This document shows, in pieces, positions 1 through 64,000 of a stretch of 64,000 nt of DNA (positions are counted from its first letter, which is position 1; every line of letters starts with the position of its first letter). Under the pieces are notes generated by a model. That model saw nothing but the letters and a program-made list of their open reading frames with translations, searched no databases and had not been told where the DNA came from. The stretch is from a virus. Location of the stretch: the IMG/VR virus record IMGVR_UViG_3300049434_000028, positions 38,798-102,797 of that record. The stretch is one strand, 5' to 3'. Both the position numbers and the translations under genes were made by a program.

Positions 1-2071
1 GCGCCCAACCGATCGCAGCGGTCCCGTACTTGGACGGCACGCCCAACGCCATGCGTACGTCCATGAGGCACTTGTTGTGCCAGTTGGACGCGCCACTGCG
101 GGATTGCCGCTGCATCCACGAGAGCGCGGCTGCACCTCGACCCGTAGCCGACCCACTGTTCGAGCCCGTCAGCTTCCCCAGGGCACTGACGACCGCACTC
201 CCGGAATTCCCTACGGCACCGACCTTTCCTACCTTCGACCCGGACCCCCCGCCCGGCGCCGCCATGTCGCCTACGCCGCCAAGAATGTCCTGCAGAGCGC
301 TGTTTCCAGGGTCGCCAGGCGTGTTCGGTGTAGCGACCCGGTCCAAGCCCGCGGTTACCGCGTCGATCTCCTCCACCGATCCCGTGCCACCGCCACCACC
401 GGGACCGCCGTGCTCACCACCGAAGAATCCAAGAGCGCCGCCTACCAAGGCGCCGACGCCGCCGCCGATCGCGGTACCGATCCCAGGAGCGATCATCGTG
501 CCGATCATTGCCCCCGTACCGCCCATCTGGGCAGCACCAGTGACTACTCCACCGACCTTGTTCCTCGTCGCACTGCTGCCATCACCTGAGATCAGGCCGC
601 CAGCAAGCGAACCGCCGAGGGCCGCCGCCGCGCCGATGCCAACGCCCTTCACCCGCGGAGACATCCCTATACGTGGGCGCGGCCCACCACCAGGTCCCCC
701 GCCCGCGCCTCCTGCTCGGCCACCCATGATCCGGTTCATCGCGTACATGCCCGCGATACCGCCACCAAAGTTGCTCGCAGCACTCACTGCGCCCATGAGC
801 GGTCCGGCCGCAGCCGCACCTGTGCCCATCACGCCGCCGAGGATCCCGCCCCCCGCGCCGAGCGCGGTGTTGAGGTTCCGGAACGCCGAGGCGGCTGCGT
901 CGACCTGCCGTCGGAGCTGAGGGAGCGCGCTGTCGGCCAGCTCCTGCTCAACCCCTGCCTTTGCCTGCGCCTTGCGCCGATCGGCGTCGAATACCGTGTC
1001 TCCGATCTGGCTCGCGCCCCCGCCTGTCTTGGACAGGGTGCTCGTCATCTTGCTCGAACTCGCACCACCCATCTTGCTGGCGGTCTCCCCGTAGCTGTAG
1101 ATGAACTCCTGCGTGGATGCGTCGAGCCCGAGACTGCTCATCGTTGCGCGCATGTTGGAGCCCTCAGCGCGGCCCTCGTTCAACGCCTGAGCCGACGGCA
1201 TCTTCCCGCCGTAGATCTTCTTCAGGAGCTGCTCGGCGATCTGCTCAGGAGTCTGCTTCACCCCCCCACTGCCGATCGTCTTGATGCCCATTGGCATCAG
1301 GTTGTAGTAGGCCTGCGGTGAGTAGAACCCGGTAGCCGCCGCTGCGCCCTGCTCATAGCTGCCGAGCAGGTTGCCAGCTCGTCCAGCGGATGCCTGCAGT
1401 TGCTGCGAAGCGCCGCTCATGCTAAGTCCCTGGCGCTCCCGAATGGTCTGCAGGCCAGCGAACGCGTCGGCCGAGCTGGTGTAGCCGGTCAGCCCACCCT
1501 GGCCAGGACCGCCGAACCAGGAGTGACGCGCCTGGCCCATGACCTGGTTGACGTTCCCCGAGCTGCCCCACGCGGTGAGCTGCGAGAGACGCTCGGCGTT
1601 GACCCAGTTGTCGCGCTTGCTGTTGCCGTACGCAGCCAGCCCGCCGGTAACCGCCCCCGCCACCGCCCACTTCTGCCCCGTGCTCAACGAGAACCGAGAG
1701 TTGCCGCCGTTTGGAAGCGGCCCGCCGTCGTTGTCGCCGCCCGAGCCGCCTTGACCGCCACCGGTCATACCCGAACGACGTGCAGGTGCGGTGGCTGGCC
1801 GCGTGGAGAACGTCGAGTCCCCGCCATTCGCGCTGCCCCCGCCACCCGACCGACGGCCGCCGCCCATGCCCCCGCCGAGCGCGTCGAGCTTCGTGCCGTC
1901 GATCTTCTTCAGCTCAGCGTTGAACTCTTTGACGTTCTTAACGAGCCGTTCCCATTGCTTGTTGAGGTTGTCCAGCGACTTCGTGTCGACCTTGAACCCA
2001 GCCGTCACCGTGCCAGCGCGGCCACCGCTGCTGCCCGCGCCGCGCCCTAGACCTGGCTGGTTCTCGGCCAC
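1..2071 (-). CDS. Tape-measure-like virion protein, C-terminus beyond window
   Basis: About 690 residues are visible and the frame is open at the window edge. The GTG start is chosen because AGGGAG lies five bases upstream and the start overlaps the preceding stop by one base. A lysine-rich helical stretch (residues 25-60) is followed by Gly/Ser-rich linkers and several Gly/Ala-rich hydrophobic blocks (about 397-445, 469-494, 502-549) that look like glycine-zipper membrane segments. Near residue 660 a Trp...Lys-Cys-Leu...Val-Arg...Ala-Leu-Gly-Val-Pro pattern resembles the entry of an NlpC/P60 or CHAP-type peptidoglycan hydrolase. Its place directly after tail tube and tail chaperone genes is the usual tape-measure position. 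It could instead be a separate tail lysin; the missing part would decide. Confidence 0.6.
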   Translation of the reverse strand, partial: MAENQPGLGRGAGSSGGRAGTVTAGFKVDTKSLDNLNKQWERLVKNVKEFNAELKKIDGTKLDALGGGMGGGRRSGGGGSANGGDSTFSTRPATAPARRSGMTGGGQGGSGGDNDGGPLPNGGNSRFSLSTGQKWAVAGAVTGGLAAYGNSKRDNWVNAERLSQLTAWGSSGNVNQVMGQARHSWFGGPGQGGLTGYTSSADAFAGLQTIRERQGLSMSGASQQLQASAGRAGNLLGSYEQGAAAATGFYSPQAYYNLMPMGIKTIGSGGVKQTPEQIAEQLLKKIYGGKMPSAQALNEGRAEGSNMRATMSSLGLDASTQEFIYSYGETASKMGGASSSKMTSTLSKTGGGASQIGDTVFDADRRKAQAKAGVEQELADSALPQLRRQVDAAASAFRNLNTALGAGGGILGGVMGTGAAAAGPLMGAVSAASNFGGGIAGMYAMNRIMGGRAGGAGGGPGGGPRPRIGMSPRVKGVGIGAAAALGGSLAGGLISGDGSSATRNKVGGVVTGAAQMGGTGAMIGTMIAPGIGTAIGGGVGALVGGALGFFGGEHGGPGGGGGTGSVEEIDAVTAGLDRVATPNTPGDPGNSALQDILGGVGDMAAPGGGSGSKVGKVGAVGNSGSAVVSALGKLTGSNSGSATGRGAAALSWMQRQSRSGASNWHNKCLMDVRMALGVPSKYGTAAIGWA

Positions 2072-2226
2072 TACGACTCCCTCTTCGTCATCCCTAGACG
2101 CTTAGCCACTACCTCGGTCCAGTACCGACGCTCCCGCACCGTCATCTTCCGAAGCTCCGTCAGATTCCATCCGCTGAAGTACTGCCCGATGTGTCCGTAG
2201 TCGATGAAGACCTGCTGGTAACTGCT
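2071..2226 (-). CDS. Tail assembly chaperone, second frame (possible frameshift product)
   Basis: This frame stays open for 51 codons from the stop of the upstream chaperone gene to a TAG that overlaps the tape-measure GTG by one base. It is in the +1 (equivalently -2) frame relative to the upstream gene and has no good start of its own; the first in-frame ATG is about 27 codons in. The Trp/Tyr/Arg-rich C-terminus, including RERRYW, looks like the second half of tail chaperones made by ribosomal frameshifting just before the tape measure gene. The slip site is not obvious: the upstream gene ends GGT TTC TAG. It could also be a reinitiated short gene. Confidence 0.5.
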   Translation of the reverse strand, partial: SSYQQVFIDYGHIGQYFSGWNLTELRKMTVRERRYWTEVVAKRLGMTKRES

Positions 2227-3133
2227 AGAAACCGCGAAACATGGTCGCCACGTCGATGACGAGCGGGAACTCGCGGTCGCACTCTGGGCACGCCTGCTTC
2301 ACCTCATCCCACAGCGGTCCGGGCTGAGAGTCGGTCAGGAACTGCAGGAGTGCCTGCCGGTCGGCGGTACCCATCGACCGGATCGCCGCCATCGGCACAG
2401 GGTCGCCGTCGATGGTGAGGATGCAGCGCTTCAGCAGCATGGTGTTGATCTCTGCTGCAGTGCGCTGCGAGTTCTCCGCGGTGTACACCGATCGCTGAGT
2501 GCCACCGTTGATCAAGTTGATCTCGACACTGCCGCCCTTGCGCAGCGGGACGAAGTAGGTGTGCCGCGCCGCGTCCAACGTGATGACGTCCCGGCCGTCC
2601 CGCAGCTTGACCACGAGCCCGTCGAGCTGGCGGACCTTGACGTCCTTGGTGAAGCTGTAGTCGACCTGGAACTCGTGCTTGCAGTCCAGCCTAGGGCAGG
2701 TCAGGTCGAGCCGCATGACGTCGCCGTAGGTGGCGATCCGAATCCCCTGCAACAGCATGTCCCGGTCACCGATGAGCAGATCGTCGAGCATCTCCTGCGT
2801 GCACGGATGATCCCCGATCCGCTCGACGCACCGCACCAGCAGGGTGTTGATGAACTTGGTGAAGTCCCGCGTGACCGCGGGCCGCGACAGCTCCTCCTCA
2901 TCCTCCCCGCACAGCTCGCGCACGCGGGCCTCCTTGATGACCCCCCCTTCGCTCAGGTACCCACCCGGCAACGTGACGGTGCCGTCGGGTGGGGCACTGA
3001 TGAGGATCGGCTTGTCGTCCTCGTCCTCTCCTACGCCCATCGCCAGATTCCCGAGCATGTTCGCCATCTCGGGGTTGGTGCCAGGGTCGATCTCTATGCC
3101 GGTTACTAGCCCCTCAAGCTGATCCGCCGTCAC
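2225..3133 (-). CDS. Tail assembly chaperone / T4 gp26-like family protein
   Basis: 302 residues from a GTG with AGGAG five bases upstream. The central segment (about 110-160) has a conserved LLIGDRDMLLQGIR-type stretch followed by TYGD and a Cys-Pro...Asp-Cys pair, the pattern of the T4-baseplate/tail-chaperone family PF12322. A second Cys-Pro-x-Cys pair lies near residue 283. These proteins act in the cytoplasm during tail assembly and are not major virion components. Location between tail tube and tape measure fits. The N-terminal 80 residues are acidic and not recognised. A +1-frame extension follows its stop. Confidence 0.6.
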   Translation of the reverse strand: MTADQLEGLVTGIEIDPGTNPEMANMLGNLAMGVGEDEDDKPILISAPPDGTVTLPGGYLSEGGVIKEARVRELCGEDEEELSRPAVTRDFTKFINTLLVRCVERIGDHPCTQEMLDDLLIGDRDMLLQGIRIATYGDVMRLDLTCPRLDCKHEFQVDYSFTKDVKVRQLDGLVVKLRDGRDVITLDAARHTYFVPLRKGGSVEINLINGGTQRSVYTAENSQRTAAEINTMLLKRCILTIDGDPVPMAAIRSMGTADRQALLQFLTDSQPGPLWDEVKQACPECDREFPLVIDVATMFRGF

Positions 3134-3160
3134 TTCTGCTCCTAGTGCTCGTGTCGAGTG

Positions 3161-3739
3161 TTACTTGATCGTCGGTGCGTCTGAGGTGTACGGGTCGGCC
3201 GCGTAGCTCGGCTTCCATCCCTCGTGCTGGATGACCATCTGTTCCATGAGGATGCCGTTGCCACCGGCATCGAGGTCGCTAAAGCTGATGCTGCCCGGCC
3301 AGGCGTTGTAGACCTTGAACCGCAGCTTCACCGGCACCTTGTTGTTCAGGGTGTACGGGTGGGCGAGCACCGAGATGTCGATGTTCGACCGGAAGTCCTT
3401 GCCCTTCTTGGGCGCGTACGAGCCACCGCCCTGGATGACCGAGAAGATCTCGCGCACCCACTCGTACGCATGCGGGGTGTTCACCATGACGCCGCGGGAC
3501 AGCGTGATCGGCGTGAACTCCGACTGCCCCGGCATCTTCTGGGGCGTCAGGTTGTAGCCACCCTGGCGATACGCGATGACCTGCGTCTCGACGTTCAGTC
3601 CGGCACAATTCATGAAGCCCAGCTCAATGAGCTTCCTGTTGCCACCGGCAGTGACGTGGTTGATGTTGACTATGAAGCGGAAGTTGCGCAGCGGATCGGT
3701 CGCGATCGAAGACCGCGAGTCCTTGACTGTCTCTGGCAT
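3161..3739 (-). CDS. Tail tube protein
   Basis: 192 residues, T4-gp19-like tube family. It begins MPETVKDSRS and contains NFRFIVNINHV, a GLNVETQVI-type strand and a basic C-terminal half typical of contractile-tail inner tube proteins, which polymerise inside the sheath. The ATG overlaps the sheath gene stop by one base (TAATG), which fixes the start; a longer reading frame continues upstream inside the sheath gene but is an artefact. The coupling to the sheath gene and the following chaperone gives the standard myovirus order. Confidence 0.85.
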   Translation of the reverse strand: MPETVKDSRSSIATDPLRNFRFIVNINHVTAGGNRKLIELGFMNCAGLNVETQVIAYRQGGYNLTPQKMPGQSEFTPITLSRGVMVNTPHAYEWVREIFSVIQGGGSYAPKKGKDFRSNIDISVLAHPYTLNNKVPVKLRFKVYNAWPGSISFSDLDAGGNGILMEQMVIQHEGWKPSYAADPYTSDAPTIK

Positions 3740-5286
3740 TAGACCTCCTCGTTGACGGTGGAGCCGGACTCGAACTGACCGATCTTCAAGACGATGAACT
3801 CGGCGGGAGTCTCCAGAGCCACGCCGACCTCGATGTGCACCTCGCCGTTGTTCACAGCGTTCTGCGCGTTGGTGTCCTCGTCGCACTTGACGTAGAACGC
3901 CTCCTCCGCAGTAGTTCCACGAAGAGCGCCGTCCTGCCACAGCTCCAGCAGAACGCGCGAGCAGACATCCTCCAACGAAGCCCAAAGCTGCTCGTCGTTG
4001 GACTCGAACGCTGCGAATCGCGTGGCGTTGGTGAGCGCCATGCGCAGCGCGATCAGCGTGCGCCGAACGCTGACGTACTTGTCGATCTGATTGAGCTTTA
4101 GCGTGCGCGCACCAAAGATGCAGAGCCCGTTGCCGGGGACCGACTTGATGACGTTGACCTTGCCCATGTTGAGGGAGTCCATCTCAGACTCCAACGCCCG
4201 GTACTCTAGGGCCACGACGCCGTTGAGGCGGTTGTTGATCCCCGCCGGAGCCTTGTGCGTCCCGCGCTGGGTATCCGTGGCGACGTACTGCCCGACGACC
4301 GCGCCGCCAGGCGGGATGAGTCGCGTGCTGCCCGGCACCGTGTTGCTCGGGTCGCTGATCGCGAGCTGCGGGTAGTACACCGCTGCGTAGCTGCTGCTTG
4401 TGTACGCCGCCGCGGTGGTGATGAGCTGTGCAGGAGTCTGTGCAACGGCGCAGTCGACGACCAGGAAGCAGGTCCCGCGCGTCTCGCAGAAGGTGATCAT
4501 TGCGTTGACCGTGGCCGTGTCGACAACGCCGGGGATATTGATCGTGAGGAAGTCGTCCACGAGCGCCAGCGTGGCCGCCGCGTTGTACAGCTCGCTACCG
4601 GCTCCGACGGTCGGGGCCGCACCATCCGCACCGGAGGTGAGCACCTCACCGCCAGCCGGGGACACCGCGGGGACGATCGTGCCCGCAACGTAGGTGGCGG
4701 AACTCAGGTTGGTCAGCCTGATGTACACGCTACCGGTGGTGGGGGAGTTCAACAGCGCGGGCGCATACCGCCCATCGGTCGGGTCCATCGACAGGTCGGT
4801 CCAACGCTCAACGATGAACTGGTCGCCGGAGCCACCCAGACGCACCGTCAGATTGAACCGGCCGGGGAGGCTCGACCCCACGTCGGAGATCTCGGTGTAG
4901 ATCACGTTGCCCCAGGCACCAGGGTTCAGCGCATCGACCCGCAACAGCGGCGCCGGGGTGCCCGCACGGTCGTTGTAGGTGCGCGTCGCCACGACCGCAC
5001 CGGCACCGACTGCACGCACGATGTAGGCGGCTTGCCCGCCGTTGTTGTAGTACTGGAACACCGCGTGCGCCAGTGCCTGGTTGGCTCCGGCGAACCCGCC
5101 GTAGAGCTTCACGAACTGGCCCCACGAATTGATCAGCGTCGGCAGGCCGAGGATCGTGCCCGGCTGCACCGGTCCGCGGGTGGATACACCGACGAACGCG
5201 GCGACGGTGATCGCAGGGAAGGAATCGGGCGTGGTCTGGAGGAGGGACTCCTCCACATACACGCCTGGGCGCTTGTATGTCGCCAT
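3739..5286 (-). CDS. Contractile tail sheath protein
   Basis: 515 residues, a normal length for a phage sheath. The N-terminus reads YKRPGVYVEE followed by an FVGVSTRGP motif, the signature of tail sheath proteins. The C-terminal domain has the conserved RRTLIALRMAL and FVKCDEDTN-like segments that end sheath subunits. AGGAG stands nine bases before the ATG. Sheath subunits stack around the tube and contract on adsorption, so this gene identifies the virus as a myovirus. It is translationally coupled to the tube gene. Confidence 0.92.
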   Translation of the reverse strand: MATYKRPGVYVEESLLQTTPDSFPAITVAAFVGVSTRGPVQPGTILGLPTLINSWGQFVKLYGGFAGANQALAHAVFQYYNNGGQAAYIVRAVGAGAVVATRTYNDRAGTPAPLLRVDALNPGAWGNVIYTEISDVGSSLPGRFNLTVRLGGSGDQFIVERWTDLSMDPTDGRYAPALLNSPTTGSVYIRLTNLSSATYVAGTIVPAVSPAGGEVLTSGADGAAPTVGAGSELYNAAATLALVDDFLTINIPGVVDTATVNAMITFCETRGTCFLVVDCAVAQTPAQLITTAAAYTSSSYAAVYYPQLAISDPSNTVPGSTRLIPPGGAVVGQYVATDTQRGTHKAPAGINNRLNGVVALEYRALESEMDSLNMGKVNVIKSVPGNGLCIFGARTLKLNQIDKYVSVRRTLIALRMALTNATRFAAFESNDEQLWASLEDVCSRVLLELWQDGALRGTTAEEAFYVKCDEDTNAQNAVNNGEVHIEVGVALETPAEFIVLKIGQFESGSTVNEEV

Positions 5287-5357
5287 CGGGTAGGTCTCCT
5301 AAATCGCGAGGATGAGAACGTGGAGACCGAGTAGTAATCCGAGTGATTGTCCGTCAG

Positions 5358-6047
5358 CTAGAACCCGTGCACCACCAAGGAGCCACTCCCTCGGAACTTC
5401 ACGACGTTCGGGAGTTCGAGCAGGAAATCGAAGATCTCGATCGCGATGTCCGAGGTCGCAATGAAGCGGGACAGCTCGGCCGGGAAGTACTCCGACGACA
5501 TCTGCACCGTCCACGCCTTGCGGAAGATGCGCTTGTTCGGGTCGCCGGGATCCGGCTGATCGGCCGACTGCGGACCGTTGATGAGATCGAGCCGACGGAC
5601 GGAGTGGTCATCGCCTACCTCGTTCGTGCCCACCATGGGGACCGCGCCGAAGCGTTCCACCAACCTGGTGGTCATCATCGACGCCATGATCTGGCGGTCG
5701 TGCTGGACGAAGCGAGCAAAGCTCGTGATCTGGTAGGTGAACAGCAGCGGGATCGGCCACTCGGTCACGGCTCGGTCGTGCAGCACCCGTGTCGGCGGCA
5801 TGTACTCCTCGCCAGCCCTGAAGCGGTAGCTGCCGCGGGTCTCCCGCTCGGGGTCGCGGGCGATGTTGAGCAGGTCGATCGTGATGTAGGGGTACTCCCG
5901 GCGCTGCGCCTCCTGCTCCGGCAGCCGGAAGTAGACCTTGACCTCGCGCCCGACTGCGCCGGAGCTGCCGTCGCGCACCGTCATTCCCTGCAGGTACGAC
6001 TTCAGCGCCGCGTCCTCACGAAGGATCAGGCCGTCGTTGGCGCTCAC
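5358..6047 (-). CDS. Virion structural protein, probable tail/neck connector
   Basis: 229 residues from a GTG overlapping the preceding stop (GTGA). It is a mixed alpha/beta protein beginning SANDGLILREDAALKSYL with a REYPYITIDLLNI segment. It sits between a neck-type gene and the sheath gene, where contractile phages place tail-terminator or sheath-completion proteins; the assignment rests on that position and not on a recognised motif. A longer frame beginning near 6434 is rejected because it would run through the upstream gene. Confidence 0.5.
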   Translation of the reverse strand: MSANDGLILREDAALKSYLQGMTVRDGSSGAVGREVKVYFRLPEQEAQRREYPYITIDLLNIARDPERETRGSYRFRAGEEYMPPTRVLHDRAVTEWPIPLLFTYQITSFARFVQHDRQIMASMMTTRLVERFGAVPMVGTNEVGDDHSVRRLDLINGPQSADQPDPGDPNKRIFRKAWTVQMSSEYFPAELSRFIATSDIAIEIFDFLLELPNVVKFRGSGSLVVHGF

Positions 6048-6412
6048 AATGCCCCCCAGATACGACGCGCGAGCGCGGCGCTGAACTCCTCGTTGTAGTG
6101 CTTCTGGTTGCGGGCCAGGGTGGCGCGCATCCAGCCCTTGGGAGCGCCTACCAGGGTGCCCCACTCCAGGTCGTACGCCTCGCGAGCGCTGAGCCCGGTG
6201 AGCACACCGACCACTGCCTCGCCGCGATCCAGGTACAGCCCGATGTCCGAGCGCGTCTCGTCGCTCATCCCCGCGGCCTTGGCCGCCGCGTCCAGGTCGG
6301 CCAGCAGCGATCCGTGCGCGGCCTCGCCTGCGGCGTCCCAGATGAGCTTGCCGAGATCCACCTTGCGCTTCGCGAACGCCTGCAGCTCCGGCGAGCTGAT
6401 GGAGAACCCCAT
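6044..6412 (-). CDS. Neck/head-completion-like small virion protein
   Basis: 122 residues, mainly helical, basic C-terminus. AAGGAGG lies 11 bases before the chosen ATG; an alternative GTG at 6496 adds 28 residues of poor composition and has no ribosome site. The stop overlaps the next start (GTGA). Size, helical pattern and position before a connector and the sheath suggest an HK97-gp10-like neck role, but no motif proves it. The 178-base interval on its upstream side (6413-6590) has no gene and only a weak GGGGG/CCCCC hairpin at 6555-6572. Confidence 0.45.
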   Translation of the reverse strand: MGFSISSPELQAFAKRKVDLGKLIWDAAGEAAHGSLLADLDAAAKAAGMSDETRSDIGLYLDRGEAVVGVLTGLSAREAYDLEWGTLVGAPKGWMRATLARNQKHYNEEFSAALARRIWGAL

Positions 6413-6590
6413 GGCTCGGCAGACCTCCTTGCAAGCGTGCGGCGAAGTGGTGCGGCGTGACATCGACCCGGCGTGTGCGATCGACGTCAAAGCCACGCTA
6501 GCCCGTGCGCACAGCTCCGCGCGAGAGAGGTTCTACGCGAGCTTGTATGTACGCGGGGGCCCGGCTACCCCCAAGTCCGGAGGTAAAATC

Positions 6591-6998
6591 TCAGGCGCGC
6601 TTGCGCGGGTACGCGCGGACGACGGGCTCGCCCTTACGCCAGGCAGCTTCCTTATGCAAGCCAGGCTGCTGACTCGCGAGCTTGCCAACGGCGGCCCTGG
6701 CGTCGGGGGACATGTCGTCACGGTGATGCAGGAAGGGCATGCCGGTCTCCTTGTGCACGCCCTCGTAGAGCGCGGCGGCCACACCCTGACGCCGATGCTC
6801 GGGATCCACGGCAACGTACTCCACGCCGACGTGACCTTTCTGCTCGGGAGTCATGAACCTCTGGCTGCGGTCGAACCGCATCGTGCCGATAACGTCACCG
6901 GTCTCCGGGTGCCGAGCCGTGGCCAGCTCACCGCCCCAGGGGTGCGGGCCCTCCATCGCGACCTGCCACTGCCTACCAAGGTTGTCGGAAGCGCTCAC
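6591..6998 (-). CDS. GNAT-family N-acetyltransferase-like protein
   Basis: 135 residues. Residues around 60-80 read YVAVDPEHRRQGVAAALYE, which is motif A of the GNAT fold: a beta strand followed by the Arg-x2-Gly-x-Ala acetyl-CoA pyrophosphate loop. The preceding strand (GDVIGTMRF) fits the GNAT core. The acceptor substrate cannot be read from the sequence. It overlaps the upstream gene by four bases (ATGA) and ends the operon that begins at 7437. A protein-modifying acetyltransferase among virion genes is unusual; it may act on host or virion proteins. Confidence 0.65.
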   Translation of the reverse strand: MSASDNLGRQWQVAMEGPHPWGGELATARHPETGDVIGTMRFDRSQRFMTPEQKGHVGVEYVAVDPEHRRQGVAAALYEGVHKETGMPFLHHRDDMSPDARAAVGKLASQQPGLHKEAAWRKGEPVVRAYPRKRA

Positions 6999-7306
6999 TT
7001 CCAGCCGAGCTTCCCGGTGAGGAACTCCATGCCGTGCTTCTTGGCCGCCGTCATCGTCTTGAACGGCGGGGGCGTGTACCGGATCTCCTTCGCGGTACCG
7101 TCCGGGCCCTGGTACCTGCCGATCATGTGGAACTCTCCTGGACCCTTACGCGCGACGGACACCTCGTGCGACTTGGGATCCCAGCCATTCGGACCCAGCC
7201 GCCGGTCGGCCCACTCCGGGCTGTCCTTGCCCCACATCGGCTCTTCCTGACGCCAATCGGTGATCTTCGGCTGGAACTGCTCGCCCAGGTGCTCGTCCGC
7301 GCTCAC
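6995..7306 (-). CDS. Uncharacterised protein, acidic N-terminus
   Basis: 103 residues from a GTG coupled to the upstream short gene (GTGA). The sequence is Trp-, Gly- and Pro-rich at the N-terminus (WRQEEPMWGKDSPEWADRR) and basic at the end. No family is recognised. It shares general style, though not a clear alignment, with the small proteins encoded at 24373-26060, and lies in a three-gene operon with the acetyltransferase-like protein. Confidence 0.6.
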   Translation of the reverse strand: MSADEHLGEQFQPKITDWRQEEPMWGKDSPEWADRRLGPNGWDPKSHEVSVARKGPGEFHMIGRYQGPDGTAKEIRYTPPPFKTMTAAKKHGMEFLTGKLGWK

Positions 7307-7437
7307 GGCGTGCTCGGGCTCTCAATCGCCCGCACGGGCGTCTTGGCCAGGCTGCGCTGGTACAGGACCATGCTGCGGTTGGCCTTGTACACGTCCGGGC
7401 CGAACTGCTGAGGCTGGAGGTTGTCCGCTGCTGCCAT
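7303..7437 (-). CDS. Short uncharacterised protein (44 residues)
   Basis: ATG to TGA with the stop overlapping the next start (GTGA), which is the main support. The sequence contains PQQFGPDVYKANRSMVLYQR and a Pro/Ser-rich tail. The ribosome site is weak (GAGCGG). It is the first gene of the leftward acetyltransferase operon and faces the rightward gene at 7527 across a 89-base divergent gap. Confidence 0.5.
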   Translation of the reverse strand: MAAADNLQPQQFGPDVYKANRSMVLYQRSLAKTPVRAIESPSTP

Positions 7438-7464
7438 GCCGCTCAGCGTAACGGCGCGAAGGCC

Positions 7465-7492
7465 TGCGGTGGGAGAGTCCCGGCGTTACCCT
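7465..7492 (+). promoter_or_regulatory. Candidate promoter for the rightward gene at 7527
   Basis: TACCCT at 7487-7492 resembles an actinobacterial -10 hexamer, with TGCGGT 16 bases upstream as a weak -35. The bases running from TACCCT into GCAGGCA are nearly repeated at 39124 (TACGCT then GCAGGGCA), in front of another isolated rightward gene, which is the main reason for reporting it. Confidence 0.35.
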
Positions 7493-7526
7493 GCAGGCAC
7501 CGGACCACTACGACACGGAGCACCCC

Positions 7527-7781
7527 ATGAGCCACTACTGCGATGGCAGCTGCACGCACGAGAGCGAGCGCTTCTATAGAGACGCCAACCGCGGGCTGAA
7601 CAGCATCGGCATGCTGCTATGGATCGCCTTCGGACTGTTCTGCTTATGGACGGCATGCGTCACAGGGTCGATGCTCATCGCGCCCGAGCCGGGCGTCAAC
7701 CCGATCAGCTCGCTCATCATCACGCTGTTCTTCGCGTGCATGACCTGGGGCTCATTCCGTGTGGTACTCCGCAGGCGCTGA
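7527..7781 (+). CDS. Small two-helix membrane protein
   Basis: 84 residues, rightward within an otherwise leftward region. Two hydrophobic segments (about 28-48 and 56-75) predict two transmembrane helices, with a Cys/His-containing N-terminus (YCDGSCTHESER) and an Arg-rich C-terminus. GGAG precedes the ATG by six bases. Its 3' end overlaps the convergent gene 7752-7913 by 30 bases. Function unknown; holin, anti-holin or exclusion roles are possible but not shown. Confidence 0.6.
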   Translation: MSHYCDGSCTHESERFYRDANRGLNSIGMLLWIAFGLFCLWTACVTGSMLIAPEPGVNPISSLIITLFFACMTWGSFRVVLRRR

Positions 7782-7913
7782 GTCCTCTACTCGCGCCTTC
7801 CCATTCGGCTGCCACGTTGCTGGCGGCTCGTTTCCATTCGCCTCGTTAGGGGCGGTGTCCGGCTCCGGGTGCACGATTGCCAAATCCTCTTCAGTGATCC
7901 TGACCTCGTCCAT
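7752..7913 (-). CDS. Small acidic protein downstream of the tail fibre
   Basis: 53 residues, start supported by AAGGAG seven bases upstream that itself overlaps the tail-fibre stop. Composition is acidic (MDEVRITEEDLAIVHPEPD) with a Pro/Asn-rich disordered tail. Position directly after a large fibre suggests a fibre-assembly chaperone or attachment peptide, by analogy with other phages; no motif supports this. Confidence 0.6.
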   Translation of the reverse strand: MDEVRITEEDLAIVHPEPDTAPNEANGNEPPATWQPNGKARVEDSAPAEYHTE

Positions 7914-7924
7914 CAATACGCTCC

Positions 7925-10285
7925 TTAGACAGCCTCTACGAGAATCTGACGAGCCGTCAATGTACCAATAGTGGTGGTCGCGGTCAGGTCGATGTAGAAC
8001 AACGCCGTGGTGGGAATCGAGCCGACCACCTCGGCTGCCGGTGCCTTGGAGTAGATGACCGCGGAGGTACCAGCCGTAGCCACTGCCTGACTCGTGACCT
8101 GCCCATGCGCCACCAACGTCGAGCTGGCACCCAACGCCACTACCTGCACGACGGCGTCCACGTAATAGATCTGGTTGGCCACCGCTGCTGCTGAGACGTT
8201 GGAGGCCCACAGCAGCGTCGTGTCACCGCCTACGGTTCCCGCGGTACCCGCACGGATGCCCACGATGACGGTGCCGGTAGACGACGCCTGCAGCTCTGCC
8301 TTGATCAGGAACGTCTGGCCCACCACCACCGAGTTGGCCGGGATCCGAACAACGGCCATGATCGTCTCGGACGTACCCGAGGTGACCGCACCACGCCCTG
8401 CGATGACCGCCGAGCCCGTGGACCCGAGTAGCTGCAGAATCCCGGTGCCGGACATGAGCCCCGAGTTCTGGCTGATCCGCTTGCTCACCCCCACCACAGC
8501 CGCGGAAGCGTCAGCCAGCGGGGCCACGCTCGCGCCGTCCATCTGGTTATCCCCGACGGAGAGCGCACCAAGGCCAGAGGTGCCTGCCTGGATGTCGACG
8601 TGCGTCGCGTTGGTGACCGTCAGGTTGCTGTTCGGACCGAAGATGCAACCATTGATGCGCACCTTGGTCTGATTGCTGGCCGAAGGAATGATCCGAACGC
8701 CAGCGCCACCAACCCCGTTGAACCCGGTGACTCGGCAGGCCTGGATGTTCACGTCCTGCGCGCCGTTGACCAGGATGCCCGCACCGGTCCCGGTTCCTGC
8801 CGCGTTGTAGATGTCGCAATCGACCAGGGAGATACCCGCAGGAAGCGCGGTAGCTGTACCCACCCCCCCTGCGCCAGTGCCGTTGATCTCTACCGAGTGG
8901 TTGGCGCCCGTAGCAGCGATGCCGCACTGCGTGAACTTGATCCGGTTGGAGGTGAACCCTCCCGTGATCTTGATGACCGAACCCTGAGGCTGGTCGAAGA
9001 AGCAGTTGGTGAAATAGCACGCCTGTGCGCCGAGCGCGGAAGCCGCGTTGAACCAGACGACGTTAGTGCCCTGAATCCAGTCGCAGTTGGTGACCTGTAC
9101 CGCACCACTTGCCTGGATCTCACAGCATGCGCTGGTCGTTGCCGCGCCTGCGTTGATGGTCGCGTTGTGGATCATTACATTGATGGTCGCGCCGTTGATG
9201 AAGATCCCGCGGCCACCATTGGGGACGCTGCTGATGTCGAGGTCAGACCACACGCTGAGGTTCGCGCTCTGGTTGCCGGTGGCGTTGATGGCCTGGAACA
9301 TCCCGGAGAACGCGCACCGGTAGACGTTCATCCCTACGTTGTTGCCGACCGGGATGTTGATCGCGGCTCCGGCGGTCTTGGTGACCGACGTCTGGAAGCC
9401 GATGTCTGTCCACATGTCGTACCAGCCCGCGACGCTCTTGGTGAACGTGTGCTGGGTGGCGTTGGTCGTCTTGATGATCGAGGCGTAGCGGTTGACGCCC
9501 TTGAAGGTGTAGCGCCGGTCGACGTTGATGTCGATGGCGGCAGAGATCCGGTAGGTACCCGCAGGGATGAACAGCACCGCGCCCGCAGGCATCGTCGAGA
9601 TCGCATTGGCGAACTGCGTGTCGTTCAGGGTGCTGTCGTTCCCAACGCCCCCGAAATCAGCTACGAAGTCGTAGTGCAGGTTGTCTATCAGGCGCTTGTC
9701 CAGAGCGGACATCAAGCCCTGCAGGCTCTGCGTGGACGCAGGCAACATCGCGGCTACCTGAGTAGGCGTCAGATCAGCAACCGTTGCCGCGCCGCCAGTG
9801 TTGTTGCCCCGCAGCGTGTTCGCTGCCGCGTTCACCTGCATCGCCAACGTGACGTACCCGCCAGGGATGTCCTGCCAGACGGTGTTGTAGTTCGTCGAGT
9901 CAATCTTGCGAAGGAACTGCCCAGCCGTACCGCCAGCCACTACCCCTGCGCCTGCGGAGCCGGGTGCACCAGCGGTACCCTGCGCGCCCTGCAGGCTCAC
10001 CAACGCGGACCAGGTACTCACACCGGTCTTGACCTGGTAGCCCTTGTTCGTCGAGTCGAAGTAGACGTCTCCGATCACGCCGAGGGAGTTCGACGGCGCG
10101 CCTGCGCCATTGAAGATCGTGTTCTGCTGCCAGGGCAGGGAATTCCAGGCCGTGACGCCGTCGCCGACCTTGAAGCGCAGAGACGTGGTGGCGAAACCCA
10201 TCTCGGCCGCGAGCAGCACCGGGTTGTCCGACGTCCAGTTGGCGTCGGTGGCGTTACGCATCTGGAACTGAACCAGGACGGCCAT
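7925..10285 (-). CDS. Tail fibre / receptor-binding protein with beta-helix
   Basis: 786 residues with GGAGGATCC upstream. The N-terminal 55 residues (QFQMRNATDANWTSDNPVL, then KVGDGVTAWNSLPW) match the Mtd-type N-terminal domain found on phage adhesins. A short Gly-x-y collagen-like run follows near residue 95. From about residue 205 the FVADFGGVGNDSTLNDTQF start and repeated GTY/N-ladder pattern indicate a pectate-lyase-like right-handed beta-helix reaching about residue 590. The C-terminal ~190 residues form a beta-rich domain likely to bind the receptor or trimerise. The helix may bind or cleave surface glycans; no catalytic residues were identified. Confidence 0.8.
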   Translation of the reverse strand: MAVLVQFQMRNATDANWTSDNPVLLAAEMGFATTSLRFKVGDGVTAWNSLPWQQNTIFNGAGAPSNSLGVIGDVYFDSTNKGYQVKTGVSTWSALVSLQGAQGTAGAPGSAGAGVVAGGTAGQFLRKIDSTNYNTVWQDIPGGYVTLAMQVNAAANTLRGNNTGGAATVADLTPTQVAAMLPASTQSLQGLMSALDKRLIDNLHYDFVADFGGVGNDSTLNDTQFANAISTMPAGAVLFIPAGTYRISAAIDINVDRRYTFKGVNRYASIIKTTNATQHTFTKSVAGWYDMWTDIGFQTSVTKTAGAAINIPVGNNVGMNVYRCAFSGMFQAINATGNQSANLSVWSDLDISSVPNGGRGIFINGATINVMIHNATINAGAATTSACCEIQASGAVQVTNCDWIQGTNVVWFNAASALGAQACYFTNCFFDQPQGSVIKITGGFTSNRIKFTQCGIAATGANHSVEINGTGAGGVGTATALPAGISLVDCDIYNAAGTGTGAGILVNGAQDVNIQACRVTGFNGVGGAGVRIIPSASNQTKVRINGCIFGPNSNLTVTNATHVDIQAGTSGLGALSVGDNQMDGASVAPLADASAAVVGVSKRISQNSGLMSGTGILQLLGSTGSAVIAGRGAVTSGTSETIMAVVRIPANSVVVGQTFLIKAELQASSTGTVIVGIRAGTAGTVGGDTTLLWASNVSAAAVANQIYYVDAVVQVVALGASSTLVAHGQVTSQAVATAGTSAVIYSKAPAAEVVGSIPTTALFYIDLTATTTIGTLTARQILVEAV

Positions 10286-10519
10286 CTAGCTGGATCCTCC
10301 GCAGTTGATGCGCGGGGTGTTGTTCGTGTAGACGGTGTTCGAGGTACCGCCGGTCCAAATCTGGGTCGTAGCCGTGCTGGCCACGATGGGGACGACCTGA
10401 CCGTCGGACTGGCGCACCTTCATCACCCCGCCCTCGGCGTACAAGTACGCACCGTCAGATGGGTTGGCTGTAGGGGCAACCATGTTCCTGAACCAATGCC
10501 AGGTGGCGATCGGTTTCAT
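10286..10519 (-). CDS. Short tail-fibre-associated protein
   Basis: 77 residues, ATG overlapping the upstream fibre stop by one base (TGATG) and stop adjoining the next fibre gene. It has a WHWFRNMVAPTANPSDG opening and a Thr/Asn-rich end, a composition seen in small phage tail-tip or fibre-adaptor proteins. Its placement between two fibre genes suggests a structural linker. Exact role unknown. Confidence 0.6.
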   Translation of the reverse strand: MKPIATWHWFRNMVAPTANPSDGAYLYAEGGVMKVRQSDGQVVPIVASTATTQIWTGGTSNTVYTNNTPRINCGGSS

Positions 10520-12099
10520 CAGCCACCAGCCACGGAGATCTGGATCGCCGCCGCGCTGTAGGCAATGTCCGAGGTGACCCCGATCGTGTTGGCGTCGATG
10601 GTGCGCACGCCGATGTCCGTCTTGGTGCCATCCGCCACGACCTTAAAGGACTCGATCGTGTTCGTGGTGTTGAGGTTGTGCACGACGTTCAGCTCTACGC
10701 CAGCGGAAAGCGCGCCAAGCGCCGCGGTGTAGAAGCCGGGCGTGCCGAGGTTGGTACGGGCGGCGGCGGCCGTGGTAGCACCTGTACCGCCGTACAGAAC
10801 GCCTACCGCTGTGGCATTCCAGGTCCCGACGGTGACCGTACCCAGCGTGGTGAGAGAGGTCTGACCGACGTAGTTGGACGCGATGTCGATCACGCCAGCG
10901 GTGACCGTTACCCGGTTGGTAGTGCCGGTGTAGGTCTGACCCTGCCCCCACTGGGTGATCGAGAGGCTGGTGGTGTCCAGGGTGATCGGGTCGGGAGTCG
11001 CGACCTTCCACTGCGTCCCGGCCAGCGTGCCTTCGGTGATCAACCAGAACGCGCCGGAGGTGAGCGTCTCGTTGGGCGGCCGGTTCCACGCGCCAGAGTG
11101 GATGATCCACGGCCCGTTCTGCGATCCAGTGGTCTGGCCGAGCAGGATCACTCGGTCGCCGTCGGTGCGTGCGCTGCCGTCCACGGTGAGGCCGGTCAAC
11201 GACGCACGGTTGGCCGTCTCCCCGAATCGCACCGAGGGCTTGTTGTCGATGCCCGCCTGGGCGGTCTGAATGTCCACCAACCGCGCCGCGGAGTTCGGCC
11301 CGAGCGGCGCGCCGAGGTTGGTCAGCTCCTGGCTGTTCATGGTCACCGCGGCGGTGGGTGCCGCGATCTGGTCTAGCCGCGTTGTGCCAGCGAGCGCGTT
11401 GGCCGCCCCAAAACCAAGCTGGCGCAGGGATTCGACACCGGCAGCCTGACTGAGCAGGGAGGCCGCGATGTTGGCCAGGGTGATGGTGCCTGCGGCAATC
11501 TTGACCCCCGCGCCCGCAGTACCGCCGGTCACGCTCGCGTCGGTGGGGATACGCGTGTCGCTCAGACGGCTGTCGTTGCCCGCGGCGGCCTGTGCCGCGC
11601 CCGTGCCCAACGTGCGCAGCGACGCGGTGCCCGCGGCGCCGTCCTTGTTCGCAGCGGCAATCTGAACGTCGGTGATCGTGGCGTTGACGATGTTCGCAGC
11701 GGTGATGGTGTTCGCCGCGATCTTGACACCGGCCCCGGCCGTGCCGCCGGTTACCGAGCCGTCGGTCGGTACGCGGGTATCGGTGAACCGTGCATCGTTT
11801 CCCAGCGGCACCGTGATGGAGGTCTGCCCGGTAGGAATCTGCGCGATCGGGATGTGGGTAGTGCCGTCAAGAGTTGCGACGCCCGAAGCCACACCGAGCT
11901 GAGAAGCCAGCACGGTGCCCGTCTGAGACAGGAGCACCCAGGCGCCGTTCTCGCGGGTGTACGACCTCAGGGCAACGGTATCGTAGTACTGCTGCCCGTT
12001 GACCGGCGATGTGGGCGCGCTGGACTTGTTCTCAACGACCATCCCAATCTGCGGGATCTTCTGGAAGTCGTACTGGACCGAGATCTTCTTTGCTGCCAC
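10519..12099 (-). CDS. Tail fibre protein with internal repeats
   Basis: 526 residues from a GTG preceded by AAGGAAGG; a longer frame to 12156 would overlap the upstream gene. The N-terminal SAPTSPVNGQQYYDT segment is typical of phage fibre shafts. Two near-identical blocks, each running D(T)R(V/I)PTD(G/A)SVTGGTAGAGVK, occur at about residues 110-140 and 180-210, showing internal duplication. The C-terminal ~60 residues (ALGALSAGVELNVVHNLNT onward) resemble a small beta-sandwich tip. Probably part of the adsorption apparatus. Confidence 0.72.
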   Translation of the reverse strand: MAAKKISVQYDFQKIPQIGMVVENKSSAPTSPVNGQQYYDTVALRSYTRENGAWVLLSQTGTVLASQLGVASGVATLDGTTHIPIAQIPTGQTSITVPLGNDARFTDTRVPTDGSVTGGTAGAGVKIAANTITAANIVNATITDVQIAAANKDGAAGTASLRTLGTGAAQAAAGNDSRLSDTRIPTDASVTGGTAGAGVKIAAGTITLANIAASLLSQAAGVESLRQLGFGAANALAGTTRLDQIAAPTAAVTMNSQELTNLGAPLGPNSAARLVDIQTAQAGIDNKPSVRFGETANRASLTGLTVDGSARTDGDRVILLGQTTGSQNGPWIIHSGAWNRPPNETLTSGAFWLITEGTLAGTQWKVATPDPITLDTTSLSITQWGQGQTYTGTTNRVTVTAGVIDIASNYVGQTSLTTLGTVTVGTWNATAVGVLYGGTGATTAAAARTNLGTPGFYTAALGALSAGVELNVVHNLNTTNTIESFKVVADGTKTDIGVRTIDANTIGVTSDIAYSAAAIQISVAGG

Positions 12100-12113
12100 G
12101 ACGTGCGCCTTCC

Positions 12114-12569
12114 TTAGTAGAGAATCTCCAGCACGCCGGACTCGGCGTAGTACCAATCAGCTCGGACGGTGTTCGCATCGACGTGAACGACGAGCCCCTC
12201 CTTCTCGGTGATGCCGTCGGACTCGTACAGGTTCACCTCCAGCGGTCGGGCGCCCAGGTTGTGCGTCGCGACCCACGAGGTGGCGGCCGACGCGAAATTG
12301 AAGGCCATGCTCTGCAGCGTTCCGCCTGGCGCGCCAGGAGCCCCCGGAGTGCCAGGTGTGCCGGGCGATCCAGGTGCACCTGGTGGGCCAGGAGGACCGA
12401 TCAGACCGTGACCGGAATGTACGACGACACGCTCTCCGGGAGTGGAGACCACCTCCCGCGCTACCTCGTTGACCGCTACCTGCGAGGACACCAACGGCGT
12501 CGTGATGATCTCGCGCCGGACGACATTGGTCGTCACGTCCTCATTGGTGTCACGCCGTTGCACACCCAT
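12114..12569 (-). CDS. Collagen-like tail fibre protein
   Basis: 151 residues, start overlapping the upstream stop by one base. The central run of eight to nine Gly-x-y triplets (GPPGPPGAPGSPGTPG and on, residues 58-83) predicts a collagen-type triple helix and therefore a trimer. The C-terminal domain (WVATHNLGARPLEVNLYESDG onward) is the small beta domain often found at the end of phage tail proteins. The N-terminus is helical and Val/Arg-rich, probably the attachment site. Confidence 0.75.
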   Translation of the reverse strand: MGVQRRDTNEDVTTNVVRREIITTPLVSSQVAVNEVAREVVSTPGERVVVHSGHGLIGPPGPPGAPGSPGTPGTPGAPGAPGGTLQSMAFNFASAATSWVATHNLGARPLEVNLYESDGITEKEGLVVHVDANTVRADWYYAESGVLEILY

Positions 12570-13477
12570 CAGGGGACCTGCGGATCCACGCAGGCGAGAC
12601 CCTTGACCAGCCGCACAACGTCGGTGGGATCGACGAGGTTGGTCAGCTTTAAGTCCCAGACCAGGTCCGTCCCGAAGTAAGGCTGGAATACGGGGGTGAG
12701 CGTCGCAGGAATGCGTACGTCAATGTCCCTACTGACCGCGAGCGTGATGCTCGGGTCGTTCGGCGGTACGCCGTTAGAAGTGATCGTCATGATCGCCGGA
12801 TCAACGTAGTTGACCCCGATGCGCATCACCGCGTAGTAGACGCCGAGCAGCGGGACGTTGACGCCGTTGGCGTCAGTCCAGGACAGCGGCAGATCGAACG
12901 TCGCACCCGGCTGGATAACGATGTTCATCTGCGCGGTCACTGTAGATTCCTCACTGCTGGCGCTGTAGCGGGAGAAGTCAGGATCGTTGACCATCTCGTC
13001 CGGCCGGAGCATGACGCCGAGCACGCGCATCATCGTGTCGTGTCCGGAGGGCTCGAACTGGCCGGTGACGCTGATGTCGCGGATGCCCCAGACGATGTTG
13101 TCGTAGACGAAGCGGTCGCGAACGTGCAGCTCATTGTTGTGCGACATCTCGGGGAGCAGTCCTGCGCGCCTCGCCTGTTCATAACTCATTCGCACGTCAA
13201 TGGTGTCGAGCACGTACTGCCCGTCATCGGTGGTCGACTTTTGGCCCTCGCGCCGATTGGCCGATAGCACCGGAATTGGAACCGGGCCGCGCCAACGTCG
13301 ACCGGTACCCGCAAGATCCTGCCCCTCGCCATAGACGTCGTCGAAGGTGGAGTTGACCGGGTCGAAGAAGTACCACTCGATGTACGTGCCGAACGCCCGC
13401 TGATGCTGCTCGATGTCGCGGTCGATGCGCCGAGAGTCGTACTTGGGCGAGAAGAACCGCGAGCGGATCTGCGCCAT
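12569..13477 (-). CDS. Virion structural protein, probable baseplate or fibre component
   Basis: 302 residues with GGAGG before the ATG. N-terminal half is basic and Tyr/Arg-rich (RSRFFSPKYDSRRIDRDIEQ); the C-terminal half is beta-rich with SLTLAVSRDIDVRIPATL-like strands. It lies in a tightly coupled block of tail and connector genes (one-base overlap with the next). No family recognised with confidence. Confidence 0.55.
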   Translation of the reverse strand: MAQIRSRFFSPKYDSRRIDRDIEQHQRAFGTYIEWYFFDPVNSTFDDVYGEGQDLAGTGRRWRGPVPIPVLSANRREGQKSTTDDGQYVLDTIDVRMSYEQARRAGLLPEMSHNNELHVRDRFVYDNIVWGIRDISVTGQFEPSGHDTMMRVLGVMLRPDEMVNDPDFSRYSASSEESTVTAQMNIVIQPGATFDLPLSWTDANGVNVPLLGVYYAVMRIGVNYVDPAIMTITSNGVPPNDPSITLAVSRDIDVRIPATLTPVFQPYFGTDLVWDLKLTNLVDPTDVVRLVKGLACVDPQVP

Positions 13478-13741
13478 CTACGCCTCCTCCCAGCGCCCGT
13501 TGCGAATCCAGCCATGATGCTGATGAGTGCCGGTGATGAGCTGGATCGAAGGGTGCAGGGTCAGCGGGTCCTCCTGCAGAACGTCCCACTCCTCCTCGCC
13601 CACGCCGTGGCCTTTGAAGAAGATCGAGCCCCGACAACCGTCGGAGAACCGCAAGATGATCCCAGCGAGATCGTTCTCCCCGCCGTTGACGAACCGCTTG
13701 TAGAGAGTGCTGTCGCCGAGGTCGGTCCAGTCGTCGCTCAC
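13478..13741 (-). CDS. Small conserved-type virion-region protein
   Basis: 87 residues from a GTG immediately after the upstream TAG. It has many aromatic and acidic residues (MSDDWTDLGDSTLYKRF, then GVGEEEWDVLQEDP). The gene is sandwiched without gaps between two structural genes, supporting a real product and a role in virion assembly. Family not recognised. Confidence 0.55.
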   Translation of the reverse strand: MSDDWTDLGDSTLYKRFVNGGENDLAGIILRFSDGCRGSIFFKGHGVGEEEWDVLQEDPLTLHPSIQLITGTHQHHGWIRNGRWEEA

Positions 13742-14893
13742 CTATACCCCCGGCGGGTACTGCTGACCGACGTACACACGCTGCGCGCTGCCGGTACCGG
13801 TGATCCCGGAGTCGACCGGCGGGTACACACGAATGGGAGCTGACTGGTCGTCATACTCCCGATCGGTGTAGATGGGGACGTAGCGTCCGGTCGTCCGGGA
13901 GACGCGCCGCAGCGTGAACATCTCAATCCGCGAGAGCCCGACGTTGAGCTGCTGGGAGAGCGTGTTGTAGCGCTCCTGCTGCGCCTTGATCATTTCCATG
14001 ATCGCGCGGTAACGCTCCTGCCGCGGGAGATTGGTGCCCTCCGCGGTCGTGACGTCGATGTCGTAGCTGGCGTCGGCCGCGAGCGCCCACAGCGCCTCGA
14101 TGGCGGCCAGCAACGCGACGGGGTGCTCCTCCACCAGCGGAAGGTTGGTGAACTCCTGCACGGCTGTCGTGTACGTCATCCGGCCGGTCAGCGGATCACG
14201 GTAGATCGTACGGTCCGTAGTGCCGTGCGCGTGCTTCCAGAAGGCCGACTCGATGAACCGGTCCAACTCCTCGTCCAGGAAGAACTGCGCGTACTGGCCG
14301 CGCACGAACAGCTTGCTGCCCAAAGCGACCGGCACGATGGTCGTGATGATGCCGGTGCGCGTCTCCAGGGTGTAGTCGGCATCAGGTACGAGCGGGACCG
14401 CGGTGGTCTCCCCGTCAATCTGCACGAGCACCTGCAACGTGCCCGGCAGGACGGACTCGGCCGGAAGATCGAAGCGTGTCGCCATGCCGTCGCCAGGCTG
14501 CGCGATCGAAAAGCCCTGGATGTAGTCGGCGATCTCGATCCGCAGCCGGTCGCGGATCCGCGTGATCGTGGTGCCCTGCGGGTTCAGGTCGGGCAGCGGG
14601 GGCGCAGGAATCGGAGCCAGCAGAACGTTGACGAGCCCTGCCTGGTTGACGCTGTGCTCGCCGTCAGATGTGCTCAGCAGCACGTAGTAGAAGCCGCTCG
14701 GCGTGGTGCGCGGGACTGTGACGTGGATGCTCACGCCGCTGTCGATGGTGAAGTCCTGAGTGAACACGTACTCGCTCGTGTCGTTGTCCACCAGCCCTAC
14801 CATGGCCACCCGGCCGAAGCCCGTGCCCACAACGATGATCTGGTTCCCGACCGCGACCGGTGAGGTGACAGCGGTGATGACGGGGGCTGTCAT
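13742..14893 (-). CDS. Virion protein with IPT/TIG-like N-terminal domain
   Basis: 383 residues with AAGGGGAG before the ATG. The first ~85 residues (ITAVTSPVAVGNQIIVVGTGFG) read as an immunoglobulin-like IPT/TIG fold, a domain phages use as a carbohydrate-binding or spacer module on virion proteins. The remainder is helical with an RYRAIMEMIKAQQERYNTL coiled-coil-like stretch near residue 295. Likely a baseplate, neck or fibre-anchor protein. The fusion of an Ig-like domain to a helical body is not a family I can name. Confidence 0.55.
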   Translation of the reverse strand: MTAPVITAVTSPVAVGNQIIVVGTGFGRVAMVGLVDNDTSEYVFTQDFTIDSGVSIHVTVPRTTPSGFYYVLLSTSDGEHSVNQAGLVNVLLAPIPAPPLPDLNPQGTTITRIRDRLRIEIADYIQGFSIAQPGDGMATRFDLPAESVLPGTLQVLVQIDGETTAVPLVPDADYTLETRTGIITTIVPVALGSKLFVRGQYAQFFLDEELDRFIESAFWKHAHGTTDRTIYRDPLTGRMTYTTAVQEFTNLPLVEEHPVALLAAIEALWALAADASYDIDVTTAEGTNLPRQERYRAIMEMIKAQQERYNTLSQQLNVGLSRIEMFTLRRVSRTTGRYVPIYTDREYDDQSAPIRVYPPVDSGITGTGSAQRVYVGQQYPPGV

Positions 14894-14907
14894 CTCTCCC
14901 CTTTCGC

Positions 14908-15054
14908 TCAGTCCTGCGTGACGTAGGAGACCTGCTCCGCGGTGTAGATCAGATCAGGGTCGGGTCGGAAGGCCACGGGGACCTTCCCTACGGTGCCCAG
15001 CGTGCCAGAGCCGGTGAGCATGGTTGTCGAGACGTACTCCTGCGGACCGCTCAC
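14908..15054 (-). CDS. Short virion peptide carrying one LTGSG repeat
   Basis: 48 residues from a GTG that overlaps the stop of the large repeat protein by four bases (GTGA). Residues 12-21 read MLTGSGTLGT, the same repeat that occurs about 23 times in the upstream 914-residue protein. A stop-and-restart could have split a once longer protein, or the peptide may be a separate subunit that docks to the repeats. Confidence 0.55.
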   Translation of the reverse strand: MSGPQEYVSTTMLTGSGTLGTVGKVPVAFRPDPDLIYTAEQVSYVTQD

Positions 15055-17795
15055 CGGGGCCCTCCTCTGTCCTTCAGCACCGGTACCGGCGAGGCCTCGA
15101 CCGCGTACACCAACGGCGGCGGGTCGGCCACGATACCGATCGACGCCTCCTGCGCGTAGATGGTCGGTGCATCGAAGCCACGGAAGCTGATCCCTGCTCG
15201 CCCGGCCAGAGAGAGTGCGCCAGCGCCGGACAGAGAGAGCGGGCTGCCCTCGTTGATCGCCACAACGACGGCCAGCGCGCCTGCACCGCTCAGCGGCACG
15301 TCCTGCCGAGCCCCCGACACGACGCCTTCGAGGAGCGCGCCCAAACCGGTAAGCGCCACGGCCGCCGACGTCTGGACGGTCGTGGCGATGCCCAGCACTC
15401 CCAGACTGGATAGCTGGGCGCTCCCCGTCGTCGTCAGCGTCGTGGTGAGGGTGAGCGCGCCTGCACCGCTCAGCACTGCAGCAGCAACCGCGGTAGCCGA
15501 CACCTGCGCAACGACGAGCTGGCCAGCGCCAGAGAGCCCCAGGGGCTGAGTTATCGCCAGGGTGCCCGTGTCGACCAGCGTGCCAGAGCCGTTCAACGGA
15601 ACCGCGCTGGACGCCGTTGGAGCGCTGCCCGCGGTGACCAACGTTCCAGACCCGGCCAGCACGAAGGAGACGGACACGGCCGGGGTGCCCGCGCCCGCCA
15701 ACGTGCCGCTACCGGACAGCGGGACGGCGCGCGACGTCGTGATGGACGTAGGCACCGGGACGAGTTGGCCAGAGCCACTCAGAACACCTGGTTGCGAGTA
15801 CGCGGGCACCCCGAGCAGAGAGAGCACTCCTGCGCCCGTCAGCGGAACGGCGCGTGACGCGGTCATCCCGGTCCCAGCCGGAACGAGTGAGCCCGCCCCG
15901 CTCAACGACGCGGCGGCCGAGGCCGACGGCGCGCTGCCAACCGTGCCGAGCGTTCCCGATCCGGTGAGCGAGAGGGCGCGCGGGAAATCCGGCGTGCCGG
16001 TCGTGGTCAGCGTTCCCGATCCACTCAGGGTGTCGCTACCCGTGTACGACGGCAGGATGAGGAACGAGAGCGCTCCCGTGCCGGATAGCGCCAGCGGAAC
16101 CGTGAACGCCGGGGATCCCGTTGTGACCAGGCTTCCCGAGCCGGTCAGTGTGGCCGAGCCCGAGGTCGAGACCAAGGCCGCCAGCGTCAATGCGCCAGAT
16201 CCGGCGAGCGCCGTTGCGCCGCTGGCCGTGAGCGCCGTGGTGAACGTCAACGAGCCGGATCCGCTGAGCGCCCTGGCGCCGGACGCCGTCGTCAACGATG
16301 CGACCGGAGTCAGCGCACCGCTGCCGGAGAGCGACGCGCTTCCCGACACCGTGACCAGGCTGGCCGAGCCCGTCAACGACCCGGAGCCCGAAAGCACGCC
16401 CGGCCCGGTGAAGGCGATGGTGCTCGCCAAGGACAGCGTTCCCGAGCCCGTCAACGCAGCCGTGGCCGATGCCGTCGGCGCGCTCCCTACGGGCGAGAGC
16501 ACACCGGAGCCAGACAACGCCATGGAGACCGGGAACGCGGGAGTCGCGGCCGTCAGGGTCAGCGTGCCCGACCCGGTCAGCGGCGCGTTGTCCAACGGGC
16601 CAGGGAAGTTGATCCCGCCGACAACCGTTATGCCTGTATTCGAGGATGAGGTAATAACAGCGAGATCGACGCGGTTGAGCGGAATCGCAATCGTGATCGC
16701 ACCGGAATGCCGAGTGGTCCAACTAGAGGCGTCCGAAGAGGTCTCTAGGAAGATCGTCCCAGATGATTCCCGGAACCGCAGGTACCTGTGCGTAGTGGCG
16801 CTGTAAGTGAAGGTGGTGCCGGAGGTTATCGTCCCGTCAATCTTGATCGTAGTGAACACAGTGCCATTGGTGATCTGGAAATTCACGTCATGGGCAGTGG
16901 TGTTGAACGAAGTAGACGTGTTCACCGGAAAATAGAGGTTCCACCACACGGTGTTGCTCGTAGCAACGGGAATCGTCAGCGTATCCAGGTAGGCCGAACT
17001 GCCCACCAAGTTAACGCAGAAGGACGGCAGCGAATGCACACTGTTGAATGCACTGTTCACCGGGAATGTCGCGGTGCCGTTCCCGATAGTGACCGAGGTG
17101 TTGGCAGAGTACATCTGATTGCTAGGCAGACTCTGCCCTGTAGTGAATGTGCCGGACCCGTTGAACCCCTCAATGAAGGTGGAGGCCGTGATCCCGGTGG
17201 TGTAGAACAAGGTGTCGAAGCCCTTGAACTCCACCCACCCAGGCTCTGTGGTGACGTTGACGCTGCCGTCAGTAAGATCCGTTGACCCGGTATTACCGTA
17301 GTTAATGGTCGCGTTGCCGGACGTTCCCGCCGAGACCTTGTACCCGATCTCCACAACAATGCAGTCACCCGCCGTCACGGCGAGGCTGGACAGCGTCTTA
17401 CCGACTTCCCCGCGGCCGGTGGCCGTCGTCGTCCACGACGTAGCGCCATCCGTGTTGGTCAGCAGAGTTCCGCGCAGCGTGTCGGTGGTCCCCTGCGTCA
17501 CGAAGATGTGGACGTGGGTGACCATCGTGACGCCAGCAGGCGCCAGAACGCCGAAAGCCCACGACACCGTAGCGGTCGCAGGAATAGTCCCGGACGTACC
17601 CAAAGGCAGGGATACCCCGCGATACAGCAGGGTCTTATCGGTCGACGATACGACCGCGCGAGTCTTGGTCGCGGCGGCGTTGGTCTTTACGCCCAACCGG
17701 CCGGTGACGAAGGAGGTGGCATCGGTCCAGTCGCCCCGCACGGTGGTCGGGGTGAAAGAGGAGGCGGCGTTGGAGATATAGACCCTGACGGTCAT
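15051..17795 (-). CDS. Large tail/adhesion protein: LamG-like head plus about 23 LSGSG repeats
   Basis: 914 residues with GGAG just before the ATG. The N-terminal ~400 residues are beta-rich; residues 300-380 (HRYLRFRESSGTIFLETSSD) look like a concanavalin/LamG-type sugar-binding sandwich common in actinophage tail proteins. From about 405 to 862 a ~20-residue unit, consensus (L)(S/T)G(S/A)G(x)L plus a Thr/Ala-rich strand, repeats about 23 times, a regular period suggesting a beta-solenoid or fibrous stalk. The C-terminus is Pro-rich. Single copies of the repeat occur in two neighbouring genes. Probably a surface fibre or baseplate spike; its receptor is unknown. Confidence 0.7.
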   Translation of the reverse strand: MTVRVYISNAASSFTPTTVRGDWTDATSFVTGRLGVKTNAAATKTRAVVSSTDKTLLYRGVSLPLGTSGTIPATATVSWAFGVLAPAGVTMVTHVHIFVTQGTTDTLRGTLLTNTDGATSWTTTATGRGEVGKTLSSLAVTAGDCIVVEIGYKVSAGTSGNATINYGNTGSTDLTDGSVNVTTEPGWVEFKGFDTLFYTTGITASTFIEGFNGSGTFTTGQSLPSNQMYSANTSVTIGNGTATFPVNSAFNSVHSLPSFCVNLVGSSAYLDTLTIPVATSNTVWWNLYFPVNTSTSFNTTAHDVNFQITNGTVFTTIKIDGTITSGTTFTYSATTHRYLRFRESSGTIFLETSSDASSWTTRHSGAITIAIPLNRVDLAVITSSSNTGITVVGGINFPGPLDNAPLTGSGTLTLTAATPAFPVSMALSGSGVLSPVGSAPTASATAALTGSGTLSLASTIAFTGPGVLSGSGSLTGSASLVTVSGSASLSGSGALTPVASLTTASGARALSGSGSLTFTTALTASGATALAGSGALTLAALVSTSGSATLTGSGSLVTTGSPAFTVPLALSGTGALSFLILPSYTGSDTLSGSGTLTTTGTPDFPRALSLTGSGTLGTVGSAPSASAAASLSGAGSLVPAGTGMTASRAVPLTGAGVLSLLGVPAYSQPGVLSGSGQLVPVPTSITTSRAVPLSGSGTLAGAGTPAVSVSFVLAGSGTLVTAGSAPTASSAVPLNGSGTLVDTGTLAITQPLGLSGAGQLVVAQVSATAVAAAVLSGAGALTLTTTLTTTGSAQLSSLGVLGIATTVQTSAAVALTGLGALLEGVVSGARQDVPLSGAGALAVVVAINEGSPLSLSGAGALSLAGRAGISFRGFDAPTIYAQEASIGIVADPPPLVYAVEASPVPVLKDRGGPR
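15205..16585 (-). repeat. Coding repeat array, about 23 units of roughly 60 bp
   Basis: DNA encoding the LSGSG units of the 914-residue protein. The units are degenerate at DNA level, so they mark an old amplification kept by selection on the protein and not a recent slippage array. Confidence 0.7.
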
Positions 17796-17850
17796 TACTC
17801 CACCCCCTCCCTACCTGACACCCCTCCTTCGTGCTCAGGAAGGAGCGCGA

Positions 17851-18195
17851 CTAGCTCTGGGTGTAGGTGAAGGTGACCGTGTAGGTGCCCTGGCTGGCGA
17901 ACGCCTGCGAGGTCACGGATGCACCGTCGTAGTACGTGCCCGCCGTGACCGCAGAGTGCACGCCTGCACCAACGAGGGTGGTACCGGTCGGGATGTCAAA
18001 GACCGCGGTGGCCGAAGTGACACCGGCCGAGCTGGCCGACCAGGACAGGCTCTTACGCGCATACGCCGGGGAACCACCGGAAGGCTCGGTACCTGCCGAC
18101 GCGCCGGGGGCGGTGGTGTAGACCGCCCCGTAGAGGGCCGAGCCCTTGTACGCGTCGGACAGGATGTTCTTCATCGCGTTGGTCTGGATTGCCAT
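17851..18195 (-). CDS. Small beta-rich virion protein
   Basis: 114 residues, ATG with GGAGG-like GGCGTGACCC context and a close upstream gene. It begins MAIQTNAMKNILSDAYKGSA and then alternates Ala/Ser/Thr with Val/Tyr strands (TGTTLVGAGVHSAVTAGTYY). This matches a common short phage tail or decoration protein pattern. Probably binds the capsid or tail surface. The 55-base gap downstream holds a CTCCTTC/GAAGGAG inverted repeat. Confidence 0.6.
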   Translation of the reverse strand: MAIQTNAMKNILSDAYKGSALYGAVYTTAPGASAGTEPSGGSPAYARKSLSWSASSAGVTSATAVFDIPTGTTLVGAGVHSAVTAGTYYDGASVTSQAFASQGTYTVTFTYTQS

Positions 18196-18198
18196 GGG

Positions 18199-18471
18199 TC
18201 ACGCCTCCGTAGCGGGGTAGAAAGTCCCGGCGTCCGCGACTGCGAGGCCTTCTGGGACGTAGGTGGCTCCGTCGTACCCGCCGGGTCCAGCGTCGTACTC
18301 TTCCGACACCTCGACGAACTGCCAACGCTCCCGAGCGTCCGCAACGTAGGCCTCGATGTACCGGTCTCGCACGTAATCCGTGGCGGTCATCTCCGCGGTC
18401 CCACCGGGAACCGCGACAATGCTCCTGCATGTCACGCGCCGCTTGTCGATGCGCGGGTCTACCTCAGTCAT
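18199..18471 (-). CDS. Small uncharacterised virion-region protein
   Basis: 90 residues, rich in Arg, Asp and Tyr (DYVRDRYIEAYVADARERW). It sits three bases upstream of the small beta-rich virion gene and 18 bases after the next structural gene, so it is part of the same late transcript. Function not recognised; head-tail connector proteins of similar size are common here. Confidence 0.55.
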   Translation of the reverse strand: MTEVDPRIDKRRVTCRSIVAVPGGTAEMTATDYVRDRYIEAYVADARERWQFVEVSEEYDAGPGGYDGATYVPEGLAVADAGTFYPATEA

Positions 18472-18489
18472 CCACGTACCTCTCTGCTC

Positions 18490-19308
18490 CTATGCCGGTG
18501 AGTAGCCCTCGACGCGCAGGATCACGCTATCTGGTGTAGGGGCCGCAACGTATGCGAGAGCGGCCTTGGCGAGCAGGGTCAGCGATCCGTACCCGAAGAA
18601 AAGAGGTGCGAGCTGACCGGCATTCGCCACCAACACGCCCTCGCCGGATAGAGCGACCGACGTGAAATTCGGCGCCCCCGACAACTTCAACACGCCGGTT
18701 CCGTTGAGCACGGCCACCGCGGGCCGCCCGACCACCAGCGAGCCGTAGCCCGCGAAGGTCGCATTGTTAGGTCCGCTCTCCGGGTTCGGCGCGGGCGGAT
18801 CGGCCGAGGCCACCGCTGCACCGTCGAACGTGCCGCTGCGTCGAAGCCAGATCGGCTTCGCCTGGTTCGGACCGATGGTGCCGAGCTGGATGCCCAGCGC
18901 CTTCGATGGTGCAAGCGAGAACGGCGATGCCAACGACGGAGCCGTGCCCTTATCAGGCACCTTTACCGCCTGCTCCTCGGCCGCGTTGATGCTGCTCGCC
19001 GGGTTGTCGTCCGGTGCGATGTCGATCGTCTGGCCGCCCGGCTTCTGGAACGTCAACCAGGCGACCGCATTGCTGAGCGGGTAGCGCGGATGCCGGTTGA
19101 CCACGAACACGCACTGGTAGTCCACCGCGTTCTGCGAGAACTCGACCGGCGTGGCGCTGGGGAACACCGCACCGATGACGCCGCCGTGGACGACCGACCG
19201 AGACACCCAACCGCCCAGACTCAGACCGGCCGCGCCATCGGCGGAATCGCCTGACGTAGCGTCAGGAACAGAGAGCCGGTACTCGATCTGGCTCGGGGCG
19301 ATGGCCAT
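18490..19308 (-). CDS. Virion protein with four G(Y/T/E)G repeats
   Basis: 272 residues. Residues 1-170 form a mixed beta domain with a WLTFQKPGGQ segment. Residues about 188-255 contain four spaced units (FAGYGSLVV, LNGTGVLKL, LSGEGVLVA, FFGYGSLTL) of the same kind as the long array in the 914-residue neighbour. Probably a decoration, fibre or connector subunit that assembles with it. Confidence 0.6.
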   Translation of the reverse strand: MAIAPSQIEYRLSVPDATSGDSADGAAGLSLGGWVSRSVVHGGVIGAVFPSATPVEFSQNAVDYQCVFVVNRHPRYPLSNAVAWLTFQKPGGQTIDIAPDDNPASSINAAEEQAVKVPDKGTAPSLASPFSLAPSKALGIQLGTIGPNQAKPIWLRRSGTFDGAAVASADPPAPNPESGPNNATFAGYGSLVVGRPAVAVLNGTGVLKLSGAPNFTSVALSGEGVLVANAGQLAPLFFGYGSLTLLAKAALAYVAAPTPDSVILRVEGYSPA

Positions 19309-19319
19309 CTACTCCTGCT

Positions 19320-19829
19320 TCACCAGGTCAGGCCGCGCTCGTCCAGCCAGGACGCCACCCACCGCGGGACGCGGTAGCGGCGGCCTTCCAGGAACGTGAA
19401 CGTGTTGCCGTACCCGAGGGTGATGTCCTCCAGGTCGGTGTTGATGCGCACGACGACCTTCTCATTGAGGTATTCGACCGTCTGTGCGTGAACGACGCCG
19501 TTGGCCTGAGCCTGGGCCTGCGGGTCGGGAAGCTCCTCGATCTGCATCGTGGCGGTGCTGGATCCGATGAGACGCGGGGCGTCATCATCGTCGTCGTCCT
19601 CGTCCATGCGCGTCACCGCGCCGGAGTTAGCGTTGATGACCTCGCGGGTCTCCAGGTCGATGATGTCCTCGTCGACCGAACGTGCAGCGGCCTGCGTCAA
19701 CAAGCTGATCTCACCCTCACGGGCCTTGATCTCCTCCGAGTGCTCGCGCGCGAGTTCTTCCCGCTTGCGACCGGTGACGTCGCCAGGGCGCGCCTGACGA
19801 CCAGGACGGGTACGCGGCTGTGCTGTCAT
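19320..19829 (-). CDS. Uncharacterised protein downstream of the capsid gene
   Basis: 169 residues. A basic, Arg-rich N-terminus (MTAQPRTRPGRQARPGDV) and helical stretch are followed by a six-Asp run near residue 77 and a compact C-terminal beta domain (FTFLEGRRYRVPRWVASWL). Conserved-type small proteins after capsid genes often are head-completion or decoration factors; no specific family is recognised. Confidence 0.55.
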   Translation of the reverse strand: MTAQPRTRPGRQARPGDVTGRKREELAREHSEEIKAREGEISLLTQAAARSVDEDIIDLETREVINANSGAVTRMDEDDDDDDAPRLIGSSTATMQIEELPDPQAQAQANGVVHAQTVEYLNEKVVVRINTDLEDITLGYGNTFTFLEGRRYRVPRWVASWLDERGLTW

Positions 19830-19917
19830 GAATGACTCCCTGAGTAGGTGTCCGATGCACCGCGGAGCCCATGCCTGGAATCAGCAGGAACGGACCCCGC
19901 GGCGGGATCACGGGTGA

Positions 19918-19936
19918 AACTGACGAACGGTCAGTT
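19918..19936 (-). terminator. Hairpin at the end of the capsid gene
   Basis: Read on the minus strand, AACTGAC and GTCAGTT form a perfect 7-bp stem around a five-base loop, starting just before the capsid stop and followed by TTCACCC. A second GC-rich inverted repeat lies about 20 bases further on. It could trim the abundant capsid message or act as an mRNA stabiliser. Confidence 0.5.
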
Positions 19937-20917
19937 GGTCTCGCAGATCACGACGGAGTTGTCCGTAATCAGGCCAAATCCCCATATTGCATACCAGGCT
20001 AGGGCGTGCTCCCTGCCAAAATCGAGGATACCGCCATCTCTCAATTCGACAGGAAGCGAGATCGCGTGACCGAACGCATTGTCGCCCATGAAGATCGCCT
20101 GGTAGACATCGGACGCCGAGCCGCCAGCACCAACCAGCTTCTTGACCTGAGTGGTCTCGATGAAGACGACGTCCGCGATCCGGCCGATCTCGCCGAGCAT
20201 GAAGTTGCCGGGGGCCGCGTACTTCGTGACCTCGATGAACTCGGGGTCGTCACGCAGCTTGCGCGACTGGTGCGGGTGCACGAACGCGACGTAGGTCTCG
20301 CCGAGACGCGGGACATTCTTGGTCGCGAGGGTCTCCACGGCGTCCTTGATGGACGAGACGCGGAGCACGTACGCACCGGTCATCGCTGCACGGTTGGCAG
20401 CAACGGTGCCGTCGTCGTACGGCGAAGTCGGGGTGATCGCGCCGGTCGGGGGGAGGTAACCGAAGATGACCGACGTCGCCGTCAGGATCGTGTCGCGGGC
20501 CGAGCCGTCCAGGTACAGGGCCATGTTGCGGCCGAGCAGCCGGGAGGCCGACGCCATGACGTCGTCGAACGAAGCGTTGAGCAGCAGCTCGGAGACCGCG
20601 ATTGCATAGCCCTGCTCCGCGACGGTGATCTGATACTGCGACGCCGACAGCGCGTTGGTCTGCATGCGCACACCCTCAACGAGCTGCGAGGCAGCGCCGA
20701 GGTTGTTGTACCGCATGAAGTTGACCGTGAGACCGGGCTGCACGCCCAGCTCGGTCTTCTTGACCGCGAACTGCTCGAATCGCAGGATCGGCATGCTCTG
20801 GAACAAGATCTCCTTGCTCCAGATGCTCTGGATTGCCGCAGAGAGCTGCGCGTTCGCACCGGCATACGCGGTCGGACTCGCACTCAGGAACGGCGTACCG
20901 GTGATGGCTGATGCCAC
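19931..20917 (-). CDS. Major capsid protein, N4-gp56-like family
   Basis: 328 residues from a GTG with AAGGAGG ten bases upstream. Features typical of the N4-gp56 capsid family are the KTELGVQPGLTVNFMRYNNL segment near residue 55, AEQGYAIAVSELLLNAS near 100, and a C-terminal domain with YVAFVHPHQSRKLRDDPEF and FGLITDNSVVICETN. No proteolysis delta domain is apparent. The preceding coiled-coil scaffold gene and the flanking hairpins agree with the most abundant virion protein being regulated on its own. Confidence 0.85.
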   Translation of the reverse strand: MASAITGTPFLSASPTAYAGANAQLSAAIQSIWSKEILFQSMPILRFEQFAVKKTELGVQPGLTVNFMRYNNLGAASQLVEGVRMQTNALSASQYQITVAEQGYAIAVSELLLNASFDDVMASASRLLGRNMALYLDGSARDTILTATSVIFGYLPPTGAITPTSPYDDGTVAANRAAMTGAYVLRVSSIKDAVETLATKNVPRLGETYVAFVHPHQSRKLRDDPEFIEVTKYAAPGNFMLGEIGRIADVVFIETTQVKKLVGAGGSASDVYQAIFMGDNAFGHAISLPVELRDGGILDFGREHALAWYAIWGFGLITDNSVVICETN

Positions 20918-20946
20918 GCGGGGTCTACCTCCTTGGAAGGGGAGCC

Positions 20947-20960
20947 ACTCGGTACCGAGT
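20947..20960. promoter_or_regulatory. 14-bp perfect palindrome upstream of the capsid gene
   Basis: ACTCGGTACCGAGT is a perfect palindrome in the 72-base gap between the scaffold and capsid genes; flanking GAG and CTC extend the dyad. In RNA it would form a hairpin ahead of the capsid ribosome site. It may be a processing site, attenuator or operator. The half-site ACTCGG/CCGAGT also makes up the palindrome at 49615. Confidence 0.45.
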
Positions 20961-20989
20961 AACTCCAGGCTTGCTGGATCGGACGGTGG

Positions 20990-21847
20990 TTACCGCCCAC
21001 GTACTTGCTGACTTGCCGCTTCCAGCAGCCTGCCCCGGTTCTTCATGTACGTCGCCATGTCCATGTTGCTGATCTGCTCAGCAGTAAACGTTTCCTGTCC
21101 CGACTGGTTCTCCATTGGCCCAACTGGTGGTGCTGTCACCCCGGTGCCGCGAGCCTGCTGGCGTGCCTGCTGGTACGCACTCGCCTGCTCCTGCTGCGCC
21201 TGGGTGACCTGGCTGAGGATATTGCCCGTCGTCTCGATTGCGCGAGAGACGTTGGCGTCGATCTCTTCTATCGAGTTACCCGCTACCCAGGAATGCAGCT
21301 CCGGCATGATGTTGTCGCTCTCCTCCGCGAGCCGCCGTGCACGGTGCTCATTGAGGAGCTGGAACTGCCGCTCGCGTTCCAGCAGGGCGTCGCGCTGCGC
21401 AATCTGCGACTGCAGGTCCGACATCTGCGCGCTCCAGGCCTGCTGCGTCTCCTCCAGCTTCTGCTCGAAGCTGAGGTTCTTGACGCGCTCGGCCTCGGCC
21501 GCTGCCTCGGCATCCTTGCGCGCCTTCTCCTCCGCGGCCAGCCGGGCCTGGGTGTCGGCCTCGATCTTCTTGAGCCGCTCCTCCTGCTCCGTGATCTTGC
21601 CGTAGAGCTTGTCCTTCTCCTGCTTGCGCGCGGCCTCGATGTCGGCAGCCGTGAAGGTCTGGACGCCGCCGTTCTGCTGCGTCGGCGGGGGCTCGACCGG
21701 CACCGGTACCGGGAGCGGCGGGACTGTGATCGTGTTGCCCGCGGGCTCATTGCCGCCGCTGGCCCCGGCGATCGGGAAGATCGGCGTGCCGTTCTTGCGG
21801 TACCCGAGCACCTCGCGGGGGCCATGGGTAAGGATTCTGGGTCGCAT
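20990..21847 (-). CDS. Scaffolding protein
   Basis: 285 residues; AAGGA precedes the chosen ATG (MRPRILTHGPREV) and 18 more upstream codons are rejected. A Pro-rich linker (residues 45-65) leads to a long Glu/Lys/Ala/Gln heptad-type helix from about 75 to 190, a coiled coil typical of phage head scaffolds, then a Gln-rich low-complexity stretch and a short C-terminal helix that would bind capsid subunits. Position between a protease-like gene and the capsid gene is the usual one. Confidence 0.75.
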   Translation of the reverse strand: MRPRILTHGPREVLGYRKNGTPIFPIAGASGGNEPAGNTITVPPLPVPVPVEPPPTQQNGGVQTFTAADIEAARKQEKDKLYGKITEQEERLKKIEADTQARLAAEEKARKDAEAAAEAERVKNLSFEQKLEETQQAWSAQMSDLQSQIAQRDALLERERQFQLLNEHRARRLAEESDNIMPELHSWVAGNSIEEIDANVSRAIETTGNILSQVTQAQQEQASAYQQARQQARGTGVTAPPVGPMENQSGQETFTAEQISNMDMATYMKNRGRLLEAASQQVRGR

Positions 21848-21934
21848 GTATCCGTCCTTCGCGTGTCCGTAGGCCCTGACGGGCCGAGCAGTGGCATGCA
21901 CGCTAGCTGGACGGCACGCAAGGGTGTGCGAGGG

Positions 21935-22648
21935 TTACTCGCCTGCCACGCGCCGGGTAGAGCGGCCAGTGATGGAGGTCTTCAACGCCGCTCGCCACTC
22001 GGGGTACTTCTCGCCGAACGTGGACTTCTCCCCCGCGGCGGTCCTGGTGATGACGTAGCCGCCTTTGGACATCCGGAACGGTTTCGAGCAGCGCTGCATG
22101 TAGTCCAGCATCGCGCCCTGATGCGCCTGCGGATCCCCCCAGGCCGGAGTGACGAAATTGCTGACCGTTACCGGCGTCGCTGCCGCAGTCCCATGGGTAA
22201 CGTTGATGACGTAGGAGTCGGACTCCACCGGGTCGCACACCTCAGCGGCGTAGAGCACGCCCGAGCCGTTGTCCCACCACCCATTGCACCGCGGGTCGAC
22301 GAACCATTCGAGCACCTCGTGCGAGAGCACGCTGGCCACCGAGAGGGTGTTGGTCAAGGCGTTGCCCCCGTTGTCCAGCACCGGCCCAGCGAAGACCCGG
22401 CCGTACTGCGTGCCGTCAGGATCCTCGGTGTGCCAGCCGAGCGCGCCTTCCTGGTCGCTGTCGTCGAACACGCCGAGCACCACCGCACTCGGCGGGATGT
22501 GCGCGGTATCGGGGTAGTAAATGACCGGGATCGGGAGCAGGCCCCACAACGGCGCGGCATGCAGGCGAAGCTGAGTCGCGCACGCACGAGTCATCGTTGC
22601 GACGTCGTTGTTGCTGACCCGAGTGGACTTGTTGACGATAGCCAACAC
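21935..22648 (-). CDS. Metallopeptidase-like protein, candidate prohead protease
   Basis: 237 residues from GTG. Residues 109-119 read SHEVLEWFVDP, a HExx(E/H)-type metal-site motif followed by a conserved Asp-Pro; AAEVCDPVESDSY at 134-146 and VSNFVTPAWGDP near 160 complete a pattern I recall from a phage and bacterial family with the core SHE...E..VDP. The gene lies between portal and scaffold, exactly where tailed phages encode the capsid maturation protease, yet none of the usual serine protease motifs is present. A maturation role is inference; a virion-borne enzyme acting on the host is the alternative. Confidence 0.55.
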   Translation of the reverse strand: MLAIVNKSTRVSNNDVATMTRACATQLRLHAAPLWGLLPIPVIYYPDTAHIPPSAVVLGVFDDSDQEGALGWHTEDPDGTQYGRVFAGPVLDNGGNALTNTLSVASVLSHEVLEWFVDPRCNGWWDNGSGVLYAAEVCDPVESDSYVINVTHGTAAATPVTVSNFVTPAWGDPQAHQGAMLDYMQRCSKPFRMSKGGYVITRTAAGEKSTFGEKYPEWRAALKTSITGRSTRRVAGE

Positions 22649-22656
22649 GGCGAATC

Positions 22657-24369
22657 CTAATCGTTGTCGTCGTTAGCAGGGTTGCGCCGCTGCGAGAGCT
22701 TTGTGCCATAGGCGCGCGTGTTGAGCTGATTGACCATCTCGCCCACCTCAGGCGGGAGCGCAACCGGCTGGGTGACCGCCGGAGCCCCACCGCCTGCACC
22801 CCCGCCCGCGGTGCTGACACCAGCGCCGCCCGCACTGGTGACATCCGGCTGCGGCCCGTCCGGGCTGGGAAGCATGCCCGTCTCCGACAACACCGCTGCC
22901 GAGATCTGACTCTTCAACATATCGAGCGCGCCCTGGTCAATCGCGTCCTCGACCAACTCCAAGAAGATCTCCCGGCTCTTGTTATCGGGGAACTCCTCGC
23001 CCAGCTCGCGCAGCGCGCCGCGCTTGGACTCCAGACCGAGCGCCATCTTCATCTGCACCTCGTTGAGCTTGATGAGGATGTCGACGGGCAGCGGCGGCGG
23101 CCAGTGGCATTCGGTCTGGTAGGTGACCGGGTCGTCCGGGTCCAGTACCGGGAGCTGACCATCCTTCAGTTCGTCGCTCTCGCTGGGATCCCACTGGAAC
23201 GTGAGCGGTTCCTTGACGGCCAGCGTGCGCAGGATCAGCTCGTTGACGCGTCGGATGCCCTGCCCGTAGTTCGTCGTCTTCTGCCGGTAGCGCTGCATCA
23301 TCGGCGTGTACTGGATCGCCAGCGCGACGCCGGAGGTGTTGCTGATCGGCTGCACGTCGCCGAGCGCACCCTCGGGAACACCGGTCAACTCGTGCATGCT
23401 CTTCTTCAGCATCGCGAGGTAGTCCATGGGGCCGCCGAGGTTCGCGCCCAGCTCCAGGTTGAATACCTGCGCGTCCTTCGGCAGTCCGCCCCAAACCTTC
23501 TTGGGGCCCTTCTCCAACTGCGACGCCTTCGCTCCGGTGATCACCGTCACGGGCGCAGCGTGGTAGTTGATGATGTCCGAGACGTCGGTGGCCTTCTCGT
23601 TGTACTCGCGGTTCAGCGAGATGATGCCGCCGATGTCCGAGAGCCCCCACGGCGAGCCGGAGACCTTGGTGTTGGGGATGTGCACGACGGGGATGACGCC
23701 CAGCGGGTTCGGGCGCGCATCGAGCAGCTCGTCGTTGATGTACTCCTCGATCTGAGTGTCCGTCAGGATCTCGGTATAGGTGAAAACCTGACGCGTACCG
23801 TCCGCCGTCGTGCCCCAGAACTTGTACTTGAGCTTGAAGCGCAGGAGTCGGTTGCGGTCATGCGGATGGAACTCGGGGAAGGCATGCGCGCCGTTGATCG
23901 GAAGGACACGCACGCGACCGGCGTGGAACCCACCGGCCGGGTCCACCCACGGCTCCTCGTACGCGACCTTGATGAAGCAGTCGCCGGAGACACCACCGAG
24001 CTGGCCCAGCTCCAGCAGCAGCGACTCCTTGTCGTTGTCGACCTCCCACACGCGCGAGAGCAACGACGGCACGATCGCCGACGTCGCGAGCGGCGTGCGG
24101 AAGTAGACCCCGCGGCCGAAGCAGAAGTTGTTGATGAACGACGCGAAAGCCTCGACGTAGTTGAACGTGAGCTGGGGCTCGCCCATCTCCCGCCGATGAC
24201 TCCAGTGATGACCGAGGAACCAGGCCCAGTTCTGCGCGTACCGGTTGAGCCGCGGGCCGTGTACCTCGAACTCCTCATCGGCCAGCTCTACCAGGCCGAG
24301 CGGAGAGATCGAGACCGTGAGGTCACCGGAGGACGCACGGAAGGACGGCGAGACGAAGTCGACGCTCAC
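22657..24369 (-). CDS. Portal protein
   Basis: 570 residues from GTG with GGAG upstream. The body matches SPP1-gp6-like portals: an N-terminal wing with LTFNYVEAFASFINNFCFGRG, a stem region with IISLNREYNEKATDVSDIINYHAAPV, and YTPMMQRYRQKTTNYGQGIRR near residue 365. The C-terminal ~70 residues are Gly/Pro-rich and disordered. Portals form the dodecameric ring at one capsid vertex and dock the terminase. Coupled position upstream of the protease-like gene and downstream of the terminase fits. Confidence 0.88.
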   Translation of the reverse strand: MSVDFVSPSFRASSGDLTVSISPLGLVELADEEFEVHGPRLNRYAQNWAWFLGHHWSHRREMGEPQLTFNYVEAFASFINNFCFGRGVYFRTPLATSAIVPSLLSRVWEVDNDKESLLLELGQLGGVSGDCFIKVAYEEPWVDPAGGFHAGRVRVLPINGAHAFPEFHPHDRNRLLRFKLKYKFWGTTADGTRQVFTYTEILTDTQIEEYINDELLDARPNPLGVIPVVHIPNTKVSGSPWGLSDIGGIISLNREYNEKATDVSDIINYHAAPVTVITGAKASQLEKGPKKVWGGLPKDAQVFNLELGANLGGPMDYLAMLKKSMHELTGVPEGALGDVQPISNTSGVALAIQYTPMMQRYRQKTTNYGQGIRRVNELILRTLAVKEPLTFQWDPSESDELKDGQLPVLDPDDPVTYQTECHWPPPLPVDILIKLNEVQMKMALGLESKRGALRELGEEFPDNKSREIFLELVEDAIDQGALDMLKSQISAAVLSETGMLPSPDGPQPDVTSAGGAGVSTAGGGAGGGAPAVTQPVALPPEVGEMVNQLNTRAYGTKLSQRRNPANDDND

Positions 24370-24372
24370 GAG

Positions 24373-24762
24373 CTAGCTCCACTGCCCCTGAACGCCGCCG
24401 CGCTTGCCGAACTGCAGCCGGTGGAACACGTCAGGGTCGTGCGTGCCGTCGGCCTTGATCGGGTGCAGGTCCATGTAGGCGGTGTTGTCCACGCTCGGGG
24501 TGTGAAACGACTCCTCGCCCCCGCGGGTGAGCACACCGTCGTGGGCGACCTGCAGCTTGATCGCGGTCTGACGGAAGTTGTACCCGCTGTCCCGACGCTG
24601 CACGAACGCCTCCCGCGCGGCCTTGCGGCTGGGGAAGTGCTCCAGGTCGTCGTGCGACGGCTCGGCGTAGCTGCTCCCGCCGTGCCAGCGCGCGGCGTAG
24701 CCCTTGGTCACCTTTGCCTCGGCAGGCGTCGGAGCGCGGCGGTCATTGAACAACTGCGGCAT
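24373..24762 (-). CDS. Small uncharacterised protein before the portal
   Basis: 129 residues, basic and His-rich, beginning MPQLFNDRRAP. Near residues 25-60 it reads ARWHGGSSYAEPSHDDLEHF. It is the first of a run of four short genes between the protease-like paralogues and the portal, and shares the (FNDRR) opening with the following gene. Family unknown. Confidence 0.55.
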   Translation of the reverse strand: MPQLFNDRRAPTPAEAKVTKGYAARWHGGSSYAEPSHDDLEHFPSRKAAREAFVQRRDSGYNFRQTAIKLQVAHDGVLTRGGEESFHTPSVDNTAYMDLHPIKADGTHDPDVFHRLQFGKRGGVQGQWS

Positions 24763-24764
24763 GG

Positions 24765-24977
24765 TCAGCCCCTTCCGTACATCTTCAGCGTGCGCGGGGT
24801 GAGCTTGGCAAGTTCCTCGCGCGGCCGGTCGTAGTTGGCCTTGCCGCAGTCCATGCAGTACGGCTCTCCACCGTCCCGCGAGATGTGCGTGGCGGGCTTG
24901 GCGCAGTAGTCGCAGGTCATCTCCTGCGGGCCAGCGGGAGCGGCAGTACGCGAGACGCGGCGATCGTTGAACTCCAT
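24765..24977 (-). CDS. Zinc-ribbon protein
   Basis: 70 residues. Two Cys pairs, CDYC (22-25) and CMDC (41-44), form a classic four-Cys zinc ribbon. The opening MEFNDRRVSRT echoes the downstream gene's LFNDRR, hinting at a shared N-terminal signal such as a virion-targeting tag. Function unknown; a structural or nucleic-acid-binding knuckle is possible. Confidence 0.6.
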   Translation of the reverse strand: MEFNDRRVSRTAAPAGPQEMTCDYCAKPATHISRDGGEPYCMDCGKANYDRPREELAKLTPRTLKMYGRG

Positions 24978-24984
24978 ACGAGAG

Positions 24985-25356
24985 CTACCTCTTCGCCTTC
25001 TGGATCTTGCCCCTGGCCGAGGCCTTGAGCTGCTTGATGTCGATCGCGGTGACGTTCAACGACCGGCCGACGTCGGCAGTCCCCCAGTGCATGGAGTGGT
25101 AGCCCGCCTGGCCGTACTTGACGCCGAGCGCGTGCTGGTACTGCGCCAGCGCCATGCCGGTGTCCGGTGCGGGGAGCGAGCTGCCGGTCTTGGAGTCCCA
25201 GATGTGCGGCGTCCGGTCCGGGCCGACGACGTGCCACTTGTTCGGGCCACCGCCCGGCGCCCAGAGCTGGCCCTGCGTGCCGTCATGCAGCGGCACCATG
25301 TCTCCGGCCTTGGGCGCCGCGCGACCCTGGCCCTCGGAGAACGCCTGGTTGCGCAT
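24985..25356 (-). CDS. Small uncharacterised protein, Gly/Trp-rich
   Basis: 123 residues, ATG overlapping the upstream stop (TGATG). The middle has WAPGGGPNKWHVVGPDRTPH, a possible beta domain, followed by a helical basic tail (KQLKASARGKIQKAKR). Encoded in the coupled block between the HExxH paralogues and the portal. Not recognised. Confidence 0.55.
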   Translation of the reverse strand: MRNQAFSEGQGRAAPKAGDMVPLHDGTQGQLWAPGGGPNKWHVVGPDRTPHIWDSKTGSSLPAPDTGMALAQYQHALGVKYGQAGYHSMHWGTADVGRSLNVTAIDIKQLKASARGKIQKAKR

Positions 25357-25754
25357 CAGTCGACGACGAGCGCGGGGTTCACCCGGCTGTACCGGCCGCC
25401 GGAGCGGTCCGCCATGACGTACTCGATCTGGTTGCCCTCGCCCGCGCCGGACGCGTAGTCCGAGAGGTACTGCGGGCTCTCGACCCAGGCCGCCGAACCG
25501 ACGTGGGCGCGCTCGGCCATCGTCTCATTGGCGTGCTTGTACTGGGTGTCGGGGTTAACGCTGCTCGTCGTCCCCGGTGCCGGGCTCGTGGCCTCCATCA
25601 TCCCGCGCTGGAAGTCGTTGGGGACGTCCGTGTCGGTCGCGATGCCCTCCTCGAACCGCAGCGGGCCGCGCAGGCCGGGCTGGCCGAGGGCCATCTTGCG
25701 CTCGTACGTGTAGGGAGCGACCTCCGGGAATCCGGGGTTCGGTGCGATGCCCAT
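25356..25754 (-). CDS. Small uncharacterised protein, Pro/Tyr-rich
   Basis: 132 residues beginning MGIAPNPGFPEVAPYTYERK. Low hydrophobicity, many Pro, Gly and Tyr residues and no clear fold. It is coupled to the next gene through a one-base overlap. A flexible structural or injected protein is possible. Confidence 0.5.
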   Translation of the reverse strand: MGIAPNPGFPEVAPYTYERKMALGQPGLRGPLRFEEGIATDTDVPNDFQRGMMEATSPAPGTTSSVNPDTQYKHANETMAERAHVGSAAWVESPQYLSDYASGAGEGNQIEYVMADRSGGRYSRVNPALVVD

Positions 25755-25819
25755 GGTTCTTCTCCTGCCGTCGATGCATGCCGGTACCTACCGGCGAGCA
25801 TAGAGCGCTGCAGGAATCA

Positions 25820-25840
25820 AGCCGTCGAGAGCGACGGGCT
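25820..25840 (-). terminator. Hairpin between two short late genes
   Basis: AGCCGTCG and CGACGGGCT pair around AGAG with one bulge; read on the minus strand the hairpin follows the stop at 25839 and is trailed by TTGATTCC. The 84-base gap also has GCCGGTA/TACCGGC separated by two bases. Partial terminator or processing site. Confidence 0.4.
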
Positions 25841-26060
25841 ACTCGACCGGCGTGAACCCCTTCAGGGACACCGTTCCGTGCTGGTCCTGGCTGTAGTGCA
25901 ACTCGACCATGCCGTCCGGCCAATCCGGCCCGGTGACGGACACTACGTAGACGTGCCGCCCGTTGCCGACTGGTGCGCGGGTGATCTCGCCCAGCTCCGT
26001 GCCCTCAGGCAGGTCCAGCAGGTGCGCGAAGACATCCGGGTCCATCTTGAACTTGGCCAT
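25839..26060 (-). CDS. Small acidic uncharacterised protein
   Basis: 73 residues, beginning MAKFKMDPDVFAHLLDLPEG and continuing as a short beta domain (GRHVYVVSVTGPDWPDGMVE). Compact and probably folded. It ends at a hairpin and is separated from neighbours by 35-85 bases. Function unknown. Confidence 0.55.
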   Translation of the reverse strand: MAKFKMDPDVFAHLLDLPEGTELGEITRAPVGNGRHVYVVSVTGPDWPDGMVELHYSQDQHGTVSLKGFTPVE

Positions 26061-26095
26061 GCGTGATACCCCAAAATCGTGGTCCGAGGGCTCTA

Positions 26096-26854
26096 TTAGA
26101 GCATCTTCGCGCCGGGGAACTGGCTGGAATGGAACTCCCGCGCCTGCGCCAGCGCACCGGAGTGGAACGCGGCGGTACGGCGACCAACGAGAGGCGTGAT
26201 CGGCTGCGCCAGGTGTGCGGGTAGCAAAGCCACCTTCTGCGCCTGGAAGTTGCCCCCGCCGCCCGCGCTGATGAACGCGCTGTTCTGCCCGCGGGTCTCG
26301 GTGGCCATGGCACGGCGCGCGGTCGGGGAGTACATGCTGCTGTGCATCTGGAACGCCGCCTCCTCGCCGTGGCGGTCGAACCCGCGGCCGGTGCCGCCGT
26401 GGCCGAAGGCGTCGTGCACGGCGCGGAACTGGTCGTTCTGCAGGTTGGAGAAGTACGGGTGGCTGCCGCTGGCGGCCGTGGAGTAGACCTCCAGGTGCTT
26501 GTTCTCGTGCAGGTCGCGCATCATGTCGGCCGGGCCCTTGTAGGGGTCCTTCGTGCTGACATCCACCTGCACGCCGAGCCCACCGCGCCGGACCGGCTTG
26601 GTGAGGTGGTCGAACTGCTTCTCGGTCTCGTGCGCCATCGCCTTGAAGTGGGGGACTGCCCGCTCGTCGAAGTCCGGCAGCGCCCCGTACGCCTGCGCAG
26701 CGGCCTTAGTGACGTCCGGGTGCGCGACGACGGAGCGGAAGGTGCTCACGTCCGGCCGAGCCAACCCCTGGCGCGCGGCGTAGTCGCGAGCGCCCATGGC
26801 GATGTGCGGGTTGACCTGCCCGGCCCCGCCGAAGAAATGTGCGGTGCGGCTCAC
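26096..26854 (-). CDS. Uncharacterised protein of the late region
   Basis: 252 residues from a GTG that overlaps the upstream stop (GTGA). The body is helical with conserved-looking blocks: FGGAGQVNPHIAMGARDYA near the start, HETEKQFDHLTKPVRRGG near 75, and FRAVHDAFGHGGTGRGFDRHGEE near 150 whose His/Asp/Glu-rich stretch could bind metal. The C-terminus has FHSGALAQAREFHSSQFPG. I recall similar phage proteins but no assigned function. Coupling to the HExxH genes suggests they act together or share packaging. Confidence 0.55.
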   Translation of the reverse strand: MSRTAHFFGGAGQVNPHIAMGARDYAARQGLARPDVSTFRSVVAHPDVTKAAAQAYGALPDFDERAVPHFKAMAHETEKQFDHLTKPVRRGGLGVQVDVSTKDPYKGPADMMRDLHENKHLEVYSTAASGSHPYFSNLQNDQFRAVHDAFGHGGTGRGFDRHGEEAAFQMHSSMYSPTARRAMATETRGQNSAFISAGGGGNFQAQKVALLPAHLAQPITPLVGRRTAAFHSGALAQAREFHSSQFPGAKML

Positions 26855-27765
26855 TGAACGACTCCTGACGGGAAGTGGTTGAAGCGCGGACTCGTAGAGG
26901 CCGATCTCTGCAGCCCACGCTGAGCCAGGAATCTCTCCCCGCCACGCTCCTTGCGCCGCTGCGCCTCCTCGTGACCAGGGACCTGCCGCTCCAGGTGATC
27001 GGGTGCGTCGTTGGCGTAACTCCAGTGGTGCTCGCCATTCCCGCTCGCGAAGCGCGCCAGCAGCTCCGTCTGCTGCCCCTGCGCCGGGGTAGACCGCCGG
27101 TCCCGCCAGTTCGAGTGCTCTGGTGCTCCTGCTGCGCGCATCGTCCTGAACGTCCGACGGAAGTCGTTGCTGGCTGCGGGCGACTCCTCCTTCCCGGCCC
27201 ACCCTTCCGGCCCACGGTCGATCTGCACCGGCTTGACGCGCCGATCACGGAAGTGAGTCTCCGCGTAATTCTCGGCAAAGCCCTCTTCAGCCCCTCGCGT
27301 GGTCGGCGTGTTGTAGGCCGAGTGCTCGCTCTGGTCGATACGTGCGCTGACGTGGTGCCCGATCTCATGGATCGTCGTCGTGCTCGCAGCCCTGCCAGGC
27401 GCGATGCGCATCAACCCGAGCGCCCGACCCTGCTTCTGGTAGTCGCCCGAACGGCCATCGCCCACTGCGGTAACGGCCGAGTCGTGGTAGTTGGCGTAGA
27501 GCCCATCGAGATGCGATGCAGGAACGGTGCTCCGCGCGATCGTCTCCACTCCCCTGCGCGCTTCCTCACTGATAGCCCCACGGCCGGATGGCCATCCGCT
27601 CGTCGGGCCGGTGACCTCGTCACGTCGCTGCGGGGAGTACCCCCGAGGCCAGGGCTTCCCGGTGGCCGGAGTCGGGTTGCCTCCCTGGAACAACGTCCCC
27701 TGACTGTTCGCAGACGCTTTCATGTTCGTGTGCATGCGAAACTGAGCACCCGTCAGCGCAACCAT
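26851..27765 (-). CDS. HExxH metallopeptidase-like paralogue 1
   Basis: 304 residues; the ATG overlaps the upstream stop (TGATG), and alignment with the next two genes fixes it. The N-terminus carries MHTNMKASANSQGTLFQGG, nearly the same in all three paralogues. HEIGH (133-137) followed by EEGFAENYAE (160-169) is a gluzincin-type zinc site: two His plus a downstream Glu. YSPQRR and ARSTVP blocks are also shared. The C-terminal 100 residues are basic and unlike the others. Substrate unknown; candidates are capsid assembly factors, host proteins or peptidoglycan cross-bridges. Confidence 0.7.
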   Translation of the reverse strand: MVALTGAQFRMHTNMKASANSQGTLFQGGNPTPATGKPWPRGYSPQRRDEVTGPTSGWPSGRGAISEEARRGVETIARSTVPASHLDGLYANYHDSAVTAVGDGRSGDYQKQGRALGLMRIAPGRAASTTTIHEIGHHVSARIDQSEHSAYNTPTTRGAEEGFAENYAETHFRDRRVKPVQIDRGPEGWAGKEESPAASNDFRRTFRTMRAAGAPEHSNWRDRRSTPAQGQQTELLARFASGNGEHHWSYANDAPDHLERQVPGHEEAQRRKERGGERFLAQRGLQRSASTSPRFNHFPSGVVQ

Positions 27766-28736
27766 CAGCCGAATCCCTGCTCGTGCTCTTCGTGATAAAG
27801 CGAGCGCCACTCCCGACGCTTGGGGGTGTTCCCATCCTCGTGCCACTCGGTGGTGTCCTGAGCGAGCATCGGAATCTGGCCGCGCATCCCGGTGGGGTGC
27901 AGATCCTGCTGGTCGATCTTCGCCAGCGAAGCCTTGTGCGCGAGCGATGACGGCGAGTGTTCGGCCTGGTGCCCGTAGAACCCGCGGTGGAACGCACGCC
28001 GAGGGTCGTCATCCGAGAAGGTGTAAGGCTTCTCAGGCCCCGGCATCCCGTAGTGCCCGTGCCACTTCTCAGGCGAGGTGGAGAAGTTCGTCAGAGGACG
28101 CCCGCGGTGATCCCGGTAGTGAGTCTCGGCGTAGGACTCGGCGAACGACTCCTCCTGCCCAGACGCCTCAAGGTCGTCGTGATCGCGCAACGTCTTTGAA
28201 TGCGGCGTACCGAGCAGATTGCTTACGTGGTGCCCTACCTCATGAATCGTCGTGGTGCCATCAGCGTGACTGGCGCGTACGGTGATCGAAGGGCTCCACG
28301 CACCGCTGCCGGACTTGTAGTGCCCGGCCGTGTTCTTGCTGATCTGGTTGTCCTGAATCTGGAAGTAGTAGCTCGCACCACGTATGTGGTCGGTAGGAAC
28401 AGTGCTGCGCGCGAGATTGGCCACTGCCTTAGAGGTACCCTCGCGGCCGGTGCGCTCCTCCTCCGGGTACGTCTTGAAATCACGAGCAGCAGCAACCTGC
28501 GCGCTGGGCTTGCCCTTGTTCCCGCCCAGATAGGAACGGACCGTAACGCCGGAAGTCTTGTCACCCGAATCCATGGCGTCGACAACCGCATCACGGCGCT
28601 CCGGGCTGTACCCGCGCGGCCACGGCTGCCCGGCTCCGGCGCGAGGATGCCCGCCCTGGAACAGCGTGCCCTGGGAGTTGGGGGCGGCCTTGATGTTCGT
28701 CTGCATCCGCCACTGCTTGCCAACCAGATCAGCCAT
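27765..28736 (-). CDS. HExxH metallopeptidase-like paralogue 2
   Basis: 323 residues, overlapping the upstream paralogue by eight bases. It shares the MQTNIKAAPNSQGTLFQGG opening, WPRGYSPERR, ARSTVP and the zinc site HEVGH (165-169) with QEESFAESYAE (194-204). Inserted segments of 20-40 residues before the zinc site and a distinct C-terminus set it apart, so the copies have diverged well beyond recent duplication. Confidence 0.7.
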   Translation of the reverse strand: MADLVGKQWRMQTNIKAAPNSQGTLFQGGHPRAGAGQPWPRGYSPERRDAVVDAMDSGDKTSGVTVRSYLGGNKGKPSAQVAAARDFKTYPEEERTGREGTSKAVANLARSTVPTDHIRGASYYFQIQDNQISKNTAGHYKSGSGAWSPSITVRASHADGTTTIHEVGHHVSNLLGTPHSKTLRDHDDLEASGQEESFAESYAETHYRDHRGRPLTNFSTSPEKWHGHYGMPGPEKPYTFSDDDPRRAFHRGFYGHQAEHSPSSLAHKASLAKIDQQDLHPTGMRGQIPMLAQDTTEWHEDGNTPKRREWRSLYHEEHEQGFG

Positions 28737-29541
28737 CGCCAAGCCTCCGCGCCAGACCGCCCTGCGCGACTGCCTTGGTCGACTTGCGCCCACGCAGCTC
28801 CAGCCCTACGTCGAACAGCGCGGGCTGCGCGCCCCGAGCGGCGTACGACGCGGAGGCCTTGGCCTGGCGTTCGGCGCTCGGCGAACCCACACGCTCCTTC
28901 TCGAAGTTCTTCGCGAACGTCTTGCTGGCGGCGTCGCCCATGTTGTTGGACCAGCGCAGCGGGTTGGTGGAGAAGTCGGGGCTCGGCCGCCCGCGGCGAT
29001 CCCGCCAGTTGCGCTCGGCGAAGTTCTCAGCGAAGCCCTCATCCGCGCCCTTGCGCGCCACGGTGTTGTACTCCGAGGAGGCGCGGCCGGTGATCCGGCT
29101 GACGTGGTGGCCGATCTCGTGGATGGGGGTCGTGGTGCCCTCCTGGCCAGGTGCGACCGTGACGCGCGAGAACGGGTGCTCCGTCCAGGTGGCCTGGTCC
29201 ATCCGGCGGCCGTGCTGGTACATGCCGCCGATCTGCAGCCCCGCGGCCATCCCGCGCTTGCGGCCCATGCCGGTGTCGGCGGGCTTGAACTCCAGGTCCG
29301 TCAGCCGGTTCGCCGGAGCCGTGCTGCGAGCGACGTTCTCGATGATCGCGCGCGTCTGCGGAGAGTCGCGCATTGCTGCACGCGTGCTCGGGTGAATCGA
29401 GTTGAGCACGTCGCGCTGGCGCTCGGGCGTGTACCCGCGCGGGTAACGCTGCGCGTTGTTGCCCTGGAAGAGCGTCCCCTGGCTGTTCGGGGCCGCCTTC
29501 ATGTTGGTCTGCATGCGGAACTGCTGCCCGTTCAGCGTCAT
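28729..29541 (-). CDS. HExxH metallopeptidase-like paralogue 3
   Basis: 270 residues, ATG overlapping the terminase stop region by four bases (ATGA on the terminase side). Opening MQTNMKAAPNSQGTLFQG, RYPRGYTPERQ and ARSTAP blocks match the other two. The zinc motif is HEIGH (141-145) with DEGFAENFAE (167-176). It is the copy nearest the terminase and the shortest. The strictly kept metal ligands argue for activity in all three. Confidence 0.7.
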   Translation of the reverse strand: MTLNGQQFRMQTNMKAAPNSQGTLFQGNNAQRYPRGYTPERQRDVLNSIHPSTRAAMRDSPQTRAIIENVARSTAPANRLTDLEFKPADTGMGRKRGMAAGLQIGGMYQHGRRMDQATWTEHPFSRVTVAPGQEGTTTPIHEIGHHVSRITGRASSEYNTVARKGADEGFAENFAERNWRDRRGRPSPDFSTNPLRWSNNMGDAASKTFAKNFEKERVGSPSAERQAKASASYAARGAQPALFDVGLELRGRKSTKAVAQGGLARRLGDG

Positions 29542-31112
29542 CGCGCGCTCCGCTGGTAGAACGGCGAGTGGGTCTGCTCCACCTCGGCCATGGTCCAGTC
29601 TTTCGTGAGGTAACAGCCGATCGCGAGAGAGTCCGGGTAGTCGTCGTGGGCCTCGGCCTCCTCTGGCGCGGCGGCCAGCAGGAACTTCCCCTGGTACTTC
29701 TTCTCCAAGTCCTTCATCTGGCCCTCGAACCGGCGCCAGGTGCGCAGACGGCGGGTCTTGGCGTGCCCCGGCCAGGACACCATCCCGCGACCGATCAGCT
29801 CCGAAAGGTGCTTCCAGCGCGCCGACTGCTCGGAGCTGGACGAGCCCATCGCCACTACCTCCAGCTCGGGCATGAGGCGCGCCAGGCGGTCCGCCACGAC
29901 GTCACCGATGCCCTGCGCGTCGATGCCGAGCTTCACACCGCTGTACGCGCGGCAGAAGTCGACGATCTTGCCGTACTGCTCCTCCCACTGGTCTCCGTGG
30001 ATCTCCAGCCAGTTCAGGACGCGGTGGTCGTAGTAGCCGAACTCATCCGGCCGCGACCAATCCACCCAGATCGCGGTGAGCACCGTGGAGTCCAGCTTGC
30101 GCGCGACGTCGAGACCGAACACGATCGGCGTGCCGTGGTAGCTCTTGACTATCTCCATCGACTTATCTGACAGTTCGTCAATTCGTTCCTCTGTCGTGAA
30201 CATGCCTCGATCGAGCAGCCACTTCAGGCAGTACGACATCTGGAACTCGTCGCTGTCCGCGCCGATGCGCGCCATCTCCTTGCGCACGAACTTCTCGTAG
30301 TTGGCGTTGTACTTGGCGCAGATCTTCCAGTCGTTCTGGAAATGACACTGCCTCGCGCCCCTGCGCGTCTGGCGTCGCTGGTTGTGCCGGATCGCCTTGT
30401 AGAAGTCCCCCTTGTGGATGTCGGGGGTGCCGGTCTTGACGATCGTGGCGTTGTAGTACGCGCCCATGGGGTGGATGCTCTTGCGAACCGTGCGCTCGTC
30501 GGCCTTCTGCGCCTCGTCGATGACGATCAGGTGGTAACTCTTCGACTCGATCGACGCCTTGGGGTTGGCGGTCTGCATACGTGCGAACGAGCCGGACTTC
30601 TTCAGCTTGATGAGCTTGCCGCCGCCCTGCACCGCGTCGTCGATCTCAGGGTCGGCCAGCATCTCCAGAGCACGATCGCTGGTCAGCCGGTTCACAATGC
30701 GCCCGTATAGCGTCTCGGCCTGGCTCTCGACGGGTGCGAACGTCCCAACCCAGAACCCGTCCACGAACTTGCCCAGCCAGATCGGGAAGATGCGCGCCAG
30801 CTTCGGCAGCAGGATCATCAGGGCCGCGACTACGTTCGCGATCGTCTCAGTCTTGCCGCTCTGGCGCGAGAACAGCGCCGTCAGCTCCTCGCCGTCGTTG
30901 ATGACGACGCTCTCGATGCACCGGTAGGCGAACTCGCGCTGGTACGGGTGCAAGGCGTGCCCGGCCAGCTCGTCCACGAAGATCAGAATCTTGGTGACGA
31001 GCTGATGGACGAAGTCCGAGTCCTCCTCGGACAGCTCTACGACGTCCTCGTCAAGAGGCACCCCCTCGTCGTCCAGAAGAGGTGCCTCGACGTCATCGAG
31101 CAGAGTGGTCAT
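29538..31112 (-). CDS. terL: Terminase large subunit
   Basis: 524 residues. ATPase: Walker A FSRQSGKTE at 81-89, Walker B LIVIDE at 195-200. Nuclease: acidic residues in GLDVARKLDST (Asp335), GIDAQG (Asp398) and HDDYPDSLA (about 490-496), the RNase-H-like triad. The N-terminal 35 residues are strongly acidic. It pumps DNA through the portal and cuts concatemers. No small terminase was identified in the window. Coupled at both ends (ATGA) to the paralogue 3 and holin-like genes. Confidence 0.92.
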   Translation of the reverse strand: MTTLLDDVEAPLLDDEGVPLDEDVVELSEEDSDFVHQLVTKILIFVDELAGHALHPYQREFAYRCIESVVINDGEELTALFSRQSGKTETIANVVAALMILLPKLARIFPIWLGKFVDGFWVGTFAPVESQAETLYGRIVNRLTSDRALEMLADPEIDDAVQGGGKLIKLKKSGSFARMQTANPKASIESKSYHLIVIDEAQKADERTVRKSIHPMGAYYNATIVKTGTPDIHKGDFYKAIRHNQRRQTRRGARQCHFQNDWKICAKYNANYEKFVRKEMARIGADSDEFQMSYCLKWLLDRGMFTTEERIDELSDKSMEIVKSYHGTPIVFGLDVARKLDSTVLTAIWVDWSRPDEFGYYDHRVLNWLEIHGDQWEEQYGKIVDFCRAYSGVKLGIDAQGIGDVVADRLARLMPELEVVAMGSSSSEQSARWKHLSELIGRGMVSWPGHAKTRRLRTWRRFEGQMKDLEKKYQGKFLLAAAPEEAEAHDDYPDSLAIGCYLTKDWTMAEVEQTHSPFYQRSAR

Positions 31113-31468
31113 GCGTGCTGCTTCACGCCGATCGTCGACAGGGCGGTACCGACGACCCCATCCACTACATCGTTGACGACAGCGCCGCCCGCGGGGGTGA
31201 GCACGCCCGCAGCACCGGCCGTAGTGGTGTCGATCGCCGCTGCAACGCCTACAGCGGCGTCAGACGCCGCCGCGGTGACGGCCTTGACCACATGACTCAT
31301 CGGCGCGACCCCGTTGCGTACAGGGAACGCCAGAAGAGCCGCGATGAGCCCCCCGATCGCGCTTGTCACGCCCTTAGGGATGCCGACAAGCGTGAAGATC
31401 GCGAGAACAGCGGTGACGACAGCCATCGAAGCGACCGGCTCGGCCTTCAGCAGCTTCAGGACGTTCAT
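31109..31468 (-). CDS. Holin-like small membrane protein
   Basis: 119 residues. One long hydrophobic region (residues about 14-50, AVVTAVLAIFTLVGIPKGVTS then IGGLIAALLAF) can span the membrane twice, followed by an Ala/Val-rich amphipathic tail. It is coupled by ATGA overlap to the lysin gene upstream and the terminase downstream. Size, topology and linkage to the lysin are those of a holin; the long Ala/Gly/Thr tail is not typical. Confidence 0.55.
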   Translation of the reverse strand: MNVLKLLKAEPVASMAVVTAVLAIFTLVGIPKGVTSAIGGLIAALLAFPVRNGVAPMSHVVKAVTAAASDAAVGVAAAIDTTTAGAAGVLTPAGGAVVNDVVDGVVGTALSTIGVKQHA

Positions 31469-32082
31469 GCGGCTGCCCTCTGCTTCACATAGCCCCCCAG
31501 GTCGAAGATCGTGGCGCGAATGTCCTGCGGAAACCAGCTCGTATCCGAGCCCTTGCCGTGCTTGCCGGATAGCCCGAACGCGCGGCTGTAGTAGTCAACG
31601 ATCTGACTAGACGTCACCAACGAGCCCTGCGTGCTAAATCCGCCGTCTACGTACTTGCCGACCTTGATTCCGGCCTGCTTGAAGTCGTCTGCGACCGGCC
31701 CTCCGTAGTTCGGAGGAAGAGTAAATCCGTGGATGTGGTTGCTGAACAGCGGCGCATGCCGATACCAGCACGCAAAGCCGCTCTTCCGGAAGTAGCGCTG
31801 CTGATCCCATGCCGAAACGCCGTGGATCCACAGGTCCCAGACGTCGTCGTAATCGTGAGTACCGACACTGGCCGCGCATGACGTGCTGAACGGCGTCTGG
31901 AAGACCGTGATGCCCACGCCGAACTGCTTAGTGGCGCGGTAATCCAGCCGATTCATGTGGCACAGCGTGCGAAAGCCCGCCTTGACCTTCCTACCGTCAA
32001 TAACGAGCGAACAGATCTGATTCGGCTTCGGGGGGTTCTTCCAGTCGATCTTTGCCCCCGAAGCCAGTCTGACCTCGGTCAT
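31465..32082 (-). CDS. Endolysin, M15-like peptidase domain
   Basis: 205 residues. The TSCAASVGTHDYDDVWDLW segment (about 88-106) and HIHGFTL (about 136-142) give the metal ligands of an M15/D-Ala-D-Ala peptidase-like site: His and Asp in the first, H-x-H in the second. The C-terminal ~45 residues (DYYSRAFGLSGKHGKGSD) match a tail seen in actinobacterial phage lysins of this type. It would cleave peptide cross-links of host peptidoglycan. No signal peptide, so release through the adjacent holin-like protein is expected. Confidence 0.7.
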   Translation of the reverse strand: MTEVRLASGAKIDWKNPPKPNQICSLVIDGRKVKAGFRTLCHMNRLDYRATKQFGVGITVFQTPFSTSCAASVGTHDYDDVWDLWIHGVSAWDQQRYFRKSGFACWYRHAPLFSNHIHGFTLPPNYGGPVADDFKQAGIKVGKYVDGGFSTQGSLVTSSQIVDYYSRAFGLSGKHGKGSDTSWFPQDIRATIFDLGGYVKQRAAA

Positions 32083-32459
32083 GAGGCGGGCTCGACAATC
32101 GTGTTGTCGTCCTCGTTGTCGTCGATCTCTTCCGGGTCATCGTCGCCGGGGAGATCGTCATCGTCGTCGTCCAAGTCGTCGCCGTCCACGTCGGCGTCAC
32201 CCTCGGGAAGGGGCTCGGGGTCGCCAGGAGCGCCCAGTTCCGGTGCTGCTACCTGGCCGGGGGCCTCGGCGTCGCCAGCATCGGCATCAACCGGGTCGAC
32301 AGCGTCCGCATTAGCGTCGGCATCGGTGTCAACGGTGTCGTCAGGAGGGGTCTCCATACCGGTATCGACGGTCGGGACCTCCTCCGGGGTCACTGCCTGA
32401 ATGCCCGCGTCGGGCTCGCCCTGCTCCTGGATCGTCTGCTCCGGGTTCTGCTCGGTCAT
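32079..32459 (-). CDS. Highly acidic disordered protein
   Basis: 126 residues, GGGAG before the chosen ATG (MTEQNPEQTIQEQ); a longer frame to 32516 lacks support. More than a third of residues are Asp or Glu, with Pro/Ala spacers and an Asp run near residues 95-108. Such DNA-mimic-like composition can inhibit DNA-binding proteins, but may equally be a flexible structural tail. Coupled to the endolysin by ATGA. Confidence 0.55.
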   Translation of the reverse strand: MTEQNPEQTIQEQGEPDAGIQAVTPEEVPTVDTGMETPPDDTVDTDADANADAVDPVDADAGDAEAPGQVAAPELGAPGDPEPLPEGDADVDGDDLDDDDDDLPGDDDPEEIDDNEDDNTIVEPAS

Positions 32460-32529
32460 GCTTGCTCTCCCTCTGGTCGTATGTGCCGGGCACCACGGTG
32501 CCAGTAGTCCGGCCAAAGTCGCCAGAGAG

Positions 32530-33072
32530 CTACTTGACCTGGCCCCGCACGACCTGCGAGCAGTCCCTAGGCAGGAAGGTGACGTCTACCTTGGCCTGGA
32601 GCGACTTGGTGAACTGCGTCAATGCGGGATCCGGCTTGCCATCCTTGGTCGGCAACTGCTTGATCAAAACGATCATCGTGCTCCACAGGGCGGCCTGGTC
32701 CTCGCGAGAGCGGTTACCCGCCTCGCAATTCGCCGTCTGGTACTGCTGGATCACGGAAGCCTTGGCGTTGGCGTGATTGGCGCGCGTGGTGTTGGCGAAC
32801 ACCCCCACGATCGTCAACGCCAACACAATGATGATCCCTACCAACGCCTTAACGACCTTAGTCAGCTTCTTGTTGGTCGCATCAGCGCCCATAGCGATGC
32901 CGCGAGTCTCATTGGCGAACACGTCGGCCTGATGAATCTTCTCACTGAGACCCTCTACCGACTTCTGCAGACCCGCGGCGGCGGCCAAGAGCACTTCCCG
33001 CTGATCAGTACTGGCTGTTCCATGCTTACTCTTCCCCTCGGCGGCGGTGTCGGACTTCTGCGGGTCAGACAT
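32530..33072 (-). CDS. Single-span membrane protein with helical stalk
   Basis: 180 residues, start MSDPQKSDTAAEG. A coiled-coil-like stretch (about 30-75) precedes one strong transmembrane helix (about 77-100, ALVGIIIVLALTIVGVF) and a C-terminal domain with two Cys (CEAG near 116 and DCSQ near 170), possibly disulphide-linked outside the cell. It lies in the lysis region, so spanin-like or lysis-regulator roles are possible. Not recognised. Confidence 0.55.
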   Translation of the reverse strand: MSDPQKSDTAAEGKSKHGTASTDQREVLLAAAAGLQKSVEGLSEKIHQADVFANETRGIAMGADATNKKLTKVVKALVGIIIVLALTIVGVFANTTRANHANAKASVIQQYQTANCEAGNRSREDQAALWSTMIVLIKQLPTKDGKPDPALTQFTKSLQAKVDVTFLPRDCSQVVRGQVK

Positions 33073-33172
33073 CTTCCGCCCCCTGTCGAAGTGCTTCTGC
33101 AATCATGGTATTGACTCGGTTAAGCTCATCCACGATCGTCTTGGCCTCGGAGACCAGCTCCTCCACGCTCAT
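33065..33172 (-). CDS. Very short helical protein (35 residues)
   Basis: ATG with a weak GAGG, stop overlapping the next start by eight bases. The peptide (MSVEELVSEAKTIVDELNRV) is a clean amphipathic helix, while the same bases read in the frame of 33126-33356 give Gly/Arg-rich filler. Either a short gene overlapping that ORF by 47 bases, or the true end of it after a frameshift. Confidence 0.4.
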   Translation of the reverse strand: MSVEELVSEAKTIVDELNRVNTMIAEALRQGAEDV

Positions 33173-33356
33173 GTCGGAGGGACTCGACCTCTGCGAGTGC
33201 AGCGGCGGCAAAGCCATCGTCATCACCCGCTTCTACGTCGAGAGCGGTCACTTTTTGGACCACCGTCTCGATCACTTCCTGCAACCGCTGGCCAAGAGAC
33301 TGCGCCTGAGCGAGCAGATCCTTAATCTCCTCGTCCGAATAGCGTTTGGCGTTCAT
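33126..33356 (-). CDS. Helical protein, C-terminus uncertain
   Basis: 76 residues, beginning MNAKRYSDEEIKDLLAQAQS, helical through about residue 60. The last 15 residues (HERGGAGLRGQDDRG) look out of frame, and an overlapping +1-type frame continues the helical pattern to 33065. Coupled upstream by ATGA to the next gene. Confidence 0.45.
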   Translation of the reverse strand: MNAKRYSDEEIKDLLAQAQSLGQRLQEVIETVVQKVTALDVEAGDDDGFAAAALAEVESLRHERGGAGLRGQDDRG

Positions 33357-33673
33357 CGCTGATCAGGTCCCATCTTGTCGACCATTCTCTGCAACACCGG
33401 GAGCAACGCCTCGGTAGTGGTCAAGAACTTGGTAAGAGTAGGGAGAAGCTCCTTCTGGAAGGTGGAGGCCATCTCGTCGCGCTGGCCGGTGGCCTTGTCC
33501 CGCTCCACCAACGCGCGGTCTCGCTCGGCCTTGAGGTTGTCCACCGAAGGCTTGACCCAGAACAAGCCGGTGATCAGGCCCAGGATGATCAACCCCATGA
33601 CGCCGTAGTTGATCCAGCCGATGGGGTCGCCGGAAGTGGCGCCGGACGGAACATCCGAGGCGGTCCATGGCAC
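33353..33673 (-). CDS. Single-span membrane protein with coiled coil
   Basis: About 106 residues from a GTG placed seven bases after GGGGGG; a TTG nine codons earlier is an alternative. One transmembrane helix (INYGVMGLIILGLITGLFW) is followed by a charged heptad-like helix (KPSVDNLKAERDRALVERDK). Proteins with this N-in membrane-stalk design recur near actinophage lysis genes. Function unknown. Confidence 0.55.
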   Translation of the reverse strand: MPWTASDVPSGATSGDPIGWINYGVMGLIILGLITGLFWVKPSVDNLKAERDRALVERDKATGQRDEMASTFQKELLPTLTKFLTTTEALLPVLQRMVDKMGPDQR

Positions 33674-33746
33674 CACCTGACCCCCCTCGAACCACGGCAA
33701 AGTGAACCAACGGCCTCACATTAACGACCGCGGGCACTCCGCGTAA

Positions 33747-33998
33747 CTAGAGGCAGACCTCCCCGCAGCCGTAGTACCCGCGGCGGGTCATGCTCCACGC
33801 CTCGAACCAATCCCGGACCTCTGCACGGTTGTACACATGCAGCCCGTGCAGTTTCGCGAGCGGCTCCGGGAAGCCGGAGGAGTCACGACGCTCCACCCAG
33901 CGAGCAACGGTCGTCCGCGAGACCTTCAGGTCTTCCGCGATCTCCCAGACCCCGACGATGTCGGCGACCTGCACCCAACCAGGTATGTGCGTCCGCAT
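33747..33998 (-). CDS. Helix-turn-helix DNA-binding protein (excisionase/MerR-like)
   Basis: 83 residues. VWEIAEDLKVSRTTVARWVE (about 16-35) is a helix-turn-helix followed by a wing (GLHVYNRAEVRDWFEAW) typical of HTH_17/excisionase-type regulators. It is divergently placed from the rightward gene pair at 34162, separated by 163 bases with a promoter, so it likely regulates that switch or the late operon it heads. Confidence 0.65.
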   Translation of the reverse strand: MRTHIPGWVQVADIVGVWEIAEDLKVSRTTVARWVERRDSSGFPEPLAKLHGLHVYNRAEVRDWFEAWSMTRRGYYGCGEVCL

Positions 33999-34089
33999 CT
34001 AGAAACCACCTACAGGCATGGGAGGAGATCCTGCCCTCATACGGGCAAAATCTGGGAGAGACTTGGTCCGAGTGGTTCTGCAGTTCTAA

Positions 34090-34118
34090 TTGACACCGAG
34101 GTCCGAGGGCCTGAGACT
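34090..34118 (+). promoter_or_regulatory. Sigma-70-like promoter for 34162-34619
   Basis: TTGACA at 34090-34095 is a perfect -35; GAGACT 17 bases later is an actinobacterial-type -10. Transcription would begin near 34125 and give a ~37-base leader with GGAGG before the ATG. A closely similar pair, TTGACC-18-GAGACT, occurs at 38557-38586 on the other strand. Confidence 0.65.
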
Positions 34119-34161
34119 AGCGGTATCGGGACCCTACATCGGACCAACGGAGGCTTCAAGC

Positions 34162-34386
34162 ATGAGCGACTTACACCGCACACTCCTGCAACAGATCCAG
34201 GTGAGCGAGGATCTGGAGATCCACATCTCCCTCGTGTCCAGCCCCGGCAGCCCGGTGTTCATCGAGATCCGCAACTACATCCCGAGCCTGGACTACTACG
34301 GCCGCGGGATGATCCTGCCGCCCGGCACGCCCAAGCTGATCGCCGCCGCGCTCAACTCGGCCGTACGTCAGCAGTTCGCGTCATGA
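34162..34386 (+). CDS. Small rightward protein of unknown function
   Basis: 74 residues with GGAGG eight bases before the ATG and a strong promoter upstream. The sequence (MSDLHRTLLQQIQVSEDLEI onward) predicts a beta-alpha fold. First gene of a two-gene rightward operon (ATGA overlap with the next). Confidence 0.65.
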   Translation: MSDLHRTLLQQIQVSEDLEIHISLVSSPGSPVFIEIRNYIPSLDYYGRGMILPPGTPKLIAAALNSAVRQQFAS

Positions 34387-34619
34387 AAGACGTGCGGTGC
34401 TCCGGCTGCCGCAAGCGGATCGGGGTCGGTAACGGCTCATCCACGACCGGGAAGATCTGGTGCACGGATTTCGGCTGCACCGACCTGCCCCCGGCCATGT
34501 CGCACCAGGCGCGCGACGACTACATCCGGCTCGTGCACGCGGGCGGGGGCACGGTCGCCGAGCTAGCGGCCAGCTTCGGCCTCAGCAACGCGCGTGTGCA
34601 CCAGATCCTCGCCGCCTAG
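34383..34619 (+). CDS. Zinc-knuckle plus helix-turn-helix protein
   Basis: 78 residues. Cys residues in CSGC (6-9), CTDFGC near 28-33 could hold a zinc; the C-terminal GTVAELAASFGLSNARVHQI is a helix-turn-helix. It is coupled (ATGA) to the preceding gene and overlaps the convergent gene 34616-34876 by four bases. Probably a phage transcription regulator. Confidence 0.6.
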   Translation: MKDVRCSGCRKRIGVGNGSSTTGKIWCTDFGCTDLPPAMSHQARDDYIRLVHAGGGTVAELAASFGLSNARVHQILAA

Positions 34620-34876
34620 ACCGTGCGCTGGCTCAGTTCGCTGATGGCCTGAGCCAGCGCCGCTGCTTCGCGCTCTGCGTCGCCGAGCAGCGCCGCCATA
34701 CCCTCGCGCTGGCTGTCCAGCACGAGCTTTCCGATCTTCGACAGCGAGTTGTCGATCATCGTCACGAGCATGTCCGTCGACATCCCCTGCAGTCTGGCCA
34801 ACGCCTTGCCGTTGAGCGGCCCTCGCTCCGACGCAACACGCTGCGGGATGTCCTTGCGCGCCCAGCCCTGCTTCAC
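34616..34876 (-). CDS. Small helical protein
   Basis: 86 residues from a GTG overlapping the upstream stop (GTGA). Mostly helix: MLVTMIDNSLSKIGKLVLDS and AEREAAALAQAISELSQR. Convergent four-base overlap with the HTH gene. Unknown function. Confidence 0.55.
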   Translation of the reverse strand: MKQGWARKDIPQRVASERGPLNGKALARLQGMSTDMLVTMIDNSLSKIGKLVLDSQREGMAALLGDAEREAAALAQAISELSQRTV

Positions 34877-35244
34877 GAGGCCTCCTGCGGCCAATGGATG
34901 ATCGTCACTCCGTCAGGCAGCTCCGGCTGTGCCGGTGCGCGCCAATCACGCAGCTCCTCGGCCTCGGCCTTCATGTCGCGCGTGACCATCTCCAGCTCCT
35001 CACGCAGGCGGTCCACCTGGTCCTCCGCGCCCTCCCGTGACCACAGACCGACCAGGAGCGCCCAACGGGTGGGCCAGAGCCGGAACGAGCGCCCACGGCC
35101 CGTCCTGAAGGGCGCTTCGACCTCGTAGGCCAGAGCCGATTCCGTGATGAGGGGCATTCTGACGGTGCGTTCGTTTCTAGGGACACGCGGATAGCGCTGC
35201 ACGTACCAGTACAGCCGCCCCCAGTCGTGCGTCTCGACGGCCAT
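34873..35244 (-). CDS. Uncharacterised protein, aromatic N-terminus
   Basis: 123 residues, beginning MAVETHDWGRLYWYVQRYPR, with a basic middle (FRTGRGRSFRLWPTRWALLV) that may be membrane-associated, then a charged helix (QVDRLREELEMVTRDMKAEA). Coupled to the downstream gene. Not recognised. Confidence 0.55.
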   Translation of the reverse strand: MAVETHDWGRLYWYVQRYPRVPRNERTVRMPLITESALAYEVEAPFRTGRGRSFRLWPTRWALLVGLWSREGAEDQVDRLREELEMVTRDMKAEAEELRDWRAPAQPELPDGVTIIHWPQEAS

Positions 35245-35271
35245 AGAGCACTCCTAGTCCGTATCGGGGCC

Positions 35272-35889
35272 TTAGCTTCCTGCTACCCGCTCGTAGCGGA
35301 ACTCGCCCTTGATGTTCCGGTCGATGAACCTACCTGGGCTGCGCACCTGCTTGATGCGGTACCAGATCGAGCCAGGAACCGAGAAGTAGTCGTACGTTCC
35401 GCCATCCCTGTAGACGATCCTCAACACGCGCGTCTGGCGGTTGTAGGTCATCTCGCGCGTGCGCGGGCGAGGCGGGTTAATCGAGCGCGTCGGCGAGTAG
35501 TACTCCGTCGCCGTCGGGAGCTGCGCGGTCTGTTCCGTGTCGTCCTCGTCATCGCCCCAGAGCCCGAGCTGCACCATCTCCGGCTCGGAGATCCGCTCGA
35601 TGACGCCCTCGGCGAAGGCGTCCCCCGGAGATCCCTGACCGAAGTCGTCCTGGGTCGCCGGAGTCGAGTTCGTGTCAGTGAAGACGTCCTGCGCCAGCGG
35701 CGCGCGGCCGACGCGAGAACGGTCCGAGCGCGCCTGCTGAGCGGCATTGCGCCGTAGCTGCTCCTCGTACTGCTTCGCGAGCTTGTTGGCCAGGCGCTGG
35801 CCCTGCGTTGCGCCGCGGGATACCGAGCGGCTGGACTTGACCGACGGCGTCAGCGGCTTGCGCGGCCTACGCGGCTTGTTGACCGGCAA
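35272..35889 (-). CDS. KTSC-domain protein
   Basis: 205 residues from a TTG with AAGGAG six bases upstream. The N-terminal ~140 residues are basic then acidic and disordered. The C-terminal 60 (YNRQTRVLRIVYRDGGTYDY, then VPGSIWYRIKQVRSPGRFI) match the KTSC domain, a small RNA/DNA-associated fold found on phage and lysyl-tRNA-synthetase-linked proteins. A nucleic-acid-binding accessory role is likely. Confidence 0.65.
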   Translation of the reverse strand: MPVNKPRRPRKPLTPSVKSSRSVSRGATQGQRLANKLAKQYEEQLRRNAAQQARSDRSRVGRAPLAQDVFTDTNSTPATQDDFGQGSPGDAFAEGVIERISEPEMVQLGLWGDDEDDTEQTAQLPTATEYYSPTRSINPPRPRTREMTYNRQTRVLRIVYRDGGTYDYFSVPGSIWYRIKQVRSPGRFIDRNIKGEFRYERVAGS

Positions 35890-35916
35890 CGAGTGCTCCT
35901 TGAGCTACGCGTAGAA

Positions 35917-35960
35917 GGCCCGGACCCCAGCAGCATCGAGGCGAAGCTGGGATCCGGGCC
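35917..35960 (-). terminator. Strong 15-bp hairpin
   Basis: GGCCCGGACCCCAGC (35917-35931) pairs with GCTGGGATCCGGGCC (35946-35960) with a single A-C mismatch (G-U wobble on one strand) around a 14-base loop. It lies between 35989-36495 and the KTSC gene and has no U tract, like many actinobacterial terminators. Confidence 0.65.
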
Positions 35961-35988
35961 GTCACGCACCTGGTCCGAGTCTGGTGAA

Positions 35989-36495
35989 TCAGGCGGTCTT
36001 GGCGGCCGTCGCCGTCTTGGCCGGGGTCTTCGTGTCGTCGGCCTTCACCGCGGGGGTGTCGCCGGAGAGACGACTCTCGTCCTCGGCGCGCCGAGCCTCG
36101 GCCTCCTTGGCCGCCGCCTCGGCGTCGGAAACGAGCCGCTCGCTGATCGCCTGGCGCTGGTCCAGAATGAGCATCTCCGACGGCTCCGGCCCCTGCGGGT
36201 CGTCCTCGTCCTCAGTGACGAGGTACTCCGGGATCGCGACAGGCTGCATACCCGCACGGATCGCGATCTGCGGGTCGGGGAGCTGGTTCGGGTGGAACTT
36301 CTGGCCGGGCACGTCCTGGGGGAGTTCGAGCGACCGCGAACTCTGCACGGTCCAGCCGGTGGACGGGTCGCCCGCGTCGATGGCCCGCTGCGCGGTCACG
36401 ACATCCGCGTAGTCGGAGTAGCTCGTAGGGGGAACCGCGACGCCTGCCGTAGCAGCCGCCTCAGCATCGGTCGTGGAGGTTGCCTTGGTCGCCAT
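35989..36495 (-). CDS. Uncharacterised acidic/Ala-rich protein
   Basis: 168 residues with GGAAGGAAG upstream. The centre (TGWTVQSSRSLELPQDVPGQ) is probably folded; both ends are Ala/Thr/Lys/Asp-rich and disordered. It ends at a strong hairpin. It may be a virion or head-associated protein. Unrecognised. Confidence 0.55.
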   Translation of the reverse strand: MATKATSTTDAEAAATAGVAVPPTSYSDYADVVTAQRAIDAGDPSTGWTVQSSRSLELPQDVPGQKFHPNQLPDPQIAIRAGMQPVAIPEYLVTEDEDDPQGPEPSEMLILDQRQAISERLVSDAEAAAKEAEARRAEDESRLSGDTPAVKADDTKTPAKTATAAKTA

Positions 36496-36536
36496 TGCGA
36501 TCTTCCTTCCTGGGGATACTGCGAGTCCTGGGCAGA

Positions 36537-36824
36537 TTAGCCCTGCTCGATCTCATTCGTGCTGACAGCGTGCTCGGTGACGTCTACTACCTCGATCTCC
36601 ACGCGCGCACCGGGCCCGAACGACAGGAACGTCAGCACGTCGTCCCACAGCTCCTTGAGGTCGGCGTAGTCCTTCTCGCGCATCTTCGTGCCGTTGTGCA
36701 GGAACGTGACGCGGTTCGTCGTCTCGATCTCGCCCTGCGCCATCTGGCGCCCCTCGGCGAAGCCCTCCTGGAACGAGTCGAGCATGCTCGGCGTAGTGAC
36801 CGTTGCTGCAGTGCGTGGGTCCAT
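36537..36824 (-). CDS. Small uncharacterised protein
   Basis: 95 residues. Contains a SMLDSFQEGFAEGRQMAQGE helix and an acidic beta end (ARVEIEVVDVTEHAVSTNEI). Four bases separate it from the next gene's stop. Function unknown. Confidence 0.55.
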   Translation of the reverse strand: MDPRTAATVTTPSMLDSFQEGFAEGRQMAQGEIETTNRVTFLHNGTKMREKDYADLKELWDDVLTFLSFGPGARVEIEVVDVTEHAVSTNEIEQG

Positions 36825-36828
36825 GTGG

Positions 36829-37443
36829 TTATCCCGCTCTCACGTATGAACAGTTAAGCCGGAGACTGGCTCCGGTGTCGATTTCCGATCCGCTATGCGC
36901 ATCCAGGATGGTGACCTGGCCACCCGAGTTGATGGTGAAACAGCCGCTCGTGTACCTCGCGGTGTAGATCCCCCACGTAGCGAAGTTGGGGGCGCAGGCT
37001 ACCGGGAGAGTGATCACCAGCGTGTCACCGATATTGCCCGACGACCCCGCCGTGATCGTGCTTCCCGTGCGGTTGGTCATGAGTTCGACGAACACGAACT
37101 TACCCATGAAGATGCGGTAGCGGAACCACGTCGCGGACCAACCCGCGGCGTTGGCGAAGCCGCCGCCAACCCAACCGGTATCGGACGAGACCGTGGCGAG
37201 AGTCGGGCCGATGTTCAGCGCGTTCAACGCGGTGACCGACGCCTGCAACGAGCCCGTGGTGACGCCGATGGACGCCACGGCTGCGGACAACGCGCTGGCC
37301 GAGTTAGCCGCAGTGGCAGCATTGGTGGTAGTGATCGCGGCGGCCGTCGCCTCGGCCAAGGACTGGAGCTGGGCGGGACCGTTCGGTGCCTCGCTGGAGA
37401 GCGGGTACGGGAGGTTGTACGGCGCGCCGGTAGTGGCTGGCAT
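36829..37443 (-). CDS. Minor tail/fibre-type protein
   Basis: 204 residues. An Ala/Thr-rich helical N-terminus (residues 20-75) precedes a beta-sandwich tip: VSSDTGWVGGGFANAAGWSA, then KFVFVELMTNRTGSTITAGS. This is the small jelly-roll tail-fibre end seen in actinophages. It is encoded about 18 kb away from the main fibre block, so it may be an alternative adhesin. Confidence 0.6.
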   Translation of the reverse strand: MPATTGAPYNLPYPLSSEAPNGPAQLQSLAEATAAAITTTNAATAANSASALSAAVASIGVTTGSLQASVTALNALNIGPTLATVSSDTGWVGGGFANAAGWSATWFRYRIFMGKFVFVELMTNRTGSTITAGSSGNIGDTLVITLPVACAPNFATWGIYTARYTSGCFTINSGGQVTILDAHSGSEIDTGASLRLNCSYVRAG

Positions 37444-37460
37444 TCAGTTCCTCGCTTCAG

Positions 37461-37733
37461 TCATGACTCGTCGGCCCACAGCTTGTCGCCTAGAGCGGCC
37501 TCGACGGGGCAGAGATGCGCGCCCCAGTTCAACGAGTCGAGCTGCGCGGCGCAGAGCACGCAGACGAGCGCCACTACACAGCGCAGGTGCGCGTAGGGCT
37601 GCTGGACGGTCCAACCGGGCACCAACGACTCCTGCGTGACGTCGTTGGGCAGGTCGCGGTTGGACGGCAGATCGTTGGCGTACACGCCCTGCCGAGTCGC
37701 CAGCTCGTCCCAGGCGATAGGCGCGCGGCGCAC
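37461..37733 (-). CDS. Small protein with central hydrophobic segment
   Basis: 90 residues from GTG overlapping the upstream stop (TAGTG). CVVALVCVLCAAQLDSL (51-67) is hydrophobic and Cys-rich, either one membrane helix or a buried strand; the ends are hydrophilic. Unknown. Confidence 0.5.
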   Translation of the reverse strand: MRRAPIAWDELATRQGVYANDLPSNRDLPNDVTQESLVPGWTVQQPYAHLRCVVALVCVLCAAQLDSLNWGAHLCPVEAALGDKLWADES

Positions 37734-37945
37734 TAGCCCGCGTCGGCGGCGGGCTCGGGGGCCTTGGCCGGAGGAGCCTCGATGTTGTCCGGCTTGTGCG
37801 CGGCGCAGAACGAGACCTTGTTGGCCACCTTGCCATCGGTCGTCACGATCGCGGGCTCGCCGCAGTTGCTGCAGCGCTCGCCACTACCTTCCGGCTCGGG
37901 CGCGGGGGTGGTGGGCTCGGGCGCTGCATTGGTCCTGGCCGCCAT
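37733..37945 (-). CDS. Zinc-ribbon protein with Pro/Ala-rich ends
   Basis: 70 residues, GAGAGGAG before the ATG. CSNC (about 25-28) with a later Cys/His (FCAAH) suggests a treble-clef-like zinc site between disordered PEPTTPAPEPE and PPAKAPEPA tails. Function unknown. Confidence 0.6.
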   Translation of the reverse strand: MAARTNAAPEPTTPAPEPEGSGERCSNCGEPAIVTTDGKVANKVSFCAAHKPDNIEAPPAKAPEPAADAG

Positions 37946-38005
37946 GATCGGCTCCTCTCGTGGGGAGCCCAGTCTCCCGCACGGCTGGCTGCTCATGCGG
38001 GAGGG

Positions 38006-38227
38006 CTAGACCGGCGCGCGGGAGTCGATCCAGCTCTCCTGCTTGAAGACCACCGGATCGTCCGCGGTGGCCTCCTCCTCCAACCAGTTCTGCAGACAGA
38101 TCAGGTCGCAGAACCGGAGCATGGTCCAGGGCTCGTTCGGCGGGGAGAGCTGCACGCGCAGATGCGGAGCGCGCAGGATGCCGCCGGTCTGGCACGCGGC
38201 GCAGTCCTCCTGGTGATCGGCCGTCAC
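38006..38227 (-). CDS. Small Cys-rich protein
   Basis: 73 residues from GTG overlapping the upstream stop (GTGA). CAAC (9-12) and a FCDLIC segment (about 44-49) provide four Cys for a zinc site; the FCDLICLQNWL element resembles a FCS/MYM-type knuckle. Function unknown. Confidence 0.6.
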   Translation of the reverse strand: MTADHQEDCAACQTGGILRAPHLRVQLSPPNEPWTMLRFCDLICLQNWLEEEATADDPVVFKQESWIDSRAPV

Positions 38228-38496
38228 GCTGCCGAATGCAAGGCGCGAGAGCTGGTGATCGAGAACCCCTCGGCCGCGAGCTGCGCTGCACAGATGGGGC
38301 AGCTCTCGACGAAGTGGACGGCGTTCCCCAGCGTCTGAATCGCGTGCCCATGAAGGCACGAGCCCTGCACAACCTCAACGTCGTCCATGCCGTCCAGAAT
38401 AGCGCCCGCTGGGTAACTCGCAAATGGATTCGTGAGATTCATTGCGCCAGGGTAGAAGTACGGCCCCGCCGGGTAGCTCAGAGTTGCATCGCGCAT
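38224..38496 (-). CDS. Small Cys/His protein
   Basis: 90 residues. The N-terminal third has two YPAG motifs (LSYPAGPYF, FASYPAGAI). CLHGH and CPIC near residues 48-72 look like a zinc knuckle. A later ATG (MDDVEVV) is an alternative start because no good ribosome site precedes the first. Expressed from the promoter at 38557-38586. Confidence 0.5.
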   Translation of the reverse strand: MRDATLSYPAGPYFYPGAMNLTNPFASYPAGAILDGMDDVEVVQGSCLHGHAIQTLGNAVHFVESCPICAAQLAAEGFSITSSRALHSAA

Positions 38497-38556
38497 ACAC
38501 GGACCAGGTGAAACACGCGGGCGCAACGAGCCGCAGGAACGAGGCCGTACAGGCCG

Positions 38557-38586
38557 AGTCTCCTCTCTGGTAAGCCTTCGGGTCAA
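38557..38586 (-). promoter_or_regulatory. Sigma-70-like promoter, leftward
   Basis: On the minus strand TTGACC (38586-38581) is followed after 18 bases by GAGACT (38562-38557), the same -10 as the promoter at 34113. It lies in a 95-base gap and would drive the short-gene block ending at 35.9 kb or later. Confidence 0.55.
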
Positions 38587-38591
38587 GTTAC

Positions 38592-38843
38592 TCAGAGGGG
38601 GTCCTGGTGTGGCGAAGAATACTCGACAACCTCGATTACCACGCACTTCTTTCGTGCGTCCCAGCGCAGGACGTCGCCAGGGCAGGCGAGCTGCACGGGC
38701 TCGCCCGGCCGGTTGAACAGACAGCCGACGTCGGTGCCCTGCATGCCTGCGCCGACGCCGCGGTAACCGTACTTCCTCAGCCACGCCGTCGTGGCGCGAG
38801 GCGAACCGCCTAGGGAGATGCGGTGCCGATCCGCCTTGGCCAT
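38592..38843 (-). CDS. Small basic protein
   Basis: 83 residues, ATG overlapping the upstream stop (TGATG). MAKADRHRISLGGSPRATTA then WLRKYGYRGVG; one Cys pair (CLF, CPGD) is spaced widely. May be nucleic-acid-binding. Not recognised. Confidence 0.5.
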   Translation of the reverse strand: MAKADRHRISLGGSPRATTAWLRKYGYRGVGAGMQGTDVGCLFNRPGEPVQLACPGDVLRWDARKKCVVIEVVEYSSPHQDPL

Positions 38844-39100
38844 CAGTACCCCCGGACGGTGTAGGTCTGGATCGCATGCCACGGGATGAGTACCGACAGG
38901 CCGCCATGGTTGACCCGGACGGCGAACGGCACGTTCCGGCCGCCAAGGAACACCTCCTCCAGTTCGCCGTGCCGGTCACCCCCACCCACGAGGTCGACGA
39001 ACACGTACTCCCCCTTCTTCCCGAACACGCGTGCAATGTCCTCTTCCAACCGGCTAGAACCAGTTGGCGCGACGTTGACGACGAGACCCTCATCTGTCAT
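38843..39100 (-). CDS. Small uncharacterised protein
   Basis: 85 residues; GGAG five bases before this ATG decides against an in-frame ATG four codons upstream. Beta-rich C-terminus (VPFAVRVNHGGLSVLIPWHA). Divergent from the rightward gene at 39137 across 36 bases. Unknown. Confidence 0.55.
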   Translation of the reverse strand: MTDEGLVVNVAPTGSSRLEEDIARVFGKKGEYVFVDLVGGGDRHGELEEVFLGGRNVPFAVRVNHGGLSVLIPWHAIQTYTVRGY

Positions 39101-39129
39101 TGCTTGCTCCATTCATCAGTCGTTACGCT
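39100..39129 (+). promoter_or_regulatory. Promoter placing the start codon at or near +1
   Basis: TTGCTT (39100-39105), 18-base spacer, TACGCT (39124-39129). The ATG at 39137 is only seven bases after the -10, so the transcript would be leaderless, a common actinobacterial mode. No ribosome site exists. The first bases of the protein gene echo the promoter-like sequence at 7487. Confidence 0.55.
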
Positions 39130-39136
39130 GCAGGGC

Positions 39137-39490
39137 ATGACCTGGTTCGGGAACCCATGGCCGATGTCCGAGTACCGCGCACCCGTGTGCGAGGAGGACA
39201 GCGAGCATGTCGAGACGCCAGTAGGCCTGCCGTGCGTGGAGTGCGACGAGCCCATCGCCGAAGGCGAAGACGGGGTCATGGTCGGTGTCGTGCACCTAGG
39301 TCCGCGTAAGTCCCACCACACGTTCCTCGGCGCGATCCACAAGGAGTGCATGCTTCTCGCGAGCGTGGGCCCGCTGGCGCACCTTGACAAGAAGTGCTGC
39401 TGCTACGGCGGGGACGGCCACGACTCCGGAATGACGATGCGTCAGGAATCACTAGCGGTCTACCGCCGGATCCACGCCTGCCTATCCTGA
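39137..39490 (+). CDS. Cys-rich rightward protein
   Basis: 117 residues, leaderless start. Cys residues at CVECDEP (about 34-38) and CCCYGG (about 88-92), with His residues, suggest one or two zinc sites. Isolated between leftward genes and overlapping the convergent gene 39482 by nine bases. Function unknown. Confidence 0.6.
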   Translation: MTWFGNPWPMSEYRAPVCEEDSEHVETPVGLPCVECDEPIAEGEDGVMVGVVHLGPRKSHHTFLGAIHKECMLLASVGPLAHLDKKCCCYGGDGHDSGMTMRQESLAVYRRIHACLS

Positions 39491-39763
39491 CGTCTCCCGT
39501 CCTTCCATCCGCGCGATCTTGCGATCCAGGTACCACCGCGCCTTCTTCAAGTCCTGCAGCGGGGTTCCCTTCTTCTTGTATCGCGCGATGTACTTGACGC
39601 AGTTGCCCAAGTGAAAGCCGAGTTCCCAGGCCTCGATCACCTTGATCGGCTCGTAATGATCGCCCCGCGCGTAGTGCGGCGGATGGTTGACCATGTCCGG
39701 CCCCGAGTCATCCCCGCAGAGCCCAAGCTCGCCCACAGTCGTCTCTTTCTCGTACGCGTTCAC
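39482..39763 (-). CDS. DUF3310-family protein
   Basis: 93 residues from GTG overlapping the upstream stop (GTGA). NHPPHYARGDHYEPIKVIEA followed by GFHLGNCVKYIARYKKKG and KKARWYLD is the DUF3310 signature, a small helical domain widespread in phages and sometimes annotated as nucleotide-kinase-like without proof. Early-type accessory protein. Confidence 0.8.
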   Translation of the reverse strand: MNAYEKETTVGELGLCGDDSGPDMVNHPPHYARGDHYEPIKVIEAWELGFHLGNCVKYIARYKKKGTPLQDLKKARWYLDRKIARMEGRETSG

Positions 39764-40062
39764 GGCGTCTCCCAGACGTCGAAGGTGATCAGGTCCAGCA
39801 TCGCCGCCATCCGCAACGGCGTGATCTCGGGCATGTAGGCGTCGTAGTACCCACGACACACCGCGGGCGAGCGGGCATACGGCGTGTAGTCCAGGGTCTT
39901 GTGACACTGCAGCGCGGTGTCCCTCTTCCGGTTGGTCTCAACAAGATCGGCTAGACGCCCGTTCTGAAGATGCATCAGATTGCCAGCCCGGAACACGCAA
40001 GTGCTACAGCGTTCTGCCACGACGTGGATCCGGCCACCGTAGTACGGCCCCTGCTTCCTCAC
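39760..40062 (-). CDS. Four-Cys protein of an actinophage-type family
   Basis: 100 residues from GTG with GAGGA eight bases upstream. CSTCVFRAGNLMHL (about 19-32) and later Cys residues (QCHKT, VCRGYYDAY) are spaced as in a family I recall from actinophages, with an end TPLRMAAMLDLITF. The Cys/His set could bind zinc or an iron-sulphur cluster. Function unknown. Confidence 0.65.
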   Translation of the reverse strand: MRKQGPYYGGRIHVVAERCSTCVFRAGNLMHLQNGRLADLVETNRKRDTALQCHKTLDYTPYARSPAVCRGYYDAYMPEITPLRMAAMLDLITFDVWETP

Positions 40063-40063
40063 G

Positions 40064-40294
40064 TCAAAGTTCCTCGTACCGCGAAACGTTGCCGCGAGCG
40101 GCGTCGTAGAACCCTTGCTGGTAGCCCTCGCGCTCCGCGCCCGCGACACGATCCAGCCGAGTAGCCATCGACTCTGGCGACCAGTACTCGTTCTCGTTCA
40201 GCGCGCACCGAACGTTGCCTGGCTCGTGCTGGCCGCCGTAACCACAGGTGCAGCCGCACGTACATGTCTCGCAGTGCGGTCCGTGTTCAGCCAT
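40064..40294 (-). CDS. Cys-cluster small protein
   Basis: 76 residues; ATG overlaps the upstream stop (TGATG). CETCTCGCTCGYGG (8-21) packs five Cys in ten residues, a likely metal site, followed by a helical tail (AGAEREGYQQGFYDAARG). Unknown. Confidence 0.55.
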   Translation of the reverse strand: MAEHGPHCETCTCGCTCGYGGQHEPGNVRCALNENEYWSPESMATRLDRVAGAEREGYQQGFYDAARGNVSRYEEL

Positions 40295-40539
40295 CACTCC
40301 ACCCCGTATGGGTTATAGCCAATGGCGCCATCACGAAGCGCGGCGCGCTGGCCAGCCTGATAGGCCCGATATAGCTCGGTTCTCAACGCGGGAGTCGGCT
40401 CGCCGTTGAACGCCGCAACTATTCGTGCGGCCAGCTCGCGGCTGTCAACCATGCCCACGAGCACGTCGCCGTTGGATGGCTCCTCTGCGTGCTGGATGTA
40501 CAGCGTGCGCCCGACCTTTCGTCCCTGACGTAGCCTCAC
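40294..40539 (-). CDS. Small uncharacterised protein
   Basis: 81 residues from GTG. GDVLVGMVDSRELAARIVAA and a helical AYQAGQRAALRDG end suggest a small alpha/beta domain; the pattern resembles short phage proteins with a Rossmann-like half. Unknown. Confidence 0.5.
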   Translation of the reverse strand: MRLRQGRKVGRTLYIQHAEEPSNGDVLVGMVDSRELAARIVAAFNGEPTPALRTELYRAYQAGQRAALRDGAIGYNPYGVE

Positions 40540-40764
40540 TTAAGCACTCCCAGCCGGAGCACCGCACCACGTACAGATGTAGCTGTTCTCGTTCTGCTGG
40601 ACCATTACGAGTCTGCAGACATAACAAAACGGCCCCCCGTGAACGGGGTCGTTGCGGTGCTTTCCGCAGAGGGGTCGCTTACACAGACCCGTCTTCACAT
40701 CCGTCCGAGGATCGAACTCGTGCGTCGGCGCAGCGAGCGAGGTCACCGCTTGTGAGTCAGTCAC
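40540..40764 (-). CDS. THEF-type zinc mini-domain protein
   Basis: 74 residues from GTG, overlapping the upstream gene by eight bases. THEF (14-17), CKRPLCG (28-34) and DPVHG (39-43) make the recurrent mini-domain; a second pair of Cys pairs (CYVC, CTWC) forms another ribbon. See the finding on this family. Function unknown. Confidence 0.6.
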   Translation of the reverse strand: MTDSQAVTSLAAPTHEFDPRTDVKTGLCKRPLCGKHRNDPVHGGPFCYVCRLVMVQQNENSYICTWCGAPAGSA

Positions 40765-41113
40765 CGCAGGGCGTCCCGAACGCGCTGCTGCAGCCGTCGA
40801 CCTTGCCGCAGTACGGGCACCCGCTCGGGGGCGGCGACGTTACGGGCGCGTGGATCGGGTACGGTGCGGCACCTTCGCACTCGGTGCAGATAGCCGACGC
40901 GCCGAGCGCTGCAGCGGGTGGGATGCGCTGGAGCGTGTCCACGCGGAACCCACCTTGCATATGAACGAGCTTGCCACCATGCCCCAACCAGCAACCCTCG
41001 TGGTCTGGGTCAGCGCACCAGCCAGCGCCTCCGGCTACCCCCGTATCGCAGGGCCCTTGATGGGAAACACCGCGGGAGCACCCCTGTCCATGATGGGTCA
41101 CAGTGAAGTTCAT
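40757..41113 (-). CDS. Cys/His-rich protein
   Basis: 118 residues, ATG overlapping the upstream stop by two bases (TCATGA). Eleven Cys: CSRG, CDTG, CADPDHEGC, CTEC, CPYC, CSSA, CGD. The CTEC...CPYC order suggests two zinc ribbons. Encoded between two THEF genes. Unknown. Confidence 0.55.
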   Translation of the reverse strand: MNFTVTHHGQGCSRGVSHQGPCDTGVAGGAGWCADPDHEGCWLGHGGKLVHMQGGFRVDTLQRIPPAAALGASAICTECEGAAPYPIHAPVTSPPPSGCPYCGKVDGCSSAFGTPCGD

Positions 41114-41898
41114 GACGCACCGTCCTGCGTGTCGGCGGGCCGGTGGATCGGGTGATCGGCGGGTTTGCCGCACCGGACCATGGGCCGGATAAGCGCGCTG
41201 CAATATCCGTACGGATCATCGGCACGCCGGTCGAACTCGTGCGTCGGCGCAGCAGGCGCCGCGTGGATCGGGTCTTGCGGCATCTCGCCGCACGCTGCAC
41301 AGCGGGCGCCGATGATGGCCATGCCGGGGATCCCCGCCGCAACGAACTCGTGCGTTGGGGGCGTCCAGTCGGTCGTCCACGGCGGCGTCGGCGCAGCGGG
41401 CTCTACGGGTACGGCTTGTCCTGGGTCTCCCCGCAGATGCACGTCCGCCGCCACGTCAGGTACGTCTCGCACCCCCGGGCGTAGGTCACGATGTGCTCCC
41501 ACGGACCGCTCCAGTCGTTCCACTGATGCAGGTGCATCTGAGCCTCCGTCAGCAGCGGGCTCGGGCACGGCGGCGTCCAGGGCGGCGCGCACTCGGCGGA
41601 CGAACGCCACAAGCACGCGCCCCGGAAACTCGTTGTCCACGACGTCGCACAGCGCCCGGACGGCGGCCACCTGCGCCTCGGCCTTCTCGACCCGAAGAAC
41701 ACACGCGTCGAAGACCCGGTGCCCTATGTCGTCCACCTCGGCGGTCAGGCGCGCGGCCTCGGCCCGCGCCGCGTCGAGCAGTCGTAGTGCAGCCCGGAGG
41801 TAGGCGCGTTCCTCGGCCTTGCCTGCCCAGGCGTGATCGTTGTCGGCCTTCCATCGGAGATGCTCCTCATCCGTGTTCAAGCACGGCTGGTCCGTCAC
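41110..41898 (-). CDS. Helical protein fused in frame to two THEF zinc mini-domains
   Basis: 262 residues from GTG overlapping the upstream stop (GTGA). Residues 1-120 are helical and resemble the upstream gene product (both contain ARLTAE and RVRAAL). Residues about 121-180 look like out-of-frame filler over a nested gene at 41403-41537. Residues 185-260 hold two THEF units: THEFVAAG with CAACG and DPIH, then THEFDRRAD with a Cys pair and HPIH. Probably a fusion created by loss of a stop, or two genes read through. Confidence 0.5.
   Translation of the reverse strand: MTDQPCLNTDEEHLRWKADNDHAWAGKAEERAYLRAALRLLDAARAEAARLTAEVDDIGHRVFDACVLRVEKAEAQVAAVRALCDVVDNEFPGRVLVAFVRRVRAALDAAVPEPAADGGSDAPASVERLERSVGAHRDLRPGVRDVPDVAADVHLRGDPGQAVPVEPAAPTPPWTTDWTPPTHEFVAAGIPGMAIIGARCAACGEMPQDPIHAAPAAPTHEFDRRADDPYGYCSALIRPMVRCGKPADHPIHRPADTQDGAS
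41403..41537 (-). CDS. Nested 44-residue zinc-type protein
   Basis: ATG with ACGGAGG five bases upstream, in a different frame inside 41110-41898. The peptide starts MHLHQWNDWSGPWEHIV and ends with CETYLTWRRTCICGE, a His/Cys set typical of the small zinc proteins of this region. Its composition is far more protein-like than the enclosing frame here, so it is probably the real product of this stretch. Confidence 0.6.
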   Translation of the reverse strand: MHLHQWNDWSGPWEHIVTYARGCETYLTWRRTCICGETQDKPYP

Positions 41899-42392
41899 TT
41901 CCCACCGCCCAGGGCCGCCCGGACTCGACCGGCCGCGTAGGGGCGAGCAATGTCCCCGGGCTGACTGCGCTCCCATTCATCGCAGAGTGCCAGCGCAGCG
42001 GCGATCCGCGCCTCGGCCGCCTCGGCCCGCTCGGCGTGGAACACGGCCGTGTCGTGGACCGCGTTGTTGTCGTCGCGCATCATGCCGATGAGGACGTCCT
42101 TCTCGGCGTTCTCCGTCATGAGGTTCGAGCAGTCGATCTCGCGCAGCCGCGCCTGCTCGGTCAGGCGCGCGACCTCGGCGATGCACGCTTCCCACTTCGG
42201 CACGCCGAGCGGGCCCGGCTGCCCAAGCGCGCGCCAGACGCTCTCCCAGCCGTTGAGTGCGGCCAGCGCTTCTGCCTTCCAACGCCGAGCTGCGTCCAGG
42301 GCGGCGCACAGGGCGAGGATCGTCCGGTCCTTATCCTGAACGGCGCTCCGTTCGAAGTTCCAGCGCACAGCGGCGGTGTCTATCTCATCCAT
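41895..42392 (-). CDS. Helical protein related to the downstream gene
   Basis: 165 residues, overlapping the upstream gene by eight bases. Ala/Glu/Arg-rich helices (ALCAALDAARRWKAEALAAL; AERAEAAEARIAAALALCDE), ending RVRAALGGGK. The shared ARLTE and RVRAAL elements show a duplication with the N-terminal part of 41110-41898. Coiled-coil function unknown. Confidence 0.55.
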   Translation of the reverse strand: MDEIDTAAVRWNFERSAVQDKDRTILALCAALDAARRWKAEALAALNGWESVWRALGQPGPLGVPKWEACIAEVARLTEQARLREIDCSNLMTENAEKDVLIGMMRDDNNAVHDTAVFHAERAEAAEARIAAALALCDEWERSQPGDIARPYAAGRVRAALGGGK

Positions 42393-42543
42393 CGGTGCTC
42401 ACCAGGATGTCCACCGGACACCAGCCCTTCCCACAGTTGTCGTCACAAGAACAAACAGCATCGGCTACATGCATGCTCATGCACCACGCGCACGTCTTGA
42501 TGGCCGGAGGCGGCGTCTCCAGTCGTTCGGGAGTGTGATTCAT
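42385..42543 (-). CDS. Short Cys-rich protein (52 residues)
   Basis: Stop overlaps the next start by eight bases. CAWC (17-20), then CSCDDNC and WC give seven Cys in about 30 residues, surely a zinc or disulphide module. Another of the region's mini metal-binding proteins. Confidence 0.55.
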   Translation of the reverse strand: MNHTPERLETPPPAIKTCAWCMSMHVADAVCSCDDNCGKGWCPVDILVSTDG

Positions 42544-42624
42544 GCCCTCAGCGTGTCACGCAGAAGTCGCAGAATCGCCCAAGGCAGCAGCCGCGTCCAT
42601 CGGCGGGTTCGGGCGGAAGCTCGG

Positions 42625-42858
42625 TCACGGATTCGCCTTGCGCGGTGCGCGCGAGCCCGCGGGCACGGTGGCCAAATGCGAGTACCAGGAATTGATCGTC
42701 TGAGTCAGCGTGGGAGCAGAATCGAACGCCTTCTCCCAGCCGCAGCTACAGACCAACAAAGTGCGGATGTCGTCATCAACGCGGCTAGGCATGACCAACG
42801 AGGTATGACCGTCCAGCCAGTCGACCTCTATCTCCGCATAGTACTTCTTGCCCGGCAC
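42625..42858 (-). CDS. Small zinc-binding protein
   Basis: 77 residues from GTG. MPGKKYYAEIEVDWLDGHTS then CSCGWEK (about 37-43): a Cys pair on a beta hairpin, commonly seen in phage proteins of this kind, plus a helical end. Unknown. Confidence 0.5.
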   Translation of the reverse strand: MPGKKYYAEIEVDWLDGHTSLVMPSRVDDDIRTLLVCSCGWEKAFDSAPTLTQTINSWYSHLATVPAGSRAPRKANP

Positions 42859-42859
42859 G

Positions 42860-43231
42860 TCAGACCTTCTTCCCGCCGTCGTACGCCACCGCGAATCCCT
42901 CGGTGACCATGCGCTGGTTGACGTCGCCGACGGAGTCGTTGAACAGCACCGCCAGCCAGCGGCCGTACTTGTCGCCAGGATCCTTGAAGGTGTGGATCGT
43001 CAACGGTTCGGGCACGGCGGCTGGGACGCCAGGATGGATTCCGAGCAGATCGCTGAGGTGAACGCGGGCGGTCTTGCCCTCGAAGGTGCTCAGCTCGGGA
43101 GCGTTGATTCCGTAGAGCCGCGCAGCGATCCGTACGGTGACGTGGAAGCCGAGGTCGACGTCCAAGGTCACGGTGTCGCCGTCATGTACCGAGACCAGCA
43201 CGGCCTTGTAGATGTAGCTCGGCTCGATCAT
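42860..43231 (-). CDS. Staphylococcal-nuclease-like protein
   Basis: 123 residues. VHDGDTVTLDVDLG (15-28), RLYGINAPEL (38-47) and DKYGRWLAVL (87-96) match the SNase fold with metal-binding Asp residues in DGDT and the catalytic Arg/Glu of R-x-x-G-I-N-A-P-E and K-Y-G-R. A Ca-dependent nuclease is expected. It could degrade host or competing DNA or process phage DNA. No signal peptide, so it acts in the cytoplasm. ATGA overlap upstream. Confidence 0.8.
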   Translation of the reverse strand: MIEPSYIYKAVLVSVHDGDTVTLDVDLGFHVTVRIAARLYGINAPELSTFEGKTARVHLSDLLGIHPGVPAAVPEPLTIHTFKDPGDKYGRWLAVLFNDSVGDVNQRMVTEGFAVAYDGGKKV

Positions 43232-43437
43232 GGCTGCACCACGAGCAGGAACTCACCCAGTGCGCGAGTGCAGGGAGGGCACAGGATCTGCCGCGTGCCG
43301 TCGTTCAGATCGGCCAGCGGCGGCTGCACTCGCGCTACAGCAGACCAGCCCTCCGGCTGATCCGTAGCCGGGGATACGACGAGCGTGTGGGTGTTGCAGC
43401 GGTCGCAGACGAAGACGCACTCTATCCAGCTACCCAT
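43228..43437 (-). CDS. Small Cys-rich protein
   Basis: 69 residues, GGAG before the ATG and an ACACGGACC element 19 bases upstream. ECVFVCDRCNTH (about 6-17) and CPPC near 54 form a zinc ribbon. Coupled to the nuclease gene. The 263-base interval to 43700 has no supported gene. Confidence 0.6.
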   Translation of the reverse strand: MGSWIECVFVCDRCNTHTLVVSPATDQPEGWSAVARVQPPLADLNDGTRQILCPPCTRALGEFLLVVQP

Positions 43438-43700
43438 GGTTTGCTCCGATGATCTGGTCCGTGTCGTGGTGCGAAGTATGCCGGACGGAGCGCACCAAAG
43501 GCCAGGGCGCTCTTCCGCAGGCGGTGTGAACACAGCCGGGCTGGCACCCTGGCGCGTGTCTCCTTGCCTGCGTCCCCGCTAGGCCCTCACGCGAATACAA
43601 CGCTGCGGGCTGTACAACCTGCGGCGAAGCTCAACGTCTATTGGGCCGGTGTGCATGCGGCCGTCCGTGCGGGCGAGGTTACACGGTTGAGCGGGTGTGT

Positions 43701-43925
43701 CTACCGGATCGTCGCGCACTCGACGACCTCGCGGGTCTGCGTCACCTGGACGATGCGGATCGGCGGCGGGAGAACGTGCGAGACCGTGACCGCCTGCTTC
43801 CACGAATCCTGCGACGCATTCTGGGTACGGAACCACAGCGTCCAGACGCCGTCGGTCTGGGCATGTACCTCGAAGAAGGTGCGCGTCCCGGCGTCCTGTA
43901 CGGCGCGCCCGATCACGGCATACAT
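43701..43925 (-). CDS. Small uncharacterised protein
   Basis: 74 residues. Beta-strand pattern MYAVIGRAVQDAGTRTFFEV and aromatic WTLWFRTQNASQDSWKQAVT. It overlaps the upstream short gene by 13 bases. A longer frame exists on the opposite strand but is a shadow. Function unknown. Confidence 0.5.
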   Translation of the reverse strand: MYAVIGRAVQDAGTRTFFEVHAQTDGVWTLWFRTQNASQDSWKQAVTVSHVLPPPIRIVQVTQTREVVECATIR

Positions 43926-44083
43926 CCGTACAGGCAGGGCGTGCAGAGTTCGGGACTGGACAGCACCATCGGATCCGCGTCATTGCTGCACGTCTCCTCG
44001 CCGGACGCCGGAAGGTGCAGCTCCGGCGGGCATGCACAGATGTAGGTAGGTGCGGAGCTGGAGGGCTGGGGCGAAGGCGTCAT
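43913..44083 (-). CDS. Cys-rich peptide, leaderless start
   Basis: 56 residues. TACGCT lies six bases before the ATG, a leaderless promoter arrangement as at 39137. Cys-Ala-Cys, CSND and two Cys in CTPCLYGC; Pro/Ser-rich N-terminus. First leftward gene beside the long non-coding region. Confidence 0.45.
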   Translation of the reverse strand: MTPSPQPSSSAPTYICACPPELHLPASGEETCSNDADPMVLSSPELCTPCLYGCMP

Positions 44084-44397
44084 GGCCGAAGCGTACCGGA
44101 ACGAGAGGTACGGATCTGGCCGGAGCGGGGGCTGCATACATGCACTGGTTGCCATTACCGCGCCAATGGCCTTGACTGCACCTTGACATGACGCTCCCAT
44201 CCCCTGCAACAGCTTCCAGCTACATGCATGTACTTGATGCATCTATGCGCCCCACTGCCACTACATGCGCGTAGGAGGCTCCAGCAATCCGCCACTATGA
44301 CACTACATACGTGCACCCCCTCCAGCAATTTGGATGGCCGGGCGGCTCCACCCCCGCGCGCGTGAATAAGGATGGGGGGGTCGGAATGTGCATGCAT

Positions 44398-44415
44398 GAA
44401 TGCACCATTGCATTC
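44398..44415. repeat. Inverted repeat GAATGCA-CCAT-TGCATTC
   Basis: Perfect 7-bp inverted repeat with a four-base loop inside the long non-coding region, part of the local TGCATGC-rich sequence. Confidence 0.5.
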
Positions 44416-45008
44416 GTGGTTACGCGCCGATGCGTGTGTTTACGAAGCGTGCGCGCTAGCTGCAGGTAGCACCGATGCACGCTTGGTGGGTGCGCACGCA
44501 CGATAATGCCGGTTATCCACCACCGTACATACCGGACATCCTCGCATTGGTGCAGGCCAGGAGCCATGCACGTAGCGTAGCTGGAGCAGGGCGGCTGCAT
44601 GCACGTACGCAGCGTGAGCTAGCACGCACACGTAATAGGCGCGCACGCTAGTTCGTTTACGGTGCGTATTGGGCCGGGCATTGGTGCACGCATGGTGCTA
44701 ACTCATAAGCGAATGCGCGCACACGCATAGGTCACGACCGCGAATGCGTGCATGAATTGGTGCACCGCCGCCTGCGCATACTGCCCTGCATAGGTATGCG
44801 CATGTGTAGGGGTGCTGCCCGGCACAGGGACCATTGCTGCATGCTGCGTTACCCGCACACACGCAATGGCGCTACATGGAGTAGCTCAGTCCCTTGGGGC
44901 GTCCTATGCGCAGTCGCTCTATAGCTCTATGGCTTACAGCAGTACGAACGCCATCAGCGCCGAAATTTGCTCCAAAGCAAGCGTGCAGCAGGGCGTGTGC
45001 ACAGCGCC

Positions 45009-45037
45009 TGGAGCGCGGGTCGTCCTGGCAGTACTCT
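45009..45037 (+). promoter_or_regulatory. Candidate leaderless promoter for 45045
   Basis: TACTCT (45032-45037) lies seven bases before the ATG; TGGAGC 17 bases upstream is a weak -35. No ribosome site precedes the ATG, as expected for leaderless mRNA. Confidence 0.45.
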
Positions 45038-45044
45038 TCTGGGT

Positions 45045-45434
45045 ATGACCGATGAGAACGTCTCAGCGCCCAAAATCGACCCAACGCCGCGCGAGCAGGG
45101 TGACAAGCCGCGCGCACGCAACTGGAAGGACGTCAAGGCCGACGCCATCGAGCAGGGCTTGACCACCCAGGAACGCATCGACGCCGCCAAGGAGCGGATA
45201 CAGCACGCATTATGGCCAGGGCCGGTCACGAGCGTCTGGTACACGACGCACGAGTTCAAGCCCTGTACCGCACCGGATCTGCACGAGGGGGGCCATGGTC
45301 CTACCGGCCCGGAGTGCGTGGCGCTGGCAGGAGACGGCGGTCCATGGGGCTGTTGCCGTCCCCAGGATCACCCGGTGCACGGTGGCTACCCTGCGCCCAA
45401 AACCTGCACCGACGTACCGTGCGTCCATGACTGA
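45045..45434 (+). CDS. Rightward THEF-type protein
   Basis: 129 residues. A charged helical N-terminus (DPTPREQGDKPRARNWKDVK) and HALWPG precede THEFKPCTAP, then GCCRPQDHPVHGG, the mini-domain shared with four other genes. First gene of the rightward operon. Unknown function. Confidence 0.6.
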   Translation: MTDENVSAPKIDPTPREQGDKPRARNWKDVKADAIEQGLTTQERIDAAKERIQHALWPGPVTSVWYTTHEFKPCTAPDLHEGGHGPTGPECVALAGDGGPWGCCRPQDHPVHGGYPAPKTCTDVPCVHD

Positions 45435-45759
45435 TCGCCTGCCGCACGTATTCGTAGCCGCCGAACTCGACCCGACGCGCTGCATGCACCCCGTCGATGG
45501 GCCGCTGCCCTGCTGGTTGCCTGCATCCGATCGCATCCACATCGCCGCCCAGGGTGCGTGCGGGATGGTTCGCTCCGACGGCGCTCTGTGCGACAAGCCG
45601 CAGGGGCACACAGAGCTTTGTGGCTGCCCGCAATCCTGCGAGGCGTGCAAGGTCGTGGATTGGGTGCGCGCGTACCTCGGCATGCTGCTGTGTCCGTGGC
45701 AGGTAGGCATGCTGCACGACGTCGTCAAGCACACCTGTGATCACCCTAGGAAGGCCTAG
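45427..45759 (+). CDS. Cys-rich rightward protein
   Basis: 110 residues, eight-base overlap with the preceding gene. CMHPVDGPLPC, CGMVRSDGALC, CGCPQSCEAC and a C-terminal Cys/His set suggest two or more metal sites. Unknown. Confidence 0.6.
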   Translation: MTDRLPHVFVAAELDPTRCMHPVDGPLPCWLPASDRIHIAAQGACGMVRSDGALCDKPQGHTELCGCPQSCEACKVVDWVRAYLGMLLCPWQVGMLHDVVKHTCDHPRKA

Positions 45760-46072
45760 ATGGACGAGCTTCGTACGCGCACCGTGCACGTCAGCATCGG
45801 CAACACCGACGGCAAGCTCACCCAGGCACGGTGGTCGAACTTCCTCGCAGCCATGTACTCGACAGTGAACGCCGTACGCGGATCGCATGCACGGCGTCTG
45901 GTACTCCCTGCCGACATCGGCGTACACGAACGCCTGCTGGTCGTTCGACGTCGCCGAGGTGAACATCGACCTGCTGCGTGGTGCGCTCGCCATGCGTGCA
46001 CGCCAGTACGACCAGGACTCGATCGCTTGGCTGTCGGGCGAAACCGAGTTCATCGCGGGCGAGAAGCAATGA
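45760..46072 (+). pseudogene. Frameshifted gene, 38 + 65 codons
   Basis: The ATG frame reads 38 codons (MDELRTRTVHVSIGNTDGKL...STVNA) and then turns to Arg/Gly-rich nonsense. A +1 frame from 45875 continues YADRMHGVWYSLPTSAYTNA, then ACWSFDVAEVNIDLLRGAL and SIAWLSGETEFI to a TGA at 46072. Joined by skipping the G at 45874, the 103-residue product looks continuous and like a common small phage protein family. Either a sequencing error, a disrupted gene, or a programmed +1 shift. Confidence 0.55.
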
Positions 46073-46503
46073 CACCGCTGTGCGATTGCGAGCCAGGCCC
46101 TGGCATGCACGGGGACCGCAACCTGTGCCCCGTGCACGGTGTGTTCAGCACGTCAGCATCTCCTGAGCAGGACGCCATTGCGCGCATGCTGGCCAAGCAG
46201 TGGGCCGCGTACACCTGCGGGCCTACAGGCACCTGGACGCAACGTTGGATCCCCGGCGTCTGCAAGCACGAAGCTGTTCGTTGCACGCATGGTGATGAGA
46301 TCATCCACCGCGGATTCCGTCGCCGCGTCTGCTTTGCCTGCGGGCGTGCGTTACGCGGCCCGCTGCCGGTGCTGTGCTTCTTCACCGACGAGCCGCACAC
46401 CGAGACTGACGTTGTAGGGCGCATTCGTAAGCTGACCGACAAGGATTACGCACAGCAGCGTTCACAGCTCTTGAAGTGGGCGAATCGGCGCTTGGAGCGC
46501 TAG
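46069..46503 (+). CDS. Cys-rich rightward protein
   Basis: 144 residues; ATG overlaps the preceding stop (ATGA). CDCEPGPG, CPVHG near the start and CKHEAVRC, CFACG near 75-105 indicate zinc sites; the end is basic and helical. Fourth gene of the rightward operon; overlaps the convergent gene 46500-46652 by four bases. Confidence 0.6.
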   Translation: MTPLCDCEPGPGMHGDRNLCPVHGVFSTSASPEQDAIARMLAKQWAAYTCGPTGTWTQRWIPGVCKHEAVRCTHGDEIIHRGFRRRVCFACGRALRGPLPVLCFFTDEPHTETDVVGRIRKLTDKDYAQQRSQLLKWANRRLER

Positions 46504-46652
46504 GCGTAGTCCTCGTCACGCAGATACGGCCGCCAGTCGGCGTTCTTGGACCGGGTCGTCATGTGGTCGTACGGCCGCTCCGGGTCGGACAGCAGCTTGC
46601 GGTCGGTCTTCCATTCATCGGTGTCATCGTCGTCCAGCCAGCGCGCCGCCAT
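46500..46652 (-). CDS. Small acidic/basic protein (50 residues)
   Basis: ATG overlaps the upstream stop (TGATG). WLDDDDTDEWKTDRKLLSDP then basic end. Unknown function. Confidence 0.5.
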   Translation of the reverse strand: MAARWLDDDDTDEWKTDRKLLSDPERPYDHMTTRSKNADWRPYLRDEDYA

Positions 46653-46780
46653 CACGTTCCAGCCCAGAACGTCTCCAGCCATTGGTGCCCGCACGCCAGG
46701 CACTCCTTCGACGTCAGGTCCCAGCTCTCCATAGCCTGCCAGATCACACGCACGAATCGAGCTGGATGCGTGCACGTCAT
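46652..46780 (-). CDS. Short zinc-type protein (42 residues)
   Basis: AAGG nine bases before this ATG; another ATG three codons earlier is possible. MTCTHPARFVRV and CLACGHQW form a Cys/His zinc site. Coupled to both neighbours. Confidence 0.5.
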   Translation of the reverse strand: MTCTHPARFVRVIWQAMESWDLTSKECLACGHQWLETFWAGT

Positions 46781-46781
46781 G

Positions 46782-46874
46782 TCAGGCATCCTTGTCTCGC
46801 TCCACAGCAATGGCTGCGATGCACCAGCAGACGCCCGCCCAACAGAGCACAACCAACACCATCATCAGCGTCAC
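46782..46874 (-). CDS. 30-residue membrane peptide
   Basis: GTG overlaps the upstream stop (GTGA). TLMMVLVVLCWAGVCWCIAA is a single transmembrane helix with a short charged tail (VERDKDA). Similar tiny membrane peptides can be lysis inhibitors or regulators; not shown here. Confidence 0.45.
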   Translation of the reverse strand: MTLMMVLVVLCWAGVCWCIAAIAVERDKDA

Positions 46875-47101
46875 AGCTCAATCAACCCTTCGCCGACATG
46901 GCGCACCATCTCGGGAATCGCGTCAGCCGGGAGCAGCGTGTCGCCTATGGGCATGCCGTACTTGTTCAGGATCTGCACGAACGAGTCCCAGTACATCAAC
47001 GGCACGAGCCAGCCCGAGGACGTCGCGGTCCCGTCCGGCTGGATCTGCATGCAGCTCACCGCGAACGCGCTCACATCCTTGGACGACGGCAGGTCGCTCA
47101 T
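46871..47101 (-). CDS. Small uncharacterised protein
   Basis: 76 residues; AAAGG six bases before this ATG, preferred over a GTG seven codons earlier. SKDVSAFAVSCMQIQPDGTA, then WDSFVQILNKYGMPIGD: helical with a small beta part. Unknown. Confidence 0.5.
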   Translation of the reverse strand: MSDLPSSKDVSAFAVSCMQIQPDGTATSSGWLVPLMYWDSFVQILNKYGMPIGDTLLPADAIPEMVRHVGEGLIEL

Positions 47102-47217
47102 GGCATACCTTTCATCAAGCACTCAGGGCAATGGGTGTCGGTGCTGTGCTCGGTGATCTCGTACGTGCACGCGCATCTGCAGCATCGTCGCAACGGTGCT
47201 TGATCAGCCTGCTGCAT
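47098..47217 (-). CDS. Short zinc-ribbon protein (39 residues)
   Basis: GAGGAGG six bases before the ATG; stop overlaps the next start. CCRCACTYE and CPECLM form a compact zinc ribbon. Confidence 0.55.
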   Translation of the reverse strand: MQQADQAPLRRCCRCACTYEITEHSTDTHCPECLMKGMP

Positions 47218-47434
47218 CCTTGTCCTCCTCGGCCCGCTCCAACCACGCACGCACGGTACTGATGAGCAGCGCCTCGGGGTAGTGCGTCGGCATCAACGCT
47301 GCAGCATCCCAATCCACCAGGCGCACGCCGTCATCATCCGGCGGTGTCAGCTTGATACGGATGATCAGTACCGCGTCATCGTTGTAGCTGGCTGGAGCCT
47401 CGATCATCCGCCCGTACATCTCTGCACGGTTCAT
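47204..47434 (-). CDS. Small uncharacterised protein
   Basis: 76 residues. EMYGRMIEAPASYNDDAVLI, then RIKLTPPDDDGVRLVDWDAA: an alpha/beta fold with a Cys-free core. Coupled to its neighbours on both sides. Unknown. Confidence 0.5.
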   Translation of the reverse strand: MNRAEMYGRMIEAPASYNDDAVLIIRIKLTPPDDDGVRLVDWDAAALMPTHYPEALLISTVRAWLERAEEDKDAAG

Positions 47435-47700
47435 CGGCCGTGATTGGGATGGTCGCTCGGTGCGCCACAGATGCTGCAGTGCGGGGGGCCATCATGGCCC
47501 AGATCCGCGCACAGGCTGTATTCGTGCGTGTGGGTGTAGGTCTCGGTGAGGTGCTCGCCGTCCAGATCCCAGTAGCCGATGACGCGCCTGCAGAGCGCGC
47601 ACAGCAGCGGGCACCGACCGCTGTCCAGCTTGCGAATCCGCCCACCCTGGTGCATGCACGCATTCGCGCGTTGCACCGCTTGGTCCGAGTAAGAGTCCAT
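47431..47700 (-). CDS. THEF/HEY-type zinc protein
   Basis: 89 residues, ATGA overlap. CALC (about 34-37), then THTHEYSLC, CSICG and HPNHG: the variant mini-domain with HEY in place of HEF. Unknown. Confidence 0.55.
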   Translation of the reverse strand: MDSYSDQAVQRANACMHQGGRIRKLDSGRCPLLCALCRRVIGYWDLDGEHLTETYTHTHEYSLCADLGHDGPPHCSICGAPSDHPNHGR

Positions 47701-47718
47701 GGATGACAGCGTAGACCT

Positions 47719-48384
47719 CTAGCGCTTGATGGTCAGGATGACCGGCGCAGGTTGCGCGGTAGGCGGTGCGTCGAACGTGCACGCCCACGGATCGGTCGGT
47801 ACGGCAGGCGGTGTGCAGGTGCCCTGCGTCGGGGTAGATCCTTTCTCGCCCTGGGGTCCAGCCGGTCCCGCGTCTCCCTTGACACCACGGGGACCGGGAT
47901 CACCCGCTGGGCCCTGGGGACCAGCAGGGCCAGGATCGCCCTGCGTGCCCGGCTGCCCGTCCTTGCCATCCTTACCGTTCTGGCCGTCCTTGCCAGGCGG
48001 GCCCGGATCACCCTGCGGCCCAGGCACACCAGGAGCACCCTGTAGGCCGCGCTCGCCGCGTGCACCCGTTGCTCCCGGCGCACCGGGCAACGCGATGATG
48101 TGCGGAGCTGGGACCACCGGAGTGATGCCCTTGCTGGTGAGCTGCTTGCGCAACGCTGCGATGTCCTCGCTGTACTGAGTGCGCAGATCGTCGAACCCCT
48201 GCTGGTTGCGATCCGCCTTGGTGACCGCACGATTGACACCGAAGATGACGTAGACCACGACCAGCACCGCGAGCACGAACACAGCGATTGCGAAGAACAA
48301 GAACTTACGACCCATCACATGGTTGAGGGGAGCACGTTCGACGACCTCTACGGTCGGCTCTTCATCCAGCTCCAGCATGTTCAT
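47719..48384 (-). CDS. Membrane-anchored collagen-like protein
   Basis: 221 residues. Acidic N-terminus, one strong transmembrane helix (about 25-48), a coiled-coil-like stretch, then about 25 Gly-x-y triplets (residues 100-180, [19 protein letters not shown] and so on) and a Pro/Cys-rich end. A type II membrane protein with a collagen stalk is unusual in a phage; it may be a host-surface or infection-modifying protein. It is not in the tail block. Confidence 0.6.
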
Positions 48385-48626
48385 CGCTGCCTGCGCTCCT
48401 GTCCGCCTACGGCCTTGCGCTCTTCCATGCGTGCGATCTTCGCTTCCAGTGCCTCTTCACGCCGGAGCATGGCCAGCTCGCGCGCGGCCCGCTCTGCATC
48501 CACCTGCTTACGGTAGTCCGCGTACTCCTTGGCAAGATCCCCGTTCTGCTTGAACACGTACCCGAACAGCGTGCCGAACAAGGCGATCAGCCCGCCCAAC
48601 ACGGAAGCGACAAGTCCTGGGTCCAC
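48381..48626 (-). CDS. Single-span membrane protein with coiled coil
   Basis: 81 residues from GTG with GGAGGA upstream. [19 protein letters not shown] (about 4-22) is a transmembrane helix and the rest is a charged heptad helix ([20 protein letters not shown]). Coupled to the collagen-like gene; they may interact. The 262-base gap upstream has no gene. Confidence 0.55.
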
Positions 48627-48746
48627 GCCGAGTCCTCCTCCCGGATTGCGCGGTCGATTCACGCTACGAGCGGGGCGGGTGGTCAGCCGCCGTGCTCGCA
48701 ATATAAGCCGGTATCAGGACGTGGCTGTTCGATAGCGGACAGCAAA

Positions 48747-48787
48747 CAGCCCTACCGCGGAAACGGGGGGAAAACGCGGTAGGGCTG
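48747..48787. terminator. 13-bp perfect hairpin
   Basis: CAGCCCTACCGCG and CGCGGTAGGGCTG pair perfectly around 15 bases. It lies after the stop of 48889-49284 on the minus strand. It is followed by TTTG and is probably a terminator for that transcript. Confidence 0.65.
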
Positions 48788-48888
48788 CTTGGGGGTGCCG
48801 TGGCTGACCGACATGACCACGGCCGACGTGTTCTGCTGCGCGCCCGGCGAAGGTTAGCGACAGGAAGTCGGTACGTCCGCTGATGATG

Positions 48889-49284
48889 CTAGGTCGGCTC
48901 ATCCACGGTGTCCAGCAACTCGCTCCATTCGCCCGAATGGTTGGCGCGGCAGGTGATGCAAGTCCTCAACACGCCGTCCTTGTGCCAGTTCACCTCGCGC
49001 ACGTCATCGAGCTGTCCACCGGCTCCACAGATCTCGCAGTCGTCCAACGTCGGCTCCTCGTATCCCGGAATCCTGCGCCCCAGCCCAGTGACCTGGGTGA
49101 CGTACAGGCTGGCCCGCTTGTGCTCCTTGAACAGCTCCTTGGCGTGCACGGTGGGCAGGCCCACGGGCTCGTAGCCCTTGGCGCGCACACGTCGCTCGTA
49201 CAGCCGGATCAGCGTCGCCTCCAGCGGATCCGCACCGCTGTGGATGATCGCGGCATCGACGGCGACCAGCTCGTCAGCCTCCAC
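48889..49284 (-). CDS. Small zinc-finger protein
   Basis: 131 residues from GTG overlapping the upstream gene by 11 bases. CEIC (about 95-98) and CITC (about 118-121) form a zinc ribbon. The N-terminal 90 residues are helical with a LYERRVRAKGYEPVGLPTVH segment. Unknown. Confidence 0.55.
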   Translation of the reverse strand: MEADELVAVDAAIIHSGADPLEATLIRLYERRVRAKGYEPVGLPTVHAKELFKEHKRASLYVTQVTGLGRRIPGYEEPTLDDCEICGAGGQLDDVREVNWHKDGVLRTCITCRANHSGEWSELLDTVDEPT

Positions 49285-49588
49285 CGCTGCTCGCCTGCCA
49301 CGCCTTGAAGTCCGCGGTGGTCCAGGAGGGCTTCTCCTTGAGCGCAACGACTCTGGTCAGCTCGGCACGCCGCTCGGCGGCCTGCTGCTTGGTCCGGCTG
49401 CAGCCGACGCACATCTGCTCGCCCGCATCGTTGAGCACCGTCGGGTAGAGCGCGTGCACGCAGGCATCGCGCAGCCGCTCCATGGTCTCCCAGTGCGTGG
49501 GGTCGGTGCGGCTGGCCATCTCGGCCAGGATCATCTTGCCGGACATCTTCAGCGGGCTCTCGCTGTCACCCTCGTACACCGTCGTCAT
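49274..49588 (-). CDS. Small uncharacterised protein
   Basis: 104 residues; AGGAG five bases before the ATG. MTTVYEGDSESPLKMSGKMI, then a helical body with CVGC near 60 and WTTADFKAWQASSGGG. Divergent from 49648 across a palindrome. Unknown. Confidence 0.55.
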   Translation of the reverse strand: MTTVYEGDSESPLKMSGKMILAEMASRTDPTHWETMERLRDACVHALYPTVLNDAGEQMCVGCSRTKQQAAERRAELTRVVALKEKPSWTTADFKAWQASSGGG

Positions 49589-49614
49589 GCTGTCTCCTGT
49601 TGCCCTACGCTGGC

Positions 49615-49626
49615 CCGAGTACTCGG
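49615..49626. promoter_or_regulatory. 12-bp palindrome in a divergent gap
   Basis: CCGAGTACTCGG is a perfect palindrome between divergent genes. The half-site ACTCGG is shared with the palindrome upstream of the capsid gene. Operator for a dimeric repressor is plausible. Confidence 0.4.
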
Positions 49627-49647
49627 ACCAATCATTCAGGAGCACGC

Positions 49648-49878
49648 ATGGCCACGCCAGACCTCTTCGACGTCCCCGTACCAGCGGACGCGCCCACGCC
49701 CGCCTTCGACGCCATGCTGACCGAGCGAGGCGATCCACGAGGGCCTGGCCCGACGCACCTCTGCTCAGTGTGCAAGAAGGTCCAGCCGCTGCTCGGCGGG
49801 CACACCTGCAAGACCTCTGCGCGCCCCGCTAAGAGCCCCGCGGCGCGTAAGCCTACGATCGTGCATCCCAGCCCCTGA
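49648..49878 (+). CDS. Small rightward zinc-type protein
   Basis: 76 residues, AGGAG six bases before the ATG. CSVCKKVQ and GHTCK form a possible zinc site; ends are Pro/Ala-rich. It lies between the palindrome and the convergent DpdA-like gene. Unknown. Confidence 0.55.
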   Translation: MATPDLFDVPVPADAPTPAFDAMLTERGDPRGPGPTHLCSVCKKVQPLLGGHTCKTSARPAKSPAARKPTIVHPSP

Positions 49879-49884
49879 GGGGAG

Positions 49885-51357
49885 TTACTCGGCCTTGCCC
49901 TGGATGACACGGCCGAGCACGCGGTCGGTGTCCTGCGGGCCTAGCTGCGTGGCGATGGGATTGGCCAGGTCGGCCGCCTTCTCGCCGAACAGCCGGGACA
50001 ACACGCCGCTCTTGCCCTTGGCCTCCACCGACATGCGGAAGAACTCGCGATCGTCCTCCAGCTCGGCCTGCACCTGGAACGTCTTGAGCAGCCGATCGAA
50101 CTCCTGGCTGGTGTTCGGGTCGGCGTAGCCGCCGGACAGCTCCTCGCGAAAGCGCATGAACGCCAGCCGCTGGGCTTGCATCTCGACCATGCCGTTCATC
50201 AACGCCTTGCGCTGGCTGGCCGTGCGCACCTCGATCGGCAGGTCATAGGAGCAGCTCGTGTCCTCCTTGAACGCCGGGCACTCCGCACGCACGAAGCAGG
50301 TGTTGCAGACGCGCTGCGGGGTGCTGGAGACGACCGGCAGCGAGGTGCGCACCATCTGGTTGGAGCCGGAGTCGATGGCCTCCTCGTGCGTGAATCCGAA
50401 CACCGGCAGAGTGCGCATCTCTGCTGCGTCACGCATGCGCAGGGCAACTGGTTCTTTCCGTGCCCCTTCCGACAACTGGGCAACTGCTGCACCAGGACCC
50501 TCTAGCGCCTGGCCAACCTCCTGCGCACCACGACGGGTTACCCGCTCACCATTCATGCTCGCCTCGTACTGCAGCCAGCTCCAGACGCTCACACGCACGA
50601 CCTCGCGAGGATCGTCATCGTTGATCTTCGCCACATCGAAGCCAGCGCGCTCGAAGTCGTTGCGGTGGCGCATGCGCGCCTGGTCCTTCATCTTCATGGG
50701 GTAACGGACGAGCCGCGCGCCGTCCCAGATGATCGTCTCGCCGAAGCGCATAGGGCTCAGCCAGGACGTGCTGCTGGCCGAGCTGAAGCGAACGTGGCGG
50801 ATGGCGTCCGGCCGGGACATGGCCAGCCCGTGCAGCTTGACGCCGCTGTTCGCCAGCTTGTTCAGGTGCGGGGTGATGTTGAGCCCTGGCATGGCGATGT
50901 TGGCCTGCGCGATGCCGACGCGCTTGTAGCGCTCGGCCAGGGCCTCCAGCGCCGTCGCGCCCTGCTCGGGGTGCCACACCGGCAGGAACTGGTCCGGGTC
51001 GATGTGGTCCCACACGTCGCGGCGCATGGCCTCGATGTAGCCCTGTCCGAGCGCCAGGCAGTCGAACTCGCTGACGATGTCGATCTCGTGGATGTGCTCC
51101 TGGGCGAAGTCGGCGTACCCGCGGCCGTACTCCCGCCACTCGCCCTGGGTCAGCTTCCCCGCGTCTTTGTTTGCGGTGAACCCGCCGCTGTCCAGGAAGA
51201 CGCTAGAGAAGCCCCAGTCCATGCTGTAGGCCTTCTTCTTCGGCAGCCGCTTACGCACGGCGTAGTAGCTCAGCCCCACGTTCTCGACGCCCATGTCGCG
51301 CAGCAATGACCGCCACGCCGCTTGTTCGGCGCCGAGGTAGTAGAGGTGGAAGCTCAC
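49885..51357 (-). CDS. tRNA-guanine transglycosylase/DpdA-like protein
   Basis: 490 residues from GTG. N-terminal 270 residues carry TGT-type motifs: FLDSGGF (54-60), IVSEFD near 95, HGLAMSRPDAIRHV near 176-189 and SSTSWL (195-200), as in DpdA enzymes that insert 7-deazaguanine bases into DNA. Where related proteins have SVDSTSW, this one has SASSTSW, so a probable nucleophilic Asp is Ser. The C-terminal part has CNTC, ECP and SC Cys residues (351, 354, 360, 369) suggesting a metal site. No preQ0 synthesis genes are in the window. Activity is uncertain. Confidence 0.65.
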   Translation of the reverse strand: MSFHLYYLGAEQAAWRSLLRDMGVENVGLSYYAVRKRLPKKKAYSMDWGFSSVFLDSGGFTANKDAGKLTQGEWREYGRGYADFAQEHIHEIDIVSEFDCLALGQGYIEAMRRDVWDHIDPDQFLPVWHPEQGATALEALAERYKRVGIAQANIAMPGLNITPHLNKLANSGVKLHGLAMSRPDAIRHVRFSSASSTSWLSPMRFGETIIWDGARLVRYPMKMKDQARMRHRNDFERAGFDVAKINDDDPREVVRVSVWSWLQYEASMNGERVTRRGAQEVGQALEGPGAAVAQLSEGARKEPVALRMRDAAEMRTLPVFGFTHEEAIDSGSNQMVRTSLPVVSSTPQRVCNTCFVRAECPAFKEDTSCSYDLPIEVRTASQRKALMNGMVEMQAQRLAFMRFREELSGGYADPNTSQEFDRLLKTFQVQAELEDDREFFRMSVEAKGKSGVLSRLFGEKAADLANPIATQLGPQDTDRVLGRVIQGKAE

Positions 51358-51395
51358 GTCGTGCCCCTTGTCCTGGCCCAATGGTGCAGCCCAGG

Positions 51396-51755
51396 CTAAC
51401 CGTGCATGGGGTCGGACGCTGGTAGGCCACAGCCGGATCGGAATCCGTCGGCCGCCGTGAACAGGTGCCCGCAGCCCCCCGCCCTGTGCCACCCTGCCTT
51501 GCTCGGTACGAACTCGTGCGTCGTCGGCCGCTGCTTCAGCTCGGCCAGTAGTACCTGCGCGAGCGCGGCCACGAGCATCTCCTGCATGCCATTGAAGTCG
51601 GTCGGATTCACCATCGTGGACACCACCTGCCGTGCGGTGTTGATCACCACGGACCGGTGCACGATCTGCCGTGCGGTGTTGATCGCGTGGTAGACCTCGG
51701 CGTTGGTCATGTACAGCAACGACGCCTTGGCCACCAGCTCGTCATCGGTGGTCAT
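51396..51755 (-). CDS. THEF-type protein with internal duplication
   Basis: 119 residues. INTARQIVHRS is repeated as INTARQVVSTM, from a 19-base direct repeat. The C-terminus has THEFVPSK, CGHLF, CGLPASDPMHG: the zinc mini-domain. Helical front. Unknown. Confidence 0.6.
   Translation of the reverse strand: MTTDDELVAKASLLYMTNAEVYHAINTARQIVHRSVVINTARQVVSTMVNPTDFNGMQEMLVAALAQVLLAELKQRPTTHEFVPSKAGWHRAGGCGHLFTAADGFRSGCGLPASDPMHG
51627..51684. repeat. 19-base direct repeat
   Basis: CTGCCGTGCGGTGTTGATC at 51627-51645 and again at 51666-51684, within the THEF gene; it produces the INTARQ duplication. Confidence 0.7.
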
Positions 51756-51758
51756 CGC

Positions 51759-51950
51759 TCAGACCTCCGTGCAGTACTGGCAGGTGAAGAAATTCTCGGT
51801 CGGGTGCTTGCCGCAGGCCATGTCCATCGTGGCTGACCCTGTGATGGCCGCGTGGAACTCCGGCTGGGCTACGTGCTGCCAGACCCGATCAAGCGCGTCC
51901 AGCACGATCGGCTCCCCGCACACCGCGCACATACCCTGTAGCTCAGTCAC
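51759..51950 (-). CDS. Small zinc protein
   Basis: 63 residues from GTG, overlapping the next gene by eight bases. CAVCG and CQYC frame HPTENFFTCQYC: zinc ribbon. Unknown. Confidence 0.55.
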   Translation of the reverse strand: MTELQGMCAVCGEPIVLDALDRVWQHVAQPEFHAAITGSATMDMACGKHPTENFFTCQYCTEV

Positions 51951-52092
51951 GGAGAACCCTCGCCTTTATCGTCCACTGCTCGGCGAGACGCATGACCTTG
52001 TCGGAGTCCACCTCGAACTCGTCGTCCACCAGCTCGCCGACCAGCGAGCGCATCTCTTCCAGGTTGGCATCGGGGTCCATCTGATCCTCCAT
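51943..52092 (-). CDS. Short acidic helical protein (49 residues)
   Basis: ATG to TGA with the start at the stop of the upstream transglycosylase gene. MEDQMDPDANLEEMRSLVGE, then a helix (KVMRLAEQWTIKARVLRD). Unknown. Confidence 0.5.
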   Translation of the reverse strand: MEDQMDPDANLEEMRSLVGELVDDEFEVDSDKVMRLAEQWTIKARVLRD

Positions 52093-52541
52093 CAGGGTTT
52101 GGACTGCAGGACGTGCAGGCGTGCCAGTACATCTGCACCGTAGTCATGACCGGTGGTGAAGCGATCGCTGTCGCCCGCGGCGATGCCCTTGCGAGCACCA
52201 CCTGCTCCCGCGTTGTACGCAGAGAGCGCCGACTTGACGTTGCCACCGAACTCCGCGATCAGATCGTGCAGCAGCTTGCCTGCCATCTCGGCTTGCAGCT
52301 CGATTGGGAAGGGGTTGGGGATGTGGTGGCTGCGGTCGTCGAGCTGCCAAGTACCGCGGCCATGGCCACCGTCACCAGGGTGCTGCTCGTAGAACTCGGC
52401 CAGGTTAGTCTCACGGCTGCCGAGGGCGTACAGGATGCGCTTCGGCAGCCCGTACTTCGTCTCGATGACATGGGTGACGCCAGGGTGGCGCTGGCTGAAG
52501 GCGTGGGCCTGGTTCCATAGCTCGTGCTCGCTGATATTCAT
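52092..52541 (-). CDS. Lysozyme-like transglycosylase
   Basis: 149 residues. YALGSRETNLAEF (39-51) places the catalytic Glu; GTWQLDDRSH and SALSAYNAGAGGARKG match the SLT/goose-lysozyme pattern, with a TTGHDYGADVLAR end. It would cleave glycan strands. It lacks a signal peptide and lies far from the M15-like lysin, so it may be a virion or second lysis enzyme. Confidence 0.7.
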   Translation of the reverse strand: MNISEHELWNQAHAFSQRHPGVTHVIETKYGLPKRILYALGSRETNLAEFYEQHPGDGGHGRGTWQLDDRSHHIPNPFPIELQAEMAGKLLHDLIAEFGGNVKSALSAYNAGAGGARKGIAAGDSDRFTTGHDYGADVLARLHVLQSKP

Positions 52542-52569
52542 CGTGGGCTCCTTTTGTTGGGTTCGCCCA

Positions 52570-52713
52570 TCAGTCTTCCTCTAAAGCTAGGGAATCGCGT
52601 GCGTGACCGTCTGGACCGTAGGCGGCCCAGCACGTACGGCAGGCGAGGAGATCCATCCGCCCGCGGCGCTGAACGTCATCGGTACCCAGGCAGAGCGAGC
52701 AGGTGTCGCTCAT
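52570..52713 (-). CDS. Short zinc-ribbon protein (47 residues)
   Basis: ATG overlaps the upstream stop (TGATG). CSLC and CRTC flank a basic hairpin: a four-Cys zinc ribbon. Unknown. Confidence 0.55.
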   Translation of the reverse strand: MSDTCSLCLGTDDVQRRGRMDLLACRTCWAAYGPDGHARDSLALEED

Positions 52714-52940
52714 CAGATCCACACCTCCCCGTTGAACACGAGATCAGCGGTCAGCGTGATGGTGCGATCCTTCTCGCCCAACCGGACCCCGACATCGGTG
52801 CGCTCCAGGTTGTCGCCGTTCCTGCGCATGACTGTCACGTCTGCAACCTTGCGAGCCCACGGCCGCCGAGCAACGGTGATCTCGAAGCGACCGTCGACCG
52901 GCTTCCAGTCTTCCTCGGTGAACACGATGAGCGTCCTCAT
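52713..52940 (-). CDS. Small beta-rich protein
   Basis: 75 residues, MRTLIVFTEEDWKPVDGRFE: Val/Thr/Arg strands with a WARKVADVTVMRR core. Coupled to the ribbon-helix-helix gene (ATGA). Unknown. Confidence 0.5.
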   Translation of the reverse strand: MRTLIVFTEEDWKPVDGRFEITVARRPWARKVADVTVMRRNGDNLERTDVGVRLGEKDRTITLTADLVFNGEVWI

Positions 52941-53302
52941 CCCAGCATCTCCAGCAGTTCGATCTGCTTCTCGATCGCGAACCGCTCGATCGGGTTGTCG
53001 ATCCCGCCCAGCCGGTTGCGCAGAGCGTTGAGCTTCTGAGCCCTAGTCAGGTTGCTGCTGATGCCGAGCGCCTCGATGACCGCAGGCGATTCCTGCTGCG
53101 CGGGAACGGCACGCATGTGCGCCTCGGACTCGGCCAGGTCGGCCTCCAGCTCCTCGCTGCGCTGCTCGATGTAGCGCTGCCGCAGGAACTCGTTGACGAC
53201 CGCCGAAACGTTGGTGCCCTCGGCAGCAGTGCCCTCCATCGCCCTGTCCCACAGCTCGTCGCTGATGCGGATGTTCCGCTTGGTCGTACCCCTACTCGGC
53301 AT
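52937..53302 (-). CDS. Ribbon-helix-helix-type DNA-binding protein
   Basis: 121 residues. RNIRISDELWDRAMEGTAAE, then TNVSAVVNEFLRQRYIEQR: the strand plus two helices of Arc/CopG regulators. C-terminal helix EKQIELLEMLG may oligomerise. Likely a repressor acting on early genes; overlapped by the next gene. Confidence 0.7.
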   Translation of the reverse strand: MPSRGTTKRNIRISDELWDRAMEGTAAEGTNVSAVVNEFLRQRYIEQRSEELEADLAESEAHMRAVPAQQESPAVIEALGISSNLTRAQKLNALRNRLGGIDNPIERFAIEKQIELLEMLG

Positions 53303-53591
53303 TGCCGTCTCCTTCGATCTCGCTGACGATGCGGGTGATAGGACGCGGGGGCGAGGCGGTGGGATCCAAGTCCTCCCAGAGGCGCTTCTCCCAGATGGCG
53401 ATCTCCTCGCCGAGCATCCCGAGCACGCCGCTCATGTAGCGCGAGCGCCGTACGTCATGCCAGAGATCCCCCTCCTGCTGACGGATGTCCATCAGGATGT
53501 TGATCAGCCGCAGCGCGGCCTTGTCGATGCGCGCAGCTATGTCGTGCTCGGTGAGCGGCTCGTCCGTGGACAATCGCTTGCCGCTGGCCAT
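53292..53591 (-). CDS. Helical uncharacterised protein
   Basis: 99 residues. IDKAALRLINILMDIRQQEG, then YMSGVLGMLGEEIAIWEKRL: helical bundle. Coupled to neighbours on both sides. Unknown. Confidence 0.5.
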   Translation of the reverse strand: MASGKRLSTDEPLTEHDIAARIDKAALRLINILMDIRQQEGDLWHDVRRSRYMSGVLGMLGEEIAIWEKRLWEDLDPTASPPRPITRIVSEIEGDGNAE

Positions 53592-53794
53592 CAGTTGTTC
53601 TTCGCCATACGTCGGCGTAGCTCGGCCTCGTCGTCCTCGGTGTGGTCCTCGTCGCACATCAACGCGTGCACGAAGGTGGCCGCGGAGCTAGCCCACGAAG
53701 GCTCCTCGCCCAGCTCCTCGAACGCCTCGTAGATGGCCTGCGCAGTAGCCGCACGCGAGTGCTCGTCCGCGAACAGCACGGCCTTGACGAACAT
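53591..53794 (-). CDS. Small acidic helical protein
   Basis: 67 residues. MFVKAVLFADEHSRAATAQA and acidic DEDHTEDDEAELRRRMAKNN; one Cys. Unknown. Confidence 0.5.
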   Translation of the reverse strand: MFVKAVLFADEHSRAATAQAIYEAFEELGEEPSWASSAATFVHALMCDEDHTEDDEAELRRRMAKNN

Positions 53795-53941
53795 CTACCC
53801 TACCCACCGCGGATCCTTGGCGGCAATGACGCCCACGCACAACGCGACCTCGTCCATGATGTCCTCGTCCTGCGTGTGCAGCATCTCGGTTACCAGATCC
53901 TGCAGGTGCCGCTCGATCTGCTCCCAGGTCAGTCGGATCAC
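53795..53941 (-). CDS. Short helical protein (48 residues)
   Basis: GTG overlaps the upstream stop (GTGA). LTWEQIERHLQDLVTEMLHT amphipathic helix plus acidic DEDIMDEVALC. Unknown. Confidence 0.5.
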   Translation of the reverse strand: MIRLTWEQIERHLQDLVTEMLHTQDEDIMDEVALCVGVIAAKDPRWVG

Positions 53942-54159
53942 GATGTCTCCTCGTTGTAGGCCGGGTGGATGTCGAGCACGTCCCGGTCCTCCTTGTAGCC
54001 GTCGAAGTACGACGAGCCGCTCTTGGTGATGCCCTTGGTCGCCGGGTGCCTGCAGTAGGTCTCAGCCTGACTGAGCGTCAGACCACGCTTGATGACCCGC
54101 AGATTCTCGGGGTCGTCGTCCTCGAAGGTGAAGCGCACGATCTTGTACATGTTGTTCAT
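53938..54159 (-). CDS. Small uncharacterised protein
   Basis: 73 residues. MYKIVRFTFEDDDPENLRVI and a CRHPATKGITKSGSSYFDG segment near 37; short alpha/beta fold. ATGA overlap with the next gene. Unknown. Confidence 0.5.
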   Translation of the reverse strand: MNNMYKIVRFTFEDDDPENLRVIKRGLTLSQAETYCRHPATKGITKSGSSYFDGYKEDRDVLDIHPAYNEETS

Positions 54160-54617
54160 GACGTCGCCTTGGCGTGCTCGATGGCCGCAAGGACGAGCGT
54201 GAGCACGTCGCCAGGGGTCAGGCGCTGGGAGGTGTGGTAGCGCGCCTCAGGGTTCTCACGCACCTTCTTCAGCAGCTCGTCCGACACGTCCTTGGGGAGC
54301 AGTGCGGCCAGCGCCGCCAGGTTCGCCTCGTGCTCGGCCTCCTGGGCCTCCTGGATCGCGTGCTGCTCGGCGCGCTGAGCCGCGTAGACAGCCTGCTCGG
54401 CCTCGTACTCGGCCCAGGTGCTCTTGATCCCTCGAACGTCCACAACCGACGTGCGGGTGCTGCCGTAATCCACGAAGGTCACCGTCACGCCCTTGGCGTT
54501 GGTGAAGCTGGCGCGAGAGACCAGCTCCTTGTCCACGAGCAGCACCTTCGAGGCGGTCCCGTACTTGCTCGTGTTGAAGGCGTAGTGCTCGCCTACGCGC
54601 AGGTCTGCGGTCCTCAT
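54156..54617 (-). CDS. Uncharacterised protein with coiled coil
   Basis: 153 residues. Beta-rich front (VGEHYAFNTSKYGTASKVLL) then an Ala/Glu/Gln helical stretch (AQRAEQHAIQEAQEAEHEAN). ACACGGACC lies 17 bases before the ATG. It ends at a short gene; upstream is a perfect hairpin. Unknown. Confidence 0.55.
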   Translation of the reverse strand: MRTADLRVGEHYAFNTSKYGTASKVLLVDKELVSRASFTNAKGVTVTFVDYGSTRTSVVDVRGIKSTWAEYEAEQAVYAAQRAEQHAIQEAQEAEHEANLAALAALLPKDVSDELLKKVRENPEARYHTSQRLTPGDVLTLVLAAIEHAKATS

Positions 54618-54642
54618 CGTGATCTCTCTTCCTGGTCCGTGT

Positions 54643-54668
54643 GCGCCCCGGCCGGATGACCGGGGCGC
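54643..54668 (-). terminator. 9-bp perfect GC hairpin
   Basis: GCGCCCCGG and CCGGGGCGC pair around eight bases, between the stop of the DnaJ-type gene and the next gene's leader. GC-rich stem without U tract, as in actinobacterial terminators. Confidence 0.65.
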
Positions 54669-54682
54669 GTAGCTGGTGGGGT

Positions 54683-55444
54683 TCAGGCGGCCTTGACGAC
54701 GCGGGTCAGCTCGGTCTGCGGGACGCCCTGGTACTCGTCGTGCTTCTTGACGGTGGCCTTGATCGCGACCGTCTGGCCCTTCTCGACCTCGCGGCCGAAC
54801 GCGCCCGAGTTCCAGGTCTTGAGGACGTGGCCCTCGGGAGTGCGCATGGTGACCAGGTAGCGCATGCCGTAGTCGCCGTCGTAGGACTTGACGCTGACGA
54901 TCTCGACCGTGGTGGCGACCTTGGTGCCGACGGCGGCGAAGTGGCCGACCTCGGTGGCCACGATGCGAGCGGCAGCGGCGGCCACGGCGCGGTCGGCGTT
55001 CTCGGCCACGATGCGGGCAGCGACCTCCATCTGGCGCGGGCTCAGCGGGCGGTTCGCCATCTGGGCCGCGAACTCGACCAGCAGGCCACGGGTCGCCGCG
55101 CGGATCCCGGCGATGACGGTGGCGTCCTGCTCGGACGTCCAGGCGGTCAGCTCGTCGGCGGCCTTGGCGGCCAGCACCGCCTTCTTGCGGGCCTCGGCCG
55201 CGACACGCTTGTCCTTGCGGGCGGCCTTGGCGACCATCTCGTCGTAGGTGATCCAGACGCCCTGCGCGCCACCGCAGAGGAAGCAGGTCGGACGGCCGCT
55301 GGAGAGGACGACGCCGAAGGTGACCTGGCCACGGCCGTTGCAGCGGCTGCACGGGTCGAGCACCTGCAGGAGACCACCGACGACGCGGGTGCGGTAGACG
55401 ACGTTCGCGATGGTGACGGTGGCGGGGGCCTGGGTGGCGTTCAT
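54683..55444 (-). CDS. DnaJ-type zinc finger plus OB-like protein
   Basis: 253 residues. CSRCNGRGQ (32-40) and CFLCGGAQG (about 54-62) are CxxCxGxG-type zinc knuckles. A helical middle follows, then a beta-rich C-terminal domain (VEIVSVKSYDGDYGMRYLVT, TVAIKATVKKHDEYQGV) that may be OB-like and bind DNA. The combination is widespread in actinophages. Preceded by the promoter/operator element at 55466. Confidence 0.65.
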   Translation of the reverse strand: MNATQAPATVTIANVVYRTRVVGGLLQVLDPCSRCNGRGQVTFGVVLSSGRPTCFLCGGAQGVWITYDEMVAKAARKDKRVAAEARKKAVLAAKAADELTAWTSEQDATVIAGIRAATRGLLVEFAAQMANRPLSPRQMEVAARIVAENADRAVAAAAARIVATEVGHFAAVGTKVATTVEIVSVKSYDGDYGMRYLVTMRTPEGHVLKTWNSGAFGREVEKGQTVAIKATVKKHDEYQGVPQTELTRVVKAA

Positions 55445-55465
55445 GGTCAGCTCCGAAGATGTAGC

Positions 55466-55510
55466 GGGTCCGTGTTGTAGGTACACCTTAGCACGGGTGG
55501 GGGGACACCC
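55466..55510 (-). promoter_or_regulatory. Conserved promoter/operator element, copy 1
   Basis: Minus-strand order: GGGTGTCCCCCCACCC, GTGC, TAAGGT (-10-like), GTACCTACAACACGGACCC, then the DnaJ-type gene start. The same parts occur at 57420 and 58043. See finding. Confidence 0.6.
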
Positions 55511-55518
55511 ACAGACAT

Positions 55519-56508
55519 TCAGCGATGCAGTCCGTAGACGATCCCTCCAGCCTTCAGCGGTAGGTCTGGATCGCCCTTGATGAACGGATGCACCCAGATC
55601 CGCTTGCGCAGGGTCTTGCCCGGTCCGTATACCTGCCAGCGCCAGTGCCCGCGCACGATGAACCGGCACGTCCAGTTCACGGTGCTGTGGCCGTCCTCGC
55701 GCTCCGGGTACACCAAGGTGCGCAGCTTGACCACGGTGACGCTGGACTTCAATGACAGCCGTTCGGCGCGCTTGGCCGCGTGCCGCGGGAGCCGGTGCGC
55801 GTTGACCACCGTCACCTTCTGGTTCAGCAACAGCCAGAACGCGTGCACGAGGCGCAGGACGTTGGTGGCCTGCGGATCCACGATCCCCGCCTCCAGCAGC
55901 CGTGCACGCTGCTCCTCGTCCTCCGAGGGCACCATCGGCGGGCCCATGCGCTGGTCCTCGAACAGCGGGTGCAGTGACATGAACGACCAGCGGCCCAACT
56001 TCTCGTGGGCCCAGACCGCGTCCCCCTCCGGGAACGTGGACGTGACCTGGTCGGGCTCGTTGGAATCGTTGAACAACCAGACGGCGGTGGTGGATTCGGT
56101 CTTGCCGGTCAAGGCGTTCGTCATCACCTGCGCCGGGTTCCAGACCATCCAGTGGATCAACTCGGTCCGGCCGCGCACCTCCTTGATCGGCAACCCGCCC
56201 TCGAAGTAGGCGAAGCCCGCCTGCGTAGGCGCGAGCGTGCGATCGAACCGATCCGTCTCCTCTAACTGCGAGGCCGCGTACTGGACGAGCTTCGCCATGT
56301 CACGGGTGACGTGGTACGGGTACGCGACACGCAGCCCCGGCACCAGCAGCTTCATCACGGCATCCGGGTGGAGCTTGTCCTCCTCCTCGTTATAGATCTG
56401 CATGCTCACCACGCTCGCGATGAACTGGGTGAGGATGCTGCCCGGCTGCTGGAGCCGGTGTAGCAGGTCCGCCTGCGCGTCCACCACATCCTCCGGCCGC
56501 ACGAGCAT
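55519..56508 (-). CDS. Uncharacterised protein (329 residues)
   Basis: ATG overlaps the upstream stop (TGATG). Mixed alpha/beta with no motif I recognise: VQYAASQLEETDRFDRTLAP, then HWMVWNPAQVMTNALTGKTE and HPLFEDQRMGPPMVPSEDEE. The final 60 residues are basic (RFIVRGHWRWQVYGPGKTLR). Conserved-type phage protein by size and position. Not recognised. Confidence 0.6.
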   Translation of the reverse strand: MLVRPEDVVDAQADLLHRLQQPGSILTQFIASVVSMQIYNEEEDKLHPDAVMKLLVPGLRVAYPYHVTRDMAKLVQYAASQLEETDRFDRTLAPTQAGFAYFEGGLPIKEVRGRTELIHWMVWNPAQVMTNALTGKTESTTAVWLFNDSNEPDQVTSTFPEGDAVWAHEKLGRWSFMSLHPLFEDQRMGPPMVPSEDEEQRARLLEAGIVDPQATNVLRLVHAFWLLLNQKVTVVNAHRLPRHAAKRAERLSLKSSVTVVKLRTLVYPEREDGHSTVNWTCRFIVRGHWRWQVYGPGKTLRKRIWVHPFIKGDPDLPLKAGGIVYGLHR

Positions 56509-57398
56509 CACGGCCGGTTCCAAGACTCGATCGACGGGCCCATGGTCTTGGCGGCCTTCTTGGTGGCCTTGGCCTGGATGACCGCGGTGACCTCCTCGAC
56601 GGTCTGGCCGCGCTTATGCGCCAACGCTGCGAACAGGGTGTCGAGGTACGCCTGGTTGATCTCGTAGTCGAAGGCGAGGAAGTTGTGGATCTCGTTGACA
56701 GCCTCGATCTCGGCGGTGCGCTCGGTGGCAATGACGCCCCACTTACCCCGCAAGGGCGAGCCATCGGGGTTGGTGATTGCCTTGGCGGCCTTAGCTGCTG
56801 CCTTCTCGGCCTTAACCGCTGCGACCTGCTGCGCGGATGCGCGCTCGGCCTGCTCCTCGATAGTCCAGAGCTGGCACGGCTTCGGGTTGACGGGTGCGCT
56901 CGGGTAACAGCGGGTGCAAGCACGCTCGCCAGCCTGCGCGACGATCTCGGCCTCGTTCATGCCGGACACCTGCGACAGCCAACCGAAGCGGGTGGTCGGG
57001 AAGCAGGTGCTGCACGCGGTGCTCTGGTGGACGTGGCCATTCGGGACCGCCCAGGCGCGGGTCCAGCCGCCGCGACGGTTGAACTCGACCTTGATCTTGG
57101 TGCGCTCGGCGCGGTTGACGAGCACCTGCTTGCGCAGCGCGTGCAGCGCCTGGTAGGCCTCGCGGGTGTTGGTGCTGGCGTCGGGCGCCACGGCCTCGTG
57201 CTCGGCGTCGTGCGAGCTGATCAGGTAGACGTACTCCGCGCGGCCGTCGCGGTTGAGCACGCGCACCTGGCGGTGGCCGAGCGCGGCGCGCAGATCGCTC
57301 CACGCGCTCTGGATGTCGTAGGTGAGCTTGGCGTCCTGACGCTCCAGCTCGGCGAGGCGGGTGTCGATCTCGCTCGGGGTGGCGGTGGTGAGGTCCAT
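56508..57398 (-). CDS. Actinophage-type zinc protein with helical tail
   Basis: 296 residues. GHVHQSTACSTCFPTTRFGW (about 120-139) and ACTRCYPSAP (about 162-171) form a HxH-CxxC/CxxC zinc region I recall from many actinophages. Helical N- and C-terminal halves. ACACGGACC lies 23 bases upstream of the ATG, with the promoter element at 57420. Function unknown. Confidence 0.65.
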   Translation of the reverse strand: MDLTTATPSEIDTRLAELERQDAKLTYDIQSAWSDLRAALGHRQVRVLNRDGRAEYVYLISSHDAEHEAVAPDASTNTREAYQALHALRKQVLVNRAERTKIKVEFNRRGGWTRAWAVPNGHVHQSTACSTCFPTTRFGWLSQVSGMNEAEIVAQAGERACTRCYPSAPVNPKPCQLWTIEEQAERASAQQVAAVKAEKAAAKAAKAITNPDGSPLRGKWGVIATERTAEIEAVNEIHNFLAFDYEINQAYLDTLFAALAHKRGQTVEEVTAVIQAKATKKAAKTMGPSIESWNRP

Positions 57399-57419
57399 CG
57401 TGTGCTCCAGGGTGTCGCG

Positions 57420-57461
57420 GGGTCCGTGTAGGTACACCATAGCACGGGTGGGGGGACACCC
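57420..57461 (-). promoter_or_regulatory. Conserved promoter/operator element, copy 2
   Basis: Minus strand: GGGTGTCCCCCCACCC, GTGC, TATGGT (-10-like), GTACCTACACGGACC. Almost base-for-base copy of 55466-55510. Confidence 0.65.
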
Positions 57462-57466
57462 GCGTG

Positions 57467-57664
57467 CTATTCCGCCAGCTCGATCAGCTCGTCCGGTCCA
57501 GCCAGCCCGACCAGCGTGTTGCCGTCCTCGTCGAAGAGGTCCCGGTACTCGACGCCGTTGATGATCTCGACCGCGATACGCGCAATGGGGATCTCGTCGC
57601 CCCACTGGCCGATGTCGAGGTAGATCATACCGACGTGCACGTCCTTGGCAGGCACGAGCTTCAT
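57467..57664 (-). CDS. Small acidic protein
   Basis: 65 residues. MKLVPAKDVHVGMIYLDIGQ, then an acidic YRDLFDEDGN end. Small beta-rich domain (SH3-like?). Two bases from the next gene. Unknown. Confidence 0.5.
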   Translation of the reverse strand: MKLVPAKDVHVGMIYLDIGQWGDEIPIARIAVEIINGVEYRDLFDEDGNTLVGLAGPDELIELAE

Positions 57665-57666
57665 GC

Positions 57667-57831
57667 TCAGACCGCCTTGACCGACGAGAGCGGAACCATG
57701 ATGGAGACCTTGCGGCCGAGCCGCGGGTTCCAGACCGTGACCATGGCCTGGTCGCCCTGCACGGTGTTGAAGGTGCCGACCCGGCTGTAAGCGAGGTTGC
57801 CCGTCTGAATGACCTTGTCGCCGCGCTTCAT
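57667..57831 (-). CDS. Small beta-rich protein (54 residues)
   Basis: MKRGDKVIQTGNLAYSRVGT, then GDQAMVTVWNPRLGRKVSIM: five-strand SH3-like pattern. ATGA overlap with the next gene. Unknown. Confidence 0.5.
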   Translation of the reverse strand: MKRGDKVIQTGNLAYSRVGTFNTVQGDQAMVTVWNPRLGRKVSIMVPLSSVKAV

Positions 57832-58016
57832 GACGCGTACTCGACGACGCCGAGCGTCTCCACGGCGTCGGAGTTGCAGTGCTCGCAGAAGTCGGACGCG
57901 CTGCCCGCGACACCCTCGACACGAGTGCCGTCGGCGCTCATGACCGCGTTGTGCAGCTCGGTGTCGTAAGTGTGCATGCAGTCCGCGCAGACGATGCGGA
58001 GGAAGAAACGACGCAT
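57828..58016 (-). CDS. Small zinc protein
   Basis: 62 residues. CADC (about 10-13) and CEHC (about 44-47) form a zinc ribbon. First gene of the short operon behind element copy 3. Unknown. Confidence 0.6.
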   Translation of the reverse strand: MRRFFLRIVCADCMHTYDTELHNAVMSADGTRVEGVAGSASDFCEHCNSDAVETLGVVEYAS

Positions 58017-58042
58017 GAGAGGGGCTCCTGGTCCGGTGTGGT

Positions 58043-58081
58043 GATCCGTGTAGGTACACCGTACCAGGGTGTCCCCCCACC
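58043..58081 (-). promoter_or_regulatory. Conserved promoter/operator element, copy 3 (box inverted)
   Basis: Minus strand: GGTGGGGGGACACCC, TGG, TACGGT (-10-like), GTACCTACACGGATC. The 16-base box is in the opposite orientation to copies 1 and 2 while the -10-like and ACACGGA parts keep their place. Confidence 0.6.
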
Positions 58082-58096
58082 ACGCAGGAGAACCGC

Positions 58097-58357
58097 CTAA
58101 GCCGTGAAGCTCTCCTCGTCCAGCAGGATGCCGGTACGCGCAGCGTGCACCTGGCGGGACGCCCACGCCGGGCTGGCGCCGACGGCGACCAGGATGTCGT
58201 GCACCGTGGCGTCCCAGTCGTCCAGCTCCAGCCACGCACGACGGCCGCCCACGATGACGGCGGCGGCGTCCGGCGCGTTGCGGCACCGCTCGGCCAGGAC
58301 GTCGTCCGGCGGCGGGTCCAGACCTGCCAGCAGGGTGGGGGTGACCCAGACGCTCAT
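58097..58357 (-). CDS. Small helical protein
   Basis: 86 residues, one base gap to the upstream stop. MSVWVTPTLLAGLDPPPDDV and an ASPAWASRQVHAARTGILLD end; helical. Unknown. Confidence 0.5.
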   Translation of the reverse strand: MSVWVTPTLLAGLDPPPDDVLAERCRNAPDAAAVIVGGRRAWLELDDWDATVHDILVAVGASPAWASRQVHAARTGILLDEESFTA

Positions 58358-58358
58358 G

Positions 58359-58871
58359 TCACAGATTCCTAAGCCGAGGAGTCGCCCTGGTGAGCGACGC
58401 TGGTCCGGTGCCACGTTCAGGGCCGTAGCCGCCCTCGATCAGCCGTGCGTGCAGTTCCTTGCCCTGCAGCAACGCTGCAGCCGCGCGGTGGTGCCCTGAC
58501 AGGATGATGTCCTGAGAGGCCGCGCCGTCCAATCCTGCCCGACGGTAGACGACAGGGTGGGCGTTTCCGGCCATGTGCTGGTCCGCGCTCGTCCGGCCGT
58601 GCAGCTCGTACTCGTCGCCCAGGTAGTGCTGAACGTGCTGGCGCAGGATGCTCGGCTGGGTGGCGTGCAGGCCGCGGGGGTCCACCGGGCGCAGCGCCAA
58701 CTCGTTGGGGGGCTTGCTCAGCTCGCCGTGCACGAGCCCGCGGTCGTAGTCCTCACGGTCCTTGCGGCGGCCCATCTGCGGCCACGGCACCATCGTCGTC
58801 GGCGCGCCGTCCGGGAACATGCGGTCGATGTGCTCCTTGCCCGCACCGTAGAACTGCTCGGCCCTGCTCAT
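58359..58871 (-). CDS. ParB-like-fold protein
   Basis: 170 residues. An IILSGHHRAAAALLQGKELH segment (about 121-140) is the G-H-H-R motif of the ParB/sulfiredoxin fold, with NELALRPVDPRGLHATQPSI upstream as in related actinobacterial proteins. May bind DNA or nucleotide. Coupled (ATGA) upstream. Function inferred only from fold. Confidence 0.6.
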   Translation of the reverse strand: MSRAEQFYGAGKEHIDRMFPDGAPTTMVPWPQMGRRKDREDYDRGLVHGELSKPPNELALRPVDPRGLHATQPSILRQHVQHYLGDEYELHGRTSADQHMAGNAHPVVYRRAGLDGAASQDIILSGHHRAAAALLQGKELHARLIEGGYGPERGTGPASLTRATPRLRNL

Positions 58872-59107
58872 ACCGTCATCCCTCCGCTGCCGACACCTGC
58901 ATCGCCGCCGTCCGCACCAGGCTGGGGCTGATCGCCGGAGCCAGGATCGCCCTGGCTGAAGCCGCTGACCCACTGCTGGCCGTTGAGCATGTCCTGGGCG
59001 GTGACGTCGAGGTTGTACGGCGACCACCAGCCGCCGAAGCTGGCGCGGCGGTGGTCGTGACGATGATGCCCGTCATCGGGCAGCACGTTCCCCACTCCAG
59101 TGCTCAT
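58868..59107 (-). CDS. Small Gly/His-rich protein
   Basis: 79 residues. MSTGVGNVLPDDGHHRHDHR, then a Gly/Pro/Asp-rich tail; likely disordered. Coupled to the ParB-like gene. Unknown. Confidence 0.45.
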   Translation of the reverse strand: MSTGVGNVLPDDGHHRHDHRRASFGGWWSPYNLDVTAQDMLNGQQWVSGFSQGDPGSGDQPQPGADGGDAGVGSGGMTV

Positions 59108-59122
59108 GCGGCCAGCGTAAGG

Positions 59123-59329
59123 CTAAGAGCGCGGAACGGACTCGATACCGTGGAGCACGCACGCGCCCGGCACCGTGCAGAGCACGAGGTTGACCGGGCT
59201 GTTGGTGAAGGTAGGGCTGAACCAGCCGTCGTTGCTGTCCTGGTCCGGCGGGGGGTTGTTGGCCACGGCCGCCGCAGCGGCGCCGGGGGTGAGCAGGATC
59301 ATCGCGATGACCATCGTGGCCAGCTTCAT
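59123..59329 (-). CDS. Small secreted protein
   Basis: 68 residues; GGAG sits before this ATG. MKLATMVIAMILLTPGAAAA is a signal peptide, and a mature ~45-residue part has two Cys (VLCTVPGACVL) that could form a disulphide. A phage-encoded exported protein may modify the host surface or block superinfection. No homologue recognised. Confidence 0.55.
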   Translation of the reverse strand: MKLATMVIAMILLTPGAAAAAVANNPPPDQDSNDGWFSPTFTNSPVNLVLCTVPGACVLHGIESVPRS

Positions 59330-59339
59330 TCCGGTCTCC

Positions 59340-59846
59340 TCATGCTTCATGTAGGTCCGCCGTCGTTGGAGTCACGACCTGCCCACGCAGGAGCCGCTGA
59401 CTCTCCATCTCGGCCTCGATCGTCACCCATTCACGGATCTCACGTCGGGCCCCTGGCCTGAATTCTGGCCTAGCGAACGCCGGGGACGCGAACAGCAGGC
59501 CGGTCACGCCGAGCCGCATCACCTCCGCGATCACCGCGGGGCTGGAATCCACGACCAGGTCGATCGGGTAGCCCATGCTGCGCAGCTCGGTGAGCTGGTG
59601 CCCGCGCTGCTCGGCGAGGGTGGCAGAGCCGGGCGGCGGACCCATCACCGAGACGTGGTCGCGCACCTCGTTGCGCATCAGCCAGTGCTCGATCAGAACG
59701 GTGTCCACGAGCTGCGTGACCAGCACGATCTTGTGAACCTTCCGCAGGGCGCCGTACAGCCGCATGCCCTCGACGATTGGAGCGCCGAGTGCGGTGTCAT
59801 TGCGCGCCAGCACGCCCTCGATCGCGATCAGTGCGTAGCCCGCCAT
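59340..59846 (-). CDS. HAD-like protein with degenerate motif I
   Basis: 168 residues. LIAIEGVL (6-13) takes the place of the HAD DxDGVL motif I, with Ala8 and Glu10 for the two Asp. Later KIVLVTQL and DLVVDSSPAV resemble motifs II and IV. The fold is HAD-like but the nucleophile is missing, so it may be a binding or regulatory protein. Confidence 0.55.
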   Translation of the reverse strand: MAGYALIAIEGVLARNDTALGAPIVEGMRLYGALRKVHKIVLVTQLVDTVLIEHWLMRNEVRDHVSVMGPPPGSATLAEQRGHQLTELRSMGYPIDLVVDSSPAVIAEVMRLGVTGLLFASPAFARPEFRPGARREIREWVTIEAEMESQRLLRGQVVTPTTADLHEA

Positions 59847-60082
59847 CAGTACTCCCCCGATCCTGGGTAACGGTGGCGCTTCGCGCTCACCTGCACGCGC
59901 ATCTCACCATGGTGGTCGGCCGGGTGCGCCGGAATGACCGGCCGCTGCTCCCGCTTGCCCTCGGCGTGGATCCAGACCTTGGCCGTGGACGTAACCTTGC
60001 GCCCGCACACCGGGCAGGTCGTCAACGAGCTTTCCATCGAGACGCTCTGCGAAGCTCTGCAAAGCTGACGTGCCGCAACCAT
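59846..60082 (-). CDS. Small zinc protein
   Basis: 78 residues, ATG overlapping the upstream stop (TGATG). CPVCGRKV and HPADHH form a possible zinc site; basic tail. Unknown. Confidence 0.55.
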   Translation of the reverse strand: MVAARQLCRASQSVSMESSLTTCPVCGRKVTSTAKVWIHAEGKREQRPVIPAHPADHHGEMRVQVSAKRHRYPGSGEY

Positions 60083-61095
60083 CAGGCCTCGCGCGCCACG
60101 ACACGCGTTGCGAGCATCAGCGCGTGCTGCGGATCCAGCAGGCCATTGGCGTAGCACTGGCCCACCGAATCTGAGTGCACGTCATTGTCTATCTGGGCCA
60201 GCGTATGCAGCACCGCGCCGGAGCCGAGCAGCTTGTGCCGCTGCCAGGCCCAGTTGGTGAAGTCCGCGTACCCGTTACCGCCCTCGGAGAACGCGAGCTT
60301 GCGACGGCTGTGGATCTGGGCGAACAGATTGCTGGCGCTACCGATCACCTCGTGCAACGCGGTCAGCGCATTGAGCTGGGACGGCACGTCGTTGTTGGCC
60401 ATCAGCCGGGTGCGCAGCTCGTTGTACCGGCTGCCCAGCTCGCGCGCTCGGCCCACCTCGTAGTCGACCTGGTCCAGCCAGCTCTGCGGCACGTCCAGGT
60501 TTGGGGTCTCGCCCAACTGCGGCGGCCGGACCGTCCACTCGTTCGTGGTCACGTTGTAGGCCGCGTACGGGTTGATCGAGCGGATGTCGGTGGCCTCGGG
60601 GTTGACGTAGAACGTCACCTCGAACGGCGCACCACCCATGGGCAGGACGGCGTTGGCCGTCAGCGGCCACAGCTCGCGGTGGAACTCCTCGTTCATGAAT
60701 CCGGCCATCTCGGCGTCCGAGGTGCCAGCCCACTGCGGGTTGCTCTTGAAGAACACCGGCCAGTCCACGCCGATCAGCACGTCCAGGTCGCCCGGCTGGT
60801 CGCCGACGCCCCGGCCGCCGGACCACTGGTAGGTGATGCCCGAGCCCGCTATCCACACTGTGGACCACCACTGTGGATGCTGGTAGATCCGGTCCCAGTA
60901 GGTGTAAAGCTTGGCCAGCACCCAACGGCGCACCTCGGGCATCAGGACGTCGGAGCCGGGCGCGAACAGCCGCGGGTCCAGGTCCCGTGTCGGCGAGCTG
61001 AAGTAGCCGGACGAGCCCGTCATCCGATCCGGCAGGGCGACCGCCGCCGCCCGTTGGGCGAGGATGTCGTTGTACGGCGTGCCCAACCGGCTCAC
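60082..61095 (-). CDS. Nucleotidyltransferase-fold protein
   Basis: 337 residues from GTG with AGGAG five bases upstream. VWIAGSGITYQWSGGRGVGD (80-99) followed by LDVLIGVDW gives the G-S-G...D-x-D signature of the NTase (Pol-beta-like) fold at about 84-105. C-terminal half is helical with an NLFAQIHSRRKLAFSE stretch. Substrate unknown: could modify tRNA, proteins or nucleotides. No obvious antitoxin partner. Confidence 0.65.
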   Translation of the reverse strand: MSRLGTPYNDILAQRAAAVALPDRMTGSSGYFSSPTRDLDPRLFAPGSDVLMPEVRRWVLAKLYTYWDRIYQHPQWWSTVWIAGSGITYQWSGGRGVGDQPGDLDVLIGVDWPVFFKSNPQWAGTSDAEMAGFMNEEFHRELWPLTANAVLPMGGAPFEVTFYVNPEATDIRSINPYAAYNVTTNEWTVRPPQLGETPNLDVPQSWLDQVDYEVGRARELGSRYNELRTRLMANNDVPSQLNALTALHEVIGSASNLFAQIHSRRKLAFSEGGNGYADFTNWAWQRHKLLGSGAVLHTLAQIDNDVHSDSVGQCYANGLLDPQHALMLATRVVAREA

Positions 61096-61103
61096 GGTGT
61101 CTC

Positions 61104-61562
61104 CTAGCGTCGCGGTACGAGGCCCATCTGCCCTTGGATCTTCTGTGCCATTGCAGCCTGCTGCGCCGCAGCCGCCTGCTGTGCGAGACCCGTCATGACG
61201 CGGTGGGTGGTCTCCTGCCCCGCGATGTCCTTCTGGATGTGCGCGGCGGCCGAGAACATGTCCGAGAACGTGGCCGGACGAGCCAGCGAGAGGTTCTCCA
61301 GCACGCCCAGCTCGCTGGAAGCCTGCACGTTGCCCTCGTGGTCCAGGACGACGATGAACGCCGTCAGGACCGCGGTGTAGTTCGGCACGACGGGGGTGCT
61401 GTCGTCGGCGGCGGCCTGTGCCTGCAGCAACGCCAGCTTCTCCTCCGTGCTCATCTCCTGCGCCGCCTGGAACTCCTGCTCCGCTGCAGTCCTGGCCTGT
61501 GCACGCTTGTCGGTCACCTTGGGCGCTCCGTAGTTCGGATCGCCCTGCTCTTTCATCTCCAT
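61104..61562 (-). CDS. Gln/Ala-rich helical protein
   Basis: 152 residues. Acidic N-terminus (AEQEFQAAQEMSTEEKLALL), a beta stretch (YTAVLTAFIVVLDHEGNVQA) and an Ala/Gln-rich helical end. Function unknown; possible scaffold-like or structural. Confidence 0.5.
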   Translation of the reverse strand: MEMKEQGDPNYGAPKVTDKRAQARTAAEQEFQAAQEMSTEEKLALLQAQAAADDSTPVVPNYTAVLTAFIVVLDHEGNVQASSELGVLENLSLARPATFSDMFSAAAHIQKDIAGQETTHRVMTGLAQQAAAAQQAAMAQKIQGQMGLVPRR

Positions 61563-61573
61563 GTGATGTCCCG

Positions 61574-62098
61574 TCAGAATTGGTGGTTGGCATTCGCGTT
61601 GAGCTTGGCCTGATCGACGGCCTGTTGCACCGGACAGAAGCTGCACAGGTAGATCTTGGGCCCGCCGCCCGTGAAATCCTGCCCGGTCTCCCGGCTGAGC
61701 TGCCGCCGAGCGGACGCAGCCGGATTGCCAAGCCGCTTGCTGCTGTCCTGGTAGTCGATGCAGGGGACGGAGCGTCGGTGGGCCGCGAAGCACTTCGCCG
61801 CGTCCTCCTGCATCGTGCTCTTGGTGTGGTAGTACTCCGGCACGAATCCCTTGGTGTCCGCCCACATCTGACGGTGAATCTGCATCCGAATCGTGCGGTC
61901 CTCCCAGTGCGCCTTCTCGACCCGCATCAAGGTGCGGGTATGCGGCTGCTGGGTCTGGCCGCCGTGCTTCTCGTCCGCGTACTGCAGGATGACGTCGTCC
62001 TCCGGCAGGCCGGTAAAGTCCGGCAGCTCCTCGACGGACTTGCAATCCCAGCATTGGAGCAGGCGCAGGCAGGGGCCGGTCTTGACCGTGGTGTCCAT
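61574..62098 (-). CDS. Cys-rich actinophage-type protein
   Basis: 174 residues. CWDC (about 16-19) and CSFC near 151 form the termini of a possible metal site; the centre has HRQMWADTKGFVPEYYHTKS. Similar proteins recur in actinophage genomes. Unknown function. Confidence 0.55.
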   Translation of the reverse strand: MDTTVKTGPCLRLLQCWDCKSVEELPDFTGLPEDDVILQYADEKHGGQTQQPHTRTLMRVEKAHWEDRTIRMQIHRQMWADTKGFVPEYYHTKSTMQEDAAKCFAAHRRSVPCIDYQDSSKRLGNPAASARRQLSRETGQDFTGGGPKIYLCSFCPVQQAVDQAKLNANANHQF

Positions 62099-62122
62099 GT
62101 AGTGGTCCTGGTTCGTGTCGGG

Positions 62123-62362
62123 TTACGGAAGGTGCGCGAGCGGCGTGGTGACAAAGTCCGGGGTGATGTGCACGGTGCCGTCGGGCAGCACCTTCGTGCG
62201 CGCCTCGTGGATGCCGTAGTAGGTGTCGTTCAACGCCGCTCGGTCGGCGTAGGTGGCCGGGTCGATCGAACCACCGCGGTCCATGACGACCTTCTTGTAT
62301 TTTCCATCTGAGGCACCCTCAGCCCACTCGCTGTTCAGACTTCTCGACTGGTTCTGCGCCAT
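62123..62362 (-). CDS. Small uncharacterised protein
   Basis: 79 residues. MAQNQSRSLNSEWAEGASDG, then beta segments. Its 5' end overlaps the HNH gene by 44 bases. Unknown. Confidence 0.5.
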   Translation of the reverse strand: MAQNQSRSLNSEWAEGASDGKYKKVVMDRGGSIDPATYADRAALNDTYYGIHEARTKVLPDGTVHITPDFVTTPLAHLP

Positions 62363-62816
62363 CGTGCCTCAGCTCCTTCTTCTTCCGAGCGCGGTACTCG
62401 CGCTGCCCCTGCGTTGCGCACGTCCGACACACCCACGTCCCGTTCGGACGCTGATAGCCGTGCATGGCCCATGCATGCCCTCGTTGACAGGTGTCGCCTA
62501 CGGCACGCCTTAGATTCTCTCCCGGCGTCACCACTTCCAGGTGAGAGAGCCAGTTCACGCAGTCCCGCCGAACGCACCCATTCTTGCGGACGTGGTCGAC
62601 CCACATTCCCTCGGGCACCGGCTCGCCAGTGGCGTACTCGATCGCAACGACGTGCGCCGATAGGATCACGCCCTGCGCCTTGCCGAAGACACCGTAGCCA
62701 GAGCGCTTGTTCACCGCACCCAACCAGGGCCAGCACTCGTCGTCCCCTCGGCGGTCCACCTTCTCCACGAAGCGTTCGCGCCAATCGCGGCGCTGCGTCC
62801 CGCCCCACTTCGCCAT
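62319..62816 (-). CDS. HNH endonuclease
   Basis: 165 residues. CWPWLGAVNKRSGYGVFG (28-45), SAHVVAIEYATGE, and VDHVRKNGCVRRDC leading to HLEVVTPGENLRRA: the HNH_3-like homing nuclease core, with C-terminal CQRGHAWAMH and CRTC forming a zinc ribbon. Such genes are often mobile. It overlaps the downstream gene. Confidence 0.75.
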   Translation of the reverse strand: MAKWGGTQRRDWRERFVEKVDRRGDDECWPWLGAVNKRSGYGVFGKAQGVILSAHVVAIEYATGEPVPEGMWVDHVRKNGCVRRDCVNWLSHLEVVTPGENLRRAVGDTCQRGHAWAMHGYQRPNGTWVCRTCATQGQREYRARKKKELRHDGAEPVEKSEQRVG

Positions 62817-62849
62817 AGGGGCATTCTTACGGACCGATCAGACGCCTGT

Positions 62850-63101
62850 CTACATCCAGGACGTGGCGGGACGCGAGGTGCCGGAGTAGCCGGGCTCCGC
62901 GTAACCACTCACACGCCCGCGGGCGTCCGGGTAGAGCCGGTTGGTGCCGAGCACGTCCATGATGGTCGGCACCATCGACGGGTTGCCGAGCCGCGGTGGG
63001 AACAGCACCGCCTGGCGCACGGGTGGGAACGGGTAGTCAGGCAGCGGGAGCGGCGGGAACCCCGTCGCGCCACCGCGCTTGTAGACGCTGTCGGATTCCA
63101 T
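62850..63101 (-). CDS. Small Pro-rich uncharacterised protein
   Basis: 83 residues. FPPLPLPDYPFPPVRQAVLF and a Gly/Ser-rich end. Directly beside the HNH gene. Unknown. Confidence 0.45.
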   Translation of the reverse strand: MESDSVYKRGGATGFPPLPLPDYPFPPVRQAVLFPPRLGNPSMVPTIMDVLGTNRLYPDARGRVSGYAEPGYSGTSRPATSWM

Positions 63102-63994
63102 CAGGCTCCGGCCCGACGTCGGATAGGCGCGCCCTTACCGAGCGGCAGACTGAACTGGGTGGCATTGAGATTGGTGTTGGTCCGCTTGCTCTCCTTGGCG
63201 GATGCCGCCAGTGCCTGGCTGTGCTCAGGATCCTTCCCCGCCTCAATGCGCCCCTGCGTCCACGCAACCTCCTGGACGGCCACGGCGGGGATCTTGTACC
63301 CAAGGTCGTGCTGGCCGGACACTCTCTTCGCCGCGCGAATGGTCGCCTCGTTGTTGTAGGCGTGCTGCAGGGCGACCACACCGACGCGCGAATCCGGGTG
63401 GATCCGATTGCCACGCCCGCCCGTGGTCTCCACCGAGGCCAGCGGACCTACCGTCTTGGCGACGTTGGCACGATCGACGGTGGTCAGCGGCTGGCCGGTG
63501 GTGAAGGCCTGCTGCCAGGTGTCCTCGGTGGTGGGGCCCTTGGACGCGAGCAGCCCACTCTCGCTGTGCCGCATTCCGACCAGGTCAAGGACGCCCTGAC
63601 CCTCATGCTGTAGGCCCCTGGCCACGTCGGCGTGGTGGCCGACGCGGGTCATGTACTCGGTGTGCTCGGCGCTGCCAGGAACGGCGCGCAGGATGTTGCC
63701 GCGGTAGGAGTGCACCTTTGGGCTGTCGTACGGACTGATGGCGGTAGCAGTGGGCTGCGTGCCGCGAAGCACGTTGATCGCCTTGGAGATGTTCTCCTTG
63801 GGCCCGCCCTTGGTGATCCCCAGGAAGTCGATCCCGCTGTGCACAACGTGCGGCGAGATGTTGGTGGTCGAAAGGTGCGCCAGATGCTCGGGAGCCAAGT
63901 CGGCGACCTTGACCTTCTTATCGTTACCGACCTGATGGGCAGGCACCGCAATACCGGACGCCTTGGATACCGCCCTCGCGACAGCCGGGCTCAT
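63101..63994 (-). CDS. Uncharacterised protein, 5' end near window edge
   Basis: 297 residues if the ATG at 63994 is the start; the frame may continue past the edge. ENISKAINVLRGTQP followed by DSPKVHSYRGNIL resembles a phage protein domain I recall as a conserved actinophage module (DUF7178-like; name from memory). Last 60 residues are helical and charged. Function unknown. Confidence 0.5.
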   Translation of the reverse strand: MSPAVARAVSKASGIAVPAHQVGNDKKVKVADLAPEHLAHLSTTNISPHVVHSGIDFLGITKGGPKENISKAINVLRGTQPTATAISPYDSPKVHSYRGNILRAVPGSAEHTEYMTRVGHHADVARGLQHEGQGVLDLVGMRHSESGLLASKGPTTEDTWQQAFTTGQPLTTVDRANVAKTVGPLASVETTGGRGNRIHPDSRVGVVALQHAYNNEATIRAAKRVSGQHDLGYKIPAVAVQEVAWTQGRIEAGKDPEHSQALAASAKESKRTNTNLNATQFSLPLGKGAPIRRRAGA

Positions 63995-64000
63995 CGTGAC

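Follow-up and report, generated by a model that had tools for sequence, protein, structure and literature searches.

A DpdA-like phage protein family without the nucleophile aspartate, a candidate nucleic-acid-binding pseudoenzyme

Introduction

What does a DpdA-like protein do once it has lost the aspartate on which guanine exchange depends? The question is raised by a gene in a 64,000-nucleotide stretch of viral DNA (the window), which corresponds to positions 38798-102797 of a 102,797-bp virus contig. A first-pass annotation had placed the product in the TGT/DpdA family from its motifs, with Ser in place of the likely catalytic Asp, and had offered three options: the protein is inactive, uses another residue or acts on a new substrate. 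The nucleophile of TGT is Asp280, and Asp102 aids product formation; the enzyme requires both, and both are lost in the non-catalytic QTRT2 (PMC6165067). The DpdA of phage 9g is the founding phage DpdA, and a survey in 2019 left the functional divergence of singleton DpdAs open (PMC6884629). Here we describe the architecture, the family-wide residues, the selection and the genomic surroundings of this protein, and weigh what it may do.

Results and Discussion

Gene, protein and viral record

The open reading frame at 49885..51357 of the window is real and lies on the minus strand, with a GTG start at 51357 and a stop at 49885, and it encodes 490 residues. The plus strand of the same interval contains no open frame. 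The protein consists of a barrel, a linker and a C-terminal Cys4/helical module. Residues 1-270 (50548..51357, minus) form the TGT/DpdA-like (beta/alpha) barrel, as indicated by AlphaFold2 (AF2), by Foldseek against BFVD and by hhalign. Residues 271-344 (50326..50547, minus) form a variable linker that is modelled with low confidence (AF2 pLDDT 31-57). The C-terminal module contains a probable metal-binding cluster, C351-x2-C354-x5-C360-x8-C369 (50251..50307, minus), and a predicted helical hairpin at residues 380-434 (50056..50220, minus) with the pattern QxxR...E...GGYxDPNxSxExDRL, which is seen in the AF2 model and which is a gene of its own in gut phages. The motifs are where the first-pass annotation put them, namely DSGG at residues 56-59, HGLAMSRPDAI at 176-186 and SASSTSW at 193-199, and the four-Cys segment downstream of them is made of Cys351, Cys354, Cys360 and Cys369.

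The head and tail genes of the record match those of Streptomyces phage GiJojo, with identities of 73% for the major capsid protein, 55% for the portal and 51% for the terminase. The record is therefore distantly related to the BRock/GiJojo phages.

The barrel is related to phage DpdA

The proposed kinship with TGT/DpdA is borne out by profile comparisons. The phrog_887 profile, labelled 'queuine tRNA-ribosyltransferase' and including the window protein as a member, covers residues 4-481 with E=6e-68, and a profile-profile comparison (hhalign) of the family with six Asp-type DpdAs gives 99% and E=6.9e-18. The DpdA-like identity is thus above chance. In addition, the DpdA profile match reaches a score of 135 against at most 25 in 100 column-shuffled controls. 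The homology runs as a chain from the window protein via the gut-phage DpdAs of MT835752 and BS162P1, which share phrog_887 with its family, to the DpdAs of 9g and Bipper.

AF2 was run on an alignment of 42 sequences. Residues 1-270 are a confident barrel with pLDDT mostly 80-97, and the rest is poorly resolved. With this model, the Foldseek matches in BFVD are phage proteins, many of them labelled 'queuine tRNA-ribosyltransferase'. Searches of Pfam, PADLOC and PDB sequences with the window protein gave no match, nor did an IMG/VR search with P0001 as lone query. The NCBIfam DpdA profile matched one of 42 family members, weakly (E 0.036).

The window protein has a TGT-like barrel with DpdA-specific motifs. 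Its family shares with the phage DpdAs of the 9g type (phrog_7068) and of the Bacteroides phage BS162P1 type the barrel fold, DSG(G/A), the equivalent of His196, the GLA/GFG loop and the motif S-x-x-S/T-x-S/T-W followed by a Gly. It differs from them in the missing nucleophile Asp, in the fused Cys4/helical module and in having no preQ0 genes in the tested records. His196 is a feature of the 9g-type DpdA subfamily and is missing in DpdA2 (PMC6884629). It aligns with H176 of the window protein (codon 50830..50832, minus), which is His in 122 of 125 relatives and in all seven Asp-type DpdAs. Full-length homologues within phrog_887 are BRock gp36 and GiJojo gp181, which are 36-40% identical and have the same architecture.

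The nucleophile aspartate is absent throughout the family

For the residue analysis, 125 distinct relatives were collected from Streptomyces phages BRock, GiJojo and their kin and from IMG/VR contigs, and an alignment with seven Asp-type DpdAs was examined as well. The comparison confirms the change from Asp to Ser: the window protein reads SASSTSW in place of S-x-D-S-x-x-W, and S195 (codon 50773..50775, minus) stands at the position of the nucleophile, which is Asp280 in TGT, D215 in the DpdA of phage 9g and the Asp of S-x-D-S in DpdA generally. This column is Asp in 7/7 Asp-type DpdAs and in 0/125 relatives, where it is Ser in 109, Ala in 10, Thr in three, His in two and Leu in one. The loss is a trait of the whole family, beyond a single phage, and this rules out a sequencing error or a one-off mutation. 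The Asp is not supplied by a neighbouring residue either, since residues 190-202 contain no acid. The annotation of phrog_887 implies catalysis, but the residues do not back it, and the fused members examined also lack the Asp.

In a tree of 46 fused and seven Asp-type barrels, the two groups are parted by one branch (SH-aLRT 99; some terminal branches are long), with a single change between Asp and non-Asp. In 7UI4, a solved DNA-guanine transglycosylase, the S-x-D-S motif falls on S-I-D-S, with a weak match (E 1.3). The gut-phage DpdA at 5518-7716 of L090 (MT835482.1) carries an intein inside this motif, between FFSSDS and TTWLGG, and QueC-like and Cys4 genes adjoin it. Inteins tend to sit at active sites, and the position is in keeping with the motif being the active site.

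The second TGT aspartate, Asp102, corresponds to the Asp of DSGG. It is Asp in 7/7 Asp-type DpdAs and is kept as D56 in the window protein (codon 51190..51192, minus). Among the 125 relatives this position is Asp in 51, His in 34, Glu in 31, Tyr in five and Ser in four.

Could the protein be an ordinary active DpdA after all, with Ser195 as the nucleophile and with preQ0 taken from the host? Ser is the commonest residue at this position, and other singleton DpdAs may draw on host preQ0 (PMC6884629). However, Ser and Ala interchange here in several lineages among relatives whose barrels are 75-81% identical, and BRock has Ser where GiJojo has Ala. Ser195 is therefore not a conserved nucleophile. 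An Ala cannot act as one, and we regard this explanation as extremely improbable.

preQ0 genes, tRNA genes and a possible partner

The first-pass annotation had found no QueC/QueD/QueE/FolE-type genes in the window, and by profile search this extends to the whole 102.8-kb record, in which PF06508, PF01242, PF01227, PF04055 and PF01702 have no match. Neither TGT nor QueC, QueD, FolE or a radical-SAM protein is detected there. QueC, QueD and Asp-type (9g, phrog_7068) DpdA are likewise found in 0/24 family records, which are 91-113 kb long and may be incomplete, while the same three, with DpdA of the 9g type, are all detected in a gut-phage record used as positive control (L107). None of these genes is listed in the examined parts of the annotated GiJojo genome. 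Genes for preQ0 synthesis are usual in phages with modified DNA, but they are not obligatory.

These searches also bear on a role as non-catalytic partner, in which the protein would stand to a host TGT or DpdA as QTRT2 stands to QTRT1 and would redirect it to phage nucleic acid. TGTs are dimeric, and QTRT2, the non-catalytic subunit of the eukaryotic TGT, is a precedent with a TGT fold that is conserved although both catalytic Asps are replaced (PMC6165067). Against this, no catalytic TGT or DpdA is found in the phage's own record or in the 24 relatives, and the accessory domain differs from that of QTRT2. A consistent tRNA link is missing too, as the entire 102.8-kb record has no tRNA gene whereas the related BRock has 29. 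We hold such a partnership to be very unlikely. A link to phage tRNAs was rejected on the absence of tRNA genes from the window's record.

The C-terminal Cys4/helical module

The same C-terminal Cys4 and helical module is fused to the barrel in 125/125 relatives, with all four Cys present in each of them. Among the best 80 of 525 IMG/VR relatives of the module, all 80 are fused to an Asp-less barrel (four of these as a partial barrel match). By comparison, the fused Cys4 and hairpin partner is an adjacent separate gene in other phages: three gut-phage loci have the order QueC, DpdA with the Asp retained and a stand-alone Cys4 gene, with QueE nearby in two of the three. The C-terminal part is poorly modelled (pLDDT 69), and no useful information came from its matches in PDB.

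In phages of Gordonia, Tsukamurella and Rhodococcus, the gene immediately upstream of that for the large terminase subunit (TerL) encodes a protein whose C-terminus resembles the module. Several of these proteins are annotated as small terminase, a hint that the window protein may act in packaging or in another late-DNA role. The profile match is 90.6% with E 1.3e-6, and its score of 45.5 compares with a shuffled maximum of 23.2. It is conceivable, though unlikely, that the protein is a small-terminase-like packaging protein, in which the Cys4/hairpin part would mark a subunit that recognises DNA for packaging, with the dead barrel as its DNA-reading head. Weak matches to phrog_6902 and phrog_16015 'terminase small subunit' and a Foldseek match to the model of Gordonia phage Jumbo (E 3.9e-5) point the same way, and no other small terminase was recognised beside TerL. 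However, the profile signal is lost once the Cys4 segment is removed, so the likeness is a lead and not a classification, and the N-terminal half of the Gordonia small terminase gives no profile signal with the window barrel. The position of the gene does not fit well either. TerL is encoded at 29538..31112 (minus; phrog_2, E 7e-25; the GiJojo-like terminase mentioned above), about 19 kb from the DpdA-like gene, and in GiJojo the distance is about 73 kb. The Gordonia phage Jumbo, Tsukamurella TIN4 and Rhodococcus Mbo2 proteins named 'terminase small subunit', whose C-terminus resembles the Cys4 and helical module of the window protein (E about 1e-6), are encoded next to TerL, and the annotation of the Gordonia-type proteins as small terminase is itself positional.

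A further step would be that, in a widespread group of large phages, a DNA-base-exchange enzyme became a small-terminase-like packaging protein that reads DNA sequence or structure, by loss of the Asp and fusion to its Cys4 neighbour, and that the Gordonia 'small terminases' are a diverged branch of the same protein. We consider this quite unlikely. Jumbo gene 6 (L097, 6378-7985) and its counterparts in L098-L104 encode proteins of about 455-545 residues with a Cys4 C-terminus, immediately upstream of TerL.

Selection and probable function

Selection was estimated on metagenomic contigs with a count of the Nei-Gojobori type. Over 30 independent pairs, the barrel has dN/dS of 0.02-0.19 with a median of 0.07, and the values of the C-terminal module are mostly below those of the barrel. 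Purifying selection on the barrel is strong, and dN/dS of about 0.07 rules out a decaying pseudogene. Outside the lost pair, the polar residues conserved in the family are largely basic (R16, R37, R112, K123, R218, K221, K224 and R228), where K123 and K221 are the family consensus and the window protein has Gln and Met, respectively. The basic residues suggest nucleic-acid binding.

As the key residue is lost, a four-Cys tail is gained and strong conservation persists, a different, binding-type job is probable. On balance we favour, with moderate confidence, a pseudoenzyme that derives from phage DpdA, no longer exchanges guanine and has been retained as a protein that binds nucleic acid. Among the options of the first-pass annotation, inactivity thus fits best if it is limited to exchange and the protein is still functional. 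The use of Ser is disfavoured by the interchange with Ala. As the comparison shows, an ancestral DpdA barrel has lost its nucleophile Asp and occurs fused to the Cys4 and helical-hairpin protein that is a neighbouring gene elsewhere. From TGT chemistry, no covalent deoxyribosyl-Asp intermediate would form in such a barrel and base exchange would be dead. Selection would have retained the barrel for a remaining grip on DNA or RNA, and the Cys4/hairpin part may provide a metal-dependent structure, oligomerisation or partner binding late in infection. No modified base would be expected in virion DNA from this protein.

The Asp-less family is large and so far unremarked in the open-access literature. 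All members of this singleton family have lost the catalytic residue, yet strong selection still acts on the protein, and the cultured phages BRock and GiJojo make the question of divergence directly testable. Many phage genes are labelled 'queuine tRNA-ribosyltransferase' or DpdA-like, which may prompt the inference of modified DNA. Our findings argue against predicting DNA modification from such annotation.

Gene neighbourhood and a possible relocated active site

Several observations count against the pseudoenzyme reading. Foldseek of the whole model against PDB returned generic TIM barrels alone and nothing more specific. E97 (codon 51067..51069, minus), which follows a barrel strand in the AF2 model, is near-invariant, being Glu in 123/125 relatives and Asp in the other two. 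In addition, the neighbourhood, counted in 41 non-redundant relatives, could be that of an enzymatic pathway instead of a structural one. The homologue of GiJojo gp179, called 'hydrolase' there and 'phosphatase' in relatives, adjoins or lies just upstream of the DpdA-like gene in 40/41, usually abutting it. Homologues of GiJojo gp178 and of the Cys-rich gp175 are neighbours in 35/41 each, and a ribonucleotide reductase-like gene is found downstream in 32/41. The gp178 homologue contains a motif, GS...PgDLDcL, that we read as nucleotidyltransferase-like. The window carries its homologues of gp179 (59340..59846, minus), gp178 (60082..61731, minus; the true start is probably internal) and gp175 (61574..62098, minus) 8-11 kb upstream of the DpdA-like gene on the same strand, and neither Pfam nor PHROG gives the cassette 59340-62098 an identity at accepted scores. 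The conserved gene order may reflect either a pathway or common ancestry.

The alternative is a working enzyme with a relocated active site. It would use E97, together with H176 and either D99 or residue 56, to act on a new substrate or to catalyse a different reaction, for instance the removal of a base or an exchange of other bases. E97 is the sole candidate for a relocated catalytic acid and takes the place of Asn, Val or Glu in Asp-type DpdAs. Besides H176, W199 (124/125) and G206 (125/125) are fixed, the dN/dS is low and the conserved neighbours look enzymatic. However, position 56 varies as described above and D99 is replaced by Asn, Thr or Ser in relatives, which leaves E97 without a constant acid pair, and the genes for making a substrate were not found. 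We see a relocated site as the main rival to the pseudoenzyme reading, though an unlikely one.

Also on the minus strand, the window encodes a collagen-like Gly-X-Y repeat protein at 47719-48384 and an Arc-like repressor at 52937-53302 (phrog_6506, E 5e-6).
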